The notes under the pieces: model-generated
The model's input: the letters and a program-made list of their open reading frames with translations, nothing else
What the model was told of the DNA's origin: nothing
Database searches by the model: none
Part shown: in pieces, positions 1-31,440 of the stretch
Layout: every line of letters begins with the position of its first letter
Position numbering within the stretch: position 1 is the first letter of the stretch
Origin: a virus
Virus record (IMG/VR): IMGVR_UViG_3300034121_000587
Coordinates: 1-31,440 of that record
Length of the DNA stretch: 31,440 bases
Reading direction: 5' to 3' (one strand)
Made by a program: the position numbers and the translations under genes

Positions 1-1033
1 GATAAGTTATCTTTCCCTTACATGGCGCACCATTTATATAAGTAGTATCTATCGTAATATCGTAATGAATTATATCAGTAGGAAAGTCTAATGAACTCAC
101 TATTGGTGAAAATGTACTATCTGAATTTGCTACTAAAACTATCACTTCACCACTCGCAGTTTTAGTTACTGCACTTAATGACTGGTCATAAATGGTTGCA
201 AAGTCTGTTAACTTGTAAGTAGCGCCCTCAACTAAAGTATGTGCTGACATTTGCGCTCTAAGTTGTGCATACGTTCTATTAAAGTAAATTGAATCATTAA
301 TCAAACTCCAAACTGCATTAGCCGTTGTAGCATCCGTACATAAATAAGTTGTATTGTCATCTAAAGTCCATAAGCTACCAATTCCATATCCTTTTAAATT
401 GTCATCATTTACAGTAGGTGTAGTGGTGAAGTTATATAGCGATTGTCTTATTGTATTACCATTACTGCCCATTACATACAACCGCCCCGCTTCCCATTTT
501 AATTCGTAACCAACCGCACATATTTGAGCAATACCATTAACGCCACCCAATCCAGCATCAATAGTTCCCTTTTTTAACATTGAACCATTATCTAAAATAA
601 TAGCATCACCATTTGATATACTGATATTAAAACCGCCTGTTGTATTTCCGTTTGTAAGTGTTTGTTGCAAATCTTGCGAACCGCCACCCCCGCCCGAACT
701 ATCTATAATAGCATATCGAATACCATTAATCTTAAATATTAAGCTATCTAAATTTCTGTAAAGTGTATCTACTTTACGTATCGAACGAACCGCACTAATT
801 GAGTCATTTAAAGTACTTTGTGTTACACCTGAACCTGAAAACGTTTGCCATGTTGCACGACCGTTTGCATCCGAAGTTAAAACCTTTCCATTGGATGCAC
901 CTTTTATTAAATAGATTGCACTATCAAAACGCACACCCTTTGCAAACCATGTCGAATCCCTGAACTTATTAACTATCTGCGACTGTGCAGACAATGAAAA
1001 TAATAATAATAATATTGTCGTTAATTTTCTCAT
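1..1033 (-). CDS. Tail fibre / receptor-binding protein, partial, with signal-peptide-like N-terminus
   Basis: The frame is open from an ATG at 1033 to the left edge, so the 3' end is missing (about 344 codons seen). The start overlaps the upstream stop as ATGA. The N-terminus (MRKLTTILLLLFSLSAQSQ) looks like a Sec signal peptide: basic start, leucine-rich core, small residues before a Gln. After it come a region with 'GKVLTSDANGRATW', a Gly-rich linker (SSGGGGGS) and short repeats with 'TYLCTDATTANAVW', a phrase I associate with phage fibres of this host group. The position after tail tube and small tail genes fits a distal fibre or adhesin. Product identity is inferred from composition and position; no catalytic motif is seen. 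Confidence 0.65.
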   Translation of the reverse strand, partial: MRKLTTILLLLFSLSAQSQIVNKFRDSTWFAKGVRFDSAIYLIKGASNGKVLTSDANGRATWQTFSGSGVTQSTLNDSISAVRSIRKVDTLYRNLDSLIFKINGIRYAIIDSSGGGGGSQDLQQTLTNGNTTGGFNISISNGDAIILDNGSMLKKGTIDAGLGGVNGIAQICAVGYELKWEAGRLYVMGSNGNTIRQSLYNFTTTPTVNDDNLKGYGIGSLWTLDDNTTYLCTDATTANAVWSLINDSIYFNRTYAQLRAQMSAHTLVEGATYKLTDFATIYDQSLSAVTKTASGEVIVLVANSDSTFSPIVSSLDFPTDIIHYDITIDTTYINGAPCKGKITY

Positions 1034-1311
1034 GTGTATATTATTCTTATTTTTGCGCCTGTGTCTGCTACCGAATCAAAAAGCACATTTCCTGTCATTA
1101 TATTAAAAGCAAAATAATCCTCATCTATAATCTGAGAGTCAATAGATATTTGCAAAATAGTTCTTCCTATTAAATTAGAACTTGTATATGAATTTGTATT
1201 AGTTCCTGTAATTTTTAATAACTCAACAGATGAACCACCGCCACATTCAGAAACAACAATTGTTACATTTTCACATTGTTCTATAACTTCTATGTTTATA
1301 CTGTCACTCAT
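1030..1311 (-). CDS. Small putative tail protein (93 aa)
   Basis: A 93-residue acidic protein rich in Ser, Ile and Thr, with predicted beta character ('VTIVVSECGGGSSVELLKI'). It overlaps the upstream gene and the downstream fibre gene by ATGA, so it is translationally coupled to both. Its place between the tail tube region and the fibre suggests a minor tail or fibre-attachment protein. I do not recognise a family. Confidence 0.6.
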   Translation of the reverse strand: MSDSINIEVIEQCENVTIVVSECGGGSSVELLKITGTNTNSYTSSNLIGRTILQISIDSQIIDEDYFAFNIMTGNVLFDSVADTGAKIRIIYT

Positions 1312-1640
1312 TGCGTTATATTTTGAACAACTGGTAAAATATTTTCATAGTATATTTCAACACGTCCGCTTAGCCACGTAAACTTAATGTCAAAATACCA
1401 ATCCCCTACTTCCCAGTTAATTATTTCACCTTCTAATAGTGAGAATTGTCCGTTTACGGAATCTGTTTTTTCTATACCATTGCCAACACTAAATTTATGT
1501 ACCTTGCATCCTGTTTTACTGCCTAAACGAAAGTGTGCATTGATTTCGATATTAGTCAAATCCAATGCCACTCCGTTTATTGTAACAGTAAAACATAAAC
1601 CATCAAAGGTAGTTGTCTTTTTGTGTTTTTTTAAGCTCAC
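1308..1640 (-). CDS. Putative tail / baseplate protein, GTG start (110 aa)
   Basis: The longest frame begins with TTG at 1661, inside the upstream gene. I prefer the GTG at 1640, which overlaps the upstream TAG as TAGTG and gives a protein starting M-S-L-K-K-H-K-K. The body reads 'FTVTINGVALDLTNIEINAH', then 'FSVGNGIEKTD' and 'EGEIINWEVGDWYFDIKF'. This layout resembles the BppU-type N-terminal beta-sandwich of phage baseplate or upper-fibre proteins ('ingv.ldLtn.. fr.....d..nG.f...G.y.yDi'). The match is from memory of the pattern, so the family is tentative. It lies between the tail tube candidate and the 93-aa gene. Confidence 0.6.
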   Translation of the reverse strand: MSLKKHKKTTTFDGLCFTVTINGVALDLTNIEINAHFRLGSKTGCKVHKFSVGNGIEKTDSVNGQFSLLEGEIINWEVGDWYFDIKFTWLSGRVEIYYENILPVVQNITQ

Positions 1641-2197
1641 TATACTACAAGTTGAAAGCAATCAAAAATATCTTCAGGACTTTCTAAAGGACACACTGGA
1701 ACTTTTTGAAACCATGTATTCTCAACCATCCAAACAACATCCTCTTCTAAATTTTCAGTTACGGCATTGTTTGTAAATACAGATACTGGCTTATCGCTAA
1801 TGTGTAATAACGTTTCTGTTTTGTAAGCTAAAAACCATGCACGAGATTTTTCAAGTTCTGTAAAGAAAGAACAGTTATCTACATAGTTAGGGTCTTTAAA
1901 CGCTACTACATAATTACGACCTGTTACTTGTTCTTTTTGGTCTCCGTAACCTGCGCCTGCTACCTTTTCACCACCGTTTGACGTTCCGCTAACTTCAGGA
2001 ATGATACGAATTAAACCGCTTTCAATTCCTGCTTGCCATAACGCTGTGTCGTTTGGTGCTGCCTGAATAATAGACACATAGTCTTTATGAATATAAGCCG
2101 CTGAACGTACACGACCTTTTTCAAATTCTGAACATGGATTACACACGTGTTCAGGTACTTCTGATTCGCATGATGCGCCTGGATAATAAACACTCAT
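1640..2197 (-). CDS. Putative major tail tube protein (185 aa)
   Basis: A 185-residue protein with two early cysteine pairs ('CESEVPEHVCNPCSEFEKG'), a central Gly-rich stretch ('GTSNGGEKVAGAGYGDQKE') and Trp-containing beta-like segments. Size and position, after connector and tail-completion genes and before fibre genes, fit the major tail tube subunit of a siphovirus. There is no motif that proves this. An alternative is a tail terminator. The start is ATG, preceded by an AT-rich gap of about 12 bp. Confidence 0.55.
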   Translation of the reverse strand: MSVYYPGASCESEVPEHVCNPCSEFEKGRVRSAAYIHKDYVSIIQAAPNDTALWQAGIESGLIRIIPEVSGTSNGGEKVAGAGYGDQKEQVTGRNYVVAFKDPNYVDNCSFFTELEKSRAWFLAYKTETLLHISDKPVSVFTNNAVTENLEEDVVWMVENTWFQKVPVCPLESPEDIFDCFQLVV

Positions 2198-2208
2198 TTT
2201 TTATTAAT

Positions 2209-2790
2209 TTAATTTGATGAATAATTGTTACAAATCGTTTCGCATACGTCTAAACATTTACGTCTATATGTATGTCTTATATTATAGTCAACTCTAAACA
2301 TAAATAAATCAGGCATTCCCGTATAGTCTGCAAATTCTGTATTTATTATTTGATTTGAGTTGTAATCTATTCTGTTTTGAATTAAGTTAGCCACGCTTCT
2401 CCCTTCTAATTTAAAGCTGTCAGGAATAGCACCTGTCACGAACTGCGAAAGTGTTGAACTATCTTGTTTTAGCTTTATTCTGTTACCGACAACAAACATT
2501 GAAAGTCCGTAACTATCTGTTATCTCTTTGTTTGATTCTCCGTATTGCTGTGATTTATATACGGGTGTTTTATCATTTAGCCTATGATATACTTGCAATC
2601 CTAACGTATTGTCTAAAGCTATTTTTATGCATTCTCCAAACTCGTTAACTACATTTGGTTGGAGTGTTATAGTATTATCATCTTCAATAGGAACTAATTC
2701 TGTTAATCCATAAAAGTTAGCATCGTATTTTTTTACGATTGCTTTCTCTTTTATTGAGTCGTTAACGAGTTTAATTAGTTGTTCTATCAT
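2209..2790 (-). CDS. Putative head-tail joining / tail terminator protein (193 aa)
   Basis: A 193-residue protein of mixed alpha/beta composition with no catalytic motif. It begins with an amphipathic helix (MIEQLIKLVNDSIKEKA) and ends in a cysteine cluster ('CLDVCETICNN'). It overlaps the upstream 176-aa gene by 20 bp. In tailed phages, the genes between the capsid protein and tail tube usually encode adaptor, stopper, tail-completion and terminator proteins, so one of these roles is likely. Assignment is by context only. Confidence 0.55.
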   Translation of the reverse strand: MIEQLIKLVNDSIKEKAIVKKYDANFYGLTELVPIEDDNTITLQPNVVNEFGECIKIALDNTLGLQVYHRLNDKTPVYKSQQYGESNKEITDSYGLSMFVVGNRIKLKQDSSTLSQFVTGAIPDSFKLEGRSVANLIQNRIDYNSNQIINTEFADYTGMPDLFMFRVDYNIRHTYRRKCLDVCETICNNYSSN

Positions 2791-3301
2791 TTAGATAATT
2801 GTTTACAATTTCGTCTTTTAACTGCTCCTCATGCTTTGATAACTTAGTTAAAATCTGCTTTTTATATTTCTTTTCAAGCCATGTCAACTTTTCAAAATTA
2901 AAATCGTTTTGGTAGCCTATTGCATATCCGTATGGTATCTTTATTGGATTGCGTTCACAAATAGACATATCATTTTCCATTTGTCGAGTTAATGATAAAA
3001 TTACTTTTGTGTCACTTGTCCTGTTATACTTTTTTCGTGCATTACCTTTGTTAACACCTCTTACAATTTTAGAACTTTTAAAATTACCTGTTCGCACTTT
3101 CATGTATTCACTTGAATAAGTACCGATTTGGTTATCATTAGAATCTTTGCCTTGCACGTGTACTCTATCACGCATCATTCCTGTCAATGTACTTGCAATA
3201 GTTCTTAATAGCTTATCCGTTTCCTGTGGACTTGCCTTACCTTTTAAGTCTGCTTTAATTGCATCTAATACATCTTTTCCGTTGCTGTTAAACGCTATCA
3301 T
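2771..3301 (-). CDS. Putative tail-completion / virion morphogenesis protein (176 aa)
   Basis: A basic 176-residue protein. The N-terminal half carries 'LLRTIASTLTGMMRDRVHVQ' followed by 'NQIGTYSSEYMKVR', and the middle has 'SLTRQMENDMSI' and 'YAIGYQND'. This resembles the Mu gpG / HK97 gp10 group of tail-completion proteins: a helix of the 'l...v...l...I..RVh..G.d..G' type, then a 'G.Y...Y...R' segment. It starts ATGA over the stop of the 318-aa connector-region gene and ends inside the 193-aa gene. Function is inferred from the pattern and the head-to-tail junction position. Confidence 0.6.
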   Translation of the reverse strand: MIAFNSNGKDVLDAIKADLKGKASPQETDKLLRTIASTLTGMMRDRVHVQGKDSNDNQIGTYSSEYMKVRTGNFKSSKIVRGVNKGNARKKYNRTSDTKVILSLTRQMENDMSICERNPIKIPYGYAIGYQNDFNFEKLTWLEKKYKKQILTKLSKHEEQLKDEIVNNYLNDRTTN

Positions 3302-4254
3302 GGCATTACATATTCAGTTCCTGAAATCTCTAAACACTCTATACAATAATCATTATCAATTCTAATACTATCGTTTGCCGTTTGTAAAAACTCCGTATAA
3401 TCAGTAGTGTACATTTGCAATAACTCTTCAGCACGTTTTTTGTCAACCGTTGTAAATCTGTTTACTCTATCTGAATAAATACGTTCACGCATTAATTCCA
3501 TTCCTAAAGCATATAAATAAGCATCTGAATAAACATCTATATTGGCGCAAAGAATCGAGTCATATAAGCATCTTAAAGACACGTCAACTTTTAATCCGTA
3601 AGTGTTATTAACTTGTACTATATCGTCTATTGTATCGAACTGTATAGCTTGTTTAAATACATCGTCACAATCATCGCAGAGGCAATCACACAAAGTATCA
3701 TCAAATACAAGTTTCTTAACTTCTTCAAATACTGAACTATCATAAGCAACAACTATATCTAATGTATCGTAAGACTTATTTACATAAATCTCATTCCATC
3801 CTATTTTAGTTATTAACGCTTGACTGTACAATAATATCTTATCGGAATAAATATAGATAGTAGTAATTTGCTCTTCTAATGCATACAAGTAAACTTTGCT
3901 TACATGAAATCTTAGTAACTCGCTTTCGCATTCAAAAGACTGAAGCCTAACACCATTTTTTAAATTCAAAGAACTTGTTGTATCTCCTAATTCTCCATTT
4001 GTAAAGTATGTATTTACAATTTTTTTAAAATTGTATTGCGTTTTCATATATGCTAACACATCCTTACTTAAACGTGAAATTGCTCTTTTTTGTACATCTG
4101 CAAACACACCTAAAAATGATAACTGATTTGCATTTGCAACAGCATCTATGTTTTGAAGGGTAACACCAGCGAGGTCTGTTAAATATTTGCCACTAACGGA
4201 TTCTTCCGTTTGACAGTTAACTCCAACACCAATGTACCCTTCTAAACATTTCAT
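3298..4254 (-). CDS. Putative head-tail connector-region structural protein (318 aa)
   Basis: A 318-residue acidic protein directly after the major capsid gene. The first third holds 'DLAGVTLQNIDAVANANQ', then beta-rich segments, a dense cysteine/aspartate cluster ('CDCLCDDCDDVF') and a C-terminal helical part with 'YLYALGMELMRERIYSDR'. Position suggests a connector, adaptor or capsid accessory protein. I do not recognise a named family. The cysteine cluster could bind metal or form disulfides, but it does not fit a standard zinc-finger spacing. Confidence 0.6.
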   Translation of the reverse strand: MKCLEGYIGVGVNCQTEESVSGKYLTDLAGVTLQNIDAVANANQLSFLGVFADVQKRAISRLSKDVLAYMKTQYNFKKIVNTYFTNGELGDTTSSLNLKNGVRLQSFECESELLRFHVSKVYLYALEEQITTIYIYSDKILLYSQALITKIGWNEIYVNKSYDTLDIVVAYDSSVFEEVKKLVFDDTLCDCLCDDCDDVFKQAIQFDTIDDIVQVNNTYGLKVDVSLRCLYDSILCANIDVYSDAYLYALGMELMRERIYSDRVNRFTTVDKKRAEELLQMYTTDYTEFLQTANDSIRIDNDYCIECLEISGTEYVMP

Positions 4255-4276
4255 ATATAAGTATGTTTTTTAAATC

Positions 4277-5407
4277 TTAATAACCGCCATCACAAGAATC
4301 GCAATCATTAGTTACGTTGTACAATAAAGAACCTCTATTTCCTGTTAAAGGGTCTTCAGCTCTATACGCTGTACTTGGAATAGTCCACAAACCGAAGTTT
4401 AAAGACAAAATCATATTCCATCCTTTTTGTAAAGTTTCTGTTTCACCATCAACTGTATAATCAGCTTCACAATCGTTAAACTTAAACTGTACGTCAACTG
4501 GCATTGGTGCAACTTGAATGCCACCATTTGCAGTCATTGTAGTATAAGGCAATTTGATGTAATCAAAAATTGCAGTTCCTAAGTCACGTCTTTTGAAACC
4601 TTGATATTTCAAGTAAGTAACTAATTGGATTGCATCTTTTTCGTAAACTAATAAATCGTTAGCGTCTCCGATTGTTTCTACTTCATTGTCATAGAAGAAA
4701 TCAAAACCGCCTGCTTGTGTACGTGTATCCAATCCGTTTTGAGCCGTTTGTTTAGCAGCTTGTTGCATGATATAGTTGTTAAACAAACCTCCACCTACTG
4801 CAATCGGTTTACCACCCATGTTGTTTAACTTGTAATCAGAAAGAATCTGTGTTGCTCCATCAGTTAAAGAGTTGAAGTTTGTATCCTTCCCGATGTTGAT
4901 TGTTGACGCTGTTGTTAATCCTGTACGTCTATTTTTACCTAAATTTGCATAAGCTAAAGTTAATAAGTCGCTATTTACTGCACTCATTAATCCGTTTGCT
5001 GCTAATAAAGTTTCAATTGCAAACTCTTCAACTACTGCTGCATTTCCTATCATAGCAGGATTTGAAGCCGCCTTTTCGTAAGCTGCAATAACTTCATCTT
5101 CGATGTGGATTGCAATTTGTCGGTAGTTAGCAACACTTACTGCATCCTCTGTGTAACCGTTTACATTCGTAATCTCACATGAAGGAGTTGTTTCTGTTTG
5201 TGCTGCTGTGTAGCGTTTTTTCTTCTTAACTTGTACAGCGTTAAAATGACCGTTCATTAAGTCATATTTAATATTGCTGATACCATAAGAATGTGCCGTA
5301 AGTAAGGATTGTAAGAATCCAGGCATTTCTATTTTGTTTTGTGGAGTTGCTGATTTAGCAATCTTTGCTATATCCTCCAATAAATAAGGTGCGAAACCGT
5401 TTGCCAT
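4277..5407 (-). CDS. Major capsid protein (376 aa)
   Basis: A 376-residue protein right after a scaffold-like gene and before connector genes, which is the classical place of the major capsid protein. It has an N-terminal helical arm, a basic stretch with 'VKKKKRYTAAQTET', long Ala/Gly-rich segments ('EEFAIETLLAANGLMSAVNS') and a C-terminal cysteine tail ('NDCDSCDGGY'). The length is usual for an HK97-fold shell protein. No protease domain is visible in it or in the scaffold, so maturation may be limited or use another factor. Identity rests on context and composition, not a motif. Confidence 0.75.
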   Translation of the reverse strand: MANGFAPYLLEDIAKIAKSATPQNKIEMPGFLQSLLTAHSYGISNIKYDLMNGHFNAVQVKKKKRYTAAQTETTPSCEITNVNGYTEDAVSVANYRQIAIHIEDEVIAAYEKAASNPAMIGNAAVVEEFAIETLLAANGLMSAVNSDLLTLAYANLGKNRRTGLTTASTINIGKDTNFNSLTDGATQILSDYKLNNMGGKPIAVGGGLFNNYIMQQAAKQTAQNGLDTRTQAGGFDFFYDNEVETIGDANDLLVYEKDAIQLVTYLKYQGFKRRDLGTAIFDYIKLPYTTMTANGGIQVAPMPVDVQFKFNDCEADYTVDGETETLQKGWNMILSLNFGLWTIPSTAYRAEDPLTGNRGSLLYNVTNDCDSCDGGY

Positions 5408-5459
5408 TTTTTTAGTATTTAAAATTGTTAATAATCTTTGAATACTAATATGGTCTATA

Positions 5460-6329
5460 CTATGGTATCTTTAAATTGTCGAATGCTGAAAAATCTACCT
5501 GTGAATGACCGCTATTAGTAGGGTCTGGTGCAAACAATGGATTGCTTTTTTGTGGCGTTCCGTCATTTGTTGCCAGAAGTTTTTTATTGAGTAAAACTCC
5601 CTTTGTAAAATCCTCGTAAGAGGTTTTGTTGTTGCGTTCATCAAGATAATCGAGAGACGTGTCATCTGCTCTTTTCAGCTCGAATTTGCCAATTTCTGTG
5701 TTGTATATTCTTTTAGCTCCCTTTGCAGTAAGCTCGTTGTTTATATGGTAATCAGCTAACAATAGGTTTTCTTCTATTGATTTGCTTTTATCGTATTCTA
5801 ATCCTTGTAAAAAAAACTTATGTTGCAATTTTTCAATTTCTGCAAACTTAGAGTTTTTTTCCTTTTCAATCTCTTGTAGATAGTTAGTTTCTTTTGCTTT
5901 AAAGTCGTTTACTAATCTATCAATTTCATCTTGTGCTTTCTTAGCCTTTCCGTCATCGCCTTTGCCTTCTGCACTCGCTTTCTTAGCTTCAAGTTCTTTT
6001 ATCTTTGCTAATGCTGTTCTAACACGTGCTGGAGTTGATTTAACACCTAATAATTCATTTCTTACACTTTCATCTTCTATCAATTCTTCTAAGGCTTCTT
6101 TTAGCTGTGCATCTACTCCATTTAATCCTAACGCTGTAAAGTGTTGTTTAAGTGTGTAGTTTTGTTTTGCACTTTCAATATCGTACAGATTGCTTTCCAA
6201 TTTTGTAGAAATCTCATCTGAAATTTCAACTTCCTTTATAGCTTCTAATGCTTTAAGATAGCTTTCATCTGTAATATCGACACCTGCTTTTTTAGCCAAA
6301 CTGTCAAATAAAGTTTTAAGTTTATTCAT
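5460..6329 (-). CDS. Putative capsid scaffolding protein (289 aa)
   Basis: A 289-residue, highly charged, mostly helical protein. Roughly residues 85-185 are coiled-coil-like, rich in Lys, Glu and Ala ('KIKELEAKKASAEGKGDDGK', 'EIEKEKNSKFAEIEKLQHK'), and the C-terminus is polar. This is typical of an internal scaffold that organises capsid assembly and leaves before DNA packaging. It lies between the small 95-aa gene and the major capsid gene, as expected. No protease motif is seen. Confidence 0.75.
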   Translation of the reverse strand: MNKLKTLFDSLAKKAGVDITDESYLKALEAIKEVEISDEISTKLESNLYDIESAKQNYTLKQHFTALGLNGVDAQLKEALEELIEDESVRNELLGVKSTPARVRTALAKIKELEAKKASAEGKGDDGKAKKAQDEIDRLVNDFKAKETNYLQEIEKEKNSKFAEIEKLQHKFFLQGLEYDKSKSIEENLLLADYHINNELTAKGAKRIYNTEIGKFELKRADDTSLDYLDERNNKTSYEDFTKGVLLNKKLLATNDGTPQKSNPLFAPDPTNSGHSQVDFSAFDNLKIP

Positions 6330-6332
6330 AAA

Positions 6333-6620
6333 TTATTTTTCTGTGTTATCAGACTCGTTTTGTGTTTTAGCACCTCTTTTATCTTTCATTGCCTCTAATT
6401 CAGCAACTCTTTGTTTTAACAATGCATTTTCTTTAACTGCATCCTGCGCTTCTTTCGGTGTTACAACTTTTATCAGTAAATTATTTTTTTCTGATTTTAA
6501 GCCGTATTGCCATCCTGTCTTTCTTTGTGCTTTGTGTAACTCTTTTAGTGAATTTATTCCTTTCTCACTAAATTCGTATATGTTTTTTTCTGTGTCTATT
6601 GCTATGAAATCCTTAGCCAT
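6333..6620 (-). CDS. Small capsid-region protein with C-terminal coiled coil (95 aa)
   Basis: A 95-residue protein. The N-terminal half is globular ('DFIAIDTEKNIYEFSEKG'). Residues about 60-80 form a heptad-like segment ('ALLKQRVAELEAMKDKRG'), and the tail is polar and acidic. It sits 3 bp before the scaffold gene, so it is probably co-translated and may take part in capsid assembly. No family recognised. Confidence 0.6.
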   Translation of the reverse strand: MAKDFIAIDTEKNIYEFSEKGINSLKELHKAQRKTGWQYGLKSEKNNLLIKVVTPKEAQDAVKENALLKQRVAELEAMKDKRGAKTQNESDNTEK

Positions 6621-6680
6621 TTAAAATATTTTGTGTAAATTTAATTAATAGTTTTGTATGTATTTGTTCTACTTAGTAAA

Positions 6681-7601
6681 CTATACTTTACTGTTAAACT
6701 TATCTCTTATATTTTTAGGTACGGCTTCCTTTGCAACTGCATAAAATGCATGTCCGCAATTCCATCCACCTGCATAATTAGTAATGTTTGATGTATTGGT
6801 ATCTGCTTTCATTCCGTTTGGTAGTTTTGTTTTTGCATTGCATGGTATTTTATCACTACAAATGTCAATACCGTCAATATTTCCTGTTAAAATAGTTTGA
6901 AATTCTGATTTATGTACATACTTCTTTTTTACCATATACTGACACCATTCACGAGATGTTTCTAATAAAGAACCTGTGTACATAAACCATTCCAATCCCA
7001 AATCATCTGTAAGTATAGTTGAATAAGTACGTGAATAAGTATTTATTGAATCTATTACAATTGTATTAGCATATTTTTCAAAAGCACCTAAATTATTAGT
7101 GTTGCCGTTAATATATACTTTCATCGCTTCCTGAAATTCAGCATAAGAACCGCCAGACGTAATATTTGATTGCAGTATAGATTGAGTCTTTGAAATAATG
7201 TTTAAATCAATTCCTTGCTCACTTAAATAAAGTGCCGTTCTATCAATTGAATCTTGTCTAACTATATTTAGAATTTCTTGCGTTGTGGCACTTTTAGATG
7301 TTGCAAAAGTAGCAAAATAAGACTGTTGAACTTCAGAAATTGTATCGAATGATTTAATAAGTTCCTTTGATGCTTTTATGTATTCTTTGTCAAAAATAAC
7401 TCTACGTAATCGCATCCGCAATTGAGAAAGAATACGATAATTGTCTATCGTGTTTTTGATATTACCTTTAGCATCTAACTTTAAATCTTTTGTAATTGTT
7501 AGTATTTCTTTATAGATATTCTTTTGGATTTTTGGCACTTTGTCCATAAATTCATTAATAGAACTATCAACTGTTTCAATTATTTTTTTAATACTACTCA
7601 T
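6681..7601 (-). CDS. MuF-like minor head protein (306 aa)
   Basis: A 306-residue protein following the portal gene, the usual place of the phage Mu gpF / SPP1 gp7-like minor head protein. The N-terminal two thirds are helical. The C-terminal MuF domain is visible: 'TSREWCQYM' at about 215-223, paired cysteines at about 248 and 254, and the terminal 'GGWNCGH' at about 278-284, which matches the Cys/His ending of MuF domains. There is no toxin-like extension after the domain. The protein probably binds the portal and enters the capsid. A 6-bp hairpin lies over its stop codon; I assign no role to it. Confidence 0.8.
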   Translation of the reverse strand: MSSIKKIIETVDSSINEFMDKVPKIQKNIYKEILTITKDLKLDAKGNIKNTIDNYRILSQLRMRLRRVIFDKEYIKASKELIKSFDTISEVQQSYFATFATSKSATTQEILNIVRQDSIDRTALYLSEQGIDLNIISKTQSILQSNITSGGSYAEFQEAMKVYINGNTNNLGAFEKYANTIVIDSINTYSRTYSTILTDDLGLEWFMYTGSLLETSREWCQYMVKKKYVHKSEFQTILTGNIDGIDICSDKIPCNAKTKLPNGMKADTNTSNITNYAGGWNCGHAFYAVAKEAVPKNIRDKFNSKV

Positions 7602-7629
7602 TCTATGTTAATATAGCTATTTTGTCTGC

Positions 7630-9435
7630 CTATTGTTCTGATTGAATTATTTGTGGCGTTCCTAATTGTTTACGTGCATCTTGTAAAGGTGCTAATAAAT
7701 CTGTACTAATACTATTTTCTCTCATCACTTCATCTGCATATTTATTCATAATAGCCACTTGTTCTTCATATCCTTTAAATGCAAACTCTTCATCTTCTAT
7801 CAATGCTTTACGCACAAACTTTTGAATATTAGAACTAACTACATAGTCTTTTTCTGTAATACCGTTATTTTGCAAACGCATCATTTTATTATCTTCAGAA
7901 ACACCATATAAAGGGTCTAACTTGTAAACCAACATAGTGTATTTGCTTACATCAGAATCATGAGTGAAACGCTTTAAAGATATTTCCATTTCCATTGACG
8001 CTAATATAACGGGACTTAAATTTGCATCTTTAGCATGTTTATATTCTTCAATCAATAACGCATTATTTACTAAATCGTATTTTTGTGGAATACTAATTTT
8101 CGGTAGCATTTCCTCACGTGTCTTTGCATCCTGAATTAAAAAGCCATAACGCAAATTACAAGTATAGTAATCTACATTTTCACGAACGTACTTTAATAAT
8201 CCTGCAACCTTATGTGCAAAGTTATCCGTTTCATCTCTGTCCCATTGTTTAGCTATTCCGCTTTCATTTATTGGAACATTGTAAAGAAACTGCATGTTAA
8301 CCGCCTCTAATGCTTCGTATAAGTTGCTTTTAACAGCATCTCTTAATAAGTGTGCTATCTCTATACTCTTTTGAATATAGCCTGCTGGTGGTATTGGTGG
8401 TATTTGGCTATTCGGTCTATTTAAGTCTAAATTAATTACCCTGTTTTGGAAAGGTGAAACAGTTTCATAACCGCTACCGTTACAAGTTCCACACGTTGAA
8501 TTTGACATTGCCAAACCTACTTTTGTTTTGCCTGTTCCGTTGCACTTCTTACAAGTATTGGTGTTAATAGTCCATTTTTCCGAATGCATGTGTAAAACAT
8601 ATTCAGCTTGTAAATCTGAATACATACGTGCTGCTTCGTTTAAATGCGTTACCATTGAATTTATAGGTGTCTTCCAAATAATATCACCGTCTTCATTCTT
8701 ATAGAATAAACCCCTAAATCGGAAAGCCTGCAATTCATCAAAATTATGTTGAAGTCTATTTAATTCTAAATATACCTTTTGCCCTTTTGTTTCTAAAATT
8801 ACATATTCTACTATCTCGTTTCTTGTTGATAAAATATGTATATCATATTCACGCTTTCCGCTTTCATCTTTGTATTCATAATCTCTATCTGTTTTTACTA
8901 TTGTATAGTCATTTTCTTTGTAATAAATAACTTCGTCAACATTAGCAATAAACGGAATTGGTTTATAAAATTCACCTACCTGAATATTATACGACAATGG
9001 AACGATAACAACAACAGCATTTGCATCTATCATTATATTCTGTAAGCACTCATCAAACAACCATGAATCTATATTGTCATAAATAGGATATTCATTTTCT
9101 AAATATGTTTTTAATGTCTTATTTGCCGTTTCTAAAAATGCAGGCTCTTTTGTTTTATCGTAATTCACTTTCCAATCAGGTGAACGTCTTATTTTACTCA
9201 AAGAAGTAATTACCTTAGAAATCGGGTGTTCCGTTTTTGGTGCGTAGATTTTAAACCTGTAATCCATTATAGCATCAGGCTCATTCGGTCTGCGTTCTCT
9301 GATTATTTCTTCAGGAACTAATCCGTCTGCATGAGTCTTTAACGCTTTATAAAGTTTTAAAGCATCTTTTTTTATATTCCACTTTATTTTATCATCGTGG
9401 TGGTTAAATATATTTATTTGTTCTATTGGTGTCAT
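7630..9435 (-). CDS. Portal protein with an inserted DnaJ-type zinc finger (601 aa)
   Basis: A 601-residue protein placed just before the MuF-like gene, fitting the portal dodecamer subunit through which DNA enters the capsid. The N-terminus has 'DYRFKIYAPKTEHPISKVIT', and later 'LLRDAVKSNLYEALEAVNMQ' resembles the long helical crown or stem region. Residues 295-302 (CKKCNGTG) and 315-322 (CGTCNGSG) are two CxxCxGxG repeats, the zinc-binding motif of DnaJ central domains, which is unexpected in a portal. The start overlaps the preceding glycosyltransferase as ATGA. The portal call rests on length, neighbours and overall pattern. Confidence 0.75.
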   Translation of the reverse strand: MTPIEQINIFNHHDDKIKWNIKKDALKLYKALKTHADGLVPEEIIRERRPNEPDAIMDYRFKIYAPKTEHPISKVITSLSKIRRSPDWKVNYDKTKEPAFLETANKTLKTYLENEYPIYDNIDSWLFDECLQNIMIDANAVVVIVPLSYNIQVGEFYKPIPFIANVDEVIYYKENDYTIVKTDRDYEYKDESGKREYDIHILSTRNEIVEYVILETKGQKVYLELNRLQHNFDELQAFRFRGLFYKNEDGDIIWKTPINSMVTHLNEAARMYSDLQAEYVLHMHSEKWTINTNTCKKCNGTGKTKVGLAMSNSTCGTCNGSGYETVSPFQNRVINLDLNRPNSQIPPIPPAGYIQKSIEIAHLLRDAVKSNLYEALEAVNMQFLYNVPINESGIAKQWDRDETDNFAHKVAGLLKYVRENVDYYTCNLRYGFLIQDAKTREEMLPKISIPQKYDLVNNALLIEEYKHAKDANLSPVILASMEMEISLKRFTHDSDVSKYTMLVYKLDPLYGVSEDNKMMRLQNNGITEKDYVVSSNIQKFVRKALIEDEEFAFKGYEEQVAIMNKYADEVMRENSISTDLLAPLQDARKQLGTPQIIQSEQ

Positions 9436-10292
9436 AAACTACGTCTTTCAGGAATGAATGATTTTTTATCTCTAATCTTATATGGCTTGCCTAACTTACT
9501 CATTTTAGAATGATAGTTTGATATAGTTGAAAAATTGTTCTTAATAACTGTCGGTAACTTATTGCCACCTACTGAATATGCAAAGTATATTTCACTTAAT
9601 TTATATGGTTGTAAGTGTGTTGTTCTTTTATCACGTGCATACCAAAATATCGGCAACCAGTTTTCTTTGTGTGGAAATTCATTTAATTTTAATGATGCTA
9701 ACTGAAAAGCTAATTCATCTGCAATTGATGCGCCACCGAATTTAGTACCTTTAACAGGTGGATTTAAATACATATCTTTTACGGTATCAAAATACGTTTT
9801 AGTCTTTTCAGATTTATTAAAATACACACATTCGCTGTGATAATTCCACATCATAACATCAGGGTAAATTTTTCTAATATCGTTTATATCGCACCAAATT
9901 GAATATCCTGCAAGTCCTGTGTTTGACATAGTCCAATCTAATCCAATGCATTGATTAAATAACTCTGAAGGCTTTTTTGAAAATAACCAAACCATATCAA
10001 CATCCAAAAAAATAGTTTCCTGAAATGGTGAAAAATCATACATCCACGTTTTTACTTTTATGTATTCGATTTTGCCTTTTGTATTCCAACTTTCATTAGG
10101 AACTTTTACTTCAAAGTCAAATAAAGACTTGTCTATATAATTGTAGTTATGCGCTAAACAGATAGGCATTTCAGGCTCTAAGTGTTTAATTGACATAGCT
10201 AAGTTTTTAGCCATTTCCAAGTATTCATTTGAACCGATTGCTATTAATAGGATTCCTTTAGCAGTTTGCACCGCAGTTGCTGTTTTTTCCAT
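9432..10292 (-). CDS. Putative glycosyltransferase with DxD motif (286 aa)
   Basis: A 286-residue protein with a GT-A-like plan. A beta strand opens the domain ('GILLIAIGSNEYLEMAKNLA'). 'TIFLDVDMVWLF' places a DxD motif (Asp97-Val-Asp99) after a hydrophobic strand, the metal/nucleotide-sugar site of many retaining or inverting transferases. Conserved-looking 'GLAGYSIWC', 'SECVYFNKS' and 'ADELAFQLAS' follow. The start ATG at 10292 lies 35 bp inside the upstream gene; no later ATG keeps the first strand intact. It sits between tail and portal genes, so it may modify a virion protein or host surface glycan. Substrate is unknown. Confidence 0.7.
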   Translation of the reverse strand: MEKTATAVQTAKGILLIAIGSNEYLEMAKNLAMSIKHLEPEMPICLAHNYNYIDKSLFDFEVKVPNESWNTKGKIEYIKVKTWMYDFSPFQETIFLDVDMVWLFSKKPSELFNQCIGLDWTMSNTGLAGYSIWCDINDIRKIYPDVMMWNYHSECVYFNKSEKTKTYFDTVKDMYLNPPVKGTKFGGASIADELAFQLASLKLNEFPHKENWLPIFWYARDKRTTHLQPYKLSEIYFAYSVGGNKLPTVIKNNFSTISNYHSKMSKLGKPYKIRDKKSFIPERRSL

Positions 10293-12081
10293 TAAAGTAT
10301 TTTTTTAGTTTAAATTCTGCTTTAGATGTAAATTCTATCTTACTATTCCAGTCAGGTGAATAGTCGCCTTGTTGGCTCATTTGAGTTGTAAATCCTAAAC
10401 GATTTGATGTAACAATTAATGTATCGTGTTTTAATGCTGTTATTAGCTTATCATGGTATGACTCCTGAATGTAGTCTGTTTCACATTCGTATTCCTTTTC
10501 AATGTCAGCACTTAAACGCCTATACTGTCCGTTTGTTTGTTTGTATATCTTTTCTGTTGTTGGATATTGTGGACTGTGTAAAAAGAACGGAAAATTAACG
10601 CTATTTGTCACGCCTGTTGGATATGTAAACCCGAATGCATCTTCATTGTTTGAGTATTCAATCTTTGTTACAAAACAACAATCCTCAACTTTCTCAAATA
10701 GATTGCTACACGCTACCAAATCCTTATTACTGTCTAATATAGCATAAGTAAAACATTCAGGAATAATTGTTTCTAATGGCAATTCAGGAAAATTTATAAA
10801 TCCTTTTCTCCAATATGATGTAAGTGTATAATGGTAAACACTATCATCGTTTGGTAGTGTTATATCAAATTCAATGTCTGGGACTGTACAACAAGATGTA
10901 AACTCACAGTCAAAATCAAAGCCTAATAAGTCACTAATCAATGCAATTAATTCTGCTCTGCTATAAACTGCTACTGGCACGTTTCCGCTTATGTTGTTGG
11001 TTACGTTATAGAGTAGTGTATCGTATTTTTCTATCTTGTAAAATGATATTCCGTTTATATGATTGTTGTTATCTACGTTTATTGATATTGTACACGGATT
11101 TAATGTCGCCTGAAAGTCCACTTCTACGAATCCGTCATAACTATCGAAATTAACGTTAATAACTGTTGGCGGATTTGTACCGTCATCAAACGATATACTA
11201 CCTGTCATATCGTTATAGATAGACGTATAATAGAACTTAAAAGAATAAACGTTACTACCGCTTAATGTATCTTCAAAAGAATAAACTATATCATCAGATA
11301 CGGTTTGGTTTGTAAAAGAAAAGTTTATTTTACTATTTTTCCAATAAAACCAATTACCAGTATTTGTTGATGCCGTTACTGTTGAAATATTACCTATTAA
11401 TCCGTAATTATTTAAATAAGAACCAGCAGGAATATTTGCTATATTAACAGTTACACCTGAATAAGTTGACGTTGTGCCGTGATTTACGTCAAATACTTCA
11501 TTAAGAAATGCTTTTAATATAAAAGCCCTATTTGATGCAACCGTACCCTCTATATAAACAATATAAACATCTTCTGTTTGTGTATAGGTATAACCAATAA
11601 CACCACCATCATTTCTTCTTATTATATAAATCTTATTTTCACAATATATCTGCAATTCAGTAGCAAGTGTTGCTGATATCATATCAAATTCCAAATCCGT
11701 ACTTGTAATTTCATCAAAAGGATTTGTTATAAACTCAATTGTTTCGGTAGGTGTATCGTTATCCGTGTTGCAAAGGTTGTAAGGATTTGTTACCAATACT
11801 TCATCGCCTTCAAAATCAGTATAAAATTTATATAGTGAACATATCGGAGTTACTTCAATGTCAGCATCGTAAATAACGTTACAATCTGAATCAGCAATGG
11901 CTATGTAGATAGGTGTTGTTGTTGGTAAGTCTTCATCCGTTTGAATCTCAATTTGTGCTTTAATTCCTAAGTCATTACACGCTGGCAATACGTTTAAATG
12001 TTCAGCATCGCATGTATCTGAATACTCATTATAATTAAAATCTAAGAAACTAAATTCAGGACTTATAATATTCAAAACCAA
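10258..12081 (-). CDS. Large tail protein, probably distal tail or adhesin (607 aa)
   Basis: A 607-residue, beta-rich, acidic protein with many Thr, Asn and Cys ('CTSCCTVPDIEFD', and a C-terminus ending C-G-A-N-C). No ATG lies near the start. The frame opens with TTG codons at 12081 and 12075; the latter gives M-N-I-I-S-P-E-F-S. A terminator and a promoter-like box lie just upstream, so this gene seems to begin its own transcription unit. Position after the tape measure and the 739-aa tail protein suggests a distal tail, baseplate or host-binding component. No family recognised. Confidence 0.65.
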   Translation of the reverse strand: MVLNIISPEFSFLDFNYNEYSDTCDAEHLNVLPACNDLGIKAQIEIQTDEDLPTTTPIYIAIADSDCNVIYDADIEVTPICSLYKFYTDFEGDEVLVTNPYNLCNTDNDTPTETIEFITNPFDEITSTDLEFDMISATLATELQIYCENKIYIIRRNDGGVIGYTYTQTEDVYIVYIEGTVASNRAFILKAFLNEVFDVNHGTTSTYSGVTVNIANIPAGSYLNNYGLIGNISTVTASTNTGNWFYWKNSKINFSFTNQTVSDDIVYSFEDTLSGSNVYSFKFYYTSIYNDMTGSISFDDGTNPPTVINVNFDSYDGFVEVDFQATLNPCTISINVDNNNHINGISFYKIEKYDTLLYNVTNNISGNVPVAVYSRAELIALISDLLGFDFDCEFTSCCTVPDIEFDITLPNDDSVYHYTLTSYWRKGFINFPELPLETIIPECFTYAILDSNKDLVACSNLFEKVEDCCFVTKIEYSNNEDAFGFTYPTGVTNSVNFPFFLHSPQYPTTEKIYKQTNGQYRRLSADIEKEYECETDYIQESYHDKLITALKHDTLIVTSNRLGFTTQMSQQGDYSPDWNSKIEFTSKAEFKLKKYFNGKNSNCGANC

Positions 12082-12123
12082 TAAAATTGAAGTGATAAAT
12101 TATTGGCAATGCGCCCAGATATG

Positions 12124-12131
12124 CAAATTTA
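12124..12131 (-). promoter_or_regulatory. Bacteroidota-type -7 box (TAAATTTG) before the 607-aa tail gene
   Basis: The minus strand reads TAAATTTG, matching TAnnTTTG. It lies 43 bp before the TTG start at 12081 and downstream of a clear terminator. The 15 bases TTTTTATTAAATTTG recur exactly at the 18230 promoter. A -33 TTTG is not clear. Confidence 0.45.
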
Positions 12132-12162
12132 ATAAAAATAATTGATATTTGCACTATCTTAA

Positions 12163-12191
12163 TAAAAAAACCGCCACAAATAATGTGACGG
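12163..12191 (-). terminator. Rho-independent terminator after the 739-aa tail gene
   Basis: On the minus strand, CCGTCACA pairs with TGTGGCGG (7 Watson-Crick pairs and one U-G) around a 5-nt loop, followed by seven T. It lies 63 bp past the stop of the 739-aa tail gene and before the next promoter box, so it separates two late transcripts. Confidence 0.8.
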
Positions 12192-12254
12192 TAAAATAAA
12201 AGTAAAAAGCAATATGAAAATAAGACTGATGCAATATTAGACAATCTTTTTTAA

Positions 12255-14474
12255 TTATGCAACTTTTGGTATTAAAATTAAATCAATAGTTCCTCCTACA
12301 AAAGAATAACTGCATTCTTGCACCCATCCGTATCTTTGTGTTTCATCACACTTGTAAGCAAACAACCCGTGAGGATTTGCCTGCAAAGATTTATATTGCT
12401 GAAAAGTAAACGGTACGCCTTCAATCTTATGTAATTCTGGCAAGTATATACCATTACTATCTACTATTATATCACTTGACGTTATATTCTGCTTTTCAGA
12501 TAATACACCGCTTTCAAACTCACATCCACTTGTTAACTCACCTTCCGCTGCCGTATTACCTTTACCACTTGAGAATAACAACTCTTTTGCAGACTTCAAA
12601 AACGTAGTTACATACTCAAACCATTGCACCGCCATACGTGCAGGACTTATTCTGAAGTTAAGAATTGTAGAAGGGTCAATAATATTAGCATCATTAACAA
12701 TATTGCCCTGTTCAACTTGCAATGCTCCGTAATACCTATCTAAGCAAAGAACAAAAGTATCATTATCGTATCGCCAGTCTTTTGAATCCGTATTGCCCTT
12801 ACGTCTTGTAATCTCAATAGCATATCCACTCGCTACAAACTGACATACTTTCTCTAATACACCGTTATGGTTTATTAATCGTGTAGTATATTCACGTTCC
12901 GTTAAAAATTCATCTAATCCGTTGTATTCTTCTGCTTCATACTTAGAATAACCTGTTTTGTAATTCTTAAAATGAAGCTTTAAGTTCGGTTGTTTTTCAA
13001 CCGCAACAGTTCCAATGTCAGCAATTACGGTATCGTTATAAAAGTGTTTCCAATCTTCTATCCTTATAACTTCATCTTCGCCCTGTTGCTCTATTGTCAT
13101 TCCTAACGGATATATGCAGTTTGTAGCGTTTAAAACATCATTAAATGTCAATGCCAACTTAGGTGCTTTATCACCTGTTTTAACGTCTTCTATACGCCTT
13201 AAAAACAGTCCTGAGGTTAATGCCAACATACCACCGCATCCATCATCTTCAAAGTTATACGGACTTGAATCTATCCTACCTAAATACTCACTATAAACCC
13301 TTAAACAGTTGTTTGTAACATACTCTGATATATGGCTAAGTGTTTCATTTACTAAGTATAGTTTTGCGTTTGTAGGTGCGCATAGTGAATTGTTTGTAAT
13401 CTCAAAACTACTTGGTGTATTCATATTGAAATTCATATATAATTCTCCAGTAGTTGTGGTTGTATATTGAATAAAACAATAAACATATAACTTTGTATTT
13501 GCAGTAGGAAAAGATGTATTTGTAGTGTTTGATATATTCCATCCGTATGTTTTTGTAAATCCAACCGTACTAATTAAAGTTGCAGGAAAAAGTTGTAATT
13601 GTGTATCTATGCCGTTAACCAAATCAGACATACCTAATATAATACTAATTGAACTTATTGTATAGGATGCAGACGTTTCAATAGTAATGTCTGCATTTAT
13701 AATTGTTGTTATTTCAATATCATCGGTTAAACAATTTATATTATCCCTGCTTGTGTTTTTATATATTGCATCCGTTTCAGATAATACTGTATTGTTTATA
13801 TTGTTTGCTGCATCTGAAGAAAACAGGTTAACAAAATTATTTGGTAAAAAATCACCAAACTCATCATATATTATTGTTTCAAATGGTAGCGTAAATAACA
13901 CTTGATACAATCCTGTTATACTCGGGGAATGATTCCATCCAGCAGGGAAAGTTCCAGTTTCATCATTTAAATAAGTAGATATTATTTCTCTATTTTCAAC
14001 ACTATCTGTTAATACAATCGTTTTACTTGGTACTTCTATTTCTTTGCCTAAATACTCGTAATCAGCCAAATCCGTTGTATTGTCAATAGCTTTTAAAATA
14101 TCTAAATCTACCTTTGTATCCATTGCGTTCTTAAACTGATAAAAGCAACCTGATTTTTCAATACCCACTACACAATAACAATCATTTCCGCAAAACTCTT
14201 TGTATTCATAAAATGTTACATTGTATTCAATTGTTTCTTCTAATACACCGCTACAATAATACTCTATTTTAAGAACAGCAACCGCATCTATTCCGCTAAC
14301 CGCATAAAGACCGCTAAGTATATCAAATCCGTTTCCATAAACTTCAATAGTTTCTTCACTCGCTTCAGCCATAACTCCGTGCCAGTTTTCAGAACGCTTT
14401 AGCTTAATTTTTGTAGCGTCAAAACCAACTGGCTCATCAACTTCAACATCATTTATATAGAATTTAAACTCCAT
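12255..14474 (-). CDS. Large tail protein following the tape measure (739 aa)
   Basis: A 739-residue beta-rich protein. The N-terminus reads 'MEFKFYINDVEVDEPVGFD', like the strand-rich opening of distal tail proteins. It includes a cysteine group ('CGNDCYCVVGIEKSGCF') near residue 95-110, a Thr/Ser/Asn-rich middle, and a C-terminal region with 'YKCDETQRYGWVQECSYSF'. It overlaps the tape measure stop by 11 bp. Gene order after the tape measure suggests a Dit/Tal-type or tail-tip structural protein. The family is not recognised with certainty. Confidence 0.7.
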   Translation of the reverse strand: MEFKFYINDVEVDEPVGFDATKIKLKRSENWHGVMAEASEETIEVYGNGFDILSGLYAVSGIDAVAVLKIEYYCSGVLEETIEYNVTFYEYKEFCGNDCYCVVGIEKSGCFYQFKNAMDTKVDLDILKAIDNTTDLADYEYLGKEIEVPSKTIVLTDSVENREIISTYLNDETGTFPAGWNHSPSITGLYQVLFTLPFETIIYDEFGDFLPNNFVNLFSSDAANNINNTVLSETDAIYKNTSRDNINCLTDDIEITTIINADITIETSASYTISSISIILGMSDLVNGIDTQLQLFPATLISTVGFTKTYGWNISNTTNTSFPTANTKLYVYCFIQYTTTTTGELYMNFNMNTPSSFEITNNSLCAPTNAKLYLVNETLSHISEYVTNNCLRVYSEYLGRIDSSPYNFEDDGCGGMLALTSGLFLRRIEDVKTGDKAPKLALTFNDVLNATNCIYPLGMTIEQQGEDEVIRIEDWKHFYNDTVIADIGTVAVEKQPNLKLHFKNYKTGYSKYEAEEYNGLDEFLTEREYTTRLINHNGVLEKVCQFVASGYAIEITRRKGNTDSKDWRYDNDTFVLCLDRYYGALQVEQGNIVNDANIIDPSTILNFRISPARMAVQWFEYVTTFLKSAKELLFSSGKGNTAAEGELTSGCEFESGVLSEKQNITSSDIIVDSNGIYLPELHKIEGVPFTFQQYKSLQANPHGLFAYKCDETQRYGWVQECSYSFVGGTIDLILIPKVA

Positions 14475-16692
14475 TTCTATTGTTTTTTATTTGCGATACC
14501 GTAACGCCATTTTTTATGAATGTATTAAAACCGTTTTTATCAAAGTTAACCATTAAAGCAGGATTATTAGCCAACTCTTTACTGAATACTTTTGCCATTT
14601 TATTGTAATCGAAATTACTACCGTTTACTGCACTCGATACGTCAGGAATTAATAACTGTGGCAACATTTTATTTGGAATGCCTTTTAATAGCTTGTTTGT
14701 TTTAGCATCAATTACCCTTTCGCCTTTAGATAACATGGCAGGTACACTATCACTTGTTTCAGTACCACCGCCTTGAACGTATTCAGTTCCTTTAGCAAAC
14801 TTAGGTATTTTCTGTGCTGCTATTATAGCTACTTGTGCTGCCGTTGTTACTGCTACTACTGCTGCAAGCGGAATAGCTGCTGGAAAGCCAGGACTTACCC
14901 AAAGTTTAGTAATTGCTAATGCACCGTTAATAATAGCTTGTGCAATTGCAGCCTGTTTATCTGCTTGTGCTTGTTTTGTTTTAATAGCTGCAACTTGTCT
15001 TTGATACCTTAATTCAATACGTTCCTTTTGCGCATCTGTTAACTCTTTATTTGCTAATTCCTTGTTTTTTAAGTCAGTTAACTGTTGTATCTGTAAGTTA
15101 AATTCAGCGTTACGTCTTTGATTTGCTATTGTAAATATTGCATCTGCAGTTTGTTGTGCTATCTGAATACTCGCTTCTTTAATGGCTAATTCCTTATCTT
15201 TTTTGTCTTTTCTCCATTTCTCATCATACTCATCTTCAGCATCTCGATATGATTTCATTAATTTGCTTTCCTTTTCTAAATATTTTTCAATACTATTAAG
15301 TGTTTCATCATTTCTTTCGTTTAGTTCTTTTCTCCATTTTTCATCATTATCCTTTTCAGCATCTCTGTATGATTCCCTTAATTTATTTTCCTTTTCTAAG
15401 TATTTTTCAATATTACTTAATATTTCATCATTATCATCATTTAATTTTTTTATTCTTTCCTTTTCAGCTTCGTCTCTTTTTTTATCTGCTTCTTCCTGTG
15501 CCTTTTTTGAATCATCAATGCCTTTCTGCGCTATCTTTGCTTTTAATAAAATAATACTTTCTTCAAGTTCTGTCTGTTTAGCAATTCTTTCTTTTCCTGC
15601 TTCAGTTTGTTCATCATCCCATTCATTGTTTTTTCTTGACTGCTTTAATTCTTCTTGTAAAAACTTAAGTTGTGTTTTAAGTGTTTCCTTACCTTGTATT
15701 TCCATTATAGCCAACTTTCTTTTATGGTCTTTTTCCATTTTAGAAAGTATAATATCATTATTTTCAGATACCCTTTTTACAAATTCATCGTGTGCAAATT
15801 CAGTCAGTCCTAATGTATCTGTAAGTCGTTTAATGTCAGAAATTACCATATTAACAATATCACCTATTGCTCTAAATGATTTACCTATCAGTCCACTTGA
15901 TGTTTTTAAGTTATCAAAATTCGCTATTAAATAACCAATAGCCAAAATAATAGCACCTATTCCAGTAGATGCAAGTGCAATTTTAAAGCCTTTCATAGCA
16001 CCTGTACTTTGTCCAACAACAACAGAATAAACTTTTTGTGCTGCTATATTCAAACCCAAACTAAGTGCAGTTTGTTTCTGCAATCCGTCCTGAATTTGTT
16101 TCAGTCCGTTAGTGATTGCCATTATAGCATTCAACTTTACTAATGTCTTTTGTAATTCTTCACTTTCTACACCAAACAATGCTGCCGCACCTGTCATTAC
16201 CTGAAATCCAGCAGCACCAACTTGAACGCCTTGCAATGCTGCATCTAATTTGAATGTATCACTTGCTAAAACAGATATAGCTTGTTGCGCATCTCCGATA
16301 TTATCTTTTAAATTACCAGCACCTCTTGCAGCTTCATATATTTGTTGCGTTGTAGCATTTCCGCTTACAAATAATTTAGTTAATTCTTCACGTGAATTTT
16401 TTAATTGTGTACGGAATGATTCTGCTTGTTTAGTTGCGCCTTTAATAGCTTCGCCACCAAACGCACCTGTTGCAGCTTTTCCTAACTGCTTATAGCCATC
16501 CATTAGTTTATCTACTGAAGCTTTTCCTAATTTCGCTTTTGCAGCGTAATCATCCATCATTTTCTTTTGCTCTGAACTTACGGAACTTGTTGTGGCTTTT
16601 AGTTCCTTTTCCGCTTGGTTAAGTTCATCTATTGCAGTGATTGCTGGCTCAAGTCCTTTGGGGTCTGCTACTAACTCTATTAGATATTTCAT
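14464..16692 (-). CDS. Tail tape measure protein (742 aa)
   Basis: A 742-residue helical protein that sets tail length. It has an N-terminal charged helical part; hydrophobic segments at about 235-260 ('GIGAIILAIGYLIANF') that could act in membrane passage; a long Lys/Glu coiled coil at about 330-590; a second hydrophobic stretch near 610-650; and the ending 'DSVPAMLSKGERVIDAKTN', a phrase common near the C-terminus of such proteins. A 40-residue unit is present twice in tandem (415-454 and 455-494). The start overlaps the frameshifted chaperone extension by 44 bp, as usual for this gene pair. Confidence 0.92.
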   Translation of the reverse strand: MKYLIELVADPKGLEPAITAIDELNQAEKELKATTSSVSSEQKKMMDDYAAKAKLGKASVDKLMDGYKQLGKAATGAFGGEAIKGATKQAESFRTQLKNSREELTKLFVSGNATTQQIYEAARGAGNLKDNIGDAQQAISVLASDTFKLDAALQGVQVGAAGFQVMTGAAALFGVESEELQKTLVKLNAIMAITNGLKQIQDGLQKQTALSLGLNIAAQKVYSVVVGQSTGAMKGFKIALASTGIGAIILAIGYLIANFDNLKTSSGLIGKSFRAIGDIVNMVISDIKRLTDTLGLTEFAHDEFVKRVSENNDIILSKMEKDHKRKLAIMEIQGKETLKTQLKFLQEELKQSRKNNEWDDEQTEAGKERIAKQTELEESIILLKAKIAQKGIDDSKKAQEEADKKRDEAEKERIKKLNDDNDEILSNIEKYLEKENKLRESYRDAEKDNDEKWRKELNERNDETLNSIEKYLEKESKLMKSYRDAEDEYDEKWRKDKKDKELAIKEASIQIAQQTADAIFTIANQRRNAEFNLQIQQLTDLKNKELANKELTDAQKERIELRYQRQVAAIKTKQAQADKQAAIAQAIINGALAITKLWVSPGFPAAIPLAAVVAVTTAAQVAIIAAQKIPKFAKGTEYVQGGGTETSDSVPAMLSKGERVIDAKTNKLLKGIPNKMLPQLLIPDVSSAVNGSNFDYNKMAKVFSKELANNPALMVNFDKNGFNTFIKNGVTVSQIKNNRNGV
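15211..15450 (-). repeat. Tandem 120-bp duplication inside the tape measure gene
   Basis: Two direct copies, 15211-15330 and 15331-15450, in register at exactly 120 bp. Both encode 'NIEKYLEKE/SIEKYLEKE', then 'SYRDAE' and 'DEKWRK'. Divergence is modest, so the duplication is fairly recent. It lengthens the helical rod by 40 residues without breaking the frame. Confidence 0.9.
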
Positions 16693-17409
16693 TGTCTTTT
16701 AAATTTTGTTGACGCTTAGAGTTTAACGAAAAATAAAACTCATAAATAGTCATGTTTTTTAATGATTCTATTTTGGACTCATCATGTCCAACAAAATTTA
16801 ATTGAAGTTCTCTTATTTCCGATTCTACTTTTCGGACAGAATAGAAGTAACCAAATCCGAATGCTGTTTGGTCAGTGCCTTTGTTATTTCCGAATAAATC
16901 TCCAAATTCACTTCTAATTCGGTCAAAAACGGAAACAATTGCAACAAAGGCACTTGGTAAAAAAAATCGGAAACAGATTTATGTTGTTTCCAAAACTCTA
17001 TATTTTCAGCACCTTTCTTAAAGTCGTATGTTGTAGGATTGTCTCCTTTCTCAAAGAATACAACAGATGCTAATTTATACATTATATCGGTATCGCAATA
17101 CCACTTCATTCTTTCCTTTAATATATCGTGCAACGCTTTTATTTTAAATACGTCTATCTTTTGAGAGCTAAGTATTTTGTCAATTGCTTTGGTGTGTTGT
17201 TCTAAATACTCATACGTTATTTTCATTCTCGCTTCTTCATAGAAAGTAACTGTCTTTAATCCTCTTTGATATGGAATATTAAACGTGTCTTCAAATTGGT
17301 AAAAAGTTCTGCCTTCAATAGTGAACGCCTCTTTAATAGGATATTTCACATCTTTAGGAAAACGTGTAAACAATGATTTAAATTTGTTTTTTAATGCTTT
17401 AAATGCCAT
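16649..17409 (-). CDS. Tail assembly chaperone, -1 frameshift fusion product (about 253 aa)
   Basis: The 194-aa chaperone frame has GAT TTT TTT TAC at codons 148-151, containing the heptamer T TTT TTT (16966-16960). A -1 slip there continues with TTA CCA AGT in a frame open for 103 codons to TGA at 16651-16649. This runs past the 194-aa stop and 44 bp into the tape measure gene. The extension has protein-like composition ('VFDRIRSEFGDLFG', 'SVRKVESEIRELQLNFVG', 'NMTIYEFYFSLNSKRQQN'). This is the layout of lambda G/GT and many siphovirus chaperones just upstream of the tape measure. The fusion would help wrap the tape measure for tube polymerisation. The slip itself is inferred. Confidence 0.8.
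16825..17409 (-). CDS. Tail assembly chaperone, unshifted product (194 aa)
   Basis: A 194-residue protein with a basic N-terminus ('MAFKALKNKFKSLFTRFPKD') and helical segments, immediately upstream of the tape measure with only the frameshift extension between. This is the position of the lambda G-type chaperone, made in excess over the shifted form. From codon 149 onward both the zero and -1 frames stay open, so about 50 codons overlap. It overlaps the upstream 71-aa gene by 11 bp. Role is from gene order and the slippery site; no sequence motif defines it. Confidence 0.75.
   Translation of the reverse strand: MAFKALKNKFKSLFTRFPKDVKYPIKEAFTIEGRTFYQFEDTFNIPYQRGLKTVTFYEEARMKITYEYLEQHTKAIDKILSSQKIDVFKIKALHDILKERMKWYCDTDIMYKLASVVFFEKGDNPTTYDFKKGAENIEFWKQHKSVSDFFYQVPLLQLFPFLTELEVNLEIYSEITKALTKQHSDLVTSILSEK
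16960..16966 (-). other. Slippery heptamer T TTT TTT for -1 frameshifting
   Basis: The minus strand has eight consecutive T (16966-16959) in the phase GAT TTT TTT TAC, fitting X XXY YYZ exactly. It lies where the zero frame and the long -1 frame overlap. I did not identify a strong stimulatory stem-loop just downstream. Confidence 0.75.
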
Positions 17410-17614
17410 ATTCGACTATTTTTTCTTTTAATTTACTCAATGGATAAGTTCCTACCGTTCTATTGTCTTTAAATATTCTTACCTGTCCCTTTGTTGGATA
17501 TATCCAATACTTGTTGGCTGGATATTCTATGTTCTCGTATCTGTATTGCAATGAACCGCCACACCTACACGTTTTATAATGCTTAAATCCTTCTAATGGC
17601 TCTGATTTACTCAT
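17399..17614 (-). CDS. Small protein with CxCGG motif (71 aa)
   Basis: The ATG at 17614 is chosen over an upstream start at 17668, because the latter would lie deep in the preceding gene; the chosen start overlaps it by 8 bp. The 71-residue product carries 'YKTCRCGGSLQYRYENIEYP' and a basic C-terminal half. It lies between a small membrane protein and the tail chaperone. Function unknown; the two cysteines alone do not make a zinc site unless it oligomerises. Confidence 0.6.
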   Translation of the reverse strand: MSKSEPLEGFKHYKTCRCGGSLQYRYENIEYPANKYWIYPTKGQVRIFKDNRTVGTYPLSKLKEKIVEYGI

Positions 17615-17888
17615 TTTCAGGAAGTTTAGTGTTATCAAAGAATTGCAATACACTTGCAATAATCGCATTTATGCCACACACTATCAACATTGATTTAATA
17701 TCTATTTTCCACAATATAATGCAAGTCCAAAAAGAAGCCATACATGGTAAGCAATCGTATAAGGGCTTTATAATCCATTGTAATTTAACTAAATATTTTT
17801 CAATTCGCAAACTTTCAAATATCATTCCTTCTAAAAAGCATACGTGAATACCTACACAAATTAAACTTATCTCTATTAGTTGCAACAT
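17607..17888 (-). CDS. Small membrane protein (93 aa)
   Basis: A 93-residue protein with hydrophobic segments at about 4-20 ('LIEISLICVGIHVCFLEGMI'), 46-62 and 66-83 ('MLIVCGINAIIASVLQFF'), consistent with two or three membrane helices. The middle has 'KPLYDCLPCMASFW', a CxxC motif at a helix start. Holin-like size is possible, but it lies among tail genes and no lysin is nearby, so I do not call it a holin. It overlaps the upstream gene by 13 bp. Confidence 0.6.
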   Translation of the reverse strand: MLQLIEISLICVGIHVCFLEGMIFESLRIEKYLVKLQWIIKPLYDCLPCMASFWTCIILWKIDIKSMLIVCGINAIIASVLQFFDNTKLPENE

Positions 17889-18214
17889 AATTCAATTTCC
17901 GTTTCTGTTGTATCTTTTGGAATGAATTTAAAAACTATCTGTTTATACTCGGTATCGCAATTGCCTAATACTTGTAAATCACATACATCGAATAACTCAA
18001 ATAGCAATAATGAATATTCTGTTATTAATCCTTCAGGGTAATCCGTTAAGTCTATTGTAAAGTCAGCACCATAAACAGTTATTTCACGTTCATATTGTTT
18101 ACCGAACTTGTCAGTAATGACAGATTTATAAACACCGTTATCTAATGTAGTCGGTACTATAACCGATTCTGAACATAGCGGAACCTCTACATTCCAAACA
18201 CAAATACAACTCAT
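17876..18214 (-). CDS. Cysteine-rich small tail-region protein (112 aa)
   Basis: The ATG at 18214 (M-S-C-I-C-V-W-N) is preferred. A longer frame from 18289 would overlap the terminase end, and a promoter box lies just before 18214. The protein is beta-rich ('VPTTLDNGVYKSVITDKFG', 'YGADFTIDLTDYPEGL') with seven cysteines including a C-terminal pair (E-L-C-C-N). Similar composition to the other tail proteins suggests a virion role. No family recognised. Confidence 0.6.
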   Translation of the reverse strand: MSCICVWNVEVPLCSESVIVPTTLDNGVYKSVITDKFGKQYEREITVYGADFTIDLTDYPEGLITEYSLLLFELFDVCDLQVLGNCDTEYKQIVFKFIPKDTTETEIELCCN

Positions 18215-18229
18215 TTTATCTATTTTAGA

Positions 18230-18237
18230 CAAATTTA
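18230..18237 (-). promoter_or_regulatory. Bacteroidota-type -7 box (TAAATTTG) after the terminase gene
   Basis: The minus strand reads TTTTTATTAAATTTG, identical over 15 bases to the box at 12124. It lies 15 bp before the ATG at 18214 and just after the terminase stop. It could start a tail-module transcript. Confidence 0.45.
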
Positions 18238-18246
18238 ATAAAAAAA

Positions 18247-19554
18247 TTACATATTGCGTATAAAATCTGACATAAATATATTTAACCAATATCGGAACGT
18301 GTCTAATGCATCTGCCTGTTGTGCAGGGTCTTTCCTGTCTGTCTTCTTAATAGTTCCATCGGGTAATATTTCAACGTGTTTCATATCAAATATCAATTCT
18401 TTAGCACCTTCAGGGTCAAAGTAACAAGGGTAATGCTCCAAAACAGCGTTAACTAATACTCTGTTTGTCTTTAACGGTGGATTTGGCACTAAGTACATAT
18501 CTTTTGACGGTATGCTTAATTTTTGCTGTATAATATCGTAGTTATGATAATTATCCTCGTTTAAAGTCCCACGTGTTTTACCTGAATAGTCACCTGTTAC
18601 ATAGTAAAGTGGTGCAGGGTAATTCAATCGTATATACTCGCATAATTCGTATGTATTAGCGTTCATTAGCTTAATTACTATTGGAACGTGTATTGCGCCA
18701 TCATATTGCTGAATAATAGTACAACAAAATGGATTCCTATTAAAGTCAAATGATAGGTAAGTAATTTGTGTAGGGTCGTATTTCGTTTCTTTGATATGTT
18801 TTTCTTCTTTAAAAGTATAAACGAACTTAGCATCCGTATCATAGTTAGTCCAGTCACCTTCAATCATTATCTTACGTGACCGTTCATCTAAGTTTTCCCA
18901 CGCTGACCATTGGTCATTAGTTACGAATGGATTATCTATTGGACTTGCATTGATATAGTGGAACGGTGCTTTTAAAGTTCTTTTTTGATACGGCACATAT
19001 ATAAAATCTTTTACCCATGTTTGAGTAGGATTAAATGAACTGAAAATAAACGGTGGTGGCATTCTTAGTACATAATGTGAACCTGAACGCTCTAATGCCC
19101 TATACCACATCTTTTGACTTAGCTCCTCTATTTGTTCTAAAAAGAAACCGTTGCATTCTAAACCTAAAAAGTCATTTAATTCAGGGTCGCTTGTTATATT
19201 TTCGCCTTTAAATATAATTTTTGAACCGTTTTTATGCTTTACGAAACAGTTAGACTTATCTCGTGACCATTTCCAATTTGCTGAAGTTCCTAATATTTTC
19301 TCGATTGAAGGTATAGTGGTTGTTGTAAGTGCTGGCATATCAGAACGCACCACAACCCATTTAGAGTTAGGAAACATCTTACATAGTATAGTTAAAATTG
19401 TAAGAATGCAGAAGGTTTTACCTCCACGAATAGCACCACCGTAAAAGAAGTATTTGTTGTATTCTAAATCGTTTTCTTTATTACGTATAGCATACATAAC
19501 TTCATTAAAAAGTTCCTTTTGCTTTTCGTTTTTCGACAAGTCAACTGTTATCAT
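18247..19554 (-). CDS. terL: Terminase large subunit (435 aa)
   Basis: The DNA-packaging motor ATPase and nuclease. Walker A is 'GGAIRGGKT' at residues 39-47, and the Walker B/catalytic Glu region is 'GFFLEQIEE'. The nuclease domain shows the expected acidic residues: 'YLSFDFNRNPF', 'YYVTGDYSGKTR' and the C-terminal 'DALDTFRYW'. The length of 435 residues is normal for the family. It overlaps the small subunit stop as ATGA. The large subunit docks on the portal, here encoded about 9 kb downstream rather than next door. Confidence 0.95.
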   Translation of the reverse strand: MITVDLSKNEKQKELFNEVMYAIRNKENDLEYNKYFFYGGAIRGGKTFCILTILTILCKMFPNSKWVVVRSDMPALTTTTIPSIEKILGTSANWKWSRDKSNCFVKHKNGSKIIFKGENITSDPELNDFLGLECNGFFLEQIEELSQKMWYRALERSGSHYVLRMPPPFIFSSFNPTQTWVKDFIYVPYQKRTLKAPFHYINASPIDNPFVTNDQWSAWENLDERSRKIMIEGDWTNYDTDAKFVYTFKEEKHIKETKYDPTQITYLSFDFNRNPFCCTIIQQYDGAIHVPIVIKLMNANTYELCEYIRLNYPAPLYYVTGDYSGKTRGTLNEDNYHNYDIIQQKLSIPSKDMYLVPNPPLKTNRVLVNAVLEHYPCYFDPEGAKELIFDMKHVEILPDGTIKKTDRKDPAQQADALDTFRYWLNIFMSDFIRNM

Positions 19555-19973
19555 AGTTCAAATTCAGTACCGTCTGGCAGTTTGCCTTTTACCTTATCAG
19601 TTACAATTAGTTCCGTTTCTGTCTTTATAGTTGGATACACACCAAAACGCTTATAATAAATATCAATTGCTCTTATGTCACCTTTCTTTATTCCATTACT
19701 TAAATATGCATCAACTTCAATAGTACTTAAAACGTTATTTAAAGCCTTTTTAACCGTTTCATCTGATTTGGCTTGTAATACCATATCTGCATCCTGTTTC
19801 TTTAAATTTGATATGTATTCAGCGTATTTAGATGATAACTGCGAACCCTTTACCCTACATACTGCGTCTGTTACCTCTTTACTACCTATTGTTACCCTAT
19901 ATGCCTTATCTTGGTTTTCGCCTTTAGAAACCAATGAACAAAATTCTATATGTTTTATATTGGTAGGATTCAT
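19551..19973 (-). CDS. terS: Terminase small subunit (140 aa)
   Basis: A 140-residue protein directly before the large subunit. The N-terminus 'HIEFCSLVSKGENQDKAYRV' followed by 'GSKEVTDAVCRVKGSQLSSK' has the helix-turn-helix look of terminase small subunits (F..lv.kGe....Ayr). A coiled-coil-like middle and a polar tail with 'TVTDKVKG'-type residues follow. It would recognise phage DNA and feed the motor. It overlaps both neighbours by ATGA. The call rests on the HTH-like pattern plus position. Confidence 0.75.
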   Translation of the reverse strand: MNPTNIKHIEFCSLVSKGENQDKAYRVTIGSKEVTDAVCRVKGSQLSSKYAEYISNLKKQDADMVLQAKSDETVKKALNNVLSTIEVDAYLSNGIKKGDIRAIDIYYKRFGVYPTIKTETELIVTDKVKGKLPDGTEFEL

Positions 19974-20266
19974 TGGTCAGTTCTATACATTTGAAAATAA
20001 TTACCTTCATCCTCTATCTCATACATTCCTAAAATCTCATCACTATTAGGCATCTTTGCCGTTACTGTTGCACCGCCACTTAATCTATTAATTGTGTATG
20101 TCTTTTTATCATCAATAGTTGCGTGTCGTATTCTTAAATTTACTTTGTCAATCACTATATTATTTGAATCCAATATTAATAATGCTTCTTTGTTAAAATA
20201 AAAATTAAGTATTGAATCATAGTGCTGGCTTTCATGGCGTGATATTTTTACCGTTGCTACTTTCAT
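19970..20266 (-). CDS. Uncharacterised small protein (98 aa)
   Basis: A 98-residue protein with a beta-rich composition ('LRIRHATIDDKKTYTINRLS') and no cysteine. It is coupled by ATGA overlaps to the gene before it and to the terminase small subunit. No recognisable family. Position within the packaging operon is the only functional hint. Confidence 0.55.
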   Translation of the reverse strand: MKVATVKISRHESQHYDSILNFYFNKEALLILDSNNIVIDKVNLRIRHATIDDKKTYTINRLSGGATVTAKMPNSDEILGMYEIEDEGNYFQMYRTDQ

Positions 20267-20580
20267 AAAACGTCTTTAAGTTTATTTATGTTTGCTTTAA
20301 CATCATCATAAGTCTTTATTTCAAATATCCATTTTTCTTTCCTTTGCGTGTAGTTTGATATAGATAACCCCATTATATCAGACATATCTTTACATGTAAG
20401 ATAAGGATATTTTTCTTTTAAAAAGTGATATGCGTATATGTTTTCAGGTTCAATTTCTTTATTAATGCAAAGTGCTTTTATCTCATATAGATAATTCCGA
20501 TATTCATCTAATGATTTAGGGCGTATAGTTACCTTAAAGTTTTTTGATAGTTCCTGTATTATGTCGCTTAGTTCACTCAT
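20263..20580 (-). CDS. Putative HTH-like protein next to terminase (105 aa)
   Basis: A 105-residue charged, helical protein. 'EKYPYLTCKDMSDIMGLSIS' reads like a helix-turn-helix ('yp.lt..diA..mGls.s'), followed by 'NYTQRKEKWIFEIKTY'. It may bind DNA as a regulator or packaging-site factor. It lies two genes before the terminase small subunit, and stop/start overlap with both neighbours is ATGA. The HTH reading is by eye. Confidence 0.55.
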   Translation of the reverse strand: MSELSDIIQELSKNFKVTIRPKSLDEYRNYLYEIKALCINKEIEPENIYAYHFLKEKYPYLTCKDMSDIMGLSISNYTQRKEKWIFEIKTYDDVKANINKLKDVL

Positions 20581-20801
20581 TTTATAACTTGCATTTCTTG
20601 AACAAAAAATCTTATATTTTGTGATGTTCCATTTAACAATGTATCACCTGAATGAACATAAACATTACCTAATTTATTAAATGTATATTCAGGATAGTTT
20701 TTATATAATATTTCTTTTGAATTATTTAAATCATCAATTGAAGACCCTGTTAACTTTATAAAAGTTCCGTCTTTTGTATCTATAAATCTATTGTAAAACA
20801 T
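20577..20801 (-). CDS. Uncharacterised small protein (74 aa)
   Basis: A 74-residue protein ('DGTFIKLTGSSIDDLNNSKE', 'FNKLGNVYVHSGDTL') of mixed composition with no motif. It starts 22 bp inside the glycosyltransferase gene and overlaps the next gene by ATGA, so it belongs to the same operon. No family recognised. Confidence 0.5.
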   Translation of the reverse strand: MFYNRFIDTKDGTFIKLTGSSIDDLNNSKEILYKNYPEYTFNKLGNVYVHSGDTLLNGTSQNIRFFVQEMQVIK

Positions 20802-21445
20802 TTAATTTCTTCTTTTAACCATTCATAATTCATTTCACGTCCGTTTATATCTGAATAACCGCCTTTCTGCCAAGCTATTGGTTTATTTAAAACATAAAAA
20901 TAATTAAATTTTTGCAAAATTGCAAAATAACAATCCACAGGCTGATTAAAACTAACATCTAAACAAAGATTTCCACATTCAGTACCTGAGAATATACTAA
21001 GTGACATAATTAATTCATCACATGCATTTGATTTTACATTAATGAGATACGCATGAGTTGTTAAAGTCCTAACACATCTCGAAATTTTATCATTCACTTT
21101 TATTGGTTGTTCCCTATGTGTTCCGCTTAAATAACATAAATCCCAGTTATTTGGTAATTGTAAATTGGTAATTATTTGCAAAAAATCATTTGATAACTCG
21201 CAATCATCCTCTAATACCAAACAATTGCTTAAACCCATTATTTTCGCTCTTTCTAAAACTTGACCATGCGAAGCCGTACAACCTACATTTAAATTATCTG
21301 ATTCGTATTTTGCTTTTATATTTTTTCCATTTACACCGTTAAAGACTTCATATTTGAGTCCAAAGCTATCCAATTGCGATGTAATTAGATTTAGCCTATC
21401 TTTGCGATGTGGCAATGTTATTATAAAAATGTGTTCTAACTGCAT
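20780..21445 (-). CDS. Glycosyltransferase family 25-like protein (221 aa)
   Basis: A 221-residue protein of the GT25 (LPS beta-1,4-galactosyltransferase-like) type. It has the N-terminal 'IFIITLPHRKDRLNLITSQL' (residues 6-25), then 'GCTASHGQVLERA' at 55-67 and 'CLVLEDDCELS' at 75-85 with an acidic metal/sugar-nucleotide site, and later 'THAYLIN'. These are the standard family marks. A phage copy could modify a virion protein, DNA or host surface sugar. It is the second gene of a transcription unit with a putative operator and promoter at 21628-21699. The acceptor cannot be read from sequence. Confidence 0.85.
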   Translation of the reverse strand: MQLEHIFIITLPHRKDRLNLITSQLDSFGLKYEVFNGVNGKNIKAKYESDNLNVGCTASHGQVLERAKIMGLSNCLVLEDDCELSNDFLQIITNLQLPNNWDLCYLSGTHREQPIKVNDKISRCVRTLTTHAYLINVKSNACDELIMSLSIFSGTECGNLCLDVSFNQPVDCYFAILQKFNYFYVLNKPIAWQKGGYSDINGREMNYEWLKEEIKCFTIDL

Positions 21446-21624
21446 ATCAAATCAATTTCAAACCATGCATTACTACGTCTTCGACATTCTGCTTGTATTC
21501 CATGTCTTAAAAACATCATTTTTTGTTTTATTGTAAGGCTTCGTGCTGAATAGTAGTTAAGTATTTTTTTGTTAACACTTTGTTTTACAGCCTTAATTAG
21601 CGGTTTTATCTGGTCTGTATTCAT
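21436..21624 (-). CDS. First small gene of the packaging operon (62 aa)
   Basis: The ATG at 21624 (M-N-T-D-Q-I-K-P) is chosen over a TTG at 21630, which overlaps the -7 box. The 62-residue product is basic and helical ('LIKAVKQSVNKKILNYYSAR', 'SLTIKQKMMFLRHGIQAECR'), so nucleic acid binding is possible. The ATG lies only 3 bp after the promoter box TATATTTG, so its mRNA may be leaderless. It overlaps the glycosyltransferase start by 10 bp. No family recognised. Confidence 0.55.
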   Translation of the reverse strand: MNTDQIKPLIKAVKQSVNKKILNYYSARSLTIKQKMMFLRHGIQAECRRRSNAWFEIDLICS

Positions 21625-21627
21625 AGT

Positions 21628-21635
21628 CAAATATA
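21628..21635 (-). promoter_or_regulatory. -7 box TATATTTG of the packaging/late operon
   Basis: A match to TAnnTTTG directly before the ATG at 21624, in an AT-rich intergenic region. Its centre lies 58.5 bp from the centre of the upstream palindrome at 21690. No clear -33 TTTG is present, which would fit an activator-dependent promoter. Confidence 0.5.
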
Positions 21636-21680
21636 GTTATTTTTATTTAAAAAAAAAATACAACTTATTTTATTACTGTT

Positions 21681-21699
21681 ATTTAGAACCATTCTAAAT
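21681..21699. promoter_or_regulatory. Operator-like palindrome, copy 1
   Basis: ATTTAGAACCATTCTAAAT: 9-bp arms around one central base, with one mismatch at the innermost pair. It is nearly identical to the site at 29071 and related to that at 31327. It sits upstream of the -7 box at 21628. Confidence 0.7.
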
Positions 21700-21761
21700 A
21701 AACTAAAAATAGAAAGAATATAAATAATCTACACTTTCATTTTTTCTATTGTACTCATAGC

Positions 21762-23486
21762 TTAAAATATATCAAATTCTTCTTCTTTTGGTTTTCCTTT
21801 TACATACTCTATCATTTCATCTAATAGGCTTTTTGGTTTTATCCAGCTTCTATTATCCAAAATATCAACGTAATACCTTTTACTTTTTAAATCATAATCA
21901 AATTCAGCACATCCTTCTGTTCCCCAATGGTCAAACTTAATTTTTTGAACGTGCACGTAACTTTTGTTAGTTTCAAAATCTCTATATACGCAAATTCCGT
22001 TATCTGCCTTATTGTAAAAGTTTGCAGAACCTGCTATATCATACAATGTAGGTACTTCATATTTACCTGTACTTAAATTCTTTTTAATCTTAGTAGGATG
22101 TGCTACTAAAAAACAATGAACGTTATTTAATTCACAGAACGTTACAATTTCATCTAAGCATTTTCCTATATAGCTTGTTTTATCATCTGCATGTTCTATC
22201 TTATTCCATGCATCAATGACAAAATATTCAAGTCCGTAACGATGTTTGGTAAGTGCTATCTGTTTTAAAATTGAAGTCAAACTAAAATCCTTTTCAGGTT
22301 TTAAAAACCATACAAATTTATTTAAGTATTCTTTAATTTCGTTTACTTCATCTAATGTTATTCTATTTTGACCGTCCCAATGTTTTCCGCTTATCTTTCT
22401 TACTAATTTACTGAAGTGCAATTGTGTTGGTCTATTTTCAGGTGAATAAAAACAACCTCTCCAATTATGAAGTATTCGTAACTGTAAACATAGATAATCC
22501 AAAAAATCCGATTTACCATGTGAAGGTATTCCTGTAATCACAGTTAAATATCCTTTTACAATATTCAAATTAAAATTTTGTATTTCGACATTTACACCTT
22601 TGTCTAAACCATGAAAATACATATCGTCAATTTCATTACTAACATCGGATATTGTGTAAACTCCGTCTAATGGAAAGTATTGTGCTAATGATTGTACGGT
22701 TATTACTGAATTTAAGCCGTATTTAATCAAATATTCGTTTGCATCCTTGCAATCTTCTATCTCTATAAATTTACAGCGTTCAAATCCTAAACGTTCCGCT
22801 AAATCGTATTTTAGTTTCCGCCCTGCAATGTCGTTATCTAACCATAAAAGTATTTCAGTCTTATTTTCAAAGTACTCATAGCAGTTATCTAAATACTGAA
22901 GATTATTAGTATTTAAAGTTGCACCGTTTGGAACGGAAATAACGTTATCAATTCCAGATTCAATTAAACTTAACGCATCCATTTCACCTTCAACTATAAA
23001 ACAGCTTTCTGAATTTTTAATGCCGTCTAAATTGTAAAATATTAATTCAGCATCTTTGAATAGTTTAAATTGCTTTACTGCATTTCGGTATTTTATGTTA
23101 ACTAATTCGTTATCTCGGAAATAATTAAACTGTATTACATTTTCATCTTTCTGTGATTGTGGCATCCATTCTTTGCCATCCGTAATTCGAGCCTTTAATA
23201 ATGTCTTTTGCGAAATACTGCGAGTTTCAAACCATTTAACTACCTTTTCAGATAATTCTGTTTTATTTTTCCATTCAGGTTTTTTGTATTCTATCTTTTG
23301 CATCTCATTCTTTAAAAATCCACTCCAATTACAGTGATTACATCTCCACACTTTCTTATCCAAATTTACACCTAAACACTTATCTTTTGACTTTTTACGA
23401 TTGTGTGAACATTTCGGACAAGTTGTGGTTATTTCACCTGATATCTTTCCGTATGGTATCTGTATTCCAAAATCTGCGTAATTCAT
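21762..23486 (-). CDS. Primase-helicase, T7 gp4 / Twinkle type (574 aa)
   Basis: A replicative fusion enzyme. It has an N-terminal zinc ribbon (CPKC at 23-26 and CNHC at 49-52); a TOPRIM primase core with 'VEGEMDALSLIESG' (Glu166) and 'LLWLDNDIAG' (Asp217, Asp219); and a DnaB/RecA-like helicase with Walker A 'GIPSHGKS' at 319-326, Walker B region 'EYFVIDAWNKIEH' and 'CFLVAHPTKIKK' near 430. Length is usual for the family. It would prime and unwind at the phage fork. The start overlaps the DUF6291-like gene as TAATG, so the pair is coupled; that partner may be its loader. Confidence 0.93.
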   Translation of the reverse strand: MNYADFGIQIPYGKISGEITTTCPKCSHNRKKSKDKCLGVNLDKKVWRCNHCNWSGFLKNEMQKIEYKKPEWKNKTELSEKVVKWFETRSISQKTLLKARITDGKEWMPQSQKDENVIQFNYFRDNELVNIKYRNAVKQFKLFKDAELIFYNLDGIKNSESCFIVEGEMDALSLIESGIDNVISVPNGATLNTNNLQYLDNCYEYFENKTEILLWLDNDIAGRKLKYDLAERLGFERCKFIEIEDCKDANEYLIKYGLNSVITVQSLAQYFPLDGVYTISDVSNEIDDMYFHGLDKGVNVEIQNFNLNIVKGYLTVITGIPSHGKSDFLDYLCLQLRILHNWRGCFYSPENRPTQLHFSKLVRKISGKHWDGQNRITLDEVNEIKEYLNKFVWFLKPEKDFSLTSILKQIALTKHRYGLEYFVIDAWNKIEHADDKTSYIGKCLDEIVTFCELNNVHCFLVAHPTKIKKNLSTGKYEVPTLYDIAGSANFYNKADNGICVYRDFETNKSYVHVQKIKFDHWGTEGCAEFDYDLKSKRYYVDILDNRSWIKPKSLLDEMIEYVKGKPKEEEFDIF

Positions 23487-24133
23487 TATCTTACAAGTTT
23501 AGGCTTAGGTGGATTAATTGTTTTTTCTATTTCAGTTATATGCCTACGAAAACTATTTGTAACATGTTTGTAATCGTTAAAACTACTACCATTTAAAAAC
23601 CTTTGTCTAAATGATTGAATAATCTGTGGTGACTTTGCAGATAAATTTAACTTCATTAATTCAGCCTCAAATATTGCTCTTTGGTTTTTTAGATACCAAT
23701 CAACTATATTTCCTTTTTCGATTTTTCCGTTTATAATGTAGTAATCATAATCTTTATCTATAACTATAACATTATCTGTATCTATATCATTATCTATATC
23801 GGTTGATTTCGTTGAGGTATGTTGAGTATTTTCAACATCCGTTAACGTTTGTTGAAGTTCGTTAAGCTTTTTAACACGTTTTGCCTCTGCTGAAGCCTTA
23901 CCTGCATCTGAATTTTTACCAACCTTATCAATGTATTTAACTAAATCACGTTTTAATTGGTGTTTTATAGGTTCAAATCCTATCTGCGTAATTCTATCAG
24001 GCATTTCAGGATTAAGGTCGTTAACATACCTAAAAACATGTTTAATTAATCTACCAGCTTCTTCATCTGTTAATGTTTCAAACAAATGTATTTGGTCTAC
24101 ATATAGTAAAAATGATTTTTTATCCTTTGCCAT
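23486..24133 (-). CDS. DUF6291-like protein, possible replication initiator or helicase loader (215 aa)
   Basis: The ATG at 24133 is chosen over a TTG at 24166: it gives M-A-K-D-K-K-S-F-L-L-Y and reduces overlap with the upstream HNH gene to 14 bp. The N-terminus 'SFLLYVDQIHLFETLTDEEA' followed by 'GRLIKHVFRYVNDLNPEMPD' matches the DUF6291 pattern. A low-complexity Asp/Thr linker (about 110-135) separates it from a C-terminal helical part ending with 'FRRHITEIEKTINPPKPK'. Its place directly before the primase-helicase suggests an initiator or loader role. That role is inferred; the domain has no established function that I know. Confidence 0.7.
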   Translation of the reverse strand: MAKDKKSFLLYVDQIHLFETLTDEEAGRLIKHVFRYVNDLNPEMPDRITQIGFEPIKHQLKRDLVKYIDKVGKNSDAGKASAEAKRVKKLNELQQTLTDVENTQHTSTKSTDIDNDIDTDNVIVIDKDYDYYIINGKIEKGNIVDWYLKNQRAIFEAELMKLNLSAKSPQIIQSFRQRFLNGSSFNDYKHVTNSFRRHITEIEKTINPPKPKLVR

Positions 24134-24506
24134 TTGTTTTAATTTTATTAAGATAATTACTAACAAGCGTTAACTCATAAGGGTCAAATGATTTTATAGT
24201 TTCCAATATTGATTCTAACTCAAAAATGTAGTCAGTAATAACAAAATTATCATCAATAATATTTTTAATATTTCTTTTTGATTCAGTTATGTCTTTATGG
24301 CAATCAATACATAATGTTATAAAAACAGAATCATCATAATCCCATATTTCATTGCCAAAGATATATTTTTTATGATGAACATTAAGTTCTGTGTCATCAT
24401 CAAAGCAACATTGACAAGTAAAATTATCACGTTGTAAAATTTCCAAACGTTTCTTTTGCCATTTAGGATGTCGTAATTTTTCAGAATAAGAAGTGCTATT
24501 TGCCAT
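24120..24506 (-). CDS. HNH endonuclease (128 aa)
   Basis: A compact HNH nuclease. 'RDNFTCQCC' supplies the first cysteine pair, then 'LNVHHKKYIFGNEIWDYDD' carries the His-His catalytic centre and 'LITLC'-like 'FITLCIDCHKDI' gives the second cysteine pair and the final His. This is the layout of small phage HNH proteins, which often act as homing nucleases or in packaging. Here it is far from terminase and directly behind a structured RNA/terminator element (24516-24640). Ten bases separate that T-run from the ATG, so expression probably needs readthrough. It overlaps the next gene by 14 bp. Confidence 0.85.
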   Translation of the reverse strand: MANSTSYSEKLRHPKWQKKRLEILQRDNFTCQCCFDDDTELNVHHKKYIFGNEIWDYDDSVFITLCIDCHKDITESKRNIKNIIDDNFVITDYIFELESILETIKSFDPYELTLVSNYLNKIKTNGKG

Positions 24507-24515
24507 AAAAGAGAA

Positions 24516-24640
24516 TTAAAAAACCGTATCGGTTATCAGTTGGAACGGGTGTAAAGCAACCCTCTGATTTTCCGATACGGTAGTATGTTAAAAATGTATT
24601 TTCTCTCATGTGCTTTACTTTTAGGTGTTCCAATCCCTTA
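24516..24640 (-). ncRNA. Structured RNA 1: pseudoknotted leader or small RNA ending in a terminator
   Basis: Approximate transcript from the box at 24643 to the T-run at 24523-24518. Hairpin: CCGTATCGG (24580-24572) with CCGATACGG (24532-24524), 9 bp; ATCAG with CTGAT (24568-24564 / 24539-24535), 5 bp; GGGT with ACCC, 4 bp; 8-nt loop TGCTTTAC (24558-24551); then TTTTTT. Upstream GTAAAGCA (24618-24611) is the exact complement of that loop. Upstream TTGGAAC (24633-24627) is the exact complement of GTTCCAA (24546-24540), an unpaired bulge in the hairpin. The two long-range helices nest and are compatible with the hairpin, giving a pseudoknot. I recognise no known RNA family. Confidence 0.7.
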
Positions 24641-24642
24641 TG

Positions 24643-24673
24643 CAAATATAGATAAAAGTATTCTATTGTGCAA
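24643..24673 (-). promoter_or_regulatory. Promoter TTG-N20-TATATTTG for structured RNA 1
   Basis: The minus strand has TTG (24673-24671), 20 bases, then TATATTTG (24650-24643), a good match to the Bacteroidota -33/-7 pattern. It overlaps the 3' end of the 55-aa gene and points at the structured RNA and the HNH gene. Confidence 0.6.
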
Positions 24674-24830
24674 GTTTTATGTAAAAATATTTTCCGTTAT
24701 TAAATTCAACACTTCCGATTTCTATCATCATATCCAATTCAATTTTTAATGATACGTAGGTATGTGAATGAGATAGCTTTTTTAGAAGTTCATTAAATGT
24801 GTGTGGTGTTGTTAGTGTTTGTTTTATCAT
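24663..24830 (-). CDS. Small uncharacterised protein (55 aa)
   Basis: An ATG at 24830 overlaps the NinG-like stop as ATGA and opens 55 codons to TAG at 24665-24663. The product ('MIKQTLTTPHTFNELLKKLS', 'VSLKIELDMMIEIGSVEFNN') is helical then strand-rich, ending 'GKYFYIKLAQ'. The coupling and the even composition argue that it is translated. A helix followed by 'iGsvef.nGkyfyik' resembles a tiny winged-helix domain, but this is only a visual impression. Confidence 0.6.
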   Translation of the reverse strand: MIKQTLTTPHTFNELLKKLSHSHTYVSLKIELDMMIEIGSVEFNNGKYFYIKLAQ

Positions 24831-25375
24831 TGTTCTATTTGTTTACAAAGTTTCTTGTATTTTTCTGCTATCTCAATGTAGTATTCTTTGCTTATCACAC
24901 GTTTGCTTTTATCATCTGCCAAAGTTTCTAATTCATTCAATACTTTTATTCCATATCTTTTTATTATTCCTTTTCGGTATTCAATTAGATTGCCTGATTT
25001 ATGTTGGTTACAAAAAACGCACTGGCCTGAACAATTAAACTCGTTAAATAATAGTTGAGGTGTTCCACTTGCTGAATAATAATGACCAGCATCAAACTTT
25101 GTAATTGAACTTAATTTAAAATCACACGAAATACAACTTTTACCGACATCTCTAAGCCTTATAAATCTTTGAAACCAATAACGTGCTTCTTTTCGATAAT
25201 CAGTAACCGTTTTTAGCTTTTCCTTAATTATTGACTTTTCCTTTTTCCACTTTTTCTCACGTTCTTTTTGTACAATTTCTTTTGCTTTTTTAACGGTGCA
25301 ATCGAAACACAAATTTTGTATAGATGTGTATTGCTTAAACTCTAATTTGCATTTCTTACACTTCAAAACGGACAT
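24827..25375 (-). CDS. ninG: NinG-like recombination protein (182 aa)
   Basis: A match to the lambda NinG (Rap) family. It has an N-terminal zinc-ribbon-like 'CKKCKLEFKQY' and 'NLCFDC', a Lys/Glu-rich helix, 'WFQRFIRLRDVGKSCISC', then 'FDAGHYYSASGTPQLLFNEF' and 'CSGQCVFCNQHKSGN', in which the GHY and CxxCN elements are family marks. Rap acts on branched recombination intermediates, which fits the nearby ERF and SSB-like genes. Length is near the usual 200 residues. Its start lies 9 bp past an orphan ribbon-helix-helix-like fragment. Confidence 0.88.
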   Translation of the reverse strand: MSVLKCKKCKLEFKQYTSIQNLCFDCTVKKAKEIVQKEREKKWKKEKSIIKEKLKTVTDYRKEARYWFQRFIRLRDVGKSCISCDFKLSSITKFDAGHYYSASGTPQLLFNEFNCSGQCVFCNQHKSGNLIEYRKGIIKRYGIKVLNELETLADDKSKRVISKEYYIEIAEKYKKLCKQIEQ

Positions 25376-25533
25376 TTTATTTTATCAATTCTTTTATTTT
25401 CGCTTTCTATTATTTTAGGCATATCACGTTCTATTTTTTCTCTTATAGCATTTCTAATAAACGCTGTAGGCTTTATTCTAAGCGTTTTTAATTGCTTTAA
25501 AAGAATGTTAAATATGAATCCATTTTTTGTTAT
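25363..25533 (-). pseudogene. C-terminal remnant of a ribbon-helix-helix-like gene
   Basis: Between the HNH stop (25508) and the NinG-like start, a frame without any ATG, GTG or TTG near its beginning reads 'LLKQLKTLRIKPTAFIRNAI' then 'REKIERDMPKIIESENKR' and ends at TGA 25365-25363. The phrase 'L..L.IKPTAFIR.AI..K' resembles the helical half of small Arc/CopG-like or similar phage proteins. The frame is open back to 25533, inside the HNH 3' end, but has no proper start. The likely history is that insertion of the HNH gene removed its N-terminus. Use of a rare start codon cannot be excluded. Confidence 0.45.
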
Positions 25534-26035
25534 TTATAATATCACAAATAAGACAATTACTCACGTTATAAATAATAGATAGTTTTCGTTGAGATAAATT
25601 TTCTGAATTTTTTCTAATTTCTAAAACCTGTTTTTCTGTTAATTTACATCTGCCGTTGTTTGTTCCATTAGCATTCATAAGTCCTATTTTGTAAGAATGA
25701 ATAGTATTTTCAGAATAAGTACACCACTCTAAATTTTTAGTAATATTATCTGTTTTTATTCCATTTATATGATTTATGATTGGCTTGTTTTTATAGTTTG
25801 GTATAAAAGCCAATGCTACCAACCTGTGTATTTTTATTCTTTTTGCTAACCTATTTTTACTTAAATCAACACTTAAGTAACCATAAGAATCTTTTATTGG
25901 TTTTAATATACATTCATTAATGGTTCTTTTAATATTAATCTTTATTTCTACAGTTCTTTTAACTGATTTTACATTACCAAAATTGCTAACTTGATACAAC
26001 CCTTCATACCCTAAAATATCTTTATATATTTCCAT
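25508..26035 (-). CDS. NUMOD4-HNH homing endonuclease, copy A (175 aa)
   Basis: The N-terminus 'MEIYKDILGYEGLYQVSNFG' is the NUMOD4 DNA-binding motif (w..i.gyeG.YqvSnlG.vks). The HNH_3-type core follows: 'KIHRLVALAFIPN', 'INHINGIKTDNITKNLEWCT' and 'ENTIHSYKIG'. A C-terminal HTH-like part with 'LTEKQVLEIRKNSENLSQRK' ends with 'NNKKWIHI'. This is a free-standing phage homing nuclease. It is clearly paralogous to the gene at 30766-31269. Structured RNA 2 lies directly before its ATG, and a disrupted gene fragment lies directly after it. Confidence 0.92.
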   Translation of the reverse strand: MEIYKDILGYEGLYQVSNFGNVKSVKRTVEIKINIKRTINECILKPIKDSYGYLSVDLSKNRLAKRIKIHRLVALAFIPNYKNKPIINHINGIKTDNITKNLEWCTYSENTIHSYKIGLMNANGTNNGRCKLTEKQVLEIRKNSENLSQRKLSIIYNVSNCLICDIINNKKWIHI

Positions 26036-26040
26036 AATTT

Positions 26041-26146
26041 AAAAAATAAAACGGCAATCCGCAAATACAGGTAGAGTAAGTACCTATAAATTCAAACTGC
26101 CGTAGATTATAATATAAAAGTATCTTACTCATACTTGTTAAATCAT
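26041..26146 (-). ncRNA. Structured RNA 2: kissing-loop type leader or small RNA ending in a terminator
   Basis: Approximate transcript from the box at 26149 to the T-rich run at 26050-26041. The 5' hairpin is AAGTAT/ATACTT (26136-26131 / 26123-26118) with 7-nt loop GAGTAAG. The 3' hairpin is ACGGCA/TGCCGT (26103-26098 / 26056-26051) and, inside an internal loop, TATAGGTA/TACCTGTA (26088-26081 / 26073-26066, one U-G) with 7-nt loop CTTACTC, followed by TTTATTTTTT. The two loops are exact complements, so the hairpins can kiss. The HNH ATG is at 26035. The plan matches structured RNA 1, though stem sequences differ. Confidence 0.65.
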
Positions 26147-26148
26147 AA

Positions 26149-26156
26149 CAAATATA
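26149..26156 (-). promoter_or_regulatory. -7 box TATATTTG for structured RNA 2
   Basis: An exact TAnnTTTG match, the same octamer as before RNA 1, placed just upstream of the first hairpin. No TTG is found at the -33 distance, so strength is uncertain. Confidence 0.45.
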
Positions 26157-26223
26157 CAAAATAATATTGATATATGAGTTAGTTAGCTTCATTTGTGCGT
26201 ACATTTTGGAGTGTTAGCGATTA

Positions 26224-26250
26224 GTTATACGCAATTTGTTTTAATTTTTT
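26224..26250 (+). repeat. Inverted repeat, copy downstream of the methyltransferase gene
   Basis: Starts GTTATACGC and runs into TTTGTTTTAATTTTTT. It is the inverse of 26934-26960 with 25 of 27 bases matching. The pair brackets the methyltransferase gene and its short flanks (about 740 bp). Confidence 0.8.
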
Positions 26251-26273
26251 TTTGCCCACGCTCTTTTGTTTTT

Positions 26274-26903
26274 TCAAAACAATTTAGGTTGAGATAGCAG
26301 TAAATCAATTCTTTTGTTCGCTATGTCAATATAACTTTGTTCCATTTCAAATCCAATCCATTGTTTCTTAGCTTCCATACAAGCGATAGCAGTTGTTCCA
26401 CTTCCAATAAATGGGTCTAAAATAATATCCGTTTCTTTTACGCTTATTCTATCCAATACCTTTCTCCAAAGTGTAATCGGTTTTGGACAAGGATGTCCGT
26501 TCTTTTCACTTGTTTCGTTTAGGTATATTAAATCGGGTCTACTGCCCATTCTGTTTTTTAAGTATGGGTCATCGCCATAAACAAGTATAGGTTGCCAACA
26601 GTTAAATCCCCAAGAACTCATTCCTCCTGCTCCAGATATTGCCCAGCACAATATCCATTTTGGCTGAGGGAATATCATTAGGTGTTTAATAGGTGCTGTA
26701 AATGCTACGACATTACAAACTCTAACTAATTCGGGAACTATATCATTTACCAATTCAATTAAATTTTCTTTTGTGTCTTTATACTCTCCATAATTTTCTC
26801 CTATCCCATAAGGAAAATCTGTTAAGCATACATCTATACTTTTATCTCCAAGTCCTTTAAGCAATTCCCTTGCATCTCCTTTGTATATTTTATTTAGTTC
26901 CAT
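26274..26903 (-). CDS. Site-specific DNA methyltransferase, beta-class type (209 aa)
   Basis: An amino-methyltransferase (N6-adenine or N4-cytosine). Motif IV appears as 'CLTDFPYG' (residues 26-33), a DFPY variant of DPPY. The SAM-binding motif I comes later as 'DPFIGSGTTAIACMEA' (163-178), and 'WIGFEMEQSYIDIANKRI' follows. This catalytic-before-SAM order is the beta-class arrangement. No restriction enzyme is adjacent, so it may be an orphan that protects phage DNA or regulates. The gene lies inside a 27-bp inverted repeat pair and beside a GC-rich palindrome unlike the rest of the window, so it probably arrived as a cassette. Confidence 0.9.
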   Translation of the reverse strand: MELNKIYKGDARELLKGLGDKSIDVCLTDFPYGIGENYGEYKDTKENLIELVNDIVPELVRVCNVVAFTAPIKHLMIFPQPKWILCWAISGAGGMSSWGFNCWQPILVYGDDPYLKNRMGSRPDLIYLNETSEKNGHPCPKPITLWRKVLDRISVKETDIILDPFIGSGTTAIACMEAKKQWIGFEMEQSYIDIANKRIDLLLSQPKLF

Positions 26904-26933
26904 ATTTATTTAGTTTAAAAATTCCCTCCGCAC

Positions 26934-26960
26934 AAAAAATTAAAACAAACAGCGTATAAC
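26934..26960 (-). repeat. Inverted repeat, copy upstream of the methyltransferase gene
   Basis: The plus strand reads an A-run, TTAAAACAAA, then CAGCGTATAAC. It is the inverse of 26224-26250 (25 of 27). Its GTATAAC end is also the first box of the adjacent attC-like palindrome. Confidence 0.8.
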
Positions 26961-27034
26961 ACGGGTTTGGCGCAATTTGCCCGACCGCACAAGCCAACGC
27001 TTCGCAAACTTCGCCAAGCCCGATAACGTTAGTG
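26954..27034. repeat. GC-rich attC-like / REP-like palindrome
   Basis: Arms 26962-26980 (CGGGTTTGGCGCAATTTGC) and 27004-27022 pair over 19 positions with three mismatches around a 23-nt loop. TAAC (26957-26960) and GTTA (27028-27031) flank them, as the outer boxes do in integron attC sites. Box matches to RYYYAAC/GTTRRRY are imperfect. The segment is far richer in G+C than the surrounding phage DNA. The stop codon of the 83-aa gene lies in its right edge. Similar intergenic palindromes are, to my knowledge, frequent in Bacteroidota chromosomes. Confidence 0.65.
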
Positions 27035-27280
27035 GTCATTGCTTTTTAACCACTCTTTAAAGCACCAAGCATCTTCATTATTAGTAATATTTCTATATTG
27101 ATTCCACTTATCATCAAGCAACGAACCGCTAACAGCACCTATGCGTAATTTTTTAACCTCGCTTAGTACTATATCCAAAGCCTCTATCAGTTTTTTAGGT
27201 TCGTGAATCATATCTTCTCTTTTACCTAATCTCCATTCCTGATGGTATTCAAGTATTTCTATTGCTGTTTGTAATTCCAT
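27029..27280 (-). CDS. Uncharacterised small protein (83 aa)
   Basis: An 83-residue helical protein. The opening 'AIEILEYHQEWRLGKREDMI' and 'PKKLIEALDIVLSEVKKL' follow a pattern (A...L..hq.WR.g......p..l..Aldvvl) that I associate with small phage or mobile-element proteins of unknown role. Its C-terminus ends in the edge of the GC-rich palindrome, so the last codons may have been changed when the palindrome arrived. Confidence 0.6.
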   Translation of the reverse strand: MELQTAIEILEYHQEWRLGKREDMIHEPKKLIEALDIVLSEVKKLRIGAVSGSLLDDKWNQYRNITNNEDAWCFKEWLKSNDH

Positions 27281-27296
27281 TTTCGTTTATTTAATT

Positions 27297-27329
27297 GGTT
27301 AAAAAACGACCGCCAATCTGCAAACCGTT
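27297..27329 (-). terminator. Possible weak terminator
   Basis: The minus strand reads AACGGTTT ... GGCGGTCGTT then TTTTTT. The stem has about seven pairs, several of them G-U, so it is weak. It lies between the winged-helix candidate and the 83-aa gene. Confidence 0.3.
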
Positions 27330-27642
27330 ATAAAGTCAAAGAATTAATTTTACTTTCATGATGGTGGATGAAATGTTTAGCTTCTTTTGTCTCTTTTAAA
27401 ATAGTCATTGCCATTGCGTGCATCCTATGGATATACTCGTTAATCTCATCTACATTTGTGGAAATTTTGTATCCATAAATTCCAGAAATTAAGAGCCATC
27501 CTTGTTTTGCGTTTTGCAAGTTTTCTGACTTTATTGACTGTGCAATTTTACGAACCGTTCTAACCCTTACGTTTAAATGGTATGCCATATCTTCCATAGA
27601 AACAGCACCTTTTTTTAGTTTTTTTAGAAATTCTTTTTTCAT
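27328..27642 (-). CDS. Putative winged-helix / HTH protein (104 aa)
   Basis: A basic 104-residue protein. 'LKKGAVSMEDMAYHLNVRVR' followed by 'TVRKIAQSIKSENLQNAKQG' has the shape of a helix-turn-helix ('g..s..elA..l.vs.rtVr..i'), then 'WLLISGIYGYKIST' as a possible wing, and a histidine-rich C-terminus (F-I-H-H-H-E). It may be a phage regulator, and a candidate for reading the repeated palindromes described below, though nothing links them directly. Its start overlaps the 47-aa gene by ATGA. Confidence 0.6.
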   Translation of the reverse strand: MKKEFLKKLKKGAVSMEDMAYHLNVRVRTVRKIAQSIKSENLQNAKQGWLLISGIYGYKISTNVDEINEYIHRMHAMAMTILKETKEAKHFIHHHESKINSLTL

Positions 27643-27782
27643 TTTGTTTTGTTTATTTTATTTAAAAATCTTTCGTATCTCTTAATCTTTTTAGACCGCA
27701 ACCTCATTTCTTCAATAGTTCTACATTTGGGAACGGATATGTTTACTATTCCGTTATTTGTGCGTATTTTTACTATATCCAT
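27639..27782 (-). CDS. Small basic protein (47 aa)
   Basis: An ATG at 27782 overlaps the preceding TAA as TAATG, and the TGA at 27641-27639 overlaps the next ATG. The product ('MDIVKIRTNNGIVNISVPKC' then 'RTIEEMRLRSKKIKRYERF') is very basic in its second half. Tight coupling on both sides supports a real gene. A nucleic-acid-binding role is possible; no family recognised. Confidence 0.65.
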   Translation of the reverse strand: MDIVKIRTNNGIVNISVPKCRTIEEMRLRSKKIKRYERFLNKINKTK

Positions 27783-28138
27783 TAGTCAAGTTTATCCTTT
27801 ACATTATTGATAATTCTTTCCATATGGTGTAAGTAGTAATCTTCAAATGTTTTAAAGCCTTTATTGTCCTGTTCAAACCAAACATATAAAACGTTTCTTA
27901 GCCTTTTACTCGGAGTTTTGGAACTATCGTAAAGGTCGTTTTTAGCCTTATCTATCTCGTTTAGTTGTTCATCGGTTAACTTAGTGCCACTAAAGACTAA
28001 ATAGCCGTATTTTTGGCTATTTAATCCAATGGCTTGTATTTGTTCCGCTGTCGGTTCTTGCGTTGAAAAATTCAGGCTTATAGACTTATCCTTTAAGCTT
28101 CTGAATGATTCGAGTATTGCTGGTATTACTAATTTCAT
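27782..28138 (-). CDS. Uncharacterised recombination-module protein (118 aa)
   Basis: A 118-residue protein. The N-terminal half is strand-rich ('MKLVIPAILESFRSLKDKSI', 'SLNFSTQEPTAEQIQAIGL'). The C-terminal half is helical with 'YVWFEQDNKGFKTFEDYYLH'. It lies 3 bp after the SSB-like gene in the ERF-SSB operon, so a part in recombination or replication is likely. I know similar proteins only as uncharacterised neighbours of phage SSB genes. Confidence 0.65.
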   Translation of the reverse strand: MKLVIPAILESFRSLKDKSISLNFSTQEPTAEQIQAIGLNSQKYGYLVFSGTKLTDEQLNEIDKAKNDLYDSSKTPSKRLRNVLYVWFEQDNKGFKTFEDYYLHHMERIINNVKDKLD

Positions 28139-28141
28139 AAC

Positions 28142-28480
28142 TTATGCGAATGGGTCAAATTCTTCATTAGTTTCTACATTTGATGTGCCACTTTTTGCAC
28201 CAAACACACTCCACGCCTGTACGTCTGCATACCATTTTCCGTTGTATTCACGTGCAGAAAGATTAAACGCAACCTCAACTGCATTGCCTACTTTTTCGTA
28301 CTTAGTAAAGTTTTCTATCTTTTTTGCATCCATCATTGTAAATACCATTGATTGTGGGTATTCTGCTTTTTCTTCTTTTACAACAAACTGTAATTTCTGC
28401 CAGTCTTTGCCACCTTGCGAAGTTCCTGATTGTAATGGTAGGATATTTGTAATCGTACCTAAAAATTTAAATTGATTCAT
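28142..28480 (-). CDS. DUF3127 single-strand-binding-like protein (112 aa)
   Basis: A 112-residue OB-fold-like protein matching the DUF3127 pattern of Bacteroidota: 'GTITNILPLQSGTSQGGKDW', 'KLQFVVKEE', 'GNAVEVAFNLSAREYNGKWY' and 'ADVQAW'. The acidic C-terminal tip (E-E-F-D-P-F-A) resembles the SSB tail that recruits partner proteins. It would coat single-stranded DNA for the ERF annealing protein encoded just before it. Confidence 0.85.
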   Translation of the reverse strand: MNQFKFLGTITNILPLQSGTSQGGKDWQKLQFVVKEEKAEYPQSMVFTMMDAKKIENFTKYEKVGNAVEVAFNLSAREYNGKWYADVQAWSVFGAKSGTSNVETNEEFDPFA

Positions 28481-28486
28481 AATTAT

Positions 28487-29008
28487 TTATTTAGTTGGTT
28501 TAATTAATTTAGCTTTAATTGTATTTGTTAGCGTTGCAAATTTCTTTTTATCCGATTCGTTTAATGATAAGTAGTTTGTTTCTAATTCTTTCAAATCTTT
28601 GCTTGATTCTAATAGCTTAGATATATCAGCATGTGATTCATTACTGTCTGCATCTTGTTCAGTTTCATCAATTAAAAATAAACCGTTTAAAGCATATTTA
28701 CGTGCGTAACTGGATGCCGTACCTGTACATTGTTCTGCACTCATTCCTTTATGTTCTGAAAGTTCTGCAAATCCGTTAACACATATCATTTGTTCATTTA
28801 CAGTTAAACATGCAGTGGATTTTAGATAGTATTTAGCACCGATTAAAACAATATCATCTGTTAGTGTCAATACTGCTTCATTCTTTGCCAAAATAGGCTT
28901 TAATGCTTCGAGAATATCCTCTGCGGAACGGTATTTGTAATTGCCAAATTTGTTTAAATTGCCTTTTGGCACTTTTAATTCATTTTGAATTTTAATTAGT
29001 TCTTTCAT
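28487..29008 (-). CDS. erf: ERF-family single-strand annealing protein (173 aa)
   Basis: ERF superfamily marks are clear: 'NKFGNYKYRSAEDILEALKP' near residues 20-39, and 'GMSAEQCTGTASSYARKYAL' followed by 'NGLFLIDETEQDAD' near 100-133. The protein anneals complementary single strands in phage recombination and circularisation. At 173 residues it is on the short side, and the C-terminal region is a simple helical tail. It is the first gene after a promoter box (29029-29036) and operator palindrome (29071-29089), and it leads an operon with the SSB-like gene. Confidence 0.9.
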   Translation of the reverse strand: MKELIKIQNELKVPKGNLNKFGNYKYRSAEDILEALKPILAKNEAVLTLTDDIVLIGAKYYLKSTACLTVNEQMICVNGFAELSEHKGMSAEQCTGTASSYARKYALNGLFLIDETEQDADSNESHADISKLLESSKDLKELETNYLSLNESDKKKFATLTNTIKAKLIKPTK

Positions 29009-29028
29009 TGTGATTTTTTTTATTACTT

Positions 29029-29036
29029 CAAAGATA
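29029..29036 (-). promoter_or_regulatory. -7 box TATCTTTG of the ERF operon
   Basis: An exact match to the Bacteroidota -7 consensus, 20 bp before the ERF ATG. AAAAAGTGT lies at the -33 region at exactly the same distance as at the 31274 promoter. The palindrome centre is 47.5 bp from the box centre. Confidence 0.65.
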
Positions 29037-29070
29037 GTAAATTATATTGAATTATGATACACTTTTTTAA

Positions 29071-29089
29071 ATTTAGAACCGTTCTAAAT
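29071..29089. promoter_or_regulatory. Operator-like palindrome, copy 2 (perfect)
   Basis: ATTTAGAACCGTTCTAAAT: perfect 9-bp arms around one central base. It overlaps the stop codon of the DnaA-like gene and lies just upstream of the ERF promoter. It is the best-conserved of the three copies. Confidence 0.75.
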
Positions 29090-29509
29090 AGTGTTATTGT
29101 ATCGGTCTATTAAACTTAGTATTTTATTATGCTGGATTAAAAAGTAGTTATCTTTTTGTTCATAATAATCTTTGAACTTTTGCAATCCATGTATAACAGA
29201 TGCATGGTCTCTATTGAATAATAAACCAATTTTAGTTAATGATAATTCTTTTGCTCTTAAATGTTCAAATACTGAAAATCTCAAACATACATTATCTCTT
29301 TTACGTGATTTACTTTTAAGGTCTATATCCAATTCCTTAGTGATAAAAGATAATAAGCCTAAAGAATAATTCATTATATCAGCTTGTTTCTCATGTTTTG
29401 TTTTTTGTATTCCGAGCCTTGAATCTATCTCTATTAGTAAGTCTTTACGAAGTCTAAATAGTTCACGTGTTTTAAATAGAATTAAATCGTCTTTTGTAGG
29501 TAGTTGCAT
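29084..29509 (-). CDS. DnaA domain IV-like DNA-binding protein (141 aa)
   Basis: The ATG at 29509 is chosen over a GTG at 29542; it lies 4 bp after the preceding stop. The C-terminal half is the DnaA DNA-binding domain: 'HLRAKELSLTKIGLLFNRDH' then 'ASVIHGLQKF', with the signature RDHASVIHG at 100-108. There is no AAA+ ATPase part; the first 70 residues are only helical. So the protein can probably bind DnaA-box-like sites but not remodel an origin itself. It might guide host replication proteins or act as a regulator. Confidence 0.88.
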   Translation of the reverse strand: MQLPTKDDLILFKTRELFRLRKDLLIEIDSRLGIQKTKHEKQADIMNYSLGLLSFITKELDIDLKSKSRKRDNVCLRFSVFEHLRAKELSLTKIGLLFNRDHASVIHGLQKFKDYYEQKDNYFLIQHNKILSLIDRYNNTI

Positions 29510-29513
29510 TGTT

Positions 29514-29684
29514 TTAGTATTTGTAGTTAAACATATCCTCACTCGCTATGTATAAAAATAAAGCGTTTGGATATTCATTTTCAAAATGGATTAATGCTGA
29601 TATTGCATTGTCTGCATTGTAACGTTTGCCAGTACATATATTGTCTGTTTCGTTTTCTTTGTATGTGATGTGGAATGCTTTCAT
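29514..29684 (-). CDS. Small uncharacterised protein (56 aa)
   Basis: An ATG at 29684 overlaps the preceding TGA as ATGA, and the frame runs 56 codons to TAA at 29516-29514, just before the DnaA-like ATG. The product ('MKAFHITYKENETDNICTGK', 'NAISALIHFENEYPNALFLY') looks like a small alpha/beta protein. Clean fit between neighbours supports it. No family recognised. Confidence 0.65.
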   Translation of the reverse strand: MKAFHITYKENETDNICTGKRYNADNAISALIHFENEYPNALFLYIASEDMFNYKY

Positions 29685-29827
29685 TTTGTAAATAATTTAA
29701 AAGTGAAAAAAGTGATTGCAATAGCTACCAATGTAACCATAATTAGGAATGAAGAACAGCCGTTTTTTGAAGTTAAATCTTCAATGTTTTCGCTGTCATC
29801 TGCGGTATAGTCAAATTCTATTTTCAT
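29681..29827 (-). CDS. Small single-pass membrane protein (48 aa)
   Basis: The ATG at 29827 (M-K-I-E-F-D-Y) is chosen because a longer frame from 29872 would start inside the loop of the terminator at 29843-29903. The product has an acidic N-terminus and one hydrophobic helix ('FLIMVTLVAIAITFFTFKLF'). It is probably an inner-membrane protein. Role unknown. Confidence 0.55.
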   Translation of the reverse strand: MKIEFDYTADDSENIEDLTSKNGCSSFLIMVTLVAIAITFFTFKLFTK

Positions 29828-29842
29828 GGTATTGTTTTTAGA

Positions 29843-29903
29843 GTTAAAAAATAGACGTGCCGGCATGAACATAAAACCCCTTTTAGAAACTTTGCCGACA
29901 CGT
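29843..29903 (-). terminator. Terminator-like long hairpin
   Basis: The minus strand has ACGTGTCGGCA (29903-29893) pairing with TGCCGGCACGT (29865-29855), 11 pairs with one U-G, a 27-nt loop holding an inner AAAA-GGGG-TTTT hairpin, then CTATTTTTT. It directly follows the stop of the 64-aa gene. The long loop is similar in scale to RNA 1 and RNA 2, but I find no complementary upstream segment. Confidence 0.65.
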
Positions 29904-29907
29904 CCGT

Positions 29908-30102
29908 TTATACTTCTTTTATTTGATATTTAGCTAATTCGATTAAGTAATTAGAATAGGCTATTTTTTTTGAATAACTACCTGTTAGTATAATTCTATT
30001 GTCATCTAATATAGTATAGTAAAATGGCATTTCATCGCCTTCCTCTTGTTCGGTCACAAACTGCAATTTTACTTCGATTGTTTTTGTTTCTAAGATTTCC
30101 AT
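29908..30102 (-). CDS. Small uncharacterised protein (64 aa)
   Basis: A 64-residue strand-rich protein ('LETKTIEVKLQFVTEQEEGD', 'YYTILDDNRIILTGSYSKKI'). It is followed immediately by a terminator-like hairpin, so it may end the first early transcript. No family recognised. Confidence 0.6.
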   Translation of the reverse strand: MEILETKTIEVKLQFVTEQEEGDEMPFYYTILDDNRIILTGSYSKKIAYSNYLIELAKYQIKEV

Positions 30103-30119
30103 TGTGTTGTTTTTAGTTG

Positions 30120-30326
30120 TTAATATCCGTTTTTTGAGTATCTGCTTAAATAGTTATCTGAATAATACCCTTGTTTCTCTTTAATGCATTCAACATAATA
30201 TCCTAATTCATCCTCTGATAAGTTGACGTTTACAAGTATGCTATGAGTAGTTCCATATCCGTTACGAGTTAACCACGTTTCACGTTTTTCGAATGTTTCA
30301 AACATGTATTTATCTAAATATGGCAT
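30120..30326 (-). CDS. Small uncharacterised protein (68 aa)
   Basis: A 68-residue protein, rich in Tyr ('MPYLDKYMFETFEKRETWLT', 'ELGYYVECIKEKQGYYSDNY'). It begins 4 bp after the stop of the ribbon-helix-helix-like gene. No family recognised. Confidence 0.55.
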   Translation of the reverse strand: MPYLDKYMFETFEKRETWLTRNGYGTTHSILVNVNLSEDELGYYVECIKEKQGYYSDNYLSRYSKNGY

Positions 30327-30329
30327 TTT

Positions 30330-30491
30330 TTACAATTTATACGGTTCTAAAATAATTTCAATTTTTTCTTTTATTTCTTTCTCTTTTTTTTCAGGTATTG
30401 ATACCGATATACGTTTTGTTTTTCCGTACTTAGACTTAAACATTTTGTTGCGTCCTGCACCTTTTGGGTTTAATTTTGTTTTCTCTTTCAT
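30330..30491 (-). CDS. Small basic protein, ribbon-helix-helix-like (53 aa)
   Basis: ATG at 30491, TAA at 30332-30330. The 53-residue product ends 'RISVSIPEKKEKEIKEKIEI', a strand followed by a helix as in the MetJ/Arc (ribbon-helix-helix) pattern, after a basic N-terminus ('LNPKGAGRNKMFKSKYGKT'). It could be a small DNA-binding regulator. The stop-start distances to both neighbours are a few bases, which supports it as a real gene. Confidence 0.6.
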   Translation of the reverse strand: MKEKTKLNPKGAGRNKMFKSKYGKTKRISVSIPEKKEKEIKEKIEIILEPYKL

Positions 30492-30493
30492 AA

Positions 30494-30724
30494 TTATTTA
30501 TTTATTTTTTCAAGTGATTTTATTTTTTCAAGTAACTCATTAGGTGTATATCCTGACTCGTTAAATACGTTAAAGGCTTCTGCTATTAATTTTGTATTGG
30601 CAATAGCTTCATTATCTTTCATTGCCTGAGAAAAAGCAAAGAAATCACACAGTATTCTGTTTTTTTCGTCTTTAATACTAAGATTTACAATTCTTACTTT
30701 TCCTTTAGTGATAAATTCTTTCAT
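30494..30724 (-). CDS. Small uncharacterised early protein (76 aa)
   Basis: The ATG at 30724 (M-K-E-F-I-T-K-G) is preferred over one at 30781. The first codons from 30781 are merely the HNH 3' end read in another frame; the same bases recur at the end of the other HNH copy. The product ('GKVRIVNLSIKDEKNRILCD', 'FVFNESG'-like 'AFNVFNESGYTPNELLEKIK') is mixed alpha/beta. No family recognised. Confidence 0.6.
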   Translation of the reverse strand: MKEFITKGKVRIVNLSIKDEKNRILCDFFAFSQAMKDNEAIANTKLIAEAFNVFNESGYTPNELLEKIKSLEKINK

Positions 30725-30765
30725 TTTGCTAATTTTTGTTGTTAAGTGCGTTACAGTCTTTGTAA

Positions 30766-31269
30766 CTAAATATGATTCCATCTTTTTTTATTCTTAATAC
30801 GGTATATTGTAGAAATATTTACATTGTATTTTTTGGCTAAATCATTAGAACTTAATTTATTTATATTAGTTCTTATAAATTCAATATCAATATTTTTCAA
30901 TTTAGAAGTTCCGTGATTTTCACCTTTTGCACCACTTGGTTTATTTAAACCATATACCCACGAATGCTTTATATTTTCTTTTGGAGTACACCATTCTAAA
31001 TTCTCAATTCTGTTATCTGTTTTAATACCGTTTATGTGATTTACCTGCGGTTTATTTTGTTCATTTTTAATAAACGTTTCAGCAACTAATCTATGTATTG
31101 CGTATGTTTTTACGCTTTTATTATGGTATAAATTAACCAAAAAATATCCTCGTGAATTTATTTTAGGTTTCAAAATAAGACCTGAGTTTGCTCTTATAGA
31201 ATTAATATTACCTAAATTGCTAACTTGATACCTACCATTAAATCCTATTATGTTTTTCCAAATTTCCAT
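30766..31269 (-). CDS. NUMOD4-HNH homing endonuclease, copy B (167 aa)
   Basis: The ATG at 31269 (M-E-I-W-K-N-I-I-G-F-N-G) is chosen by alignment with the paralogue at 25508-26035 and because it follows the -7 box. The NUMOD4 motif 'WKNIIGFNGRYQVSNLGNIN' leads; the HNH core is 'YAIHRLVAETFIKNE', 'VNHINGIKTDNRIENLEWCT' and 'ENIKHSWVYG'; the C-terminal HTH-like part has 'LAKKYNVNISTIYRIKNKKR'. Unlike the other two HNH genes, it is not preceded by a structured RNA. It begins the first transcription unit in the window and its ATG lies 4 bp after the promoter box. Confidence 0.9.
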   Translation of the reverse strand: MEIWKNIIGFNGRYQVSNLGNINSIRANSGLILKPKINSRGYFLVNLYHNKSVKTYAIHRLVAETFIKNEQNKPQVNHINGIKTDNRIENLEWCTPKENIKHSWVYGLNKPSGAKGENHGTSKLKNIDIEFIRTNINKLSSNDLAKKYNVNISTIYRIKNKKRWNHI

Positions 31270-31273
31270 ACCA

Positions 31274-31304
31274 CAAAGATAAATCAAACTTTTGATATAT
31301 GCAA
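31274..31304 (-). promoter_or_regulatory. Promoter TTG-N20-TATCTTTG of the leftward early operon
   Basis: TTG (31304-31302), 20 bases, TATCTTTG (31281-31274): the same spacing as the RNA 1 promoter. The ATG at 31269 follows after four bases, so the mRNA may be leaderless. The palindrome centre is 58.5 bp from the box centre. Confidence 0.65.
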
Positions 31305-31326
31305 CACTTTTTAAAAATAATTCGTA

Positions 31327-31345
31327 ATTTATAATCGTTCTAAAT
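31327..31345. promoter_or_regulatory. Operator-like palindrome, copy 3 (degenerate left arm)
   Basis: ATTTATAATCGTTCTAAAT matches the perfect copy at 29071 except at three positions: two in the left arm and the central base's neighbour in phase. The right arm and the following AGTGT are shared with copy 2. It lies upstream of the early promoter. Confidence 0.6.
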
Positions 31346-31440
31346 AGTGTAGTTTTTTAGTTTGTTTTTAGCTACTATGATTCATTATCGTAGGGTTGGT
31401 TTTTTTAGATTATAGGTAACTCTTTTTCATTTAAAATATT

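Follow-up and report, generated by a model that had tools for sequence, protein, structure and literature searches.

RESULTS

A structured leader RNA upstream of the replication genes

The replication genes of a Bacteroidota-type phage are preceded by an RNA element in which the apical loop of an intrinsic terminator is complementary to a segment near the 5′-end of the same leader. Related phages keep this pairing while the letters differ, and on this comparative ground we conclude that the element is a functional structured RNA; our reading, held with roughly even confidence, is that it controls the replication operon in cis as a transcription attenuator. The DNA analysed, hereafter the window, is the whole stretch of 31,440 nt from a viral record (IMG/VR IMGVR_UViG_3300034121_000587). 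Every piece of the RNA described in an earlier note on this DNA was found when the minus strand was read directly from 24673 to 24518:

24643..24673, minus strand: promoter-like site of Bacteroidota type, with TTG at 24671-24673, a 20-nt spacer and TATATTTG at 24643-24650 (read directly)
24627..24633, minus strand: segment a, TTGGAAC, exact complement of the 3′ bulge a′
24611..24618, minus strand: segment b, GTAAAGCA, exact complement of the apical loop b′; a corresponding pairing covaries across the 76 counted leaders
24523..24581, minus strand: terminator hairpin, made of P2, the ATCAG/CTGAT helix and P3; P2 and P3 covary in relatives
24572-24581 / 24523-24532, minus strand: outer stem P2, ACCGTATCGG/CCGATACGGT, 10 bp
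24564-24568 / 24535-24539, minus strand: middle helix ATCAG/CTGAT, 5 bp
24559-24562 / 24547-24550, minus strand: P3, GGGT/ACCC, 4 bp
24551..24558, minus strand: apical loop b′, TGCTTTAC, 8 nt, exact complement of b
24540..24546, minus strand: 3′ bulge a′, GTTCCAA, 7 nt, exact complement of a
24518..24523, minus strand: terminator T-run, T6, 11 nt 5′ of the HNH start codon
24515..24650, minus strand: full extent of the element in the match to covariance model R1, 21.6 bits, E 0.011

From 5′ to 3′ the hairpin reads ACCGTATCGG aaa ATCAG ag GGGT TGCTTTAC ACCC GTTCCAA CTGAT aa CCGATACGGT TTTTT. The pseudoknotted RNA that the earlier note saw at this terminator was borne out, both by the exact complementarity of loop and bulge to b and a and by the relatives; of its hairpin of 9 + 5 + 4 pairs with a T-run, the two inner helices and the T-run were recovered, and the outer stem has 10 bp, not 9. 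The element is flanked by a 55-aa open reading frame (ORF) and the HNH gene, and its own letters recur only in near-identical contigs.

Chance controls and an independent covariance model

We determined how often such an arrangement would arise by chance. With the hairpin held fixed and exact filling of loop and bulge not required, 15 nested Watson–Crick pairs occurred in 0.06% of 20,000 dinucleotide-shuffled leaders, in agreement with the view that the matches are very unlikely by chance, for which the relatives carry the main support. Between 24300 and 24900 one terminator-like site was found against 0.1 expected. Early descriptor scans gave many false positives in AT-rich DNA and were not used as proof: a first descriptor, applied to 295 promoter sites, scored the window element at 31.4 when the best shuffled score was 31.2, and a less strict one returned 4 hits in the window where shuffles predict 4. 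Taken as a single copy, the window element is only moderately convincing, suggestive and no more. The demonstration that it is a functional RNA comes instead from the relatives and from a covariance model built without the window sequence. This model, R1, was derived from 18 other phage leaders (alignment A2, pseudoknot not included), and its sole match in the window was 24515-24650 on the minus strand; the custom model that had been proposed as a check in the earlier note thus finds the element.

Shuffling gave p 0.004 for a:a′ in the window, 0.009 in L011 and 0.20 in L012, the closest primase relatives (64 and 61%, respectively), so that a second pseudoknot appears likely in the window and L011 and is uncertain in L012. 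We propose that in leaders of this kind a:a′, b:b′ and the hairpin may form simultaneously. In the pseudoknot-free minimum-energy fold of 24511-24637 (minus strand), the 5′-end GGGAUUGGAA pairs with the U-run and the bases just before the HNH start, a predicted pairing that could possibly be specific to read-through transcripts.

Relatives share the plan with different letters

L011 and L012 carry the same plan in the same slot with other letters. In L011, a is TCAAAT against a′ ATTTGA, and b is ACCGCCAA against b′ TTGGCGGT; in L012, b is CTGAAAC against b′ GTTTCAG, and a is ATTAACC against a′ GGTTGGT, G-U included. We then surveyed the regions 5′ of DUF6291 genes, in NinG- and DUF6291-anchored viral loci; more than 560 loci with DUF6291 exist. 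In 76 of the 88 distinct upstream regions, the interior of a terminator hairpin pairs over 6–9 bp with an upstream segment. The family plan is a promoter-like box followed by a terminator whose apical loop pairs upstream, giving an RNA of ∼100–130 nt; since most leaders present b in a 5′ hairpin loop, the contact is usually one between two kissing hairpin loops. The next start codon follows the terminator stem within 9–27 nt in 75 of the 76 leaders.

Isolates with the element include Cellulophaga phages phi19:3 and phi13:2, Flavobacterium phages 11b, elemoA and lillamy, Olleya phage Harreka_1 and Tenacibaculum phage JQ. When R1 was run over whole isolate genomes, the replication site ranked high (lillamy, E 8e-4; phi19:3, E 0.007; 11b, E 0.02). 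Phage phi19:3 has a second copy (L259, 23510-23622, plus strand; E 0.005) close before a YopX-domain gene, with loop letters CCTTCAC/GTGAAGG that differ from those of the first copy. Since the two copies differ in these letters, the pairing is within one molecule, and the second, standing before a YopX-domain gene, shows that replication genes are not the only setting of the element. The same architecture stands 5′ of different genes, namely HNH, DUF6291, 53- and 71-aa ORFs and the YopX-domain gene. Two further candidates were seen, one after NinG (L076, 3545-3655; b pairing GCATAGGAAA/TTTTCCTATGC) and one in another gene context (L036, 10262-10382; GCTCAT/ATGAGC).

A matching element was also found in one of three sampled bacterial genomes with DUF6291 (L254, 173-285; G294 contig 87), ∼500 nt 5′ of the DUF6291 gene with another ORF in between; this contig is probably a prophage or phage contig. 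By inspection, no element lies directly upstream of DUF6291 in the gammaproteobacterial phages Shewanella ZP9 and Vibrio 1.240.O, nor directly upstream in Riemerella phage RAP44. A covariance search of 395 Bacteroidota genomes gave no match, which, with strict filters and no positive control, is weak evidence of absence.

Covariation and structural types

Alignment A2 comprises 18 distinct leaders of the majority type, with a structure of P1, kissing helix, P2 and P3 (28 pairs). Paired cells amounted to 96.4%, compared with 69.5 ± 1.5% after shuffling, which does not remove relatedness, and at most 47.8% after sliding, which does keep it. Both sides had changed at 22 of the 28 pairs; double-changed cells numbered 133 (45.6 in shuffled alignments), and the covariation score was 0.744 (0.230 shuffled). 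Compensatory changes in related phages, on which the earlier note had made its reading depend, were present in the kissing helix itself, in which 99.3% of cells pair and 6 of the 8 pairs have double changes. Moreover, when leaders were swapped among 26 representatives with unlike loops, a pairing score of at least 7 was reached in 88% of own and 6.8% of swapped leaders (Mann–Whitney p 1.5e-15, which is indicative as the representatives are not fully independent).

Three structural types were distinguished. The majority K type consists of the P1 hairpin with loop b, an AU-rich linker, P2, a UGAA/GGAU tandem-GA internal loop, P3 and loop b′. The M type (for the most part the GGTAGGA group with its variants) has by inspection a short P1, and its P2 and P3 are separated by an AGUA/GAA internal loop that resembles loop E; in alignment A3 (e.g. 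L182, L189 and L213) this AGUA/GAA follows the bacterial loop-E/sarcin–ricin pattern. The W type (window, L011 and L012) has no P1, and a pairs with the 3′ bulge a′ instead. When the window was fitted to R1, all five P1 pairs failed; it shares with the family the −7 box, the upstream b, b′ in the terminator apical loop, the T-run and a gene start close behind. Exact filling of loop and bulge is a minority plan, seen in the window, in L011 and less clearly in L012.

The promoter-like box

The TATATTTG-like −7 box is near-invariant and keeps a steady position before the leader in 33 dissimilar relatives, an apparent conservation that is favoured by its use as the anchor of their alignment. The base before the box is T, and ∼40 nt upstream the sequence is rich in A. 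Of 73 leaders, 15 had TTG at a spacing of 16–24 nt, the background being 12%; TTG-N20 occurs in the window, L011 and L012. Judged by these leaders, the −33 TTG is not a family feature. A promoter at the TATATTTG box is probable from its position and conservation; since the −33 TTG is not conserved, strong initiation here is uncertain. Thus, of the element's ‘own promoter’ claimed in the earlier note, the −7 box has held up and the −33 element has not.

The HNH gene and the open reading frame across the hairpin

The window has the gene set of a Bacteroidota-type phage (NinG, HNH, DUF6291, primase/helicase and terminase, all on the minus strand), and relatives of its primase are mostly from Flavobacterium and Cellulophaga phages. 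The genes and the open frame next to the element are as follows:

24120..24506, minus strand: HNH endonuclease gene, 128 aa, first gene past the terminator, rare in other phages
23486..24166, minus strand: DUF6291 replication gene, primosomal-like (PF19808, E 8e-20)
21762..23486, minus strand: primase/helicase gene, Toprim and DnaB_C (domain matches)
24496..24609, minus strand: 37-codon open frame, ATG at 24609 and stop at 24496-24498, crossing the hairpin, the stop overlapping the HNH start

A nuclease-associated RNA was among the options named in the earlier note, and the RNA does stand directly 5′ of an HNH gene in the window phage. We regard a role as guide or antitoxin of the HNH protein as extremely improbable. 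Relatives have the RNA without HNH, their slot being occupied by DUF6291 or by 53-, 71- or 49-aa ORFs, while L003, the closest foreign HNH homologue, is without the element; the constant downstream neighbours among relatives are the DUF6291 gene and primase/helicase. In Pfam comparison the HNH protein is small, lacks RuvC and has no assigned family. Compared with OMEGA/HEARO RNAs (IscB, TnpB), there is only this 128-aa HNH protein with no Pfam effector domain, and neither HEARO nor any other Rfam model matched. Type III toxin–antitoxin RNA (ToxI) is likewise a pseudoknot RNA with a terminator followed by a nuclease gene; unlike it, the element is without tandem repeats, none being present in 24000-25000, and its downstream gene is neither conserved nor of ToxN type, HNH following here and DUF6291 or others in relatives. 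The partnership with HNH was therefore rejected, HNH not being conserved beside the element, and by this comparison the HNH gene is an incidental neighbour, not a conserved partner. In the same window, the ORF at 25508-26035 (minus strand; NUMOD4/HNH_3) and a second of similar look at 30766-31287 (minus strand) are likely free-standing homing endonucleases. A large structural-region ORF at 7630-9435 (minus strand) has a DnaJ-type CXXCXGXG zinc motif, unusual in a phage structural protein.

In another reading, the region would code for a small protein, of 37 aa in the window, from a frame that the earlier note did not mention, and the hairpin would be incidental. In the window, L011, phi19:3 and phi13:2, an open frame does extend to, or overlap, the start codon that follows, and two T-run indels between phi19:3 (L169) and phi13:2 (L170) cancel, leaving a 31-codon frame open in both. 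On the other hand, ATG frames run through in only 12 of 73 leaders, from differing start positions, and the covariation is at the RNA level. With the 37-aa product lacking relatives and with no conserved ATG-initiated frame, this reading was rejected as very improbable, and the 37-codon frame is most likely incidental. A weak similarity at the protein level to Stenotrophomonas phage Salva (E 0.7) falls inside a larger unrelated protein and was taken as chance.

DISCUSSION

Proposed attenuation of the replication operon

In the 76 leaders, an intrinsic terminator stands between the promoter-like box and the start codon. The downstream gene opens the replication cluster, as DUF6291 itself or as a small ORF or HNH followed by DUF6291, with helicase/primase after it. 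A gene start 9–27 nt past the stem leaves too little room for another promoter, and hence the replication mRNA must pass the terminator, whether it begins at the −7 box or further upstream. A cis-acting attenuator is for this reason the most economical reading. We suppose that transcription starts just past the TATATTTG box, and that the first ∼40 nt carry b, in the P1 loop in most phages and flanked by a in the window type. Upon emergence of the terminator hairpin, the apical loop b′ would kiss b, joined in the window type by pairing of a with the 3′ bulge. The compact RNA would end at the T-run, where most transcripts would stop at a length of ∼100–130 nt. Read-through into the replication operon would be set by the kissing state, which some phage or host factor would sense or shift.

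Classical attenuators use overlapping alternative structures. Against attenuation, the loop and stem pairings here are compatible, b:b′ does not overlap P2 and all helices can coexist, and no conserved mutually exclusive antiterminator was seen. A conserved linker, AAGGAATTATTA, occupies columns 41–60 of A2. Pairing of its AAGG with CCTT of the P2 5′ arm, visible as a weak alternative in many K-type leaders, might possibly serve as a weak antiterminator.

The coexistence of all helices also suits a trans-acting phage small RNA, for which the terminated ∼100–130-nt RNA would be the product, its kissing fold serving to stabilize it or to offer it to a protein of host or phage (RNAP, a nuclease or a defence protein being candidates), and its placement would reflect early expression. 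The fold is compact with its own −7 box and terminator, and the conserved AGUA/GAA (M type) and UGAA/GGAU (K type) motifs look like a fixed three-dimensional shape. An independent RNA gene, however, needs no gene start at such a short and nearly constant distance, the second phi19:3 copy lies likewise close before a gene, and the loop sequences vary freely, leaving no conserved antisense target. We therefore hold this possibility, the main alternative to attenuation, as rather doubtful. Attenuator and small RNA had both been named in the earlier note; of the two, the position favours the attenuator.

A constitutive terminator insulating the replication genes from upstream transcription, with the 5′ pairing stabilizing the hairpin or protecting the 5′-end, would explain why a terminator is present in nearly all leaders and agrees with upstream genes that usually run in the same direction. 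Simple terminators, though, need no conserved 5′ partner, −7 box or covarying loops, and the downstream gene would be left without a promoter, so we consider this reading improbable.

Comparison with known systems

Among known systems, phage P4 comes close: its CI RNA base-pairs with sequences in the leader, and transcription ends ahead of the replication genes (PMC4825925). Like the seqA–seqC leader there, the element is an untranslated phage leader 5′ of replication genes with RNA–RNA pairing and premature termination; P4 differs in having a processed antisense RNA with separate targets, whereas here both partners are in one ∼100–130-nt RNA and one of them is the terminator loop (PMC4825925). 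No sequence or model match links the two. The gene slot and logic, as in P4 (PMC4825925), would fit a copy-number or superinfection-immunity RNA of the P4 CI or P1 c4 style, pairing with the nascent leaders of other genomes and promoting termination, and the self-complementary b/b′ could act between molecules. Intramolecular pairing should nevertheless outcompete this; only in-cis complementarity was seen, with neither a separate processed antisense RNA nor a second target copy, and no Rfam model, P1 c4 (RF01695) included, matched the window or relatives. Such a role is in our judgement unlikely.

Several other systems resemble the proposed attenuator in part. In the late leader pR′–tR′ of phage lambda (6S RNA), Q protein controls at a DNA site near the promoter. 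The shared features are a promoter, a short terminated leader RNA and an operon reached by read-through only; the lambda leader is without a leader–terminator kissing fold. The rep-gene attenuators of pT181 and pIP501 employ a kissing antisense RNA from the opposite strand, and have kissing loops and a terminator before a replication gene, whereas here the loop kisses the 5′-end of its own RNA. Some riboswitches combine loop–loop contacts with expression-platform terminators, hence also a leader with tertiary loop–loop pairing and an intrinsic terminator before the gene; in the present element, by contrast, no conserved ligand pocket was seen, the kissing partner is the terminator loop and Rfam gave no match. 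The put antitermination RNAs of HK022 are likewise structured RNAs near a phage promoter that affect termination; they are located 5′ of the terminators they override and separate from them, but in our case the terminator belongs to the fold.

No Rfam 15 family matched the window at the gathering threshold, and in 15 relatives nothing matched at the element, only tRNA and DUF805b being found elsewhere; a local permissive Rfam scan of the window element returned only chance matches on the opposite strand. DUF805b RNA (RF02914) lies at L173 1177-1211 in Flavobacterium phage lillamy9-5, ∼1.3 kb upstream of the element. The absence of a known family, as the earlier note had it, was in this way confirmed, and open-licence PMC full text held no description of such an RNA. 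The element is a new RNA family of a kind already known, a terminator-containing leader with loop–loop pairing; what is new, as far as could be found in that literature, is that the terminator loop kisses the 5′-end of the transcript to which it belongs.

Significance

The family is an RNA with unusually strong covariation and no Rfam 15 match at a switch point for phage DNA replication, and it is common among phages whose hosts (Flavobacterium-like bacteria) belong to a class abundant in the sea, fresh water and soil. Because the kissing partner is the terminator loop, whether a tertiary contact can govern termination efficiency is directly testable in culturable phages. More tentatively, and somewhat short of an even chance, these leaders may represent a general regulatory class in Bacteroidota phages, in which a terminator is gated by its kissing contact with the 5′-end of the RNA that it ends. 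As we read it, such a class would head the replication operon and in some phages further operons, and the tertiary contact would answer a phage or host factor and set gene timing, a view that we hold with the same reserve. If this is true, phage gene timing would be set by an RNA tertiary contact, in a phylum with little-studied phage regulation.
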